Shown in pieces: positions 1 to 64,000 of a DNA stretch of 64,000 bases. The first letter of the stretch is position 1, and every line of letters starts with the position of its first letter. Source of the DNA: Polychytrium aggregatum (taxonomy: Eukaryota > Chytridiomycota > Chytridiomycetes > Polychytriales); contig NW_026516221.1 of the NCBI RefSeq assembly GCF_025602895.1, positions 124,001-188,000 of the forward strand. The letters run 5' to 3'. The position numbers were made by a program, and so were the translations under genes. The notes below the pieces were generated by a model that saw nothing but the letters and a program-made list of their open reading frames with translations, made no database searches and was not told where the DNA came from.

Positions 1-2592
1 CTACGTGGCCTTTATTGCCATCAAGACCGGCAATCCCAGCAAGCTCCTGTAAGCTACTCGACTCGTCGCAATCCCGCATTGTGTCGATGGATTCGCGCTC
101 TCACTGCATCCCTCCATCCCAACGACCTTCAATCGCGCGGCTGTCGGCATGCTCAATGTCCCATATCTCGCTCAATGTCACACTTTTGTTCTCAAGCTGG
201 TCCATGCTCGTCTCTGGCGTTACCTCTCCCCCGCATCATCCTTTCGCATGCCATGGTCCTCTGATTCTTCTCGCGCAGCTACTCACCGTGTTCCCGTTGC
301 ATTCCCACGCCGCCTTGCTCCAACACTCCACCATGTCCCGCTCGATCCTCCCCCCTCGCTGCTTCACAGATACCCAACCGACTATCTCGGAAACACCTGT
401 GGCACCAACAACACCGCCGTCAACTCCTCTCTGCTTGACATGTCGCTCAAGCCATACTCGTACTTTCTCAATCCCATCGACCTCACCACGAGCGCCCAGA
501 TCTGCATCAGCTCATGCCCGACCACCATGGTCGTCTATGCCTCGTCGACTCCAACAACGGGAACAACTTACTGCAAGTACACCGTCACGTCGGCCACGCT
601 CTCCTCGGCGATTCTGTCTGGAGACTGTGCTCCGTTTGTGTATGCATCTGAGGCCGTGCTCAACCGATGCGTGCCCACGCAACCCATTCCTGCCAGTGCG
701 CTGTCATCCCTCGGGTCCCTCAGCGTCACGACCGGCAACACCACCGTCAGCATCAACTCGCTCCTCAGCGATGGCCAGACCTTTCTCACCCAGGCCGTCA
801 GTGATCTCCAGGTGGCATACCTGTGGCTGATCGGCGGAGCCGTCGCCGCACTCATCATTGCCTTTATCTGGCTGCTGCTGCTGCGCTGGTTTGCGGGCGT
901 CTTTACCTGGCTCATCATCATCGCCACCAACGTGGTCTTTATCGGCGGCGCCATCTGGCTCTACTTTTTCTGGACCCAGACCCGCGACAGCTACAACAGC
1001 CTTAGCACCCAGTATCAGACCGACATTCTAAAGTACGAGGTCTACGGCACCATGGCAGCCTTCATCGTCGTCGCCGTTCTTGCCGTCATCCTGCTCCTGG
1101 TCACTCTGGTCCTGATCAAGCGAATCCGCATCGCGATCGAAGTCATCAAGGAGACTTCCCATGCCGTCGCAACCATGCCATTTATCTGTAAGTGCGCTGT
1201 CCAGCACTTACTCTCTGCAGCCGGGGAGGTCTGTGACATCTGCTCCCGCGAGCACCACAGCAAGGCGGAAGCACACATCCATTAACGCTGCTCCACGCCT
1301 GTTTGTGGGGGGGGGAGTCAGTGCTCTATCCATTCGTCATGTGGCTGTGCTCCCTGATCCTGCTGGCATACGGCATCATCATCATGCTGTATCTGGCCTC
1401 GCCCAGCGGCGCCGTCTCCATCACCGGTCTGGGCTTCACCCTCAGCAGCTCAAACATGACCACGTACCTGGAGTGGTTTCATCTCTTTGGCTTCCTCTGG
1501 GGATGGTACTTTATCTCGGGCTTCCAGACACTGACGATCGCCGGCGCATTTGCGGCATACTACTGGACCCTCGACAAGTCGCACACCCCTCCGCGCAAGC
1601 TGCTGGGCTCCATCTATCGGGCCTTCCGCTACCACCTCGGCAGTATTGCTCTGGGATCGATGCTCATCGCTCTCGTCCAGATCCTCCGGATCCTGTTTGC
1701 GTATCTCGGCAAGCAGGCCAAGGCCACACAGAACAAGGTGCTCCAGTACATCTTTGCCTGCATCGGATGCTGCCTGGCTCTGGTCAAGAGGATCCTGCAG
1801 TTCATCAGCAAGAACGCATACATCCACATTGCCGTCCGCGGCACATCCTTTTGCAGCGCATGCTCTTCGGCCTGTGGATTGATCATCCGCAACGCCCTCC
1901 GAGTCGTGGCCGTCACGTTTGTGTCCGAGTTCATCATGCTCCTGAGCACCGTCGTGATCACGGGCTTGACCGGCTTTATTTCGTACATTCTTCTCGGGTG
2001 GAAGGGCAGCTACCTGAACCTGCAGATTCCGCTGGTGCCCGTTATCTTCATTGCCATCGAGGCCTTTATCATCTCGCTGGTTTTCATGTCGGTCTATTCT
2101 GCTGGCATCAACGCCATCTTCATGTGCTTCCTGGAGGATTCGGAGCGCAACGATGGATCGCCCACGCGGCCGTACTACATGTCCGAGGCCCTGCAGAGGA
2201 TCACATCATCGCAAAACACCGAGGAAAAGCCGGTAAGCTTCGCACACTCGGTTGCAGAGTCGCCCCCTGTGTGCGTCCGCATATTGCCCACTCGAGCGAT
2301 GCACTGCAGCAGCACTGTTACCCCCCGTTTCTCACGCCGAACGCCGTTGTTCTCGACTCAACTCTGGCTTGCACTTGGGTTCGGGTGGATCCAGAAGAAG
2401 GCGGTATGTATTAAAAGCAGAGGCTCAATGCGATTCCACATATCCGCACCACTGTTGGCACCTGCTACGGCTTCCCGACCTCTCCTCCAACGAAAACTAA
2501 CGCCGCTGCGCTGATCCCATTCCCAACCACAGACTGGACGCAAGGCGCGCAAGATCCACGATTCCAGAGAGATGGTCGAGGAGGAGTACTAG
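1..2592 (+). CDS. Choline transporter-like protein (SLC44/CTL family), copy A, 5' truncated by window edge
   Basis: Multi-pass membrane protein of the choline-transporter-like family, expected to move choline or related amines across the plasma or an internal membrane. Exons read as 1-48 (end of exon 1), 370-1187, 1322-2232 and 2533-2592, giving 611 codons in one open frame before TAG. The exon 1 residues YVAFIAIKTGNPSKLL align with LFVASIGFETGDPRRLL of the complete copy downstream, which shows that the window opens inside exon 1. After the PTDYLGNTCG motif comes a Cys-rich extracellular loop, then many hydrophobic segments, including WLIGGAVAALIIAFIWLLLL and a YLEWFHLFGFLWGWYF block typical of the family. 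Intron positions and phases match copy B exactly, so the pair is a tandem duplication. Family call confident; substrate inferred. Confidence 0.85.
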
Positions 2593-2594
2593 TG

Positions 2595-3210
2595 GCGTTC
2601 CAATAAAAAACGGGACACCCCGGATTTTGAGTATTGATCAATTTTAGTCATCCAAGACCAACGTCTGCTGGCTATGGCCATTCTGTGATGCGGGATTATG
2701 CCCTCATTCATAGCCTGAGAAACGTCGCCTCCATATTTAGTGTGTCCAAGAGCACCATTCGCCGCTGGCACTCCGAGACCAGTGCAACGACCCACGAATG
2801 GGCCACAGGAGGCGCCAAGTGGTCGTCAGCAGGATGTGCAGGCGAGTCACTGACCAAGCACCAAGGGAGACCGATATTGTGATTGCCTTTGGGAATGCCT
2901 CGTGGAAACAGGGGAAGCGATATATATCCAGCCCATGGAGACTCAGGTTCGCCAATACTTTGAACAATTCATCCACCACCAGAGACGTCAAGGTGTGCTC
3001 GGTGAACGATTTCAACACCTCCCAGGTGTGCTCACAGTGCCGGGAACCCAAGTGACCTGAGAAGGCCGAGTACCCTGATACCGATACACCATGGAGCTGT
3101 CCAGAGAGTCGAGTGGATGCACCACAGAGAGATTGCCAACCATGGCGGGAAATAATTACACGGCCCGCCCACCGAGACCTGTCCCGTTTCTTTCTGGATT
3201 GACTGTAGAG
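2595..3210 (+). mobile_element. Fanzor-derived short transposon, copy A (internally deleted)
   Basis: About 0.6-kb element starting two bases after the SLC44-A stop codon. Its left end has AAAACGGGACACC near 2607 and its right end has the inverted counterpart CTGTCCCGTTTCTT near 3180, so the ends are imperfect inverted repeats. A first coding block (about 2690-2780) reads as a helix-turn-helix, SLRNVASIFSVSKSTIRRWH. A second (about 2870-3055) reads IVIAFGNASWKQGK, then FNTSQVCSQC, the arrangement seen before and in the zinc finger of Fanzor/TnpB nucleases, and then meets a stop at 3053. The RuvC core between the blocks and the second Cys pair after them are missing, so no active nuclease is encoded. 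Closely related to copy B at 51.2-51.9 kb. Fanzor assignment is by motif, not by database search. Confidence 0.65.
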
Positions 3211-3571
3211 GCTTGGCCACCTTCTCAGTACAGCATCCTCGGAATTCATGCTATTGTCTGTGCACATGCATGGCCGTGATCCGGAAGCTGGCCCGATTCG
3301 AGGCCTTTCAACTTTGAGGAGACACACATCCCGCCCATCCCCATTCCAACCTGGCCCGCCATGAGAGAATCATGCGCCGCGGTCGCAACGGGGCAACGAT
3401 CCAAAGGGCATGAGAGCAGCCCCGCTCCGACGACATGGCTGGGGTCTGCTCGCCTGCTCGCCTTTGTACTGTCCGGCTTCTTTGGCTGTCTCTTGTCCCG
3501 CTCGCTCCCTCACTCATTTCAACTCAACCGGTTCCGACGCCTGCGAGCACCAGCCACTTTCCACAAACAGC
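3211..3571. other. Intergenic/5' region of SLC44-B
   Basis: Lies between the Fanzor-derived element and the start of the second transporter. It must hold that gene's promoter. I recognise no gene, RNA or repeat in it. Confidence 0.5.
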
Positions 3572-6209
3572 ATGCCAAAGGACTCGAGCAAAGCGCCGGA
3601 ATACGGCAGCCACTATGGCCCCATCGAAAACCGCAAATGTCGCGACGTTCTGTTTCTGCTGCTCTACCTGATATTCTGGGCGGCGATGCTGTTTGTTGCC
3701 AGCATTGGCTTTGAAACCGGGGACCCAAGGAGACTGCTGTGAGTCTACCGGTGGCAAGGCCGTGCCGGCACTGCTGCTGCTGCTGCTGCTGGTGCTGCTA
3801 CCGTTGCTTGACCTTTGCGCTCGCGTTGTATGCATCTCGGAGTCTCGGCCCGTTGTTGGCCTTCCGTGCTCGCATGCGCATGCTTATCGCCATGGGATAA
3901 ACGGGGCTCCTATTTTCGCGTATGGGGCTCGGATGATTGCAAGGCATAGTGCTGCTTGAGTTCTAAGCTGCCTCTAGAGGTGCCACCTCACCTCACCTCA
4001 CCCCCTCCTCGCCCACCAAGCTCCACCCCACCTCGAGCGTGCCGGGGAGCCTGTTTCCCCCCGCGCCATCCAGTTGTTTGCGTGCCCAGTTGTATTCAAA
4101 GCATCAGACATCACAACCATGCCACGCTGCTGATCTTTGCTCCCATTCTCCGAAACCCCTGGCGATAGGATTCCCACGGACTATCTGGGCCAGCAGTGCG
4201 GCGTCAACAACACCGTGCTCCATTCCAACCTGACGGACTTCACCACCAAGCCCTACGCGTACTTTCTCAATCCCTTCGACCCCTTCAGCTACCCGGCCGT
4301 GTGCGTGAGCCAGTGCCCATCGTCGTCGCAGGCCTTCTGGGCATCCACCCCGAGCACCGTCATCTGCCGATACGGATATCCGCAGCCCCAGGACGAAAAC
4401 CACATCATCGACGCCTACCTGAACCAAAGCTGCGCTGCGTTCTTGTACTCGGGCGGCCCAGTCTTGGGCCGCTGTCTGCCCAACTTTGCGGTGAATGCCT
4501 CGGCCATCTCCCAACTCAACCTGCCGAACGTAACCGTCTCCGGGACGACCATCAGCATGAGCAGCCTCTTGGCCAACGGCAAGGATACGCTGAGCCAGGT
4601 GATGAGCGACATTGTCAACTCCTGGCCGTGGCTCGTCGGCGGCGTCGTCGTGTCTGTTTTGGTGGCGTTTTTGTGGGTCTGGTTGATGCGATGGCTCGCC
4701 GGGATCTTTGTATGGATCTCAATCTTTGTTGCCAACGCCATCTTCATTGGCGGCGCCATCTGGCTGTACTTTTACTGGCAAGGTCGCCTCACCAGCTACA
4801 ACAGCCTGTCGCCCGCCAATCAGCTTCAGATCCTGGACTGGGAGGTCAAGGGATCAGAGGCGGCCTTTATCGTCGTTGCCGTCATTGCCGGCATCTTGCT
4901 GCTGGTTACGCTGGCCCTGTGGAAGCGCATCGATATAGCCGTGGGAATCATCAAAGAGACATCGCATGCAATCCAGCGCATGCCCATGATCGGTAAGTGG
5001 ATGCTGCCAGCGAGCCAACCGGCTGCAGGGGTTCTCAGGAGCTGGTGTTGTTTCAGCGGAGACACTGGATTTGAGAAGCTACACAGGTTGGATGCCGCAG
5101 ACTGCTGATTCTCTGCGCCGCTCGCACCAGTCTTCTATCCGCTGGTTATGTGGGTCGTCTGGCTGGTGCTACTCGCCTACTTCATCATCGTCATGCTCTA
5201 CTTGGCGTCGCCAACCTCGGTGGTTGTCATTACCCAGTTTGGACTCAACCTGCAGAATCCGCAGATGACTACCTATCTCGAGTGGTTTCACCTGTTTGGG
5301 TTCTTCTGGACATGGTCGTTCATGGCGGGCTTCCAGATCCTCTCCCTGGCCGGCGCTTTTGCCACATACTATTGGACCCTCGACAAGAAGACCCTCACAA
5401 GCATCCCGCTGCTCAAGTCGATTTACCGGACGCTGCGCTACCACATGGGCAGCATTGCCATCGGCTCGTTGCTCATCGCCTTGGTGCAAATTCTCCGCTG
5501 CCTTACCTTCTACCTCCAAAAGACCGCCAAGACTGCCCACAACCAGGCGGCGAACTACATCCTGGCCTGCTTGCAGTGCGTCCTGCTGACCATTCAAAAG
5601 ATCCTCCAGTTCATCAACAAGCGCGCCTACATCCACATTGCCGTCTGGGGCGACTCCTTCTGCAAGGCCGCGGGCAGCGCTATGGGACTGCTGATCCGAA
5701 ACGCCCTCCGGACCGCAGCGATTGGCTTCGTGACAGAGTTTGTTCTCTTCCTCAGCGCCGCGGCCGTCTCGGTTGGGACCGGGTTCCTGGCCTACGTGGT
5801 GCTGAGCTGGCAGTCGGCCAACATCCATGTGAACTTTCTGCTGACCCCCGTCATCTTTATCGGTGTCGAGGCTCTTGTCGTGGCGCTGCTGTTCCTGTCG
5901 GTCTACAGCACAGGCATCACCACCATCTTCATGTGCTTCCTGGAGGACGCCGAGCGCAATGACGGCACCCCGGAGCGACCCTACTACATGAGCTCGGAAT
6001 TGAAGAGGATCACGGGCCATAAAAACAAGGGACCGTCGCAAGACCACACCGTAAGTGCAGGCATTCAGCAAGGCCGTCTGGAGAGATTCTGCGCCGTGCG
6101 GACACTTTGCTCCCCCGAAGTATGTCGCTGATAGCCATGCACTCATGAACGTGTGTCGGCCTGCCTCCCCCAGGGCATCATGAAGATGGTCGGCGACAAG
6201 AAGATCTAG
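3572..6209 (+). CDS. Choline transporter-like protein (SLC44/CTL family), copy B, complete
   Basis: Complete paralogue of the gene at the left edge. Exons 3572-3738, 4169-4992, 5131-6050 and 6174-6209 sum to 1947 nt, giving 648 aa and stop TAG. The N-terminus MPKDSSKAPEYGSHYGPIE is followed by KCRDV and a first membrane span LFLLLYLIFWAAMLFVASIG, the usual start of fungal CTL proteins. Exon 2 opens with IPTDYLGQQCG and carries the Cys-containing extracellular loop (YAYFLNPFDPF, CVSQCP). Exon 3 holds most of the membrane spans and the conserved LEWFHLFGF and FMCFLEDAERNDGTPERPYYM blocks. The last exon gives a short basic tail, GIMKMVGDKKI. All three intron positions and phases (2, 1, 0) match copy A. 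Start chosen as the first ATG ahead of the conserved GPIENRK segment. Transport role by family; substrate not shown. Confidence 0.9.
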
Positions 6210-6529
6210 CGACAGCTCGCTCCTTTGCTTGGCACCTCTGACCATTCAACCGACGGCCCAAGATTGGAATCCTCTACTGCAGCCATGCATTGGAGCCGCC
6301 CTTCCGCTTTGCGCTGCTCCATTGGCACAAAACCTGCACATGCTGGTGACTGGGGCTCGATCATTTGTCGCATTTTGAACAGATATATTGTGGAAACGCT
6401 GGTGATTGTTCTTCGACAGAGGCATGACAAAAGTCGATATGAGATCCTTAACCCATTACCGAGCGGCCGAACTGAACTTGAACTTGGGCAACAAACCACA
6501 ATACGAATGATATGAGCCGCCACCTGGAC

Positions 6530-6567
<38 letters not shown>

Positions 6568-6578
6568 CCTTGGCATCC
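6210..6578. other. Convergent intergenic region with GGCT microsatellite
   Basis: Space between the convergent 3' ends of SLC44-B and MPO1. It contains a (GGCT)n run of about 8 copies at 6532-6563. No gene or RNA recognised. Confidence 0.5.
6532..6563. repeat. (GGCT)n microsatellite
   Basis: About eight copies of GGCT between the convergent SLC44-B and MPO1 genes. Confidence 0.85.
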
Positions 6579-8062
6579 TTAGTCGGCGCGATGTTGCTCG
6601 GCCTTCCACTTGAGGATTGCAATGTCGATCTTCTTGTCAAGCTTCTCGCACAGGGCCTTCTTGTATCCAAAGAGAGTGAGGATCTCAAAGAACACAAAGA
6701 AAGGGGCAAACAGGAACGCTGTCCGCAGTAGGCGGGAGATGAGCTGGCCGATCCGATCCAGAATCGAGAAGATGCAGCGGCGACGGTCACCGTCGCGGAC
6801 GTAAACCATCTCCGACGAGGAACCAGACAGGCAAGATGGTGCTGCGAGATACCGAAACAGAATCCTGCCATATTTCCGAAGCTTTACCTTGAGACAGATT
6901 GTCGAAAAACGCGGGACGTCGCTTCTCGGCGTATTCGTGGCCAGCTATGGTACCAGAGAGCAGATATGAGACGATGCCGTGTGGATCCAGCAAACAGGCA
7001 CGCAGGAACAGCGCCTGCTGGGCCAAGTGGCAGGTTGTGTGGATTTGCAGAGGTGCCGCTTACCGATTTGGATGGCAAAGCTCACGACGATGGAGAGCAC
7101 CGCCAGAGCGGTCGAGTTGTCCACAAGGCTAGCGAACAGGTGAGCAGTATGGTAGCCGAGAATGAGAAATGGCGCATACAGGATCTGTCGTATGGAACAT
7201 CAAGTTTAAGTGTGAGCGGGGAGGACGTTGCTGATGAGGCTGGGATCGAAGAGTTGCCGGCATGGCGCCAAATAGAGCCGGACCCACACAAAAGACTCAC
7301 GCCAGTCAGAGGCTCGATGAGGATATAGAAGCCCGTGTAGACCAGGGTCGTGAGGCTCGCAATGTTGAGCGGAATATAGTAGCTGTAAGCCCACTCGGCA
7401 GCGGCAGGGGTATTGTGGAGCTGGGGGGACATATAGGAATGTGTCAGTGGCTTTCTGGGGCTCGATACTTGTCCGGCTTGACCCACGGACACTGGTGTCG
7501 CCATATACCAGCTCGGTCGAGCCCCTCGCAAAAACATGTCCGCAATTTCTGCCTCTCGGATGAGTGAGGGTCGAGAGTCGCGCGGAAAGAGGGCATTGTC
7601 ATCAGCGACTCTCACCAGAACCAAGACGCTCCACAGGATCACAGGAACAAAGACAAAGTGGATGGCCTTATTCCTTCACGAGAGGGAAGATCGATGAAGA
7701 GGCCGTGTTAGCCGGATGCGAGTGGACACTGGTGCTGCATGGTCCGGGGCAGGTTGCACGTCGGGAGGGGGCAATCATGTTTCGCGGGGTCTGTATGTCC
7801 TTCCAGACGATCAGGCATGCTTACACCGAGTCCCGGTGATCTATAGGAGGCGATGGGAACGCTGGCTCAGTGAAAAGAGCAGATGCGCACGCTGCCGGTC
7901 TCAGGCTGCCGATAGGTGCTGGCATATCCCCGACGAATGCTCCGGATCGCTCACGCCCAAACGACCGAGAATATCAGCACAGGCACGGAGCCATGGCGGG
8001 CGCAACCTACATTGGCCATAGAACACAATCTGGTCTTCGAAGGAGAAAAAGTTTCCGGGCAT
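6579..8062 (-). CDS. MPO1: Mpo1/YGL010w-like fatty-acid alpha-oxidation dioxygenase (DUF962)
   Basis: Small ER membrane protein of the Mpo1 (DUF962) family. The yeast member is an Fe(II)-dependent dioxygenase that shortens 2-hydroxy fatty acids arising from phytosphingosine breakdown. Seven exons on the minus strand: 8062-8011, 7840-7825, 7673-7616, 7420-7301, 7184-7064, 6944-6888, 6718-6579; total 564 nt, 187 aa (yeast 174). Family signatures: DQIVFYGQYHRDSVNKAIHF near the N-terminus, LGYHTAHLF, IGHEYAEKRRPAFFDNLSQ, and FLFAPFFVFFEILTLFGYKK, with several conserved His residues likely to bind iron. Four hydrophobic stretches fit the fold. Exon 2 is only 16 nt; without it the YHRDSV motif is lost. 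The start ATG (MPGNFFSFEDQ) lies 17 codons before the first intron. Confidence 0.88.
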
Positions 8063-8513
8063 TGTTGTTGCGCTGCGGGGCGATGGGGAGCGATGCAGTC
8101 AGAGACAACGGAGTCGCCCCCCGACGGATTTCAAGCATAGGAGCGGGCAGCAGAGAGCCCTGCAGCCACGGGCTGGCTGGCCATGGTGTTTGTTTCATGT
8201 GCATTCCAACGGAAGCGTGACGCGGCATGAATCCGCTGGCCGGGATGGCTGTGGTCTGCGTCCGAGGTTGTCGTCGATGCATCTCGGCCCCGAATTGCAG
8301 CGATGACCACACGCAGAGGTGACGACCACAGGCATAAGTGGAGACCGCACGCACTCGTCCAGGAAGATTGCGTAGAGCACGATGGACCTCCAGACCGAAG
8401 CACTGCCCAAGTTTCGCCGGTTGCGTGTTGGCCCCCTCTGAAGCCCAAACCAAAAGAATATACAGCCACCTCAGCACTCCCCCGAGCCAGCCAGGCTCGA
8501 GCACTGCAGACAA
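8063..8513. other. Intergenic, upstream of MPO1
   Basis: Separates two minus-strand genes and should hold the MPO1 promoter and the terminator of the upstream gene. Short ORFs on both strands show no family features. Nothing else recognised. Confidence 0.45.
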
Positions 8514-11500
8514 TCATTGCAGAAGGGGATCAAGTTCGGACGCAATTTCGTCCGCCAGACAGATAACCGCTTTGGACAGGGCACCGAGTCTGTTGAAGAG
8601 CCATATGCATGGATCAGTATCCACAGTTGCACGCTCGGACCATACAGAAATATGTTGCTGTGCTTACCCGCGGAGGAGCTCATCAATACTCTCCGTCGCC
8701 GTCCTTGATCCTTCAACGACAGCCACCATGCAGGGGCCGGCTTTGAGCTGAGATGGAGAGTATTAGCGCCAGTCCAACGTCGACAGCGCTCGCAAACTGC
8801 CAAATACGGGCGGTTGCGGTTCATCCGCCAACATGTGCGCCCCTTGATCAAAGTTCCTCATCCGACTAGATCGAGGCGCGAAACCATCTCTCCACGCAGA
8901 CTGGATCTTACCCAGTCAAGCACCTGCTTGTCGACAACATCGGCGAGCCGCTCCACGACAGATTGACTCAGCTTGGTCAGCTTGAGCTTGGCCATATTCA
9001 TCGGTCGGCTGCGGTCGGCTGAGCGGGTGTGCCGATGCGGTTTGCTAATCGACGGGGCGTTGCCACACAGCTCTTCCAACGTTTTCCCCCACAGACTGTA
9101 GTTGTCTGCCATCATCGGGAACTCGCATGCCACCACGACACATATCCGACGGTCGGATCCGTGCGCTCCTCGCTCGATCGCTGCGGGGGCTGTCAGTTCA
9201 TTCGTTGGTACAGCGGCAATGCCGAGTTGAACGGAAGGGGCAATAATCTGCCGCAGCGTAAAGGGGTCCTGGACAACAAGAGCATCACAGTGTCGGCACA
9301 TCAGCACATCAGCACATCAGCAGATGGCCGAGACTTGGACTCCCTCGCTCGACCGTCGTACCTGGGAGCATGCAGACAACTCAATGTCCATCCCCTCTGG
9401 AAACAGGATCTTGAGTTGGAGACTGGCAAGCTCATATGTCCATGGCAAATACACCCCGCAAAAGCTTGTAGACGTTTCTGGAGATGGCCATATATCATAA
9501 GGTCAACAACAGCCCACCAGATCGGACTAGCAATCCCACTGCATGTCCATAACAAAAACCTTACCTCCACATAGGCAGTCGAGCAACAGCCTGACTGCAT
9601 CCGAATGCACCACCCCCAGCACGACAGACATTCCAGCGGCGGGCTCCTGTGCAAAATGCAGGGTACCGTTTGTTGGGCAATCGCTACGATACTTTGCAGC
9701 AATCTTGCGTAGCCTCGATGCTGTATCTTGTTGAACATGGACCGTCGTCAGGGTCGATACAACAAGCCCACAAGCCGCGGTCCTGGCGAGAATCGAGCCA
9801 ATGCAGCCGGCCTGGGGGGGGGAGCAGACACAATGCGGTCAGGACTCTGCGTGATTCGTTTGGGTGCAGGTTGACGGACGTGAACTTACCAGTGATTGCG
9901 GCACTATCACAAACGAGCTGATCAGGAGCGGAGGCGTTGTCGCATATGCAAGCCAGCCGAGCGCAGCCAGCCTTGGGGTATAAATGTCTGCAGATCCCAA
10001 GCATTCTATGCGCAGATCGCGGTCGTGGAAGAACGCATTGACGTGCGCAAAGGCCGCTTCTGGGTTCTGTGAAAACACCACCGAGAGCTGCTGTCGTAGC
10101 CGGCTGACACGATCATGATATTGCTCGCAGTTGTTTGGGGGCTTGTTCAGGGGTTTTGGCAGTAGCTCGTTGGCAATCCTCTCCGCAAACGCATATCCAT
10201 CTGCGCGATGCAGGGCAAGGACAATCCAGGACGATTGCTCTGGCGGCTCGAGGTTCCCGGGATCCATCAGCGCCTCCAGACTTGCCACGCTGTCCCAAGT
10301 CCCGGTGGCAAACGGTGTGAGTGTGGCAGCCAGATGCCGATCAAGTGCCCGAACCATCTTGATTCCCAATAGCCTCGTTCCCACGACAGGGAATCGGTCA
10401 GATGGTTTGGTAGGATGCTGCGTTGTAAGGAGCGGCGATTCCTTGACCGGAAACAGCTTTCTCAGCAAATCGACAGCCAATCGAAACCGAGCTGCTATGA
10501 CAAATGTCTGAGACTGGGTCTCTCTCGATAGCGGGTGTGGGCAGTTGAGCTGTCGCTCGATGACGATGTTCCTGAAACAGCAGACGAATGCCATCAGCGA
10601 TATCGCGGCAGGTTGCAATCGGCGATGCAGCTCAATCCGGTCACCTGGCTGTTGGGGCCACGCGATTGCCATAGCAATCAAAGTTCCGAAAGCTCACCGT
10701 CTCGGTATTCGGTATTCCGTATTTTCGTCGCGAACATGAGTCTCGCCGACTTCCAACTGCACAGACGAAGCTTGGAAGAGATCGCTGGCCAGAGCCTCAG
10801 TTATCGGCTCAAGCATCACGGCCGTGTTCTTAAAGTGGACATGGCACAGATTGATGAGGAGCTTGTGCAAATGCTCGCTCAAGCGGCGGGGTTGCTCAAA
10901 GACAGAACAGACTCCTTCACAACGTCGCAGTGTCACTGCAAGATGCCGCTTATCCCTAAACGGCACAGAGTTCCGGGTGAGCCACATCAACGGCCACAGA
11001 AGCCACAGAGCCACATTTGACTGGCGTCGGACAGACAACAAGACATGTCCAGCATGGAACCCACCTCTGCATGTTGAGGACGTGAAACCCGATCGCCTGG
11101 ATTTCTTTGAAAACATTGGTGTAGAAGCACAGGGGGACGTGCTCCGATATTCGCAACAACAGCTCGCTGGGGCCCGCCGGGCGCTGAGGCGGGTCATGGA
11201 GACACGTCTCTGGAGGCTGCTTGCCATCAATAGGCGATCCCTGAGGAGCGGTAGGTACAGGGACGTTTCTGGGATAGCCTGGTGGTTGGGGCGAGTGTGT
11301 GCGAATCTTCGTTCCACTCTCCTTCTCGATGTGGTCAACGAGCCGGGCCACCGACTGCTGTTTCCTGGATGCTTCCTGGGCTGGGTGATTGTGCTCCACG
11401 GGCGAGACTGTGGCCTCGACCTCGTTCTGTGACTGCGATGAATCGGTTGCTTGATCCTTGTCGGCGGTGATGCAATAGAGTGAGGGAGTTTGGTCGCTAT

Positions 11501-12646
11501 TGGAGCTGTCGGTCTCAGTTGCCACAAACCCCTCGAGCTGCTGCTCGTCCGCAACGTTGTGCTCGTTACCACCAACATCGTCTCTTCGCCCCTCGCAGAC
11601 CTCGCTTTCGCTACTTTCATCTTCAGAGGACGCCGTGTCCGCCTGTGCTTGTGCCCGCATGGCGTATTGAACAGAGGCGTGAATGATGCGTTTGGCGTCC
11701 GGCAATGGTGCCAGCGGCCGAGGACCGGATGTGTGAGAAAAGTATCGGTTCAGCAGGTCCTGGTCGCTTTGCGAGCAGTGGCCATCGACCAGAATCGAGG
11801 CCAGTTTCAGCTCGGTCTCAAAGTTCAGCTGCGCCGGCAACGAGGGTTGGTCTGGCCCAAATGGCGATGTGCATCGAGAGTCAGCGATTTTCACCGGAGC
11901 CGGAACCGGGGCTGGATTTGGAGCTAAGGTTGAGTGTGGGGCGGGGGCCGATACAGCCTGGTCTGCTCGTTCCGTGGCCACCTGCGATGGTAAAGACTTT
12001 TGCGGTTGCGGCTGTGGTTGTGGTGGCGGCTGCTGGATCGTCAGAGGCCGGGTGTGGGCGAGGGCGGGCAGCCACGTTTCGGTTGTGCGGCTCTGAGTCG
12101 CAGGGATCGGCAGTAGGATAGCGAAAGACAGATAAGTCGATGAGTTCAGGGCAATATCGTGCAGCCGTATCGGTGAGTTGGCAGGATCGACAAACCTTCG
12201 AGAGGGCATGGACTTTGGGACCCACGCGGCTCAGCGATGCCAACCACGGAGCATCGTGCTCTCCGTTGGGGAGGGGCAATGCTGTCCGAAAAAAAGGGCG
12301 TTCGGCAGCAGGTCAGAGATACATGGCCGTGATCGCCCATGCAGAAATCGCCGGATCTAGTGGGCCTTTCATGATAATGCAAATACGCCTTCCGCCTTGA
12401 TGTCGGTATGGCCGCATACTTACGAGCTGCCGTATCCAGGCTCCGATGGCCCTGCACAGAGATCGACCTGCCGGCACTTCCGCGAAAGTGCTCGGCAGCC
12501 GGGGCGACGGTAAAGATATGGGACTTGCGGGGCTGCAGGTGTTTTGGGAGCGGCACAGCGTGGTCGTTGAGGTCCAAGCCTGGACGGCTGGGGTCCTTGG
12601 CTGGAGCATGAGACGGCTTTTGGAGCTTTGACTGGGGCCACGACAT
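8514..12646 (-). CDS. Large protein with degenerate nucleoside-diphosphate-kinase-like domains
   Basis: Multi-exon minus-strand gene. Exon 1 (12646-12424) begins MSWPQSKLQKPSHAPAKDP. A long middle exon (to about 11085) is Pro/Gln/Ser-rich and disordered, ending FKEIQAIGFHVLNMQR. Later exons encode a block with RLLGIKMVRALDRHLAATLTP and WIVLALHRADGYAF, then GCIGSILARTAACGLVVSTL, YLPWTYELASLQLKILFPEG, and LKAGPCMVAVVEGSRTATES (8747-8668). The last exon, 8589-8514, ends ELDPLLQ. Repeated 'GF-hydrophobic-R', 'AG/SGP-hydrophobic-VL(E)G-AVE' and 'LFPEG'-like pieces recall serial NDP-kinase folds, as in ciliary NME8/NME9-type proteins. One HGSD tetrapeptide, as in the kinase active-site signature, falls at 9152-9163, but the usual Asn four residues before the Ser is not present. 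Catalysis therefore doubtful. Some splice sites were not resolved. Family call tentative. Confidence 0.45.
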
Positions 12647-13042
12647 GGTGGGATGCGCAAAGGGCCGAGCGATCGGCGTCCAAGCACGATCGACAGTACA
12701 GGCTGGCGGCGAGAGGGAAGTCTGGATGCAAGACCGGGCGGACACGCCAGAGTGGGTCTGTGGGTGGAGCAGTCGAAGAAGAATTCGGTCGCTGTCCGGG
12801 AGCGAGCGAAATCTTCCCGCCGCCCGCTGATCCGCCCGCACGGATTTCCGGCGCTGGCGCCGATCACGCCGACTGGCTTTGAATGTATGCTGCTGTTCAC
12901 GAGCACATCCGCGGGCGGATGGACGAAAACACCCAGGGGGCATGTCCGCGACCAAACACATGACATGTCCGCAGCCAGACACATGAACATGAACATGGGC
13001 AGGAACAAGGGACAGGATGCTGTATTGGCCCTGAGCCGACGG
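12647..13042. other. Intergenic, upstream of the NDPK-like gene
   Basis: Gap between the AAR2 stop and the start of the downstream minus-strand gene. No further gene or RNA seen. Confidence 0.45.
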
Positions 13043-14934
13043 TCACAGCTCGACAACGACAGGGGCGTACTCGTCGTCGTCGTTCTCGTCGCTAAACAAA
13101 ACCGACAGCTCGCCCTTCAGATCCCACCCAAACCGCTGCTGCACGAACGCAGCCAGCTTCTCGGTCCTTGTGGTGAGAATCGTCGGGGCAATGCTGGCAT
13201 TCTCTTGCATGATGCGCATAAAGGCCAGCAGAGCCACTCGGATAAAGTTGTCGCTGGTGATGGCGTCGGTGAAGAAGTCGAGCGGGCACTCCTCGAGCTG
13301 GGCATACAGCACACCTACAACGACCAACGAGAGCATACGCACAACAGACCGGCACAGAAGAGTCGGGTGTGTGAGAATGGCGGTGATTTCGGGCAGGAGC
13401 GGCAGGCGCAGACAGGGGTCGTGGTTCACGCATCGACAGCAACAGGGCAGGGGGCACTCACCAACGAATTCGGCCATGAGCGTGCTGCCGTGAGTCGAAA
13501 GCGCCTCCTCGCACTGGGTGAGCAGCTGGATCAGGCACTTCCACTGCTCGAATCCATCGTACACCTGGCCGATCAGGAAGATGATGAAGGACAATTCTAG
13601 CTCTCCCAGGATCTGCTTGTAGCCTGAAGCCGTCACAGAGGCAGTGTTCAGTTCAGAAACTACATCTACAGCTGCCACAACTGCACTCCCAGCGACTGCT
13701 GCCGCTGTCGGAGCCGGGCCACTGACCGAGGGATTGCACAACAGACGGCTTACCTTCCGGACGACGAGGCAATAGCGTTTCGAGCAGATACGACTTGTCC
13801 ATGCTGTACTTTGTCACCTCAGCCCCCATCGCTCCAGCTCGGAATGACCGCTTGAGATCGATGGGCGTGAAGCGTATCCGCAACTCCTCGGCGACATCGC
13901 TGTATGCTTGGCTTGTGGGGAGCGGCGTGATCACTCCTTCGGTATTGCCGACAGCGCTGGCTGAAGACGAGGGGACTTGTCCAGACACATCGACGCTCAT
14001 TTCTTGCTGGCGCTGCTTGGTGATTTGCTCCAGGCGCTCGTCTGGGATATCGGAGAACCTCGAAGTACTCGACATGGTCGAAATGCGGCCGCCTTGCGGA
14101 ACGACCTTGCGCACCAGATCTTCGTCAATGTAGGAGGTTAGACGGAGCCACTTGTGATAAGTGTTGACACCGCCAGCGATCGACTCGACCGGCACAAGCG
14201 GGTAGGCGCCCAGGAATGGCTCAAACTCGCGGATATCTGCAGACATTGGGGACTGCAGTGTCAGTTGAGGTGGGTACTAAAGACATGCCGCCGAGCAGCT
14301 GCAGGGCATGCGGTTCAGCACTCTCGACAGACAGCTCGATGGCCTGCTGCTGCGACAGTAGGGATTCTTACTGAACTTGAGCCGCTCGATTTGCTCAGGG
14401 TCAATCGAGCCTTCGGGATACAGGTCTTCTATTTCGGGGTTCCACTGCCTCACCAAGATCTATGAATGCGTTGCATCGAAGATCTCTATGTCATTTGATA
14501 TGCCGACAGCCATTTCTGCCAGTGTGTCGGCCAGAGGAGATCGCAACTCATCGCCATACCATCCGCATCACTGCGGCTGTCTGTAAGCGATCAATGGCAA
14601 ACCTCTTTAGCTTTGAAGAAATGGAAGAATCCGGTCCTGCCCAGTTGCTGTGTTCCTCCTGATCCTGTAGTGCTGATAAGCCCCCAATGTCGTCAGTTGC
14701 AGGAGTCAATGGCGAGGACAGACGCACGATGCTGAAATGCGGCGGACAAGCTGCGACGCACCTGTAGTAAATGAAATGAAGCCCTGGCGGAATGAGCTTG
14801 ACGCCCTTGAACTTTGGGCCGATCTGCCAGCTGTTGTAGTCGATGCCAAAGTCCATGTTGGCTGGGGCATCGAGAAAGAGCAGACAGGCGCCGTTCTCAA
14901 AGACGGCTCTGGCGGTATCTGGATCGAGGTCCAT
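13043..14934 (-). CDS. AAR2: Aar2 splicing factor (U5 snRNP assembly)
   Basis: Orthologue of Aar2, the chaperone that holds Prp8 during cytoplasmic U5 snRNP maturation and is exchanged for Brr2 in the nucleus. Six minus-strand exons: 14934-14762, 14672-14603, 14459-14372, 14236-13754, 13623-13462, 13314-13043; total 1248 nt, 415 aa. Diagnostic blocks in order: MDLDPDTARAVFENGACLLF, MDFGIDYNSWQIGPKFKGVK, IPPGLHFIYY, RTGFFHFFK, EFEPFLGAYP, YHKWLRLTSYID, AEVTKYSMDKSYLLETLL, LGELELSFIIFLIGQVYDGF, EECPLDFFTDAITSDNFI and the acidic C-terminal end APVVVEL. Length and order match animal AAR2. The intron before exon 3 uses a less usual GTTTGC donor. The gene is head-to-head with the plus-strand gene starting at 15221. 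Confidence 0.93.
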
Positions 14935-15220
14935 GGCAGGGGCGGGCGTGTCTGGATCGGGTATGCTTGATGAGCAGCCCAGCACGATCAGAAACCAAGA
15001 CCAGAGTGGCCAGATTGATCAGAGTGGCCAAATTGACCGGATTGATCGGAATGACCAGAAATCAAGACCAGACGCCAGCCACTCGGCGGCCAGCCAGCGG
15101 CGGTTCGATCCGGCCGGTCTGCTTCGCGCCGTCGTCATCGCCCACGCCCGACGATCGGCCCTGGTCCGTCCTGCATCAATCAAACCCACCACCGCACTTG
15201 CTTTGCCAAGCAGGCCAGCC
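14935..15220. promoter_or_regulatory. Divergent promoter region with short degenerate tandem repeats
   Basis: Only 286 bp separate the start codons of AAR2 (-) and the plus-strand gene at 15221, so the two probably share a bidirectional promoter. Around 14985-15065 a degenerate repeat appears several times (GACCAGAGTGGCCAGATT, GATCAGAGTGGCCAAATT, GATCGGAATGACCAGAAAT). The repeats could be binding sites; that is inference. Confidence 0.4.
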
Positions 15221-17189
15221 ATGTCAAATAGAGCGCTGCGTGCCAGCACCCGCTCGGCTCGCCGCAACAACGAGAACGCCGCCCAGGCCAGCGATCTCGG
15301 CCACGTTGATGCGCATCTCCCGCCCTTGCGCAAGTCGTCTCGACCCCTGTCGGCCACCATGCCGGTGGTGCTTGAGCCCGCTGCCAAGCCATTGAAGCCT
15401 GGGGCAGCACTGAATGCATCCAAGCCGTCCAAGACCTCTGGAGCCTTGAAGCTGTCCAAGCCATCCAAGATGTCCAAGACGTCCGAGACACCCCAACAAT
15501 CAAAATCCCTCGGCAATTCGCTTACGCCAGCAGGCAAAGTCACAGACGCCGCAGCATCCCCGATCTCCAAATCGCAGCGCTCGTCCATTTCTCGTCCACT
15601 TCGGACGCTGATCGACAAGAGTTCAAACACCCGCGCCGATCCCAAGACCGGCCCACCGATCCTGGCCACTGCGAGCCCAAAATCGAGCGTGGCCAGCCGC
15701 ACCATCCCTCTCTCGACCTCAACTCCCCAGCATGGACGGCTGTCGGCCGTGTTTGTCCAGAGCCCCAATCTCTCGCCGCTTGGGGGCGGCAAGCAACGGC
15801 CCTCGGTCTCGCATGATCCCGATGGCATATTCGAGTTTGGCTTTGATGACGACGACGAAATCGGTCTTCCAGCGCGGCCCGCAAGCGCCCGTCAAAGTCC
15901 TGGTGGCCGAAGAAGCATCGCCAGTCGACAACTGGGTTCAGAGAGCCCCGCTCCATCAACCGAAAGCGACCGCATCACAAACAGTGCTCGGTCGCCCAAG
16001 CAACGCTCGCCAAGACACGCTGCCAAATCGTCACTGCCGCTGCTGGCCATCGACTTGGCCTCCGATCGGGTGCGACCCAGACGGCCGCCATCTTCGTGGC
16101 GAAAACTGGTGGACGACTCCCGGTCCGAGCCCGAGGAGATCGGCATCAATACCAAGCCCGATCCGATGAAAGATCAGGCGGAGGAGGATTGTGCCGCGCC
16201 ATCAAGCCCAACAGAAAGCCGCTCACGACGACGAACAGTGCGGTTCCGAAAGCGATCGCCAGACCATGACGAACCAAAACCAGCGACATTGACACCGAAC
16301 AACCCAAGGAGCTCGCGGCCGATGAGATCGGCCCTGAAAGCCCCCAGTAGCACTCAAGCACGAGCAACCGCAAACGAACCCGCAAACGAACCCGCATCAC
16401 CAGCCCAGCAAGCTGTCACTCTGGATTCTCCGACAAAGGGCGGCAGCGCCGATCTCATTCCGGTTGAGACCACCGGTGCTTTGCCCGTCGATGGCAGTGT
16501 TGCTGGTTGTGCAGAGCGTCCCGTCGACGATCCACAGCTCTGTCCGTCACCGGCAGCACCGGCCCTGTCTTCGCCATCGGCGTCCCAAGTATCGCCGGGA
16601 TCGAGCCATTTGTCGTCGCCGCTGCTTCCTGTCGGAAAGATTTCAGAGAGCATGGATCTCGAGCCTCTGTCTTTGCCGACTCCCCGCAAGCCCGCTGAGC
16701 CGAGCGGGGCCCACAAACCAGCGATTCGCAACAACAAGCGAAAGCAGCCCCAACAACCGCGGCGGCGGAGGCGACGGGCTTCGCTCCAGGATACCGACTC
16801 GATAGCCGCAGATTCCGACGGTGACGATGATGCCGATGATGCCGATGATGCCGATGGGATCGACGATGAAGATCGGCCCAGGCGAGCCAGAAAGAGGCCA
16901 AAGACCTACGGCCGACGCAACGAGGGCGAGCCATCGGCCGACGCGAGCCTGGATGATCGGGTGAGTGCATTAATCGACGTCGGTCAGTCGGTCGGCCTGA
17001 CTGGGCATTGCGGCATATCGACATGGAGTGTTCGCGGATTTGACTTTGGTGCTAAGGAATCCCTGGACTCACGGATGCTAGCTCATAGCACTGACACGCG
17101 GGATTTCATGACCACAGATCCGGAAGGAAAGAGAGGAAAGGATCCAGCACTTTGCCGAAGTGGACGAGTTTGTGATCGAGGGCTGGTAG
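15221..17189 (+). CDS. Disordered basic protein with PDS5-binding-type motifs (sororin-like candidate)
   Basis: Two exons, 15221-16960 and 17118-17189, give 603 aa. The protein is mostly disordered and rich in Ser, Pro, Arg and Lys, with many SP/TP sites that look like CDK targets. Visible elements: N-terminus MSNRALRASTRSARRNN; FEFGFDDDDEIG at about residues 203-214, an FGF motif followed by acids; an acidic D/A-rich stretch; RKRPKTYGRR at about 557-565; and a short C-terminal segment, EERIQHFAEVDEFVIEGW, at the end of the protein. FGF and K-T/S-Y-S/G-R motifs are known PDS5-binding elements in sororin, Wapl and haspin, and a short F-rich C-terminal end is typical of sororin. An upstream in-frame ATG at 14843 would overlap AAR2 exon 1, so 15221 is preferred. 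The gene is real by splicing and coding character; the function is inferred. Confidence 0.6.
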
Positions 17190-17874
17190 TTGCTGGCGTT
17201 GGCGGATGCCATGGGGGGCAGCCCATCGGCGTTGTTGGTGCTGGGATGTGGGTCGTGGTTGGCTGGTCCTGAACGATTGGGGTCTTGTTTCGACACCGAT
17301 CTCCGAGATGCACACCAGCAGCAACTCTGCCACCGGTGGATGTCGTGGCGGCCTGGTTAATGCGATAAAGTTATTTGCATTCTGCTCCAAAGAGCAACGG
17401 CCGCACCCCACACCCATTTGGCATCGCAATCCGAGGGCGAGGCTGTCGTGACATGGACGTGCGGTGCAGCCCCATCGAGACCGATGTGACTCGGCATATC
17501 ATAGCAGGATAGCGAGCGATCTGTATTTGCACAGCGCCCTGCAACGCTATCCGCAAACCAAAATTCAGCGCAAAACAGCTCGCCCAGGAAAGAGGGGTCT
17601 GGACAGAGGGATGTTGGAGGGGGGGGGTAATGAATGGCTTGGCACGACGCGAGATGGAGGTATGGGGTCACTCGGGGGCTGGAGCTGCAGGGGGCTCATG
17701 CTTTCTTATGGCATGAATATTTTGGGCACTGCATTGATGGGGACAGATCGGGCGGATGAGTGTCGAAAGCCGGTGCATTCATGCAGCCAGATGGAAGGCC
17801 AACAGCAAAAGAGCGGCCCACAGCACCACCAAGAAGCAGCAGCACCAACAGTTGCTAGTAAGAAGCTGCCAGAG
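17190..17874. other. Intergenic between convergent genes
   Basis: No family-like ORF on either strand. A G-rich run (9 G) lies near 17620. I see nothing else in it. Confidence 0.45.
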
Positions 17875-18453
17875 TCATACCGGCCACACGAAGCAGTTCA
17901 GGGTTTCATCGTAACTGCAGCTTTCGTTGGCAGAGCAGGGGTTGTCGCTGCACTTGATGAGCTCAGGCGCGCAGCTCTTCAGGCAGTCCAGTTTGGACTG
18001 GTTCGGTTCGTCCGGCAGACCAAACAGCAAGCGCAGAGTTCCGAGTCCCAGCATGCAAATGAGCGGATGATGAGAGTGTGGCAACGGCGATGATGAGAGT
18101 GCGGCCAACGGCAATGCATGGGGGAACCGAGGGCGAGGCATCCGGCTCAGTGCATGGAGCAGGGACATCAGGTCGTGCGACAGGGCCCGCTCGCTTCTGG
18201 ATGCCTGCATCGACCCCAGGCTTACCGCAAAGATTCGCTCGCTGCCGCAGCCACCCCAGATATACGAAACGCAACCCTGCTCGGGATCAAAGTAGAAGCT
18301 CTCGATGCTGGCTCGGCACGGCCCAGTGGTGCCGACGAGCTGGCACTCGGGGCCAGGGCCGGGCGGCTGGCCGAGTGCGAGACGGGAGGCAAGGACAACA
18401 ACCGCAAGAGAGGCCAGCGACAGCATTGGAGGGATCGGATTTAGCCTGTGCAT
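17875..18453 (-). CDS. Secreted Kunitz/BPTI-type serine protease inhibitor
   Basis: Two minus-strand exons, 18453-18226 and 17997-17875, give 116 aa. The N-terminus MHRLNPIPPMLSLASLAVVV plus LASRLALG is a clear signal peptide. It is followed by a Kunitz domain with six Cys in the standard order: CQLVGTTGPCRA, FYFDPEQGC, IWGGCGSERIF, then DCLKSC supplied by exon 2. Arg follows the second Cys (GPCR), so the P1 residue suggests inhibition of trypsin-like enzymes. Spacings are close to family norm (8, 14, 7, 11, 3). After the domain there is a short tail with four more Cys (KCSDNPCSANESCSYDETLNC), outside the Kunitz fold. The intron is phase 0 inside the domain. Kunitz inhibitors are uncommon in fungi. 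Confidence 0.85.
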   Translation of the reverse strand: MHRLNPIPPMLSLASLAVVVLASRLALGQPPGPGPECQLVGTTGPCRASIESFYFDPEQGCVSYIWGGCGSERIFAVSLGSMQASRSERALSHDLMSLLHALSRMPRPRFPHALPLAALSSSPLPHSHHPLICMLGLGTLRLLFGLPDEPNQSKLDCLKSCAPELIKCSDNPCSANESCSYDETLNCFVWPV

Positions 18454-18868
18454 TTGGAGAGCCGAGACGAGTCAGTGCAGGAGCCGAGACCAGGCCATCT
18501 GGGAAGCGCAGACGGGGAGCCACGGGCCGAGACGGCAACGCAGACGGCGAGCCGATAGCGAGTGCGAGCACAACATGCCTGGTGGGCGGGTCGGTGGCTT
18601 CGGAGTCGGTGAGATGGAGACAGGGTCGACGACGGCCTTGGCCGGCTGGATGTCGGGATGTTTGACCATCGCAGAGCAGAAGGTTTTGTGGCGTTGCCTG
18701 CAGTGGGCCATCGCAGACACAGAACCGGCCATTGTCGTCGACATGAGCCCCGCGGCCAATCATCGCGGCTTCGGATCCGATCGTCGGTCCGGCGTCTGCA
18801 ATCATCTGCCTGCAATTACCTGCAGTCGCCTGCAATCGGGCACCGTCTCCGAGCCTGCTCCATCAAGC

Positions 18869-21638
18869 ATGAAGTTTCCTCCGTGCACCGTCTGTCGCTC
18901 CGTCCGGTATCGCCGCAACGACTCGGGCGGCTACAACTGCATCAACGGCCACGAGCTCCAGGTACGGGTTTCTGCTGCCTCGTAGATCACCGCAGCTTCC
19001 AGCGGTCGCTTACTGTTTCTCCACTCGCAACCACGCCTGGTGCTTCGCACTATCGGCAGCATTACAGAGAAGAGGTCGAGGACGACGAAGCCCATATCGG
19101 CCATCTCCGCACCCGCCTGACCCGCAAACGAGCGCCCCCGCCCGACTCTGAAGAAGACCGAGCCTCTGGTGGGCCATCGCTGCGGCTTGCATTCTCTCTT
19201 GGATGCATCCAACCAGGACGCTGATCCTCCACTGGCCACGCCGCACACTCTGCCTTCTGAACCCAGACTACGACGCACTCGATCACTATGTGATTCCGTA
19301 CAGTATCCGGGCCGAGCTCTATCAGCTACTTCTGCGGGCCCAAATCGAGGCTCTGACCAAGCACCTCTCGCTTCAAAACCACGGCGAGATCGAGGTACCA
19401 TGCCGACGCCGTGATATGTCAGTGCGATATGCATCCCGCGCTTTGGTTGCCAATGGGCTCGATGAATCGAGACCAAGGTTTGGCTCCGATGACGACGGGC
19501 TCGGGAACGTCCTGGATCTCGGGGTGGCCAGCAGCACCGACCAGCAGCATCGGCCACCACCTGGGATTTCTGACCAACTGCTGACCTAATGCATTTCTAG
19601 AGTACGGCCCTGGAGCTCTGGATGCTGTATATCACCCGAAGCAACATCAATCTCGACGATCGTCTCAAGGGCCGTGCTCACAGATCGCGCAAGGTCGCCC
19701 AAGACAGCACGAGTATGTGGGCCAAGAACACCGAAATATCGGACCAGACACGGCTTCCTGGCTCGATGCGGCACCATTCGTCCATAAAGTTCAAGCTCAA
19801 CTACCATGTCACACTGGTCGTCTGCTATGTTGCCTGTCTCATCCATCGCGTACCTGTGATGGTCGGGGATCTTCTGAGGTTTGTCGATGAAGGCGGCCGA
19901 GCCACGATTCAGAGCGGGACCAGCGCCGGCCCGAGAGTCTCATGTAGCAGCGTTGCATCGATGGTTTCTATTTCGGATGAGCTGGACCAGCGATGAACCG
20001 AATCGGCAATGAATCGAGACTCTGACTTGTTATGCTGAATCTGGATAGATGGGCGTCGAACGAAGTCATTCCATATTCACTCAAGTCGATCGACCTGCCG
20101 GTAGAGCTCAAGACGATTGCTGGAATAGACATATTCCCAGTAAGCCACCAGCAGCCATTTTCTGACTTGGCATCCCAGAGAGCGCGGAATCGTACGGGCG
20201 GAGGGCCTTCTTGAGCCCTGAAGGTGCGAAGAAATGCACCTCGCAATCTAATCGGGAGTAGATCCCGCCCCTGTACCCCGACAGATTTCTCAAGTTTGCT
20301 CAAACGTGCATCGAAATGTACATTTCCGACTTCCTTGTCCTCTTGCCCTGTCCAAACTGGCCGCTGCTATGGGTTCGGATCCTGAAAGAGACTCGGCTGC
20401 CATGTATGTAGTCTTCGCTTAGCAAGCACTCGCAATGTCGAGTGTATAACTGACAACGGATTGCGGTGGAAGGGGGGTGTTGCTTCCATTATCTCGACTA
20501 TTGGCCTCATTAGACTCACTGTATTCCACGTTCGTGCGTTGGTTGTTGCTTTCAGTGGCGATATACGCCATCGCCGACCAGTTCAACAACATCGTCAATA
20601 ATTTCCGGGTGCCTCGGGACTACAAAGCACACAGCCAAATCACCATGATCGTCCCAATTGTAGCCACAGTTCGGATGATCTATGGTCTAGATGGCATTTC
20701 GAGGTACGTATGGTCACGACCGAGCAGTGCCCAAGAAACCCACCCGATCCAGCGGACACACCCGAACTGAATGGCGGCATCATTCGTCGCAGGAAAGAGC
20801 CTCCCGAATCACACCTCAATATTGCTGCGCGGCTCATGCCGCTCGACGAGTGGCTGCGGTTCATGGTCGACAAGTTCGGCTCAGATACAGGATACATGTC
20901 CTGGAACTTTAGCAAGTAGGTCGCCGTTCGACCGGCTTGTTCCCATCCAATTTCATACCGCCATCCCACCCACGTGCACTGACGCCATTGCCGCCATCTT
21001 TACACTCGCAGCAAAGGTCGCCCGCTTTCGGGTCACCAGGTGGTCGAGTATTCAAAGTTTGTCAGCCGGATTACCACAGCCAGAGGCAATCCGAACAGTA
21101 AGAACCAGTCCGAATTCCAGATCCGAGTCGCCTCAGGACAGCGCACGCGATGCTCGCCCAGCAACATGCGATTCACAACTGACACCGAGATGGGTCTTTA
21201 GTCCACGACATCATAGCCACCGCTCTCAAACAACCAAGTGGCCGTGCTGATACCGGCTTGAGCCAGCGCCAAGTCCAGACGATGCGTGATGGCGATGCTG
21301 TCCCCGCGCATTTGGCAGCGTCGCAGCAAGAGCTCGTTCCCTCCGAAGAAGCAGGCCACGACGATGGTGACGGCGACAACGACGACGACAACGACGACAA
21401 CAACAACAACAACAATGACGATCTGCAGCTCGCTTATGGCGATCATATGCGCATTTTCTACTCGACGCGCAGAAATCGCAGTGCCTCGTACTATCTGTCG
21501 GCTTCTCAGATGCCCGTGCATCATCACCAGTATGCAATCGTCCTCGACTGCTTCTCGAGGATCGTTGGCTGCATCATTGAGGATCTGGAGGAACAAGTCT
21601 CCAAGTTTGTAGTAACCCTGGATGCCCTCACGCCCTAG
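18869..21638 (+). CDS. RRN7: RNA polymerase I core-factor subunit Rrn7 / TAF1B
   Basis: Homologue of Rrn7 (yeast core factor) / TAF1B (SL1), a TFIIB-like protein that brings Pol I to rDNA promoters. It starts with the Rrn7-type zinc ribbon: CTVCRSVRYRRND, then YNCINGHEL. Exons traced: 18869-18961, 19060-19168, 19267-19394, 19601 to about 19.87 kb, about 20.03 kb to 20139, 20295-20403, 20514-20703, 20793-20915, 21012-21097, 21202-21638. The zinc ribbon is followed by HYREEVEDDE and basic linkers, then helical cyclin-like segments: YQLLLRAQIEALTKH, ALELWMLYITRSN, VTLVVCYVACLIHRVPV, FVRWLLLSVAIYAIADQF, VRMIYGLDGISR. The last exon has an Asp/Asn-rich linker and ends LDCFSRIVGCIIEDLEEQVS plus a short tail. 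The joins around 19.87-20.03 kb are not resolved. The zinc ribbon and order support the call. Confidence 0.78.
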
Positions 21639-22096
21639 TCCCTGGTGCCCACTCTGCCCTTTATTTTGCCAATCAAAGCTGCTCTACTAGGGAGCTGCAG
21701 CGGCAATATCATCGACGGCTGTTCTGTAATCCATACCGGGCTGCCGAGTCAATATCTACCCGATGGCGGCCTGTCCAGACCACCATGTATATATTGGACT
21801 GACTGACTTTCGAGAATGCGATATGACAGCAGGAACAGAAGCAGGTACCCAGGTGGTTGCGGGTGGCATGCTGGATGCTGGGAATACTCCAACAGGGAGG
21901 ACCAGTCGCAAGTTCTATACACTCGGTGGAAATGAATCGGGTCGATCCGTGCTCGTCGAGGTCTGCGGCTCTGTCTGTATCCGGGCGCCACGAATCAGAA
22001 TGCCCTCCAGCGCCCAGAATCTATCTAGCATCCAGGCGACAGCGTCACTGGGCTTGGCAGTCCCGTGCAGATCTGCGGCAGTCTCCAAGGCCGCCT
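21639..22096. other. Intergenic between convergent RRN7 and HAUS1-like genes
   Basis: Convergent 3' ends. A 61-codon minus-strand ORF (22100-21915) overlaps the end of the HAUS1-like gene in another frame and shows no support as a gene. Confidence 0.4.
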
Positions 22097-23203
22097 TCAA
22101 CGAATCTCCTTGGCAATGTTTGTGAGAACCTCTTCCTTCCGGTCGATGAGCCGAGCCTGGTTCGGGAGGGTCTAGGTCAGCACCACGATCAAAGCCAGTG
22201 TCGTTCGGGCATGGCTCGGCCGCTCAGAGACTTTGGTGGATGGCATTAGCAGCCGCCAGGGGATATGTCTGTGCCTCGATATCAGGTTGTTTTGCCTACC
22301 AGTTCCTGCTTCTTCTCTCCGAGCTGCATTCGAGCCAGGCGAATATCCTACTCGAAAGAAAAAACACAGTCAGAGTGAGGGAATGCATCGAGGCGCAAGG
22401 GGGAGGGAGCGGCGGGCTTCGTTGAATCAATGCACCCACCGGAGGCAAATCTCTGTAGCTGCCGAGCTGGTCTTGAGCGACGCCCAGATCAGATGCCAGC
22501 TGGAGCACCTCCGACTCGAGCGATTTGAGCGTGCTGAAGCGCAGATCGGCGCTCTCGGGACTGAGATGGCTCTGTTGTCGACGGTGGAAGCATCAGCGAT
22601 CGGTCGGCGCCTGACGCAGCACCAGATGACACTCAGGACTCTGCCAATACCTCCATATCCGTAATTCGATCGTGATACTCCTGGCGCTTCTCATCAATGA
22701 CGATGCACTGTGTCCTCCAGCTCTGGAGCAGGGTTTGCTCGGCCTTCTGGCTGTCTCTGTCGTCGACGGTCTTGAGCAGCCTGGTTCATCGGGTCAGGTC
22801 AGCAAACACTGCAAGCCGCAGTGGTGGATGGGCTACGGATCGGGATTTCGCTCGAAGCTTTGCATGCATCGCATCAGGCCGACCAGGATGCTTGCCTCTG
22901 CGCCTCTTCTCTCCGTGCTTCCATCATTGATATTCTCTTGGACAATGTGTCCTTGGTACGGCCGAGTTGCCCGATTTCCCGCTCGAGGCGACTCTCTCGC
23001 ACATGGATGTCGGCAATCGCTGCCAGGATCACGCCAGTCGAAGCATCGCTGCAGTCCATGGATTGATACAGATGGCCCATCTCCTTGGCGAGCGCCTCGC
23101 TATTCTTCCAGGACTTGTCCGTGAACCCCATCGCAGCCAGCACGGCACTCATGCGGTCGCTTTCAGCAGCGTATTCGCTGCGCACGAGCTCTTCGAGCTG
23201 CAT
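22097..23203 (-). CDS. HAUS1: HAUS augmin-like complex subunit 1 (HAUS1-like)
   Basis: Coiled-coil protein resembling HAUS1, a subunit of augmin, which recruits gamma-tubulin to existing spindle microtubules. Start at ATG 23203 (MQLEELVRSEYAAESDRM). Exon 1 contains SEALAKEMGHLYQSMDCSDA and ADIHVRESRLEREIGQL. Later minus-strand exons read LLKTVDDRDSQKAEQTLLQS, RQEYHDRITDME, LKSLESEVLQLASDLGV with LGSYRDLPP, then DIRLARMQLGEKKQEL, and the last exon ARLIDRKEEVLTNIAKEIR before TGA (22099-22097). The 'L-SY-DL-P-x-LA-x-(K/Q)-EEAK-EL' C-terminal pattern matches human HAUS1, and heptad-like helices run throughout. Exact middle splice sites were not all fixed. The neighbouring gene on the same strand is CEP120. 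Coiled-coil proteins are easy to misassign, hence the moderate score. Confidence 0.55.
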
Positions 23204-23523
23204 ATTTCGCGGGCGGGTGATCGTGGCGTGCTGTGCGGGAGTATGATAGACTTGCGGTGTGCTGTCTTGGGCAGGCTCTGCTACGGGGCGAGATGGAACG
23301 GCTCGGAGAGGGACAGACGCTGGAGAGCCCAGACTCGGCTGCAAGCAAGCTCCTGCTGCCGGGGCGGATGGCACGTGATGCCACCTGTGGGTCTGTGCGA
23401 CATGGCCCACGATCCACACCAAGTTCGGGCAGCAAGTTTGGGCAGCGCCGGCCAACCGCTCCAGCTGCCAGCATACTGTTCTCTGTATTGTGCATCAGAC
23501 TGATCCAGGTTCGACGGCGCCGC

Positions 23524-26500
23524 TTATCTCTGGGCGCCGCCGGTATGGTGCATGCTCATCAACTCGTTGATTCGCCGGTCAAGCTCGCGCACCAGCCGGT
23601 CCTCCCTGGTATAGACCCCGGTCATGAGCAGTGCGTCTCGCTCGGTAGCGAGCCGCTCGATCTCGGTTGCCACGCTGGGATCCAAGGCAGGTGCTGCGAG
23701 ACTCTCGGCGCCATGGAGTCGGCTTGGGTCGCCTTCGTGGCCTTTGGATTGCTTGGCAACGATGGCGGCCTTGGCGCTGCTGGCAAGCTGGCGCAGCTGT
23801 CGGATTTGCCTGCTCCAGTTCTCCTTGTCGTGTTCTGGGGCTGCCGTAGCTGGCAACACGTCCGCGTCTCTTTCGTCGTCGTCCTGGAATGGCTGCTTCG
23901 TCTGGGGCTCGGGGAGGGCGGGCCGTTCGTCCTCGAGTTTGGATGGCGGTCGAATCGAGTGCGACTTGAGGCCGTCGAGGTCATTCTGGATCTCCTTCAG
24001 TACCCGGCGATTGCTGCTTTGATTCTCGACTTCTTCCTTGGCGAGCAGCCGCATCTTTTCCATCTCAAGGCTCCTCTTCTCCTCCTCGACCCGGCGTGCC
24101 TCGGCGTCGATTGCGGCTCTCTTGAAGGTTTCGATGCTCTTGAGGGCCTTGGCGAGCTGCACCTTGTACTGCTTTTTGGAGGCCTCCAGGGTTTCATTCT
24201 GGCGCTCGAGCTGAACGAGCTTCTCCGTGAGCTCGGCAATACGCGAGCGCAAAGATGCCTCAACGGTCACACCGCTGCTTCGTCTAAATCCGTCCAGCTG
24301 ACTCTCCAGCTCCTTGCATCGGCCTTCCCATGCATCCCTATCCTTGTTTGCCTTGGCCAGACGCTCCTCGGTTTCGGCCGTCCGCTCGCTGTGAAGCTCC
24401 ATCCGATGGCGGTACTCTTCATGCAGCCGGCGACTTGCGTCACGGACCTCTTCGAGCTTCCGTTCGTGCTGTCGCTCCAGGTCCGATCGGAGCTTTCGGA
24501 CCCCGTCTTCGCTAGAATTGAGCTTGCGTTCGCGGGCCTCGAGATTCAGCACGAGCTCATTCAGATGGCCCTCAAGGTCTTTGAGTTCTTCGAGCTTGCC
24601 TTTCAAATGTTGCTCGCGCTCTCGCTCGCGCTGCTTCCACTCGTTGCTGAGTTTTTCCATCAGCTCTTGCTCGCGTTGCTGGAGCTTGTGCCGAAATTTG
24701 CGCTCCTCCTCCTTCTTCCAAAGCTCCAGCTCAAGGGCGACCTTGTATTCGATCTTGCCGTGCATTGAGCCGCCATAGCCTGAGGACCCCTCGGACTCGG
24801 TGTAGCCTGGATTTGGATCGGGTTCATAGCTGGCTTGTCGCCGATGGCTAGCGTGGAGATGTTGCGGGGAGTCTGCATATTCGTATCCACTCGTGCGGCT
24901 GGGCTTTGCCCTTGACTTTCCATCGACCTCGCGAGCACCCTTCCCAAAAGCTACGTCGGGATACAGATTCGACTCCAGAGACGCACTGGGCGCTGTATCG
25001 ACTTGCTCCCTCGATATCGAGTTGATCGGTGGCTCAGACACAGCCGGCCGCGCGCCAAAGTCACCCTCGACTGCGCCAAAGTCCTCGAGCGCAAGAACTA
25101 CCTTGAGCTGCAGCCATTTGTGGTAGCGTCCGTTTGCTGCTCCGATAACATCATACCATTCTTCGAGCGTGTGAATACGCACTTTGCGATCGACAGCGCC
25201 TTCCGAGTCTTCGACAACAGGACTATGGTAAAGTCGCCCGAGGTCCAGCGTTGCTGATCCGAGACAATTGTCATGTTCGAATCCGGCCCGATTCTTTTCC
25301 CAGAGCTCGACAACCAGCGGCACGCCTTCAAGGTAGGTGACAAGACGGGGGTAGAGCATAACAAACTCAAAGGCGCAGAACGAATGCGGCAAAACTTGCT
25401 CACTCTCGACATTGGGATGCGGCTTCAGAGACGGAGCGATTATCGGCGTTGGCGTACCAAAGGCAGGATACACATATTTGAAGTAGATCAGAGGGGACTG
25501 TGGTTGTGTGAAGCGGGCTTCTCGAATGGAGCGGAGGTCGATTGAGAATCGAAATTGGTGCCACCGACCATCATCCATGAAATGCGTAGTGGGCAGGATC
25601 GGCGCAAGGAGCCCCTCTGCGCCCCCTGTGGCATCGCGCGCGACATTGTCGAGATCGTTCGATGGCACTACGCCGAGATGATTATCCCCGGCTTGGCCGC
25701 TGGCCGCGATCGCGCCGATCGCACCGCGTTCATCAGACAATGGGTGATCAGCAACCTCAAATCCGGGCAGATCCGAGTCGCTTCTGAGGAGCGACTGCGT
25801 CTGTTGCGGAGGTTGGTGTGGGGCGAGGGTCTCCTGCTCGTGAGACTGGCGGTGCTGATATGCCGATGGTGGTGGGAGGCGCTCGCCAGATCGAGCAGCC
25901 GCCGGAGTTGTGGACAAAACGATATCGTCCGATCGAGCGAGCGGTCTCCGTGTCGACCCAAATGCGGCTGTTGGAATGCGCGACCGATTTGAAGAGGCAG
26001 CGGGCTGATCCTCCTCCAGCGCATCGGGCTCGTAGTCCTCTTTGTCGGGCTGGAGCATGATCGACAGGCCAATACTTGCCGACTTGCCCTCCTGGTTAAC
26101 AGGGAGCTCCTGTTTCTTGTTGTAGAGGGGATAGAGCCGTTCGGTGACCCTCATCTCACCCAGCGGGGTCATGGCACTGGCGGACTCGTCGCTCCACAAG
26201 CTGGAGAGCTGGACGTCGGCAAATCCAAGAAAGTCGCGCTCATGGCACAGATAGATTGCGATTTTGCCAGATTCGTATAGGAAGGTTTTGAGATCGGGAA
26301 GGAGCGCACGGATGCGGATCGACACTTTTTCGGCCGGAAAGTTTGGCGAAGATATGTCCCGAAACTTTTCGGTGACGATCTGATTGCCGAGAAACGTGTA
26401 GTAAAAGTATAACCCCGGTGTGAAGATGGTTGAGCGATGGGAGCCGTCGAGCAGCACGGCGAGGTTCTCGGCAAAGGCAATCGAGACCGACAAGACCCAT

Positions 26501-27286
26501 GGCTGTTGCCCGCTGCCTATCCGGTAGAATCCATCCTGAAGATCGATGGGGAGCGACGACCCGGCGTTGAAGGGCATCTCGCGGCCTGCCGCCCGGAGCT
26601 TGGGTGAGGAGATATGGTCCTTGGCAGCAAGTTCCTTGGATATGGCGCTTCCGCTCGCCCAAGCGGGAGGAGCCTCCTCGTACAGGGGCAGACCCTCGTC
26701 CTTGGCCGAGATGGAGAACGATAGCTTGATCTCGGGCCGGAAAGCACCGGACTGTTTGGGATTGATCAACGGGTAGAACTTTTCGATGGCCTTGGCGGCC
26801 TCGGCGGCAGCTCGCAAGTCCAGGACGATGTATCCAACAGCGTCTCGACGGTTGTGGACATCGACAGAGTAGCACATGAGCTTCAGGGTGGCTCGCTGGG
26901 ACCGCAGAAACGACAGCACCTTGGTATCCAGATCCCATGCCAGCTCGGTGTCGAAGGTGGGGCTTGCGACGTGATCAACCGGATCAGTGGTGAGGATTTC
27001 CGTGTTGAAGCGGCACTGGATGTAGAGCTTGGCATTGGGGTTTCGTGGGAAATAGCGGCCTGTGATGCCGAGGGGATAGGGCCACGATCGGCCAATGGAT
27101 GAGTCTGAATCCAAACCCGATTGCGAGTGCAAGCGAACGATGGGCGGCAAGCTGGATCGGCGACGGTGAGGTCTGCAGAACAGCACCCTGCCAGGAGGCG
27201 GAAATGCACGACCACCCAAGACATGCGACAACGGCCGCACCTTCAAGAAGAGTCACCAGCACGGTATACTGATGAGGTCTCGACAT
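23524..27286 (-). CDS. CEP120: CEP120 centriolar protein (triple C2 + coiled coil)
   Basis: Centriole elongation and basal-body protein. Exon 1 (27286-27241) encodes MSRPHQYTVLVTLLE; exon 2 (27059-23524) is a single 3.5-kb exon; total 1193 aa. The first C2 domain spans about residues 5-125 (GRYFPRNPNAKLYIQC, LTTDPVDHVASPTFDTELAW, VGYIVLDLR), the most conserved part of CEP120. A second C2-like block lies at about 200-330 (QPWVLSVSIAFAENLAVLL) and a third (DUF3668 part) at about 510-680 (WHQFRFSIDLRSI, FEFVMLYPRLVTYLEGVPLV). A charged coiled coil covers about 780-1045. The end, ERDALLMTGVYTREDRLVRE plus LDRRINEL, matches the conserved CEP120 C-terminal tip. CEP120 is restricted to organisms with centrioles, so this places the genome in a flagellated lineage. 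The intron removed near the start is in-frame-open, which makes a longer but wrong N-terminus possible. Confidence 0.92.
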
Positions 27287-27345
27287 GCTGGTGGACGAAT
27301 GCGCCCGACGTCGTCTGAGCTGCCAAAGGAGCGAGGGAGATGCCG

Positions 27346-27380
<35 letters not shown>

Positions 27381-27795
27381 GGCAGAAGCAGAAGCAGGGC
27401 GGACGAGCGACGAGGGGAAGCAGCAGACGACAGACAAGATCACGGCTGAGCACCAGCGCCAGTCCGCCAGGGCCAGGGACAGAAAGCGCGGGCTGACGGA
27501 ATGGGATGCGACGGAATGCGATGGGATGGCTGGGATGGGATGTGCTGGCCTTCCGAAGCGACGGCATGCAAGGAGCATCCAGGACAGCAGGCAACTGGGC
27601 GGCTGAACATCCAAGCGGATGACGGGCTGGTCAACGGACACCCAGGAAGATGAGAGAATAGCAGGCAAATGTCCAACCTGACGAGAGACGGGGCAGATGA
27701 ACGACCGCCCGGTGAGTCACCGCCTGCCAGACTTGACCGCCTCGCCTCGGCCGACCTGCTGGCCCGACCGGCTTCGTCTTTGATCCGTCGCTTGC
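27287..27795. other. Divergent intergenic region with CAG/CAA-rich tract
   Basis: Between CEP120 (-) and gluconokinase (+), so it should hold both promoters. A CAACAG/CAG-rich tract at about 27346-27400 opens long ORFs in several frames; these are low-complexity artefacts. Confidence 0.45.
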
Positions 27796-28547
27796 ATGTC
27801 CATGGCGGCTCAGCGGCTCCTCGTCCTTCTCATGGGCGTCTCTGGATGCGGCAAGTCGACGACGGCTCGGCTCCTCCAGGACCGGCTTCCCAACTGTGTT
27901 TTCCTCGAGGGCGATGACTTCCACCCGGCAGCAAACAGAAACAAAATGACCAGCGGACAGGTGAGCTGCAGTACATGTTTTGTAACGACATGCGTGTCGA
28001 CATCGTTCTTGGCTGTCGCTCGAGATGGGCTCTGTCCTGGCTGACCACCCGTCCTGTCTGTATGGCTCGGCCCCAACGGCGATACACATCGCAGCCCCTC
28101 AACGATCAAGACCGAGCGCCGTGGCTCGCGGCCATCCATGCAGAGCTCGTGCATCGATGGCTCGACGCCGATGGAGGCATGTCGCCCGACACGATTGTTC
28201 TGGCCTGTTCGGCGCTCAAGGCTCGATATCGCAGTGTGCTGGTCCCCGTCGATGCGCCGTTTGCTGCCTTGGTGGTGTACTTGCGGGTTGACCGCGATGC
28301 GCTATCGCAGCGGCTCTCCGCGAGGACAGACCACTTTTTCAACCCAGCATTGCTCGACTCACAGCTGAGCGCACTCGAGTCCCCGACTGTCGACGAGTTC
28401 CGAGGCCACAGCAAGCCGGTCCAATTGCTGGAGCTCTCGGCTTCCCAAAACGAACCAACCGACCAAAGCGCCCTGGCGGAACATATTGCCCAAGCTGTGT
28501 CTGTATTCAGAGACAGATCTGGCGACGCCGCCTTGGGCATGTTATGA
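27796..28547 (+). CDS. Gluconokinase (thermoresistant GntK type)
   Basis: Cytosolic kinase that phosphorylates D-gluconate to 6-phosphogluconate, feeding the pentose phosphate pathway. Exons 27796-27960 and 28095-28547 give 205 aa, slightly longer than bacterial GntK (about 175). The Walker A loop GVSGCGKST lies at about residues 13-21. The substrate region EGDDFHPAANRNKMTSG ends exon 1, and exon 2 opens with PLNDQDRAPWLAAI, the standard GntK continuation (normally KMxxGxPLxDxDRxPWL). The nucleotide-binding parts VLACSALKARYRSVL and LRVDRDALSQRLSARTDHFF are in place. Two ATGs lie 6 nt apart; the first was used. Convergent with the next gene (78 bp between stops). Confidence 0.92.
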
Positions 28548-28625
28548 TCGAATAGAGCCCAACGGCCCCGACAAACGGCTGGTAGGACTCGCCGATGACA
28601 CCGCTGGCCATTGCAGTGGGCCGAT

Positions 28626-29355
28626 CTAATCGTCGAGCTCGTCGGCATTGAGCGCCTGCAGCTGGGCCTTGAGTTCCTGGATCCGCAGTCCGATTCGACG
28701 CTCAACGTCCTGCCTTTGGGCCTGGTCGGGAAGCTGCTCGATAAGGCCCTCGTAGGTCTTCAGGCAAGCTTCGACCGATTCTTGTGCGGCGAGCTTATCT
28801 TCATTGTAGTATGTCGTACCCTTGCTTTCAGTGGCATATTCAAGCTGATTGCCGCATGGGCCGGGCATGAATTGGGCGTCAATCGACCACAGAGCAATCA
28901 ATGGGCCGTATCAAAATCGGACAACAACAAGTCCCGTTAGCCTGGGATGCGACCCAATCATTCCACCGGAGTGGCTTATTGAGCCGTCATCGACACCACC
29001 ATCGCCATCGACACCACCATCGCCATCGACACCATTGACTCTCGGCGTACTGAGCAGGACAGCTGCAGCAAAGACATATCCCTCTGTCGCAATCACTTTG
29101 GCGATCCTTTCTTCCGACGGCGTCGCATGTACTCACATCTTCCCGGGCCACACTGAACATATCGCCGATGGTGTCGATCTCTTTCTGGATATCCACGGGG
29201 CGGCTGGAGAACGGCTGGTGCCGGAGGGGCGAGAGAGCAGCAAGCGGCTGCACGGCGCTGGCTATCAGGCGGCTGGGCCGAGCGGACGGGGACATTGTCC
29301 CATAGCTAAACGAGCAGCGCAAGAGGATGTTTGAGGCTCGGGCAGCAAATCGCAT
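28626..29355 (-). CDS. Small conserved mitochondrial protein, function unknown
   Basis: Two minus-strand exons, 29355-29137 and 28844-28626, give 145 aa. The N-terminal 50 residues are rich in Arg/Ser/Ala with no acids (MRFAARASNILLRCSFSYG, then RPSRLIASAVQPLAAL, HQPFSSRPVD), a clear mitochondrial presequence. The mature part is a helical hairpin: IQKEIDTIGDMFSVARED, then LEYATESKGTTYYNEDKLA, AQESVEACLKTYEGLIEQLP, and VERRIGLRIQELKAQLQAL. The 'I..I...F..ARE..E.A..S.GT.YF(Y)NE' pattern looks conserved and recalls small mitochondrial/plastid proteins annotated in plants as embryogenesis-like; I cannot name a function. No transmembrane segment. The splice is phase 0 and keeps the helix register. 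Confidence 0.7.
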
Positions 29356-30578
29356 GATGTCGTTGATGATGGCACGATCGATCGATCGATCGATCGATCA
29401 TGTCGCCGCGAAACCCGAGATCACTCCCAGCCCAGAGCGAGAGCAGAACAGCGCTCTCGGCATCTCCTCGGTGTCTCCTCGGTGTCTCCTCGTTGGAGTG
29501 GAAGTTGGGACTCTGCCGGCGGACCGCTCAGTTGCCTCGCACCGCTCCAGGACGGCTGTTGCTCTGGGACTCGAATATACCCACACATTGCAATCATGTC
29601 CAAACAGTGTGTCCCAGGAAGCAGCGGTTTGCTGGGTACTTTGAACAGCGCAGGTCGATTGTGGAGACTGGAGAGCAACCCACGGTCTTCACTCAGAGGC
29701 GATCTGTTGAATCGCATGTGGTTCTGTTGGACCCATTCTCATCCTAAACCATGCTGGCATACGGGATCGCGAGGCCGTCCCATGTGTAAAGTGTATGGCG
29801 AAACATGGACTCGGGCAGCATGATCATGACCACACCGCAGCACGACCCGATAATTTCGGCAGGACTGTTTACGCCATTTTTTGCGTTGGCTGTTGTTTAT
29901 TGCTTCGTTACTGGCCGTTTTGATTGATTCGGCGTTGTTCATTCCTGCACCCATCACTCTACTGTTTTTGGTTTCTGGTTGTTCTTCCTGTTGCAATTGT
30001 TTTGTGTTCACTTGGAAACGTCTCCGACTGATAGGTAACCCCGTGACCAGTCGTGGTAGGGTTAGGGTAGAGCACACGCGTGTCTGTGCGCGCCTGCTGT
30101 CGCACAGCCGCGTGGCCGAAAATAGCCGACGCGCCCGTCGCCACCGGCCAAGCGGCGTCCGTTTCGGTCTCTTTGAGCTGCTGGGCCGCTGGGGTCTGCT
30201 TGCGTTTTCTTTTTCCCTGTGGCATCATCATCCTCGGGTCGCCTCCTCGGGTCGCCTCCTCCGCCTGCAGCCCCATTCTCCTTGCTCGACCTCCCTGTCT
30301 GGGACGTCGGCGGTCCGTCTGTTTCTGTCTCTACCGTCTCTTCCGTTTCTGTTTCCGCCATCCGTCGCCCAACCGAGCGGCGCTCTCAGAGATTGTCTTG
30401 AGTCGTCTGTGCCTCCTCGGTCTGCATCCCTTGCTCGCCACAACCGCCCTTGCCGCCGCTGCTTCTTGGCCTGCGGCCTCAGCAATCAACTGCCCCGACC
30501 ACCGGTTACTCACCCGCCCGGTCTGACGAGTGCTGCCCTGCCATCACCAACTTTGTCGCCAAGTTCTCCCATTGCGCC
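29356..30578. other. 1.2-kb intergenic region upstream of the Sch9-like kinase
   Basis: Contains a (GATC)n microsatellite at about 29378-29400, three CTCCTCGGTGT repeats near 29462-29492, and a long pyrimidine-rich leader (30.2-30.5 kb) probably belonging to the 5' UTR or promoter of the kinase gene. No supported gene or RNA found. Confidence 0.45.
29376..29400. repeat. (GATC)n microsatellite
   Basis: Six GATC units just upstream of the mitochondrial-protein gene (minus strand), in its likely promoter. Confidence 0.85.
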
Positions 30579-33554
<2,976 letters not shown>

Positions 33555-34173
33555 AGCCCTCGGTCGCTCGATGGACCCCCAGCGGCCGTGCAGGCAACCT
33601 CTGGGGCCCTATTCGTCTCACTATCGAAGCCAAATGTCTTTGTTAAGCCATTGCCTGTCCGGGAGAGCCTCCTCTTTGCCATTCTCTCACTTCTTTGACC
33701 ACCGTGCCCCTGTCTGGGCTGATCTGTGTCAATGCGATGTCAATGCGATGTCATGTCATGCGATGCGATGTGTTCGCCATGCCCTGCTGAACTGCTGAAT
33801 ACATCATTCACCCGACGCAAGGTTTGCGCTGGCCGCTTGGTTGCTCGCCACCGTGTCCACGAGGGCCCACGGCGAGGTCCCATTTGTCAGCGCCTCAGGG
33901 ACTGCGCGCGATGGGCGGATGGGCAACAAGGCATCGCGACTCCTCGAAACAGAACAACCCGCGATGCCACGCAATCAATCGCGACAACAGGGGCTGTTGC
34001 CGGACTGCCTCGTTCCGGGCACTCGCCGACTCGCCGGGCCGCTCTCGTCCCCGTCCGTCCTGTCGACCCGCTGTTCTCCCGCCCTCTGTCCTCGTCCGTG
34101 CTTGGTCTGGTTCGCTAACGAGTCTCACCACCACCACCACCGACATCGCCGACATCGCCGCCAACACGCCGAC
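33555..34173. other. Intergenic, upstream of the GNAT gene
   Basis: Contains short repeats of ATGCGATGTC (33732-33775) and a CCACCA/ACCGACATCGCC run before the next start codon. In-frame ORF extends upstream of the chosen start but lacks family features. Confidence 0.4.
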
Positions 34174-35001
34174 ATGCCGATCGAAATCAGACCAGCCGAG
34201 CTCGAGGACGTCGACGCCATTGTCGCCGTCGTAAACGATGGTGAGTCTGCGGTGTGTTCACAGCGGAATGGGCCATGGCTGCGTCTTGCTTCGTGATCCG
34301 AATCCCACTTTGCCTTCGAGATGGATCTCCTCCTACCTACCCCCCGATTCTTACCCTTCTCGCACGCAGCGTATCAGGACGCACACTACTTCAAGAATCC
34401 CGATGCCTTTGACCGCACCAACGCCGCCGAAGTCCGCGACTTTCTCAGCAGCGAGATCAGCCAGGATCCGGCGGAGCGGCGCCGAACCTTCTATTGCGTC
34501 TGGGACGACAGCGAGCTCGCTGCCTGTGTCCAATTCGATGGGGACTACAGCGACCAAGAGACTTACTTTGGCATGGTGGGTGCATGGCAATAAGCACCGC
34601 CTCTGGATCCAAAGAAGTTGCTTTGCACTGTTCTGGCCTGTGTTGCGCTGCATGAGCAGATTTTCGTGGGTACTTTGTGGTCCAGCCTGACTCCGTCCCC
34701 TTCACCCTTTTGCCTGGCCCATCGCTGTCTCAAGCTCTCGGTCAAGTCATCCCACCAAGGTCGGGGGCACGCCAAGCGATTGCTCCACAAGATCGAATGC
34801 AGAACAGCCGAACTCGGCAAGACGACGCTGACCTGCGCCGTGGTCTCGATCCAGGGCCATCTGATGAGAATGTATTCTTCCAAAGGCTTCAAGATCATCG
34901 ACTGCTCAGAGTGGCCCGTGGACTCCAAGCCCTTTGTCGTGCGCTCGGACTATTTCGAGCTCGTCAAGTTTGTGAACATGAAGAAGGCGATCGCTGCTTG
35001 A
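34174..35001 (+). CDS. GNAT-family N-acetyltransferase
   Basis: Three exons, 34174-34240, 34370-34575 and 34735-35001, give 179 aa. The beginning MPIEIRPAELEDVDAIVAVV is the standard GNAT beta1/alpha1. The middle has FYCVWDDSELAACVQFDGDY (central strands). The acetyl-CoA loop (motif A) is LSVKSSHQGRGHAKRLLHKI, with the expected Q/R-G-x-G/A pattern, followed by LTCAVVSIQGHLMRMYSSKG and FKIIDCSEWP, a typical beta6-alpha4-beta7 end. Introns are phases 1 and 0. The acceptor substrate cannot be read from the sequence. The upstream open frame could add residues, but the fold starts at the chosen Met. Confidence 0.82.
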
Positions 35002-35182
35002 TGCCTGCTTGATGCAGCGGAAGCAAGGCAAAGCATCCACATCTAAATCATTGCGGACATCTACATCGGCATCGGCATCTGCCTCGACACAATCATTAGC
35101 ATCAGACTAGTCGACAACGCAGCCTCCCTGGAATTACGAACCAACCCTCGAGTATCCCTTGGCCGCCACGGCCAAGCCGTAT

Positions 35183-35420
35183 TGCAGCGCTCCCAAAACA
35201 AAACGAGACACCCTGTTTCGAGCCAGGCTAAGTTATTTTCTGGTCCTGAATACACACCCATTTACCATTCACCATTGTGTAACAGTGTGCCCACAGTGTC
35301 TGTTGGCTAATCGACATGAAAAAGCCGGGTATCTTGATGCCGAGCAGCCATGGAGCTGCCCGGAGGCTGTACAGCGGACGGGTTGCTTTGCTACATCGTA
35401 GTATGCAACGGCCATCGGCT
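35183..35420 (+). mobile_element. Fanzor-element fragment C
   Basis: Degenerate relic. Its left edge (CCCAAAACAAAACGAGACACCC near 35190) matches the left end of the element at 2595. The stretch 35285-35375 matches the zinc-finger region of the other copies (GTGTGCCCACAGTGT, then GGTATCTTGATGCCGA and CCATGGAGCTGCC). Nearly all coding sequence between is lost, and no right end is recognised. Orientation inferred from both matches. Boundaries approximate. Confidence 0.5.
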
Positions 35421-35857
35421 TTGGATTCCGACTGCGCTGATCCCTTCGTCCCTTCGTCCCTTCGTCCCCGTTCATCCATCGCTGCCAGCGAGATCGTCCA
35501 GACGCCTTCACAAACAATGCATCGTGCGGCATACCCGTACGGGAGGGATCTGTATTCGATCTCGTAGCTCTGCTCCGCAACTGTGACGACACTCATGGCG
35601 CTGCGCCTGTGACAGCCGCATCCCACAGCAGCGAGATGGCATGATTTTTGTGGTCAAAGTGCGCCGCAGAGTTGTGGGTTGATCGGGCAAGTATCTGCAT
35701 GTGCACACAGCGAATGCCCAGACCCCAGCCAACTGCTTCGACATCTCAGTCCGAACCACTCCGCCTCAAGGACTTGTTCACTACGGTCCAATCTGTGTCC
35801 AACACAGCCATAATACCAGCGGCATCGTGGCAAGCGTAGAGCAGCCAACCCCACTCA
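35421..35857. other. Intergenic, downstream of the 2OG oxygenase
   Basis: Contains four CCCTTCGT repeats at 35449-35472. No gene recognised; short ORFs on both strands lack family features. Confidence 0.4.
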
Positions 35858-37919
35858 TCAGAATCCCTGGAAGCACTGGTTATATCGTGGCAGTGGCGCA
35901 TCTACCTTTTGATACACGCCGGATACACTGTCGCGGCCCCCATTTTCGTCTTTGCTTTCGTTGTCATCGTAGCTGTTCGGTTCTGAGAAATCCTCCTCGA
36001 CAATCTTGACCGGAACGCTGTGGCGGGTTGACACCTGCTCCCAAACAGACTCAATTGGAGTCGGGATCGCTATCTTTGGCTCGGGGTGACCGGGTTTGGC
36101 GGACTTGCCTTTGCTTTTGAGCTGGTGGAGCATCGGCCACGTATACTTTGTGCGGCCCAGATCCGGGAATGGTCGAGCACTCCCGGGAATCTCCTCTTTA
36201 CTGGGCTAGCGATGGAGATGGAGATGGAGATGGAGATGGAGATGGAGATGGCGGTCAGGCGAGGCCAGGATGCGGATGATGCTCGTGAAGTACAGTACTG
36301 CCAGGGCAAAGAGGAAGCTCTTGACACCCCCAGCGACGCCGCATGGAGTGCTCTCCCACACATCGGTACTTGATGAGTAGACTTACAATGACTTCGACTG
36401 ATTCCCAAAAGGCGACCATGAATGTAATGCGCCGTTCGTCTGGGTTCGTCCGAAAACTCCTGCCCGGGATAACACCTAGTATGTCCGAGACACACGCATG
36501 AGATTGCGTTTACAAGCAAGCATCGGCTGTTGACGCTTATCGCCTCTAGTGGCGAGTTTGCCATACGCGCTCAAGGCTGCGTGATCTATGACGCTAATTC
36601 GCGCTTACGTGATCAATGACGCTGACCCGAGCCCATCTGCAGATACGAACCAGTCACTCCAAATGACTCTGCACTGCAGTCTTACCGTGAAGCACGCTGC
36701 CATCAAAGACGGTATACCGATTGAGCTTCGGGAAGGCCAGCCAGGCTTTGTCTGCCAGAGGATCACCAAGCCGCTGGTTGGTCACTAGGGTCGGACCACC
36801 GATGCCTTCGGTTAGATAGCAGACACTGCTCACGATCGGGTGCCGTGGCTTGCCGCCTTCGCGTCGTCGGCCCTCGTCGTCAGAGTCAAAATGAAGCTGA
36901 TGGCCGTGCGAATGCGGGCGGCAGTGCGCCCACCACTCGGCGTACTTGGCTTTGGCGGCTTCCGGGTAGAGCTCGGTGGCGAGAGCATGCAGTTGGTGGA
37001 TGATGGTGTCGAGGTAGGTGGCTTGCTGGCCCGGAGACGGACTCAGGGCATGTACATAGGAAAAGTATGGCGAAAGGGGCGAGTAGTGATGTTCTTTCCA
37101 GAAGACCGAGTTGATCCCAAAGGTTGATTGCAGATGAGCAAGCATCTCGGGCGGCAGAGCGTCGTCCCAGACTCGAACATAGTCCACATCATTCTTCCAG
37201 GGGCCCCTGACTGGATGCGGATTATAGTGCAAGGCGTGCGGGGAGAGCCGCCAGGAGTATCCCAGCTGCTTGAGAATCGGCTCGGCGTCGTTGTCTCGTC
37301 CCTCCTGGCACAGGAACAGCAACAGGAACTGACTGGCTTCCTTGCCGGCCTCGATTTCCTCGTAACATGAGGGCTCAAAGACCCACTTGCCGTCGTCGAC
37401 AGACTCGAGCGACTTTCCGATGCCGATCATCGAGAGGCGCTGTTCCTTTTGAGCCTCAATCAAAATGTCGGCTGCCTCGATGGCGGCCCTCAAATGGGTT
37501 TCGATCGAGTTGAGCTCCTCCTGCGATGTGGCGGACTCGCGGATCAGCTTGGAGACACGCAGATTGATCTTGGAGCTGTAGGGAAAGACAATGATGGCCT
37601 GCTGATACTCTTCATGGGCGAGCGACATGCTGTCGGTCTCTTGGAGCTCTTCATAGAGTGCGCCGAGGTGGAGATGTGCCATCGAGCGCAAGTAGTAGGG
37701 ATTGTCCAGCACAGGCTCGGTCACCTCGTCGTTGCATGTGTGGATGTTGGCCTCATCTTTTAGCAGACGGATGCAGGCCTCGAGCTGCTGGATCTTGTCG
37801 TGGATGTCGCTAGGGAGTGAAAAGCAGTTGCCATGATCGTCTTCCTGTGTGGCTGCCTTGTAGAAGGGAATGGCCCTGCGGACGGCGGCAATCTGCTCGT
37901 TCGTGAAGAGCCGGGACAT
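35858..37919 (-). CDS. 2-oxoglutarate/Fe(II)-dependent oxygenase with TPR-like N-terminal region
   Basis: Three minus-strand exons, 37919-36686, 36475-36387 and 36205-35858, total 1671 nt, 556 aa. Residues about 1-230 are helical with repeat-like character (YLRSMAHLHLGALYEELQE, EYQQAIIVFPYSSKINLR), suggesting TPR-type protein binding. The C-terminal half is a double-stranded beta-helix oxygenase: HGHQLHFDSDDEG gives the H-x-D iron ligands, IVSSVCYLTEGIGGPTLVTN follows, and FDGSVLHGVIPGR supplies the distal His. RRITFMVAFWES after it contains the likely 2OG-binding Arg. The distal-His motif is split by intron 1, so stopping at the first exon would lose the Arg. After the core comes a PSKEEIPGSARPFPD, then a KYTWPML tail. 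Intron 2 ends in a CCATCT microsatellite next to its acceptor. Substrate unknown. Confidence 0.75.
36209..36252. repeat. GATGGA hexanucleotide microsatellite inside oxygenase intron 2
   Basis: About 7 copies of GATGGA on the plus strand, i.e. CCATCT on the coding strand, ending a few bases before the CTAG acceptor used for exon 3 of the oxygenase. On the transcript it forms a pyrimidine-rich tract. Confidence 0.85.
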
Positions 37920-38454
37920 GGCGGGGGAGGGAGGCGAAGACGTAGTTGGCTTGGGGTTGCAGCGATGGAGACTTGCGGTGGAAGATTGAGAGCTGTCGCG
38001 ATTGCGGATGGACCAAGACGGATGATTCGCTGGCGAGCTGTTGCTGTTGATGGTCTTGACAAGCGAGGTACAGGATGCTGATCAGCCGGGACTAGTGTGG
38101 ATCCGGATCGATTGACGGACCTGGGTGAGCAGCTTGTGGTTTGCTATCGTGTACAACACGTTGCGTCGAATCGCCCAATCGATCCACAAGACTGGCTGCA
38201 GGTCGAGACAGCGGTAACAAAGCGGGCACAGCAGGACCGGCCCAAGCGACGGCGAGAGAACGCAAGATTGGCTGAAGATACAGTTGGTCGGGGACGGGAT
38301 TGACCAGCGAGGGGGGGGGGAGATTGCGCAGGACAGAGACGGACGGCGATGGCCAGCGGATGGACTTTGGATACGAAAGAGAGCGTGCAGCTCCAGATGG
38401 CAGTCGAGAGAGGCAGGGATTGGCTCCAGAAGACTGCCGGCGGCGGTGGTGCTG

Positions 38455-38582
38455 GTGGGCTGCTGGTGCTGGTGCTGGTGCTGGTGCTGGTGCTGGTGCT
38501 GGTGCTGGTGCTGGTGCTGGTGCTGGTGCTGGTGCTGGTGCTGGTGCTGGTGCTGGTGCTGGTGCTGGTGCTGGTGCTGCTG
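38455..38582. repeat. (GGTGCT)n hexanucleotide array
   Basis: About 20 near-perfect copies of GGTGCT, flanked by degenerate GCTGGT units. It reads as open frame in most frames on both strands (Cys-Trp, Leu-Val, Ala-Gly, His-Gln/Ser-Thr repeats), which explains the large ORFs here. Confidence 0.9.
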
Positions 38583-38648
38583 GTGCCGGGGTTGCAGATG
38601 CGCTTGTCGGTTGTCAATCGGCATCGAAGAAAACACAAGCCACATCGG

Positions 38649-38666
38649 CGTGTGTGTGTGTGTGTG
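38649..38666. repeat. (TG)n dinucleotide run
   Basis: About nine TG units in the intergenic region upstream of DPP3. Confidence 0.8.
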
Positions 38667-38983
38667 CGGGTATGACAAACACGTGACACACCACTTCTGC
38701 ACCAGATGCAGCGCCACACCACGCGTACTGCGCCACATCACGTGCCTGCTGCGCGCCGCGCCACCGCCCGGCTTGCCCCGCGACCGCTTTCCCACCACTG
38801 CTTGCCGGGATGCGCCGTCTCCGAGCCGCCTTCTTTGCTGCTCGGTCTTTGCCATCGTCGACTTTGCATCCGCTCTCGCCTTTGCCGTCGTCGTCGTCGT
38901 CGTCATCGTCGTCTGCTCGCCTCCGCTGCCTGTCAAGTCCTCCCCTCCTCCATCGTCGTCCGCTCCATCGCCGCTGCTCCACC

Positions 38984-41900
38984 ATGCCTGTCGCAGAACG
39001 GTTCCTCGCCGACACCCAGATCCCCATCTCGGTGCTGGAAGCCAAGGTCGCCTTTGAGCTCCTGACTCCCACCGAGAAGAAGTACGGTAAGCCAGCGTCG
39101 TCGTTGCTGCCATGTCGTCTTGCCACGCTTCCTCTCTCCGAGGTCCTGCCAGTCCGATCCTGTCCGCCTCCTCTGCGTGCCTTCTGACAGTCAATGTCCA
39201 TGTGTCTCCCTCTCCACAGCCCACTTCATTGCCCGTGCTGGCTGGGCTGGCTCCCGCATCGTCTCGGCCCAGGCCACGCATCACTCGACCGACCTAGTGG
39301 ACCTGCTCCTGGCCCTGTTCACCGCGCCCGAAACCCTCCATACTGCCCGTCCGCACACTGTCGATCTTGCCCAGCTCAAGACCGCCGCTGGTCTTGACGA
39401 TGCCGCCTGGACACACCTCCTCGAGTACGCCGCCGTTGTCCTCCACAACCGAGGCAACTACAAGTCTTTTGGCGACGTCAAGGTCATTCCTCGCCTCAGC
39501 CTCGAGGCCTTCGATCGTGTTGTCGAAGCCTCGTCGTCGGACGCCGCCAAGACCATCTATCCCCGTGTCAAGGACGAAATCTTCTCTGCCGATCCCGAGT
39601 CCAAGCTTCTGCTTGGCTTCCCAGCCGAGGGCCATGTCTCGGGTTACTACTTTGGCAATGTCTCCAAGGAAGACAACGACTTTGTGCAGGCCATCCTCGA
39701 GCAGAACGATGTCTCGTCGCTCAACACCCGCCTGGCCAAGATCTCCGAAACCGAGTTTGAGGTCCGTGTTGCCTCGGTCGACTCGTACATCGGCAAGACC
39801 TTCCAGAAGGACGGCAAGTCCGTCACCCTGGTCTTTGGAGAGTTTGCCCCGCATCTCGCCAAGGTTGTCGAGAACCTCGAAAAGGCCATCCCCCATGCCG
39901 CCAACGAGCACCAGCGCCTGATGCTCGAGGCCTATGTGCGCTCCTTCCGCACCGGCTCCATCGAAGACCACAAGGACTCGCAGCGCCACTGGATCAAGGA
40001 CATCGGCCCTACCGTCGAGAGCAACGTCGGCTTCATCGAGTCTTACCGTGATCCCGCCGGCGTCCGCGCCGAGTGGGAAGCCTGGATCAGCATCGCCAAC
40101 AAGGAGCAGACCAAGAAGTTCAATGCCCTCGTCGAGGCTGCCAGCGACTTTATTCCGCTCTTGCCCTGGTCGGCCGAGTTTGAGAAGGACACCTTCCGCC
40201 GTCCCGATTTTACCAGCCTCGAGGTTGTGACTGACGCCGTCTCGAGCGGTCCCCCCGCCGGCATGTAAGTCAGCGCAACTGCACTTGATTCTTGCATCTG
40301 GGGGTTTGCCAGCGTTTGTGCTGACGCCTCTCTGTTCTGCTTGGCCCTCTATACTGTCTCATCCCCGTCGACAACCGCAGCAACATGTAAGTTCCTCACT
40401 GCACCACGCTTGCCGAGAAACTGCCCCAATATCATGTAGTCGGCGGCTTCCTTGGATGGAGCGTCTGCGGAAGCCAGTTCCTCCAGGAATCAGGTCGACC
40501 TGCAGATCCTTCACCGAGCGGCATTGACTGAGCAGCAGGTCTCTCGGCCAACACCATCCCTCTACTGTGCGCTAATCGTGCGACCCCGCCCTTGGCCGTT
40601 TCTCTGTCCACCGGTACACCAGCCCCAACTACGACGACATTCGCATGAACGAGGGTTTCAAGAACGTCTCCTTTGGAAACATTGTGAGCGGCCGCCCCAC
40701 CAACGACAAACTCACCTTCATCCGTGATGAGGACAAGGAGATCTACGCTCAGTTCTATTCCGAGACTTTCGAGGTTCAAGTTGGACTCCATGAGCTTCTC
40801 GGTAAGCATCTCTTGCCGCCCGGCACACCATCTGCAGCGGCGAGGTCCTGGTCCTGTCTAGGCTTTGTTCTGCCTCGGCGGCTGGATAGAGCGTCGAGTC
40901 TCATCGGGTTGTCTTTAACCAACTTCAGGGCATGGTTCCGGCAAGCTCCTGTCCGAAGAGACTCCCGGCCAATACAACTTCGACATTGAAAACAAGCCCA
41001 TCTCGCCTCTGACCGGCGAGCCCATCAAGACCTGGTACAAGCCCGGCGAGACTTGGGGCTCGGTCTTCAAGGCTGCTGCTGCGTCTTACGAAGGTACGTT
41101 CCTTGTGATCGATCAGCGCCCTGCTTCATTGTGTCATGGCCAGCTACTAATGCACTGGATATCGCTGTGCAGAATGCCGCGCCGAGGCCGTTGCCATGCA
41201 CTTGGTCCTGAACCGCCAGGTTCTGGACATCTTTGGCCACAAGGACGAGCAGGAGAGCCAAGACGTCATCTACATCTCGTATCTCAGCATGGCTCGGGCT
41301 GGTCTCATCGCGCTTCAGTTTTATGGTGAGCGACTCTGAATGGATGCAGCTCTGCTGGAGGATACTTCCTCTGTCTCGGTCGGAGCCTCTGAGCTTCTGG
41401 GTTGGCCTCGGCACACCGCCGATGCCGCCTCGTGATCTAATCCGCCGAACTCTCCGTGCATATCATCCCCGCGCGCTCTCTGGCAGATCCCAACTCCAAG
41501 AAGTGGGGTAAGTCGCCCGAACGGTCCCTGTAGTGCGCACTTGCGAAGCAAGCGTCTTGGATCGCGCCTGGCCCTTGACGTATCGCTACCACATCACCAG
41601 CGTTTATTGACTGACTGAGTATCCCTTCCCTTCTCGACACTGGCATCGGCAATGCTGCCGCAACGTGCTCGCTGCTCTTCCAGGTCAAGCCCACATGCAG
41701 GCCCGCTATGCCCTGCTGCGCGTGTTCCTCGAGTCTGGCCTTGTCCATGTGGAAGTCACCAAGGAAGGCGACCTCGACTATCTGTTGATCCATCTCGACC
41801 GCAGCAAGATCGAGTCGGTCGGCCAACCCGCCATCGCCAAGTTCCTTCAGAAGCTGCAGATCTACAAGGCCACTGCCGATGCCGAAAACGGCCTCAAGTT

Positions 41901-42090
41901 CTACGAAGACTCGACTTCGGTCTCGGATGAATGGGTTGCCAAGCGTGAGATTGTGCTGAAGCACAAGCAGCCCCGCAAGATCAGAATCGAGAGCAACACG
42001 TTTGAGCTCGAGAATGGCGACATTCTCTTCAAGGAGTACCCTGCTTCGTTGGAGGGTCTTGTCGAGTCCTACGTCGAGCGTGCGATCTAA
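38984..42090 (+). CDS. DPP3: Dipeptidyl peptidase III (M49 zinc exopeptidase)
   Basis: Cytosolic zinc enzyme that removes dipeptides from the N-terminus of short peptides. Exons 38984-39086, 39220-40264, 40381-40386, 40623-40801, 40929-41093, 41173-41325, 41487-41507 and 41684-42090 sum to 2079 nt, 692 aa, close to the usual 700-740. Active-site motif HELLGHGSGKL spans the exon 4/5 join (two zinc His and the catalytic Glu), and [12 protein letters not shown] gives the third ligand Glu. Other markers: [51 protein letters not shown]. Exon 3 is only six nucleotides, and its two codon-equivalents supply the NI of the conserved GINIPNYDD block. Exon 7 is 21 nt. The start ATG precedes [19 protein letters not shown]. 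Confidence 0.95.
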
Positions 42091-42535
42091 GCCCCGCCTC
42101 TTTGGTGTTGGCATCATCGATGTTGGTGACTGCGATTGACGATGATGGCAGTCTGTGATACAGCGCGTTGAATACACATCGGAATACATCGTCTCATTCG
42201 GACAAAAATACGGCGCTGTCGGATCATATCACACACCCGGCCAACAACGGCCAAGTGGATCAGATCATATCCCTGGGTTCCGCCCGCTTCGTCCCCTGGC
42301 CCCGCATCATGACTCTCGGGATCACATGCCCTGCATCGCGAGCGCGGAGTGACAAGATCGTCCTCGCGATCCCCGAAAAAAATTTCTGGATTTGTGTTCC
42401 GTCTGCTCGCTCGTCTGCTCGCTCATCTGCCCGCCCCAATCGACGCGCATTCGTCTCGCCAGGTTGCCCATCTCTGCGAGACTCGAGCCAGCTGCACACG
42501 AGCGCTCTTTACTAGATTGCGGGATCCGAGTCGCC
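42091..42535. other. Intergenic between DPP3 and URB2
   Basis: Holds the 3' end of DPP3 and the promoter of URB2, with CTCGTCTGCTCG repeats near 42405. No gene recognised. Confidence 0.45.
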
Positions 42536-45500
42536 ATGCAGTTGAAGGAGAAGCTACAGGGCGTTGTCACCACCGAGTCGGTTACTCGGCTGTTGAAGAG
42601 CGCCAGTAACGACACCAGCTCCCAGGACAAGATCCGATTTGCACAAGAGATCCTGGCATCGCGCTCGATATTCATACCGGCCAAGCAGGAGTGGCTGTGC
42701 GAATGGGTCTGCTCTGCAATGATCAAGTCGATCCCAAAGGACCTTGCCAAGGTCGACGGGCGCAGGTGAGCCCTGTCTGTGAGCCGCTGCCTCGGTGCTG
42801 CGACATTCTGATTTGCCAACAATGAACTGACGCCCATTGCGTCGTCGTGGTCGTTGTTGCGGCCATCGTCGCCGATACCAGGCTCGACTGGAGCCATCCA
42901 GATCCCTACGTCGACGCCGATTACTGGGCATTTCTCCTGTCTCTCATCAAGGAATTTGCCAGGCTGAGAAAGGAGTCGCTCAAGAGCAGCGGCGTCGATC
43001 GCACCCGAGCCGCATCGATCAAAGTGCCGATCCTCCCGCTTTTTACGAGTCTCTGTGCAATTGTATCGTCTCCAAAGACTGAGGGTGCCTTCTTGGACAC
43101 CTGCAACGACTTGGTTCGCTTGGCCATTGAGTGCTATGCGCTCCTGACGACCGAGCTGCCGGATGCCTTCCATTTGACCATCGAGCAGCTCGTCGCCTTC
43201 TCGTCAGACATTCTTGCAGCGATTCTCGTCCGGACCCAACCAAAAAGTCTCCACCGTGATCTGTCTGCCACGCTGTGTGTTCTCCTCTGCCGGGTCCTCT
43301 CAACTCTGACAGCGTCCTGCAACCAGTCGTCGAACCAAAAGAAGGTGTGCTGTCGATCGTCTTTGGCTTCAGATCCACAATCCGTGGCATCGCTGGGTGC
43401 AAGACTCACCAGCGCCTGCCATCTGCCTCTCATTCGTTGTCCAGATCTTTGGTCTTGTCTGCTCAAAGCTCCTTGTGCCTCTGCTTTCGATCCTGCATCA
43501 AGCACGCTGGGACCATTGCTTCCAGGAACAGTGCATCGCCCCGATCCAGTCCGAGTTGGAGACCCAGATCGAGGATCTCATTCGCACCGGCCTGTTCCAC
43601 CCTGAGCACATCGCCGAGTTTTCTCTCACGCTTCAGAATCTCGAAGCTATGGCCAAACTCCCCAAGGAGAGCAAGAAGGATGTTTTGCTGAGCTATCCGC
43701 GGCAGTTTTTTGACCAGATCAAGGCCTTGGCAGGTGCCGATGCTGGAGGCGCTAACAGCACCATGGGTAAGTCGCTGCTCGTGCACTCGACCCTCGAGGT
43801 GCCATTGCCGTCAGCTTATATCCTTCGTCGTGTGGCCCTGTAGCTCTCCGCTCCCTGCCGATTCTCTTGAAGCTCTTCCTCACGTCCGCGACCCAGAGCA
43901 GTCCCGCCATCTCGGCCTCTGCGGTCTTTCGAGTCGAGTTCAGCTTCTTCAGCCATATGATCGAGATTGCAATCGCTTGTGTTGATCGGGTGTGTTCCGA
44001 GGCACACAAGTCTCAGAATATTGACTCTCAAGGTGCCAGCGATAGTCTCGCCGCCGCTATGTTTGCCGTGCATGCTCTGCTGGAGCAGCTCGACCGATTC
44101 GAGATCTATCGCCCGACAAACGACGACATCTCGCGATTCCAGCTCAAGTATTTCCAGGGCATCCGTCAATCGCTCGGACAGTATGCCAGTCAGGCCCCTG
44201 GTATGAGCATCGCAGTCGCCTAGTGTCCCGCTCCTCGGCGAGTGTCCACCGGCTGTGCCTGCACTTGCCCGAGTGATATCTATCATAGCACAGACCTCGC
44301 TCCGAATCTCGTTTGCCATCTTACTGACTCGCAACTCTCTTGTGGCTACGGCTGCGATTACGACTCACTGTGACAGCGGATGTACACAGTCTCTTTTTCC
44401 TCGCATGGCGCCAGCTTCTCAAAATCGACTTTTCGATCATCTTCCAGAATATGGACAACATCTGGCCGCTCGCGCTCCAGGCAAGTAGTTGGGCTCTAGC
44501 AGCCTCCTTTCCTTTCCTTGGATATCGATATGCCCATGCGCACAGCGGGATCTATTTTGACACTTCATCTTGCCCACATACCTTGCATCTAGCCGCACAC
44601 GGGATGCTTTGAGGACGCCGAGGAGTTTGTCGTCGAGCTCCTCGACACATTCACAAAGTCGCGCCAGCTCGATCAGCTTATCCGGGAGGTTCTTGGCTGG
44701 ATCCAGCAGCTGCACTTGCACACAGACCAGCGCCGTTTCCAAACCAGCACCTTCTTTTCGCCAAGGGTCCTCGGGGTGCTCTCTGCTTGCATCCGAAGAA
44801 ACCTACCCGCACAGAACGTCCAGATCATTGGCGTATTTTGCGAGCAGCTCGACGAGTGCTCTGGCTCGATTCGAGATTGTCTGGCTGATCAGGATGAACC
44901 TGCACCGAAGAAGGTCAAGAAATCAGACCAACTGGCCACTGGCAGTGTCGAGGGCACCAAGAACATAGGATGCGTCGAGCCGCTCTCGCTGCTGCTGGCG
45001 CTTGTTATCAAAAACACCGCCATCTCTGCGGGACAGCAAGCGGCATTTTCCAGATTGTCGGGCACCCTGTATGAGCAATTCATCACGCCTGTACTCCAGA
45101 GCATGCCTGCTCTGGAGTCTGCCTCGACTAAGCGCGCCCGAGACGATCCGACTCTGGAGTTTCTGTATTCTGCGCTTGCCCTGCATCTCAACCTGATGGA
45201 GGCCTCAGACCAGTACTGGAGGGAGCACGTTCGCACCAACGACATTTTGACCCTGGTCAAGGGCCTCGCTGTCTTCATCGGCCGGGAGCCGCGCGTCGCT
45301 GTTCTCGTGGTAAGGATATCCGCTGTGCGCTCTGGGCATTTGCGCACTCGGTGGATGGCTCATGCCGACTGTGGCTGCACCTCGGTTCATTCGACAGTCC
45401 AGTACTGTACCCGCCTGAGTCGCACGTTCGCCAGCAACAGGATTTGTTCGGCAATGCAACGATTGACGATGTTCTGTTTCTGCACCACCTCCGCCAGTGT

Positions 45501-48500
45501 AAGATTGGGCTCCATCATGTCGACCGAATCGCCAGCACCAACACCGATCTGCGTGACGACCAAGATTGCATCGACATTGTTTCAAGAATCATGAACAGTG
45601 CGACGCAGCTCATCGGCTCGGCTAGGCACGCCACATGGGACCGCCAGTGGAGCCAAGTCTCCGGCAGCAACATCGGTGTGGCTCTGTGGGTCACCTTGCT
45701 GGATCATCTCGCCGCTATCTGGTAAGCAAGGATCGGTATCATGCGCGTAGCTTTACTAGTGCTCGGGCGGGAGCAACCCACAAAGAGTCGCTGTCCCGCA
45801 CCAGAAACAATCCCCAAGAGCGGTGCAATGCTAATCCGCAGTATCGATGAACATGGTCTGGCCATGCACCCTCCAGCCGCGTGGCTTCACAAGCTCAAGT
45901 TGAGTTCATCGTGAAAAACGTGCTTCTCTCGCTGTCGATGACCAATGTTGCCGCCCACTCTGGCGGCTCTGCCCTCTCCATGGCTTCCGTAACAGCTCAG
46001 CTGCTGTCCAGCGCGTCCTTTTTTGAACTGCGTCCGATTCGGGGTAAGTGTCGATGCTCCACATATACTACGCTATGCCATGCCATGCTATGTTATGCCA
46101 TGCCATGCCATGCTATGCTATACCGGCTTGTTGTCACACCTGTAACCATCGATATCGTCCAGACTTCTTCCTGCTTGGTTTCTGGGAGCAAGTCTCTGTC
46201 CTCAATACGGCTGTCCTCCCTCCCGTCCTACTGGACTTTGTTCGGTCGCCCAGTCACTCCCAAGATCCGTCTCGACTGCAAGAAGCCATCGTTGATCCAG
46301 CCTCGTGGCCCGCCCACAGCTCTGCTCCAGTCGACATTCTGTGGAATCAAATCTCCTTGCTCAGCTTGTTTCCGTCTTTGTATTTCACGGCGCCAGAGCG
46401 AGAGGCGCTGTCGTGGCTTTGCCTCGCCCTAGCTAGCTTCATGAAAAGTCGGATTACGTCCAACACTGAATCGCAGGCGCTAAGACTGATCGCTGTCAGC
46501 CTCAAGCTTCTTGTTCGCTACGGAAAGAAAGACGACCGATTTATCACCGTGAGTTTCAGCATGTGTTCGCGCCAAACACAGCACATGATAGTCTTGCGCA
46601 GGGTACGGCTCTCTCACATCGATCTCGTCTGCACCGCTCGCTCAGCTACAATCGCCACGACTACTGCAATCCATCATCGAGCTGGCAAGCAGCCTTCCCG
46701 AAGGGCCCGAGTACAACCCGATCTGCGATCAAATCCGAGGCGCTGTCTTGGCGACGGTTGATCAAACGTCCAAGTAAGTTCTGCCGGCCGATCCAACCGG
46801 CTCCCCCGGGAATTTTCTTGTTCGATTGGTCATGCTCTCGAATCTGGCGAGGAACGGCGTCTCGGCATCTCCGCCATACCGCTATACATTACTCGTGCAG
46901 GAGCAGGCCGTGTGGCTGCCCTCGCCGCACATAACCGAGTCGTCTAATGCCATGAATGGTTTGCCTGTCCAGGAAACTGCCTCCAAAGATTGGATCCAAG
47001 TCCGTTGGCAGGGCCGCGACTACGACTCCAGCCGATTACGTTCTCGAGATGATCCGCTACTTTACCTCAAGTCAAGCGCGGCTGCCGCAAGCCCATGGCT
47101 TGTGGGAATGCAGTGTGGTTGGCTTCATGACTCCGTTGACCCAATGGGTCTGGAACAGGCACAAACGGTAAGTCATTGATGTTTTCTTCTGGCTCAGTGA
47201 CCATCACTGTCGCCACCAGAAGAGCTGGCCGGTCTGGAGCAGCACTTAGCATCAGCCAGTGCTAACCTGTGGACCGACCTAATCCATCGACTGATCCTTA
47301 TCCATCGTTGCTCTCTAACACCAGTGACACCTCGCATGCGGGCGATCAGCCTGCGGCGACTATCGAGAGTGAGCCTGTGGTTGCTCACGTTATCGAAAGC
47401 ATCAATGGGTTTATCGCGCTGATTGAGGACACAGCAAAGCGCCATCTTGAGCAATACGCGAATTCCACCTCTGTCTCTCGCTCGGTCCTGGACTCTGCCA
47501 TGGGCCATTTGCGCCTGCTTTCCATGGCCATCCGCCACTACCAACGCCTTGCATTGAACACCAACGATCCACACCATCAAAAGATCGAGCAGCTCTACGT
47601 TTACCTCGTCACGCTCGCTGCCAAGGTGCTCGCTGACCTGCAGCCCACCAACGCGGGCAACTCGGATGAAGGACAGCTCGACTTCAGCGCCGGGATTCTT
47701 GCCGAGCTCTTCCACGGCATCCAAGTCATGAGCCTGGGCGAGTCTGGCATCGGTGGGCTTCTCGATGCTCAGTTGCGGATCATGCATCAAACAGCGCATC
47801 GCAGTGGTATGAAGCTGCAGCGTGCATGTTTCGCTTGTGACATTCTAATTTGGCGGTGAACCCACTCCCTTCTTCTCGGCGACACGAGCCACACCGCCGC
47901 CACCGCCATAATCGCTGACCTGTTACGACTCGCTTGGCAAACAGACCGATCTGACAAAGGCGCCGACTGCGCCATTGACGGCCTCGTAGCTCTGGTACAG
48001 AATGTGAACTCGGAGCAGTACCAGGTCCTGATATCGTGGGCCATTCAGAAGCTGGAGCTGGTTTCGGCCGCCAGAGGGCTCGCCGATCCATCCACCTCGC
48101 GCTCGGAGACAACCGTGCACATCCCGAGCCTCGGGCGAATCGTGGAGGCAATGGTATCGGAGATCAACCCAAACGGTAGGCGTGAGATCGAACCCGATCG
48201 ATATGGCGCCACTTAGTGCGCGCAAGAAGCGTCTTTCTGCGGAGCCGCATGCGCTGGATGCTCGTGGTATCAGAGCAGACAACTCAGTCCTATGCAATGA
48301 ATCATCTACTTTTATGGTGCCTCGATCCAGTCTCGCGCAGATTCCTTCGGCAAGAACTCGGCCGCATTGTGGTCCAGCTGTCACGAATACTCATGAGTGC
48401 CGACGACGTGGCGTCCTTGATTGCGGTTCTGCACCTGCTCAACACTCTTGTTTGCGATAGGGTAGGTGATGGGCTGCATTCTCGAACCGGGTGCTCAGGC

Positions 48501-49459
48501 CGTCTCTGATGTCGATCCAATCGCGCAGGGCCTCAACATGCGGAACCACGACGTCGCGACCGTCCTTGGCGCGGCATCGACCGTCACTTCGGAGGTCGCC
48601 CTTGCGCATGTCTCCAAGATCACTCCGGAAGTCGCAGAGAAGCTGTTTGATGGGATCTATCGGCTTCTTCTGTCACTGCTGCGACAACGGCGCGACTCGG
48701 TCGTCGAGCTCATTCCGCCGTTTTTCAGCATCCTGAAACATATCCTTTTTTGTTACTGAGTGACGGTCAGGCGAGGCGCACATGTGCCGACTGATCCGCG
48801 GGCTGGCTGGCTGGGAGTGGAAGCAGCGTTTCAAGGACTGCTTGGCATCGGAACGGTATTAACCAACGTCTGGATATGAGCTGCCCGACATCTGTACTCC
48901 GCAGCGACTTACGATTGTCCTTGACTCCTTACGGCTCTCCCGATCCCAATCTCTACAGCTCATGCACGCCTTCCGTCTACCAGTGACGGCGGTCTCGTCG
49001 CGCAAGGCAACAACCGCCGATGCAACCCGACCGTTCCAGGCGCTGCCGTGTCCTCTCATCTGCCGGCACGCTCCGCTCTCGGATCTCTCGGCAATCAACT
49101 ACTCGCGTCTGCTGACATCGCTGACCGAAAAGGCTGGTCCGAGCCAACGCCCCGGTCGTGGCCAAAGCGCTATTTCGGATGTAGGAACGTTGTCGGCCAT
49201 GAGTGTCAAGCCATTCAGCAAGCATGTTGCATTCTTGCTCGCCGAGTTCATTTCGATCCAGACCTCGAGCCGACCCATCCATCCGCGCCGGAAGCACGAC
49301 ATTGTGCAAGGCATCTATGCGCTGCTGGATCTTTGCGGCGAGCACGGCCGTGAGATGATGCTGGCAGCGGCAGACTCGCTTGGCTCGGGCGGTCGGGATC
49401 TGTTCAAGTCGCTCGTCAGTGAGTGGGAGAAGAGCCATCGCTTCAAGGGCAAGGTGTAG
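42536..49459 (+). CDS. URB2: Urb2/Npa2-type nucleolar ribosome-biogenesis protein
   Basis: Very long helical-repeat protein of the Urb2 family, needed in yeast for early 60S pre-ribosome assembly. Firm exons: 42536-42765, 42882-43344, 43445-43766, 43844-44200, 44377-44480, 44593-45309. Further coding blocks run at about 45.33-45.72, 45.88-46.04, 46.16-46.55, 46.62-46.77, 46.97-47.17, 47.32-47.81, 47.93-48.17, 48.21-48.76 and 49.05-49.459 kb. The C-terminal Urb2 domain is recognisable: MSVKPFSKHVAFLLAEFISI, then GIYALLDLCGEHGREMMLA and LFKSLVSEWEKSHRFKGKV. Leucine-rich helices throughout (LLSLIKEFARLRKESLK, LWVTLLDHLAAIW). The intron at 44481-44592 has a GC donor (CAG|GCAAGT). At 45309 the obvious GTAAGG donor does not lead to the right frame, so the join there is open. 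An intron at 46.04-46.16 kb contains ATGCC repeats. Confidence 0.75.
46073..46122. repeat. ATGCC/ATGCT pentanucleotide repeat in URB2 intron
   Basis: About ten tandem 5-bp units (ATGCC, ATGCT, ATGTT) just downstream of the GTAAGT donor that follows the CCGATTCGGG exon end. It lies in an intron. Confidence 0.8.
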
Positions 49460-50023
49460 TCATGCAGCCAGCGATTGCACACCACCGTCGAGGCCGAACG
49501 ATTGCGCATCGCCGTCGCTGAGAGTCCGGACTAATATACAGCACGTTGACGACGAGTCGGATGGGAGCATGTATTGGAAATCGATGGTCGCGAACTCGAC
49601 CGGGGGCAAATGCTGTGCGCCCTCCTGACCTCGTTCCTGCACAGCCATCATCCGCGTGACCTGGACGCGCGCTGCGGCATGGGCACCTGTGTGCCGGGGG
49701 TGGCCCCGTTTGCACCAAGCGACTGTCCCGGCTGTTCCGGCTGTCCCGGCTGCCCATTCTTGTCTGCGGCTGGGCGGGTGTCCATGCCATGCAGCCCCAA
49801 CAGGGATACTCCGCTCTGTCGCACCTGGATGCGACATGAGGAGGAAAGTCGCAGACACAAAGGGTGTCGGCACGCCGATTGCTTTCTTTTTTCGCCTTGA
49901 TCTGGCCCCCACCGCTTTGCTGTCTCAGGCCCTGGTGGCGATCGGCGATGCCGGCGGGACGCTCATATCCCCGTCGGCAAGGGTGGGCTGGCGTGGACGG
50001 GACAGGCATGCGCTGCTGCACGG
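49460..50023. other. Intergenic, upstream of the membrane-protein gene
   Basis: Contains CGGCTGTCCCGGCTGT short repeats near 49730-49752. A 259-codon minus-strand ORF across 49443-50222 shows no family signal and overlaps the start of the next gene. No gene supported. Confidence 0.4.
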
Positions 50024-51142
50024 ATGCAGGGCCGGCAGACAGAGGCCGGCAGCCGGATATCAACTGCCACCGTCCTCGACCTGATCGGCGCTGGTCTCTG
50101 CCTCGCGAACATGCATCTCGGAGCGGCAATCCAAAACACCCTCGGATTCCTGCTAGATGCATCCGCTCCGGCGGCCAGTCCGACGACGGACCTGGGCGCC
50201 AGCACAGCGACCACGGGCTCAAGCGTCAACTCGGCCAACACCGACCCCATCTCGTCCGGGACCAGTTCCACTCCCACCACAACCATCTCGTCTCTCGGCG
50301 CGACCTCATCTCCCACAAGCCTCGTTACGGATCCACAGCAGCAGCAGTTTTGGACACTGGTTGTCGTTTGCATCGTCGTCGGCGTCATCCTGCTGCTGGT
50401 TCTTGCTCTTGGGCTTGTTGCCTATCGTTACTACTCTGGCCCTCGACGCCGCCAGCCCTTGGACATGCGTCGGCCATCGACAACCCCGCTGGCCCAGGAC
50501 AAGTCTTTCTATCCTGCCGAACTCTCTGAGCCTTCTGAGCCCGAGCCCCTGGCCATCGTCGTCGACACTGCCCATCTCTCGCTGCGGCACTTTCCCACCC
50601 CCTCGGCCATTGCTATGCAGGACAACCCGGCTTTTACTCCAGCATTCGGCAGCCAGCAGATCGCTGTCGATCTCCGGACTATTCCAGATGAACCAGCGAC
50701 ACGACCGGCCGTCTCAGCCGTTATTCCCAGAGTCGACTCCCTTGGGTTGCCTGCAGACCCCAGTCAGGCCTCGCTTCCTCGGCAGGACGACATGTACGAG
50801 CCAATCGCCCAACCCGCTCCCGCCATCACCGCAACTGCCCCGATAGCCCTGTCGACCCCAACTGCCCCAATGATTTACCAACCCATTCAAGTACTGAGAG
50901 CGCCGTCGGTGAGGAGCATGGCTGCGTCCCCTCGCCCGGGCTCGACATCAACGCCGCTGGTTCGGCCGCACGACTCTCCAGCAATCGGCCGCGGCGCCAT
51001 TCGCACAATGGCCCCACTCGCTGGCTCTGACGACTCGGCCCGGATGGAGCGTCGGGGCTCCTATGCCCCGCGACACCCTCGAATAACAACCCTTGCGTTC
51101 AATACACCGGCGCAGGGCTACCTTGTCAAGCCTGACATATAA
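50024..51142 (+). CDS. Single-pass membrane protein with Ser/Thr-rich ectodomain
   Basis: Intronless 372-aa ORF as read. Residues about 50-108 are almost entirely Ser/Thr/Ala/Pro (ASPTTDLGASTATTGSSVNS), the composition of an O-glycosylated cell-surface stalk. One strong transmembrane helix follows, WTLVVVCIVVGVILLLVLAL (residues about 109-137), then a basic stop-transfer YRYYSGPRRR. The rest is a Pro/Ser-rich cytoplasmic tail with many SP/TP sites and RRGSY near the end. A hydrophobic stretch before the stalk (VLDLIGAGLCLANMHLG) could be a signal peptide; the start could be the internal Met at about 50111 or an unseen upstream exon. The layout resembles yeast Wsc/Mid2-type wall-stress sensors, but no Wsc Cys domain is present. 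Function not assignable. Confidence 0.6.
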   Translation: MQGRQTEAGSRISTATVLDLIGAGLCLANMHLGAAIQNTLGFLLDASAPAASPTTDLGASTATTGSSVNSANTDPISSGTSSTPTTTISSLGATSSPTSLVTDPQQQQFWTLVVVCIVVGVILLLVLALGLVAYRYYSGPRRRQPLDMRRPSTTPLAQDKSFYPAELSEPSEPEPLAIVVDTAHLSLRHFPTPSAIAMQDNPAFTPAFGSQQIAVDLRTIPDEPATRPAVSAVIPRVDSLGLPADPSQASLPRQDDMYEPIAQPAPAITATAPIALSTPTAPMIYQPIQVLRAPSVRSMAASPRPGSTSTPLVRPHDSPAIGRGAIRTMAPLAGSDDSARMERRGSYAPRHPRITTLAFNTPAQGYLVKPDI

Positions 51143-51216
51143 TGCCCAGGAACACACTAATGCCCAGCCACACATTATAATTCAGTCTGCCAAAGCTATG
51201 TCGGGTGTCCTTCCTC

Positions 51217-51858
51217 TTACAGTCTATCCAGAAAGAAACGGGACAGTCACTTCCTGGCTTCAGATGTCTGAACCCCGCTGACTGACTGTAGGCCCCAGAG
51301 GGCAAGCCATGCGATTTTTTCCCGTCCTGGTTGGCAATCGAGTGGTTTTGGTTGGTTTCGGGAGCACAGTCTTGAATACACCCGGTCGATCTCCCGTGGC
51401 GATGATCGACTGGCATACCGAGATCATGTTCCTTGAGGCATTGATGTCTCGATCCCACAGCGTATGGCAGCTTGCACAGCTCCGGACAAAGTGTGGTTTC
51501 TCGATATCAAGATACTCGGGTGACTCAAGTCGCTTGAATTCCCGACAATGTGAGCACACCTGGGATGTGTTGAACTCGTTCACCGAGCACACATGGATCT
51601 TGGAGACGGATCGGTCTGGTGGTCGTCTCTGGTGGTGGATGAACTGCTCAAAGTATTTGGCGAACCTGAGTCTCCTGGGACTGGATGCATATCCCTTCCC
51701 TTGCTTCCACGTGGCATTCCCAAAGGCAATCACCATTTCGGTCTCCCTTGGACATACTTGCTTGGCCATGAATGCGATGAGTGGGTAGGTGTATTCAGGT
51801 CTCGAAGAAGCGACAGTCCAAGCTCAAATCGGAATGTCCCATTTCATTTTGGAATCGC
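51217..51858 (-). mobile_element. Fanzor-derived short transposon, copy B
   Basis: About 640-bp minus-strand relative of the element at 2595. Its right end (51217-51245 on the plus strand, CCAGAAAGAAACGGGACAG) matches copy A's right end, and its left end (51835-51856) reads, on the minus strand, TTCCAAAATGAAATGGGACA. The ORF 51769-51260 encodes METs upstream of VIAFGNATWKQGKGY, then CSVNEFNTSQVCSHC and a second pair CASC, followed by WDRDINASRNM. The two Cys pairs form the Fanzor/TnpB zinc ribbon, and the Asp in RDINA corresponds to the third RuvC catalytic acid of that family. The N-terminal HTH and the first RuvC motif are absent, so it cannot be active alone. It keeps a different part of the parent gene from copy A. 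Confidence 0.7.
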
Positions 51859-51944
51859 TGTAATATCATTTTCTGTGCTGCCACACAGCCCTGTGCACTG
51901 TTTTTCTTCCTTCCTCGCTGCAAGTGAGCAGATGAATCGATCGA

Positions 51945-52070
51945 CCTGCCGCATCGAGACATCAATGCCAGTCGATCATCGCCACAGGAGATCGACCGAG
52001 TGTATTCAAGACCATGCTCCTGAAACCGACGAAAACAAAGCGATTGCTGGCCCTGACTAGACTGGAGTGA
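51945..52070 (+). mobile_element. Fanzor-element fragment D (opposite orientation to copy B)
   Basis: About 125 bp matching the RDINA end of copy B's coding region but on the plus strand: GAGACATCAATGCC followed by AGTCGATCATCGCCAC and AGATCGACCGAGTGTATTC. Relative to B it lacks 25 nt between two ATGCC copies, which shifts the frame. It lies in the 3' flank of the carboxypeptidase gene, less than 100 bp from the left end of copy B. Confidence 0.55.
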
Positions 52071-52155
52071 AGTTCCGTGGCCCGCAAGCCCACGGCAGCC
52101 CACGCAAAGCTGGGAACTGTGGGATAGACCGTGCTGGTGGCGCTCAGAGGCGCAA

Positions 52156-54939
52156 TCACTCATAAGGTCGGTCCATAAACAGATTAAAGATCTCGAGACT
52201 GTGTCTGGGCTGGTCGTAGGGAACCTGTGGGCGAGCAGTGTCAGGGAATTGCGGAAGGCGGCTCAGCGCTTGGCTCGGCACCATTCCGGCCGAGTATCAC
52301 AAAACCAAACTCTCTTTGCCAGGGTGGCGGAATCGCCACACTCGAGCCGACTGGCGGCGTCGCTTACCATGTGTCCGGCCTCAAAGATCTTCACAAAGGC
52401 CAGATTTTCATAAACCCTCAGAGTTCCAGCCCTCGATCCAGTGGTGTAGCTGATCCAGGGCAGATTGCCGGCGCTCAGGAATCCATCCTGTCCCCTCCAC
52501 TCCATTTTCTCGAGCCAGTGCTCGTTGCCGATCCAGTTGCAGATCCAGTCTGTGATAACAGATCACGTTGGACATCAGCGATCGCCAGCGGTGAGCACCG
52601 GTAGTGGATGCGCCGGTCCAGTCTCTGCGTGATTCCATGCTTACCGGCATCACCGGCATATCTATACCATAAAATTAGGATAGAGGAGCCGAGTGAGACA
52701 CATATCTCCAAGCACAGCAGGTGGAGTGACAATAGCAGCAGTAACAGTGGCAGCGACAGGGAAAAAAGTGAGAACACTGCTCCCAGACACCAGAGGCAGG
52801 TACTTACACCAGGACTTTGATGTTCTGGGCAAGCAACTCCGAGACATGGTCGGCCGAGGTCCAGTATCTGTGAGAACGTAGATGAGTCGAAGGATGCGCC
52901 GTACTGCGCTGGATTGCATCGGACAATCCAGAACGGACAAACTCTGCTCGTATCGGAAGCACCACAGAACCGAGCCTGCCGGCAAGTCGATTGCCTCGTC
53001 TTACCCTTCGCCAGAACCCAGGAAGGCGCCTCCGACGGAGTTGCTGCAGCCCTCAAACTTGCGAGGCACTCCGTCGACGCCCAGGCGGACCTGGATCTCG
53101 GGCTGGTTCAAATAGGTCTCGATATCGGTCTCGATCGGGTAGCACGCATCTGGATCGCACTTCATTCGGACGTCATAGACATTTCGGCCCGTCTTACTGT
53201 AGGCATTGTTGTAGAGCGACTCACAATAGGCACCTGCTGGAATGCATGTAAGGCGGCTTCGGTACTTGTCGCAGCTGTCCAGGAGACTCTTGCAGGTGCG
53301 GTACTTTTGATCGAGCTCCATGATATCAGTGTCGGGAAGAATGGGTCCGTCTAGCAGAGAGAAGACCAAAGAGAAGACCAATAGCAGGCAAACGTGACAA
53401 TCAGAATCAAGTACCGGCACTTTGTCGAATATGGCTTCCAACTGCACTTACACTTGTCATCTGCAGCCATGGCCGAATATGCTGTTGGCCATCAAGAGGG
53501 AGGTGGGTGAGAATCCTGCAGTGTTGCAACGGGCGGACACGATGGGTAGACAGTGCCGAAACGGAAGCGAAACAGTAGTGAATCGAAAGTGAATCGACAG
53601 AGATACAGCGGACTCACATTTGCTGGGAACAGCGGGATGCACAGCGCAGTGTCGACGGCGATGGAGGAGATGGGATCGCAGCGAGGCAAGGCACCATGTT
53701 GGATCCAGCACCATTTTGAGTTCAGTACCGATAGACCGCCAGCCACACCCCGTCCGTCGAGAGCGAGCAAGACGAATGAGTGATTCGGTGTGTTGACTTG
53801 GTATCATCGCCGCAGCTATTGATGCATGGCCTCCACTTACAACTGAGCGATCGGATCGACCCAGGGGTTGCCAAGTCCAATTCCCTTGAGGTTCACATCG
53901 ATGATGGGTCCGTTTCGGTTGTGCTCTAGGATGGCGGTGGCCAGGGGAGGAATGTAGTGACCGGCATACGATTCGCCAAAGAGGTACAGATCAAGCGGGT
54001 GATACTCCTTGAAGGCAGTCAGGAAGATTTGGAAAAAGGCCAGGGTGTCGGCGGCGGCCAGAACCGACGTCGACGGAGTCTTGGAGTTGGACGAGTACGA
54101 GAACCCGACGTTGACGGGCTACAGGACCGCAAGTGTGAAAGTGCGATGAGCGGGTCCGTAATGGCAGGCTTGGACTCGACCGATGCCGTCCTGGCAATCC
54201 ATCTTATGCTTACTGACCTGGTCCAGGAAGATCACACTGGCATTTGAGTTCCATGCATGGGGATTGAACTCGATGTCCTTGCCTCCGGGCAGCACTCTGC
54301 AGGGACCATTCTCCATCAACAGTCCCGTGAACGAGCTGCATCCAGGGCCACCTGTTCCAGGCGCAGAGTAAGTGAGATGCGAGCTGTGCTTGAGAGTCAG
54401 GAGCGTTGTATTTGGTCGGTGGTGGCTTACCGTTGAGCCAGAGGGCAAGCGGGTCTTCGCTGGGGTTGGAGCGGCTCTCGAAGAACCAAAAGTAGAAATG
54501 CTTTTCGCCGAGGGCAACGACGTAATCCACCGGTCAGCAAAGCTTCGCCTCGATCGATGTACTTGCCGACCATCATCCAGCCGCACTCGATATCACCATC
54601 CGGGCATCGAGCGATATCCACCGCCTCTCAGCTCGCGACGTGCAGCTGATCAATGAGGGGGGGGGATCTCTGCTGGTCGTCCTCAGGCCAGGCACGACAC
54701 TATACCTTCCCTTCGTCGAGGACATCCAGGTAGCCTGTGAGCTGCCTGACGCTGGTGTCGCAAAGCGCCGAGTCATTTCGAACACGGACGGCATACTTTG
54801 GGAACTTTTGGAGGGTGAAGACGGTCCAGCCACCCTGGCTCGTTTGCACCAGGCTGTCGCCAAGAGCAGCAGCCGAGGCCAGGAGCAGTAACTGGGAGAA
54901 CAACAAAAGCGCCTTGATCCACACTGGCAGGCGGTTCAT
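52156..54939 (-). CDS. Serine carboxypeptidase, family S10 (carboxypeptidase Y-like)
   Basis: Secreted or vacuolar serine carboxypeptidase. Start ATG 54939: signal peptide [20 protein letters not shown] plus ASAAALG, then [20 protein letters not shown] leading to GYLDV. Clear exons: 54939-54706, 54500-54431, 54351-54218, 54118-53841, followed by an exon near 53.35-53.00 kb ([36 protein letters not shown]) and others down to the last exon [20 protein letters not shown] before TGA (52158-52156). Catalytic motifs: LWLNGGPGCSS (oxyanion hole), [11 protein letters not shown] (nucleophile Ser), YAGDADYICNW region around 52.55-52.66 kb (Asp), and EAGHMVPYDQP (His). All three triad residues can be placed. 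The joins between 53.84 and 53.35 kb are unresolved. Enzyme class certain; localisation (vacuole or secreted) not. Confidence 0.9.
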
Positions 54940-55604
54940 GGTGCGAGGAGGAGACAAAGTCGTTTCGGCAAGGCTGCCCAAGCGAGACGCAGATGGCGAG
55001 CAGAAGGCGGGCGGGCAAGTGAGCGAGCGAGATTGCTGCCTGGGCGGGCTTGCGACTGCCACGAATGGCGAACATGCCCATGCCGATCGGGGCGTGGGCA
55101 AGGCGCATCCGCTGGATGTATCCGCTGTGTTGCCGGGTGGCTGTCGGGTGGTGCGGATTGCTGCTTGTGCAGACGAAGTGGTGGAGGAGGCCAGGATCTC
55201 TGAAAACGCCCTTGATCTCGGAATGCAGTGCACCATGTTCCATCGCCAGGGTGTCCCAGAGCAACTCCTTGCAATGCTCAGTGCTCTGTTACAGCGCAGA
55301 TAGCATAGGGGTCGCGGATTGAGTGATGTTGATCGATCTGGCCGAATTATGTCGATCGCTGCTCGCACTGCCGTGATGGACTGGCTCCATGGCGGACTGA
55401 CTCCATGGGACGGACATCCACAGAAACGATTTGGCACACTTGCCCATCGTCGGTCGAGCGCACGATATGATCCAATTATGGCGTGTTTTGTCTGAGAGAA
55501 ACAGTGCCTTATTGTCTTTCAACGCACTCTACTGGCGGCGATCCAACAGGAGACCAACACATCGCTTTTGCAGCTGAAGCCAGCGACAGGTAGTCCGCAG
55601 TGCG
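54940..55604. other. Intergenic, upstream of the carboxypeptidase
   Basis: Between two minus-strand genes; should contain the carboxypeptidase promoter. A plus-strand ORF across 54737-55303 is antisense to the signal-peptide exon and shows no family features. Nothing else seen. Confidence 0.45.
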
Positions 55605-58600
55605 CTACTTGAGAATCCAGTCGTTGAAGCGCCTTGCCAGCTTGTTTATCAGCTCCATTTGCTCTGTCCAGGTTGTCGAGCTGTTGGACTTGCGCGAGGC
55701 CATCTTGGACGACGGACAGCCATCGGTATGCATGTCGTCGACCTTGTGCTCGCTGCTCTGTTTCGGCTTGTACTCGATCGTTTCTTCGCTCTGGGTTGCT
55801 GGTGGGTACTTGGTGCCGCCTGCGATCGTTGCAGAGGACTCGAGCAGACTCATGGCGCCGAGATCGGCCTCCATATCAACGTCAGGATTCCCTTCGGTGC
55901 TAGAATGTGTCCTGTCGCCAGCTGCATCGGCAAGTGGATCGCCGTGGATCGCTTCGGCGAGAGCTTGGCCGAAGACCTTGATTGTGTCGGCCTGGGAATA
56001 GAGCCGGTAAGTATACTCAAAGTCCCGGAAGAGCCTCAGCTCGAGCCAATCCTTTTGCGACCTTGATGCACAGGCTCCGGGTTGGAGTTGTGCTCTGGCA
56101 AAGACAAGCCCCGGACTTCTGGTGCTTCGGATGCTCAGCCGAGTTCCAAAGGCGTTTGGACAGCCGAGATGGACCGTCACAGGTCCCAGCGACTTCCACT
56201 GGGCATCGGCCTGGATCCACAGCTCGTCAAAGGGCTGCATGACGGCATCCGTGTCGTCATTCATGTCCGTGCCGCCGTCGTCGTTCACCAAGTCTTCATC
56301 AAGCATGTAGTTGCTGAGCACCTTGAAGCGTTGCTGGATGCTCTGAGCACTCTGGTGCTCAAGCGCATGAGTCAGATCCGAGGCCTGGGCGGCATCGCTG
56401 AGTTCAAAGAGAAAGACATGTGCTCCAGTCTCGCCCATGTCCAGGAAGCAAACCTTTTCGCTTGTGCTGTTGGATGTCCATCGACAGGATGGCGTGATTC
56501 GAATGTCGATGTACTTCCGAAACGTCCACGGGCACGCCAGCGCAATCCACGATCGAGGGGTGCCGACGCTGTCTTCGGTAACGTTCACGGACAGTTTCCG
56601 GCATGCCAACTCTTTCCACTCATGGTCTTTGAAGACATGGACTCGTCGACAAACGAACGTGACCAGAGCCGGGTCGGTGGCATCTGAGCCCATCACAGGA
56701 ACACATGGGACAGCCTTGCTCGCCACTGGAGTAATCTGAGTTATGAATTGAGATGCCGAGGCGGTGGGTGAGATTGGACCAGGGACCAGTTTGGCTGGTT
56801 GCAGTGATGTAAATTCTGCGTACCCGCCCAGAGCGATAGCAGGACGATCACGAACCTCGCTGGTAACCTCCCAGCTCCACTTGGCCATCTGGGTCGTTTG
56901 TACATCCACACGGACTGGCGTTGATTCCGGGGCAGTTGGCGTCTGTTCTGCGGCTGTATACATTGCCATGAATAGCTGTCCAACCAACGACACGGCCACT
57001 GCTGTCAACGCTCTTTGCAAATACAGACCTTGCTGCTGGCGCTTTGCCTTGAGCGAGGCAATTGTCGAGTTCAGCTTGGCCGCTGTGTAGCTCGAGTGGC
57101 CTTCAAGGATCAAAACTTCGCTCCCTACCCGGAGCTCGATGACACGATTGAATCCTTCGGAAATCGCACACACAGTCAGCGGGGGTTCTTATGTGAAAAC
57201 GATCTCGGCCACAATGCCAAGTTGTAGGCAGATCGATGGGTTGCAACATCAGACAGTCACCTTGGACGGGCTGGTATATCACGTCGACTTGAGCAATGTT
57301 TGAAGGCGCCAGCAAGAGTCGATACTCCTGGATATCAAAGGGGATCAAACAGCCGAGTCAAAGGCAGCCGTCGAGTCAAGGACGGCCATCGAGTCGAGGA
57401 CTGCTCGATAGCTTTGAAGGTATGTCAAGCTGGCTCCAGGACTCGGCGGTACTCTACCTCTGTGTATTCAGCGTCGCCCTGATTGAAGAACACGAGAACG
57501 CATTCTTGAAGAAGCGTCACAAAGACAGCTACTCGCTTGGCTTTCTTGTCGAGCTTCAGGGTGTCGGGATCATCGTTGTGGAGCTGGCTGGTCTTCTCGG
57601 CGATCAGGCTGGACTGGAATGGACTCCATCTCTGGATCTTTCGGCGTCCCGTCACCGCCCGACGTGCTGCGGACTTTGCCGTTGACTCTGAGCCGTCCTT
57701 GGGGTCAAATAAAAGCAGATTGAAAGATACCCGCTCGAAGATAATGGCTTGTGGATAGACGTGGTTTCCAAATATCACAGGTCGAAGAATATCGATCTGA
57801 AGCACAGCGCAGCGCATTGGTAGGGAAGGAACAGAGCACGCGGAGTGAGGAGATGATTCTGTGAAGCACGGGTCGATCATCGCCGACTCGATGATGGGAG
57901 GTCAGGGACATACACGGTCACTCTCGAGAGATGCCTCAATGGCACAGAGCCTGGTCCAGTCATCTGAAATCCAGAACGGAGTCGTGCACTTGTAGTATGG
58001 AAAGAACTCGGTGATGATGAGGTTGATAGGCGGAATGAAGCCTTCAAAGTCGCTGCCGGGGCACATGCGGCTCAGGCGCTAGAGATGCAACCAGAGGAGA
58101 AAAGTGAGATGCAAAGATACGCAGCGCAGATGAGCCGTGATCGTATTGCGAGGCTACAGCGAGACATCCATCAGATTGGAGCAGCAGTCCTGCACCTTCA
58201 TGTAATATCTATAGAAGAAGAGTCTTTGATACGGGCGCCAGAACGACTCGGCGACCTCGGACCAGTACGGGTGCTCATGCAGAGGGGACTCTTGGCTCTC
58301 GATGTGGCTGGCCAAGACAGTTCGGAAGGTCTTCAGCAGCGGAATGATGCTCTGGAGGCAAATGTGGAGTCTGTCAGTGGATCGAACAAAGGATTGTCTC
58401 TGCCAAGCGATATCAGCCGACTTACTCGAGCCATGTTGAGACGGCAATAGGATAGAAAGTTTTGGCTGAGTCCATCCCATTCATAATACTGGCTCGATGA
58501 GAGTATATGTGGGGGGGATGTGAGCATCCGCCCAAACAATCGTGTCGGGTCAGGAAAGCAAACGAGGCAAACGAGGCAAACGAGGCAAACGAGGCAAACG

Positions 58601-59557
58601 AGGCAAACGAGGCAAACGAGGCAAACGAGGCAAACGAGGCAAACGAGGCAAACGAGGCAAACGAGGCAAACGAGGCAAACGAGGCAAACGAGGCAAACGA
58701 GGCAAACGAGGCAAACGAGGCAAACGAGGCAAACGAGGCGATCGAGGCAAACGAGGCAAACGAGGCAAACGAGGCAAACGAGGCGATCGAGGCAAACGAG
58801 GCGATCAAGGCAACCGAGGCGATCAAGGCAAGCGTGCGAAGAGTCGGAGAGGAAGCCGCTGTAAAGCCGGGCAGCCCCCGCCGGTTCTCCATCCCGGAGA
58901 TAGCTCGCGGAATTGGCGCAACTGGAAGCAACAGAGAATTTCGCAGCGCACCTCGATAAAGTTCCGAGCAGTATTCGCAAAGGCAGCCAAGGCAGCTTCG
59001 GCCGGAGCCCAGTCCCCGACTTTCAGAAACCCCAGACGCTGCACAAACGGTGGAGTGCGGTAGGCAGAAGAAGGAAGAGTGAGCAGGAGTAAGTGGACGA
59101 CGATTGCCGCTCCTATTTCATGGACCGCACTGTTGGATTCATGATCCCGCACGCGTTGGCGAACCTGGAGGGCAAGTTCGAGGTCACTCAGAAATACACG
59201 CTCGCTCTGAACCCATTCGCGCAACAGAGCATGGTGCTCCTCTTGACACGGTGCTGAACCGACTGAGGGCACGTCGGGGCGTGGAGATTCGGGAGGTTTA
59301 GCAAAGCCTAAACTGAATAGATTCTTTGAGGGTGCTCCCGAAGCCGAGTCCAGATCCAGCAGAACGCGGCGTTGATTGTGGGAGAGGTTAGTCGAGATCA
59401 CGGATGTCGACAGTGCTCGGAGAGCGCATCGGGGGCCATATCTAACACGCCAGTCGATCTTTCGGTGGGAATTGCGTGCGCGGGGAAACGGAATGCAGCA
59501 TACCTTGATTGCAACTGTCGGACTGATGTTGCGCTTGAAACCATGGGAGGTGTTCAT
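55605..59557 (-). CDS. RhoGEF-like protein (DH-PH) with C-terminal RanBD/PH-like modules
   Basis: Long minus-strand gene. DH-type signals in order: [26 protein letters not shown] (about 59.2 kb), [20 protein letters not shown] (58.95-59.0 kb), and [17 protein letters not shown] followed by [20 protein letters not shown] (58.2-58.35 kb), which fit DH helices up to the 'IGdvF...Y..Y' region. PH-like strands follow: [35 protein letters not shown], and [18 protein letters not shown]. The last exon (57.17-55.605 kb) ends in two similar modules, [19 protein letters not shown] and [18 protein letters not shown], that resemble RanBD1/PH-fold domains, then an acidic tail. The usual 'PiQRixRY' DH helix is not recognisable, so exchange activity is uncertain. 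The start ([18 protein letters not shown] at 59557) and several joins are provisional. An intron holds a 9-bp minisatellite. Confidence 0.5.
58556..58830. repeat. GAGGCAAAC 9-bp minisatellite
   Basis: About 20 perfect copies of GAGGCAAAC followed by variants (GAGGCGATC, AAGGCAACC). It is in an intron of the minus-strand RhoGEF-like gene. Because the unit is a multiple of three and stop-free, every frame on both strands stays open across it ([33 protein letters not shown]); these are not genes. Confidence 0.92.
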
Positions 59558-60360
59558 ATTTAATCACGATGATGCGAGAAGGAAAATACCAGCCATGTAC
59601 CCAGTGACGAACAGAGGGCGTTTGGTGTGCAAGGAGGGAGGAATCAAGTGCCGTCAGCGCCATCCAGCGTGATCCCGTGGATGTGAGAGAGGGGAGTTTG
59701 CTTGAGCAGGGGAGGGCAGCCCGCGGGATACCACTTCGATGACACTTTGCAGCCGACATTCTGCACACAGCCACACATCACATCAATGCCGCTTGTGGGG
59801 ACCGATATTCATGACCACGCCGCGCCGCATCGCACGGATCGTGGCGGCTGTGCGCAGCAGGCGAGCGGCGTGTCTGGAGACACGTGACTGCGGCCGCCGG
59901 CGGACAGGGACCTGCGGCGGCGACGCTCGCACACCCGCGCAGGCCTGTCCGGGAAAGGAAAGGGCACTGTGCGCAGACGCGGCGTGCTGCGGGTGCACGG
60001 CTGTGTCGCAGACAGACAGTCTCTGTGCGGCGCCTGCTTGTCTGGGCAGCCGGTGCCGAGGAGTCGCTTGAGAGCAATGTGTCACCTGTGTCACCACGCC
60101 TCCCGCCCAAGCCGCAGCGGCACACGGACTACACACAGACTGCACGCCGGCCGCACACACACACACGCATCCACTCGCCCGTCTGAAAAGGAAAGCCGCT
60201 GCTCCTCCGAATGCTCCTGCTGCTCCTGCTGCTCCGTCGACACCTTCGTCTCCTCCGTGGTCCTCCGTGGTCCTGCTGTCGGCTCGCCGCTGCCCATATC
60301 TCTCGCCTCGGCTTCCGGGCTCTGCACTCTGACTGGAGCCTCGTCCTCGGCGATCCATCC
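59558..60360. other. Intergenic, divergent between RhoGEF-like and Jsn1/Puf2-type genes
   Basis: Should contain both promoters. It includes an ACACACAC run near 60153-60166, CTGCTCCTGCTGCTCC repeats (60205-60230), and a CpG-rich stretch. ORFs on both strands through the CpG-rich part show no family features. Confidence 0.45.
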
Positions 60361-63300
60361 ATGACCCATCCCACGCCCTCCGTCGGGGACAAACTCCCCA
60401 GGTACGCCTATTTCGGTTGCTCGGTGCTGTGTTTTGCCATGTCTCCCTGGATCCTCTTCGCTTCTGTCCTTTGGCGTCTTCGTCCTTGCTCTGCCTCCAT
60501 TTCCGCATCCGTTGCTCCTTTCCCCCTCCTGTCCTTCACTCCCATCCCGCTGGCGGCAAGATCGGCGGCAAGATCGGCGACACTTGCAGGGGCAGTCGGC
60601 TTCAGAGCACTACTTGGAGTGGCTAAGCCGTGCCGCGACCGAGGCCGGATCCGGCATCATCGGCCATGGCCGCTCCTGGCCCCAACTCTTTTCGACGGAA
60701 TCGCCCGATTCGCGCTGGAGATGCAGCCCGGGCCTAGAGGCATACATCGGTGATGGCTCTCGCTGGATCCCTCGACCTCCCTCCCCCAATCCGCTCCGCT
60801 GATTGGGTCTGCTCGAAGGAAGACTGGCCTGGAAGGGTGGCGGCGCGACCCAGGAACGTCAGGCGGCTTTCGCAGAAGAGTTACGCAGCATCGATCTCTG
60901 GAAGGCTGGACAGAAGGCCCTCTTCCGTCTGCCTTCTGCGCTCTGTCGCCTCTGCCCTGCAATTCAATCGACGGGCACTTGTATTCGGGCGGTAATCGCC
61001 GTTGCCGTCGTCGATCGTGCACAGGTGGCCGCGACTGCCGCGAGTTCCTATGGAAGCCGTTCTCGAAACTCTGCCGGATCTGCCCCCCGCTGCCGCCAGC
61101 TCGCCACTGCCCTGCCTTTCTATTCTCTCCTCCCGAATTTCTACTGTGCCTTCTGATCCCCACCGGATCGGCTGCCCTCATTCCAGACGAGGCCATGCGT
61201 GCAAGGGGTGGTGTCCGGGAGGGGGTCCCTGCTGCCTCGTCTGCCGGTCGCCAGAACGACCGCTTCCCGCCCACTTCTGCTCCCCCCCTGCTTTCGCCTG
61301 CGTCGAGTCCTGCATTGTTTTCCTCGACTCTTCCCCGGGCGCTCTCTGTCCCGGCGTCGATCCTGCCTTCGTTGCTCTCCTCGTTCGTTCTTTCTTGCTA
61401 CATAATCTCCAACTCGCTGTGGGTGTGCGTCTCTGTCCTGTCGACGTAGACCCCCGCAGCCGCCTCCCTCTCTGCCATCCCCGTCCCCCGTGCTTGCAGC
61501 CAGAGGGCCCTCCCCTTCCACCCGCACTTTTGTTCTTCACCCACCTCCCCATCTCCCCGACCTTGGTCGTTTCTTGGCCTACTCACCTGGCCCCGCAACG
61601 TTCCGCCTCTATCCACCCCCTGTTCTTCTTGCTTGTCCTCTGCCTGTGCTTGCTTGGCTGACCCAGACGCGGCTCCTGTCGGCTCGCTCGCTTTCATTCC
61701 TATCCCTTTCGCTTGTAGGTCCAAGCTCCGCACCGAGATCCTGCTTGACGACATGGCCGGATCCTACCTCGACCCCTTCAGCCCTTCCTCCACCGACTCG
61801 CCAACACAGTCTCTGAATCCCAGCTTGGCCCCCATCATCCGCCGCACCCGGGCCGAAACCTTTTCGTCCTTCTCTGCCTCATCCAAGCTCTTCCATGACC
61901 TCCCGGCCCCAGAGAACCCCTTGGCGTCCAGCTCCGGCGGCGGCCGCATTCGGTCGGGCTCGCTGTCGTCATCGCTTCCACAAAACACCAGCCGACAGTC
62001 TTTTGGCAGTGCCCTGGCGCCGTTCCACCAGAACAGCTTCCCCTTGAACTTTGGCGCCTCGTCCTTCGAGTCGTCCTGGCACTCTGGCCCCATGGAGCAG
62101 CCTGATCCCCTCGCCAACTACCACCACCACCCCGGTGGCCAGTACGTCGAAGATGTGCCCTACAACCTGGACTTTTTGCCCCTGGACGACGACCAGTCGG
62201 TCTACCATCGCGGCGCACCCGACTATGGCTCGCCGCAGCACGGCATGCCTCCCCAGGGTGGCGTCTCCCAGAGTATGCTCTCATCGCACACTCTCCCCCC
62301 TCAACACCTGTACGGGCCCCCTGGTGTCGAGCCCAGCCTTTCGACCCGAATACGCTCCCTCTCCATCAACGGTCCTACGCCCGATAGCATTTCTGTGGGA
62401 CCTGGTGGCCGTCCGCGATCGAGCACCATTGCCCAGACCGAGACAATCCAGAACTCCTTCTACAGCTACCCCCGTGAATTCATCCCCAGCTCACACTACA
62501 ACGAGCCCAAGTGGGGCCGCCACGAGGTTAGTACGCAAGCCAGCACGGTTGCCCTCCGCTTGATCTCCTGTTCCGACATTCGATGCATCACCTGGGTTTG
62601 CAATGGCTATGCGATCGCGCTGCTGATATGTGCTGCTGATATTTGTTGCTGACGCCTTGTATCAATGCCATCCGTCGCTGCCCTCCTTTGTCGTGTTAGC
62701 AGATGCAGCATCCGCCCAAGAGTCACGACCGCCACAGTCGCGATTATGGCGCCGATTACCACCATTTCGAGCCCAGCGTTCCCGATAACACCTTGCCCTC
62801 GCGCTGTCTCTGCATCCGCAACATCAACCTCACTGTCTCGGCCTCGGACCTCCTCCACACCTTTGAGCAGTTTGGTCCCATCGAGTCGCTGAGGCTCTAC
62901 TACGAAAAGGAGTGCGCCTATCTGACCTATGCCAAGATGGAGCACGCCCTCCACGCCCAGAGGACCATGGATGCGGCTCGTATCCGCTCGCTGCCCATTC
63001 GTGTGGGGTTTGTGAGCCCTGAAACCAGCAACCTCGTCAATGGCGCCGCAAACCCAGGTCCCAACTCTGGCAATCTTCAGCCCGGCCATCCCACCGCCAC
63101 CGCTGGCGCTTCGATTCAGGAATCGTCTGGTGGCGCACCAACCAAGTCGCTGTGTGAGTAGATGCTGTCCGAACGTGTTGGCGCGACAGCTTGTGTGCAC
63201 TGCCGCCTCTGTATGCAGGGTAATCTGCTTCAAGCGAGCCTGTCTGGGTCTGTCCTATCCTTGGCTGCCTTCCGGGGGCTGCCTTTCGCACAGCACAGCC

Positions 63301-63989
63301 ACTGGTGGTTGGCATATGTTTCCAGCATCGCTCGACGTTGCTCTGATATGTATGGCTTGATCATCAACAGGGATCGGCAACATCTCCCCATCAACGGATC
63401 CTGCAGAGCTGGAGGCGCTCTTCACACAGTACGGACCCATCGAGTCGGCCCGGGTTTTGGTAAGTCTCTCGTCGCCCCCAAGCTGGATCAATGTGCCCTG
63501 GTGCTCCTGTCGAGACGAGCCAGTAGTCTGGCGTGCCCATTCCCAGGCTAACTCTCTTAATCAATCAATCGATCGATCGATGCCGATAGACCCACAAGAA
63601 CTGCGGTTTTGTCAACTTTGAGCGCGTCGAGGACGCCGTCGAGGCCCGCAAGCGCATGAATGGCAAGGAGATCGGCGGGTTTGTCGTCCGGATCGGCTTT
63701 GCCAAAGTACCCGGCCGTGGGGACTCGGTCAACACGAGCTCGCCCGAGTCGTCTCCTGGCCATGGGAACTTTGCCACGCTCCCTCGCCGCGAAACTCAAG
63801 ACAGCCACGACGCCGACAGCAGCCACAGGTCTCAACCGATCAACCCTGTGCCGATCCCACCCTCGTATGGCTACAGCAGCCGCCCTCAGAGCGAGCACAG
63901 TGGCAGTCCGGTTCACAGTGACTATACCCAGCAGCAGGCATCTTCTTATCGCTCCGAGCCCCAAAGCACGCCTGTTGTGTACCGGGACG
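60361..63989 (+). CDS. Jsn1/Puf2-type RNA-binding protein (RRM part), 3' truncated by window edge
   Basis: Exons: 60361-60401, 61719-62526, 62703-63153, 63371-63459, 63590-63989; a GTAAGT donor then runs into the window end. Exon 1 MTHPTPSVGDKLP joins in frame to SKLRTEILLDDMAGSY across a 1.3-kb intron; starting at the internal Met (61753) is the alternative. The N-terminal 270 residues are disordered (Ser/Pro/His-rich, RTRAETFSSF, RIRSLSING). Two RRMs follow: LPSRCLCIRNINLTVSASDL to RSLPIRVGFV, and LWIGNISPSTDPAELEALF, YGPIESARVLTHKNCGFVNF, RMNGKEIGGFVVRIGFAKVP. The 'GPIES-RVL-KNCGFVNFE-VEDAVEA' wording is characteristic of fungal Jsn1/Puf2 proteins, which carry Puf repeats after the RRMs. 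Those would lie to the right of this window. Role expected: 3'-UTR binding and control of mRNAs for membrane proteins. Confidence 0.75.
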
Positions 63990-64000
63990 GTAAGTGCTCC

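Follow-up and report, generated by a model that had tools for sequence, protein, structure and literature searches.

Short ghosts of a Tc1/mariner-type transposon that also carries Fanzor1, with an oriented TTA target and possible repair scars at left ends

Two short elements with inverted ends, here called copy A and copy B, lie in the window (the whole 64,000-nt stretch of DNA analysed), and the question they raise is which transposon they come from and what has kept or spread such shortened copies. The earlier note had placed them at 2595-3210 and 51217-51858. Both were real, with TA on either side and inverted ends, and their limits were moved to 2592-3205 and 51220-51860. The inverted ends of the two copies were imperfect and had the core AAACGGGACA in common. 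The window was duplicated in a near-identical second contig (C376), which contained copy A at 100% and copy B at 99% identity. The features were as follows.

2592-3205, + strand: copy A, element with TA on both sides and inverted ends
2590-2591, no strand: TA flank left of copy A; the insertion falls on the stop codon of a frame lying upstream (TAC TAG)
2592-2618, + strand: left inverted end of copy A, GTGGCGTTCCAATAAAAAACGGGACAC; core as in the full-length left end, CAGGCAATCCAATAAAAAACGGGACAC
2682-2771, + strand: remnant of the transposase HTH in copy A, residues 12-41 (80% identity, E 9.8e-10, tblastn)
2801-3049, + strand: Fanzor remnant in copy A with only the first Cys pair, matching residues 697-787 of the frame of 849 codons (57% identity, E 3.8e-24)
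3179-3205, + strand: right inverted end of copy A, CTGTCCCGTTTCTTTCTGGATTGACTG
3206-3207, no strand: TA flank right of copy A
51220-51860, - strand: copy B, element with TA on both sides and inverted ends
51218-51219, no strand: TA flank at the right end of copy B
51220-51247, - strand: right inverted end of copy B
51248-51355, - strand: region of copy B between the Fanzor homology and the right end, a candidate omegaRNA scaffold; kept in the B family and mostly missing from copy A, structure not significant
51260-51769, - strand: open frame of copy B (169 aa), in which 51356-51751 is homologous to the C-terminus of Fanzor and includes the zinc ribbon and the final RuvC Asp
51833-51860, - strand: left inverted end of copy B, with ATTA before it
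51861-51862, no strand: TA flank at the left end of copy B

The two copies retained different coding parts. Copy A had been described as an HTH and the first Cys pair of one nuclease gene, and both parts were present, with 30 aa of HTH joined to the Fanzor 697-787 segment. The HTH, however, aligned to residues 12-41 of a transposase, and its assignment to Fanzor was therefore rejected; it is the N-terminus of the transposase encoded in the same parent element. For copy B, the earlier description was confirmed, as Fanzor residues 717-849 were retained at 60% identity, including both Cys pairs and the Asp of RDIN. The Fanzor/TnpB-like zinc ribbon of copy B was also borne out by the PF07282 match of its frame (1.3e-10).

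The full-length element predicted to exist elsewhere was sought in the 64.7-Mb eukaryotic genome by means of the ends. The core AAACGGGACA was found 871 times in forward and 813 times in reverse orientation, compared with 85 and 78 times for a reversed-sequence control, and many copies with the same ends were recovered, among them longer ones of ~3.7 kb. These abundant parents encode a Tc1/mariner-type (IS630) transposase and a 788-aa Fanzor1-like nuclease, so that the supposed Fanzor element does bear Fanzor and is actually a transposase and Fanzor composite. The parent sample was made up of 15 copies whose paired ends lay about 3.4-3.7 kb apart, and in these a 310-aa transposase frame was followed on the same strand by the Fanzor-like frame (in L021, the reference copy, 849 codons long, or 788 when counted from the likely start MPPKRK). 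The transposase passed the NCBIfam cut-off for NF033545 (IS630, E 3.6e-36) and matched Pfam DDE_3 (PF13358, E 7.5e-24); in the L021 frame a D-x34-E spacing was counted by eye, which we take to be the DD34E of Tc1/mariner (IS630). TA was present at both ends in 40 of 50 paired copies, a Tc1/mariner feature.

Assignment of the nuclease to Fanzor1 was based on several sources. The L021 protein matched PF07282, the zinc ribbon of TnpB/Fanzor (E 7.1e-9), and a Fanzor profile found as its best PDB matches SpuFz1 (Spizellomyces Fanzor1, E 0.0017) and GtFz1 (Guillardia Fanzor1, E 0.08), in the C-terminal part only; a PDB search with the single sequence gave no match. The C-terminal motif given for Fanzor1, D-X(125,275)-[TS][TS]XX-C4 zinc finger-X(5,50)-RD (PMC3627910), was present as D537, TSQVC at 716, C4 and RD at 757-758. 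DPG in RuvC and TDG in WED are further marks of Fanzor1 (PMC10711439), and IDPG at 536 and TDG at 487 were found in the L021 protein and were invariant in five aligned sequences, one of which was from the older subfamily. Fanzor1 is also defined by residence in a eukaryotic transposon other than IS607, and here an IS630/Tc1-type transposase was found in the same element. The AlphaFold model (pLDDT 39) was unusable for the RuvC-II glutamate or the whole fold.

Many parents have kept their frames. Among the 15, the whole Fanzor frame was intact in six, the whole transposase frame in five and both in three, and dN/dS pooled over the 15 copies was 0.31 for Fanzor and 0.19 for the transposase. In the young subfamily, 51 of the 57 places spanning all 788 residues among the matches listed were stop-free (both contigs of a site being counted), and in the older subfamily, which is closer to copy B, 26 of 89 rows among the matches listed sat in stop-free frames of at least 890 aa. 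Copies A and B are thus almost certainly internally deleted, non-autonomous ghosts of a Tc1/mariner-type (IS630) transposon with Fanzor1 downstream of the transposase.

The ghosts differed in number. Copy A occurred whole at one locus, where it was identical in two contigs, and its other matches were partial (40 of 1374 candidates scored). The copy B family was found end to end, at 88-100% identity, in 31 of the 40 places scored, B itself and second contigs being counted, and at least 16 B-type copies, B included, sat in different flanks. A third type of ~0.3 kb (276 bp between outer core edges) was present at 42 places (49 rows, seven places being seen on both strands), and the three such copies that were fetched retained Fanzor codons 813-849 and the right end. 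The proposal of MITE-like, non-autonomous derivatives therefore holds for B and for the ~0.3-kb family, which combine parental ends and internal deletion with several sites, and for A it holds as far as a single locus allows.

Insertion of these elements was oriented. In the young subfamily, T preceded TA at 190 of 198 standard left ends, whereas A followed TA at 57 of 301 standard right ends (19%; Fisher p 1.6e-73, with second contigs of one site counted as independent). The 40 paired copies gave T in 16/17 and A in 1/17 for the young type, and T in 15/23 and A in 7/23 for the others. A transposase acting symmetrically at TA should give similar shares of T and A, and the gap observed therefore points to oriented insertion. 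The T belongs to the target and not to the element, since a cytochrome P450 frame (E 1.4e-11) reads through a single TTA when the flanks of one full-length copy (L020) are joined. In Spizellomyces, the left end is preceded by a conserved CA, and CATA was measured as the TAM (PMC10432273); by the same logic, TTA would be the TAM of the Fanzor described here. An occupied site offers GTA before the right flank, as the last base of the element is G, so that a requirement for TTA would separate empty from occupied sites. The oriented TTA could instead be a property of the transposase complex. At L020 (G000:C8, insertion near 68475) the cytochrome P450 frame is broken by the full-length element, and both the insertion and its altered left end were also seen in a second contig, C135. 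Another copy, L014, adjoins the end of a related mariner family (CCAGCGCGCCCAAACCAAAACGGAACACC), which, if devoid of Fanzor, is a possible Fanzor-free control.

The Fanzor guide RNA of Spizellomyces is encoded in the stretch before the right end (PMC10432273). The corresponding stretch was kept in B and in the three aligned ~0.3-kb copies and was mostly lost from A. Right ends were aligned from 24 of the 32 that were not of type 1. Single-strand folds of the stretch were not significant (z -0.25 to -0.93), the covariation term of the consensus fold was -0.07, pairing of the ends was not significant (p about 0.07-0.08), and an Rfam search of L021 and L059 gave no match. As the stretch has no significant structure of its own, an omegaRNA read from the right end and guiding Fanzor is assumed here, by analogy with Spizellomyces.

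These features suggest a way in which ghosts and parents might be retained together. From its family, the transposase of full-length copies would be expected to cut and paste DNA between inverted ends at TA sites, that of ghosts included. Fanzor would be guided to the right flank by an RNA transcribed out of the right end and on into that flank. An empty site would be recognised because T-TA precedes the flank there, and an occupied site would be spared because the last base of the element before TA is G, giving GTA. An empty allele, once cut, would be repaired from the occupied one, with the result that copies would be retained or copied. SpuFz1 cuts 16-21 bases beyond the TAM (PMC10432273), and on a cut empty allele this would leave a terminal tail of at most about 20 right-flank bases, to be removed before repair can copy in the left end. 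Homing thus predicts that imperfect removal of this tail leaves a few right-flank bases, and that such remnants occur at left ends only.

Left ends were therefore compared with the right flanks of the same copies. The 62 pairs of ends were reduced to 50 by dropping 12 (eleven on the wrong strand or mis-paired, and one allele), and to 40 by excluding ten copies that lacked TA at the left end (six) or the right end (four); the pairing rule left out L027 and a ~0.3-kb copy inside L056. Most of the 40 copies had plain TA and a standard left end. Deviant left ends that matched their own right flank beyond TA were found in L020 (TCCCGC), L015 (GTGCAATC) and L025 (CAGCGTGCCAA, where the right flank itself resembles the end of a related element), and in L082 eight bases matched with one mismatch. 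Clear tails rest on these four of the 40 copies. Matches of a few bases were seen in L075, L045, L056 (of which the left flank is the end of another copy) and copy A, whereas the left ends of L009, L038 and L062 deviated without a right-flank match. The tail excess summed over the 40 copies was 28, compared with a permuted mean of 3.5 (0 of 50,000 permutations); without L025 and L015 it was reached in 1 of 20,000 permutations, and when L075 was also removed in 32 of 20,000. The TA of L015, L020, L025 and L082 was set by hand in one tail test, and a repeat by rule only gave the same result. The TA of L017 was misread in the tail test, to which this copy contributes no excess, and was corrected for the T and A flank counts. 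In the mirror test of right ends against left flanks in the 40 copies the excess was 0; only 4/40 right ends deviated from the standard, and because right ends vary so rarely this test has little power.

We tentatively read the left-end tails as footprints of a working Fanzor that cut the empty allele next to TTA, with repair from the occupied allele, the ghosts supplying guides and riding this homing in trans. For homing as such, that is a Fanzor-guided cut of the empty site and repair from the occupied allele, the sequences leave us evenly divided, and the whole explanation, in which ghosts of a transposase and Fanzor1 element are combined with RNA-guided homing and imperfect repair, is in our view probable. 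No empty allele was found for 14 joined sites (40 of 62 candidates scored), and six sites with a second contig were filled there also, so homing was not seen between haplotypes.

The same data can be read with Fanzor as a passenger, the elements being ordinary mariner MITEs and their parents, the TTA arising from an asymmetric complex of transposase and ends, and the tails being aberrant, longer target duplications. Left and right inverted ends do differ outside the AAACGGGACA core, which makes an asymmetric complex possible, and the predominance of plain TA and standard left ends among the 40 copies is what this reading expects. The constraint on Fanzor (dN/dS 0.31, 51/57 places stop-free among the matches listed) is less easily accommodated, and a longer duplication alone explains neither the loss of about 3-12 outer bases from the left ends nor the fact that junctions in several copies fall on short words shared between the sequences; under this rival the tails would have to combine a longer target duplication with loss of outer left-end bases. 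The lack of a mirror case at right ends also speaks against it, although right ends rarely vary. On balance the passenger reading is possible but rather doubtful.

Two other readings concern the ghosts themselves. That A and B are dead relics without mobility in trans would agree with the single locus of A, identical in two contigs among the 40 of 1374 candidates scored, and with its loss of most of the right-end region, but the 31 end-to-end places of the B family and its 16 or more copies in different flanks make this very improbable. The other is that the C-terminal Fanzor fragment of B-type ghosts works as a small protein, e.g. a competitor of full Fanzor, and that the ghosts are kept for this reason. 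In 16 copies the fragment had a pooled dN/dS of 0.19 (0.39 for singletons), eight of the 16 kept a 127-codon frame, and allelic differences in 11 pairs comprised 41 synonymous, 27 non-synonymous and four stop changes. The coding part also varied less than the ends, with 64 singletons compared with 100 expected at the noncoding rate and 10 indels in 378 nt compared with 27 in 235 nt of noncoding sequence, a deficit that would fit a small working protein. Amino-acid-changing singletons, however, were only weakly depleted (40 of 64 in 19 copies were non-synonymous or stop, where the noncoding spectrum predicted a fraction of 0.746; P 0.02). Moreover, in 14 same-site pairs of B-type and related copies (in one of which, L003/L004, the same place had been retrieved twice and showed no differences), 129 of 8,905 sites differed within elements and 42 of 20,287 in flanks, about seven times more, and 108 of the 129 were variants that also occurred at two or more other loci. 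This pattern suggests exchange of sequence between non-allelic copies, or else a mixing of repeats in the assembly. Through such conversion, coding parents can contribute an excess of synonymous changes, and a low dN/dS in ghosts can thus arise without a working small protein, which we regard as unlikely. The same-site pairs in two contigs with this excess of differences inside the elements lie among L039-L088.

Excision of IS200/IS605 elements by peel-and-paste is scarless. TnpB of these bacterial elements is reported to act as a retention and gene-drive device, its guide recording the insertion site so that a site without the element is cut (PMC11870625), and the idea proposed here is the same; the bacterial elements use a peel-and-paste transposase, whereas here the transposase is of the DDE type and, if our reading is right, repair scars are visible. 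Fanzor was shown to be an RNA-guided nuclease in PMC10432273, where its biological role is called unknown.

Among eukaryotic relatives, mariner elements with Fanzor1 have been on record since 2013 (PMC3627910), and ghosts lacking Fanzor were added from Spizellomyces in 2023 (PMC10432273). SPu-1 and ghost Spu-1 of Spizellomyces punctatus resemble the present elements in inverted ends of ~30 nt and TA duplications (PMC10432273, PMC3627910). SPu-1 likewise has Fanzor1-bearing copies, together with ~550-nt copies without the Fanzor frame, and ghost Spu-1 keeps the right-end region as the B-type ghosts do (PMC10432273). Conserved bases before the left end of SPu-1 form part of the TAM (CATA), where the motif here is TTA. 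According to PMC10432273, a transposase was not found between the ends of SPu-1, whereas the element described here encodes one; B-type ghosts, unlike ghost Spu-1, hold a piece of Fanzor coding sequence; and right-flank tails at left ends, as seen here, are not a feature given for SPu-1. Copies are apparently more numerous here, with 301 exact young right ends (both contigs counted) compared with 42 + 134 loci for SPu-1 (PMC10432273). PGv-1 and PUl-1 also combine a mariner-like transposase and Fanzor1 in one element with TA duplications (PMC3627910). PGv-1, however, is a single-copy viral element with an extra endonuclease gene, unlike the multi-copy element here, and no ghost families are described for PGv-1 or PUl-1 in the excerpts of that paper.

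Ghosts and mariner-Fanzor1 composites are thus already known, and it is the oriented TTA and the left-end scars that go further. Among the best literature matches by title and start of abstract, mostly open-access papers, there was no report of end scars at Fanzor elements. With transposase and Fanzor in one multi-copy element, stop-free copies, ghosts, TTA and scars, the homing or retention idea becomes directly testable; if it is true, Fanzor may help a transposon to persist at its genomic sites or to spread.

Further remnants were noted in the window and beyond. A decayed young-type ghost occupies 29543-29773, with Fanzor C-terminal pieces (29613-29700) and, in front of a TA, a degenerate right end (CCGTCCCATGTGTAAAGTG). 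A decayed B-type left end (TTGCAGCGCTCCCAAAACAAAACGAGACACCC) lies with further ghost-like pieces at 35183-35350, where no matching right end was seen. About 100 bases from the left end of copy B, on the opposite strand, a loose Fanzor C-terminal fragment (51965-52047) was 89% identical to L006. Elsewhere in the genome, truncated older-type Fanzor genes (e.g. C383:46367, C392:21757 and C46:676963) start near residue 222-241 of a 493-aa query; this group includes many open frames of about 290-315 aa and looks like another ghost family.
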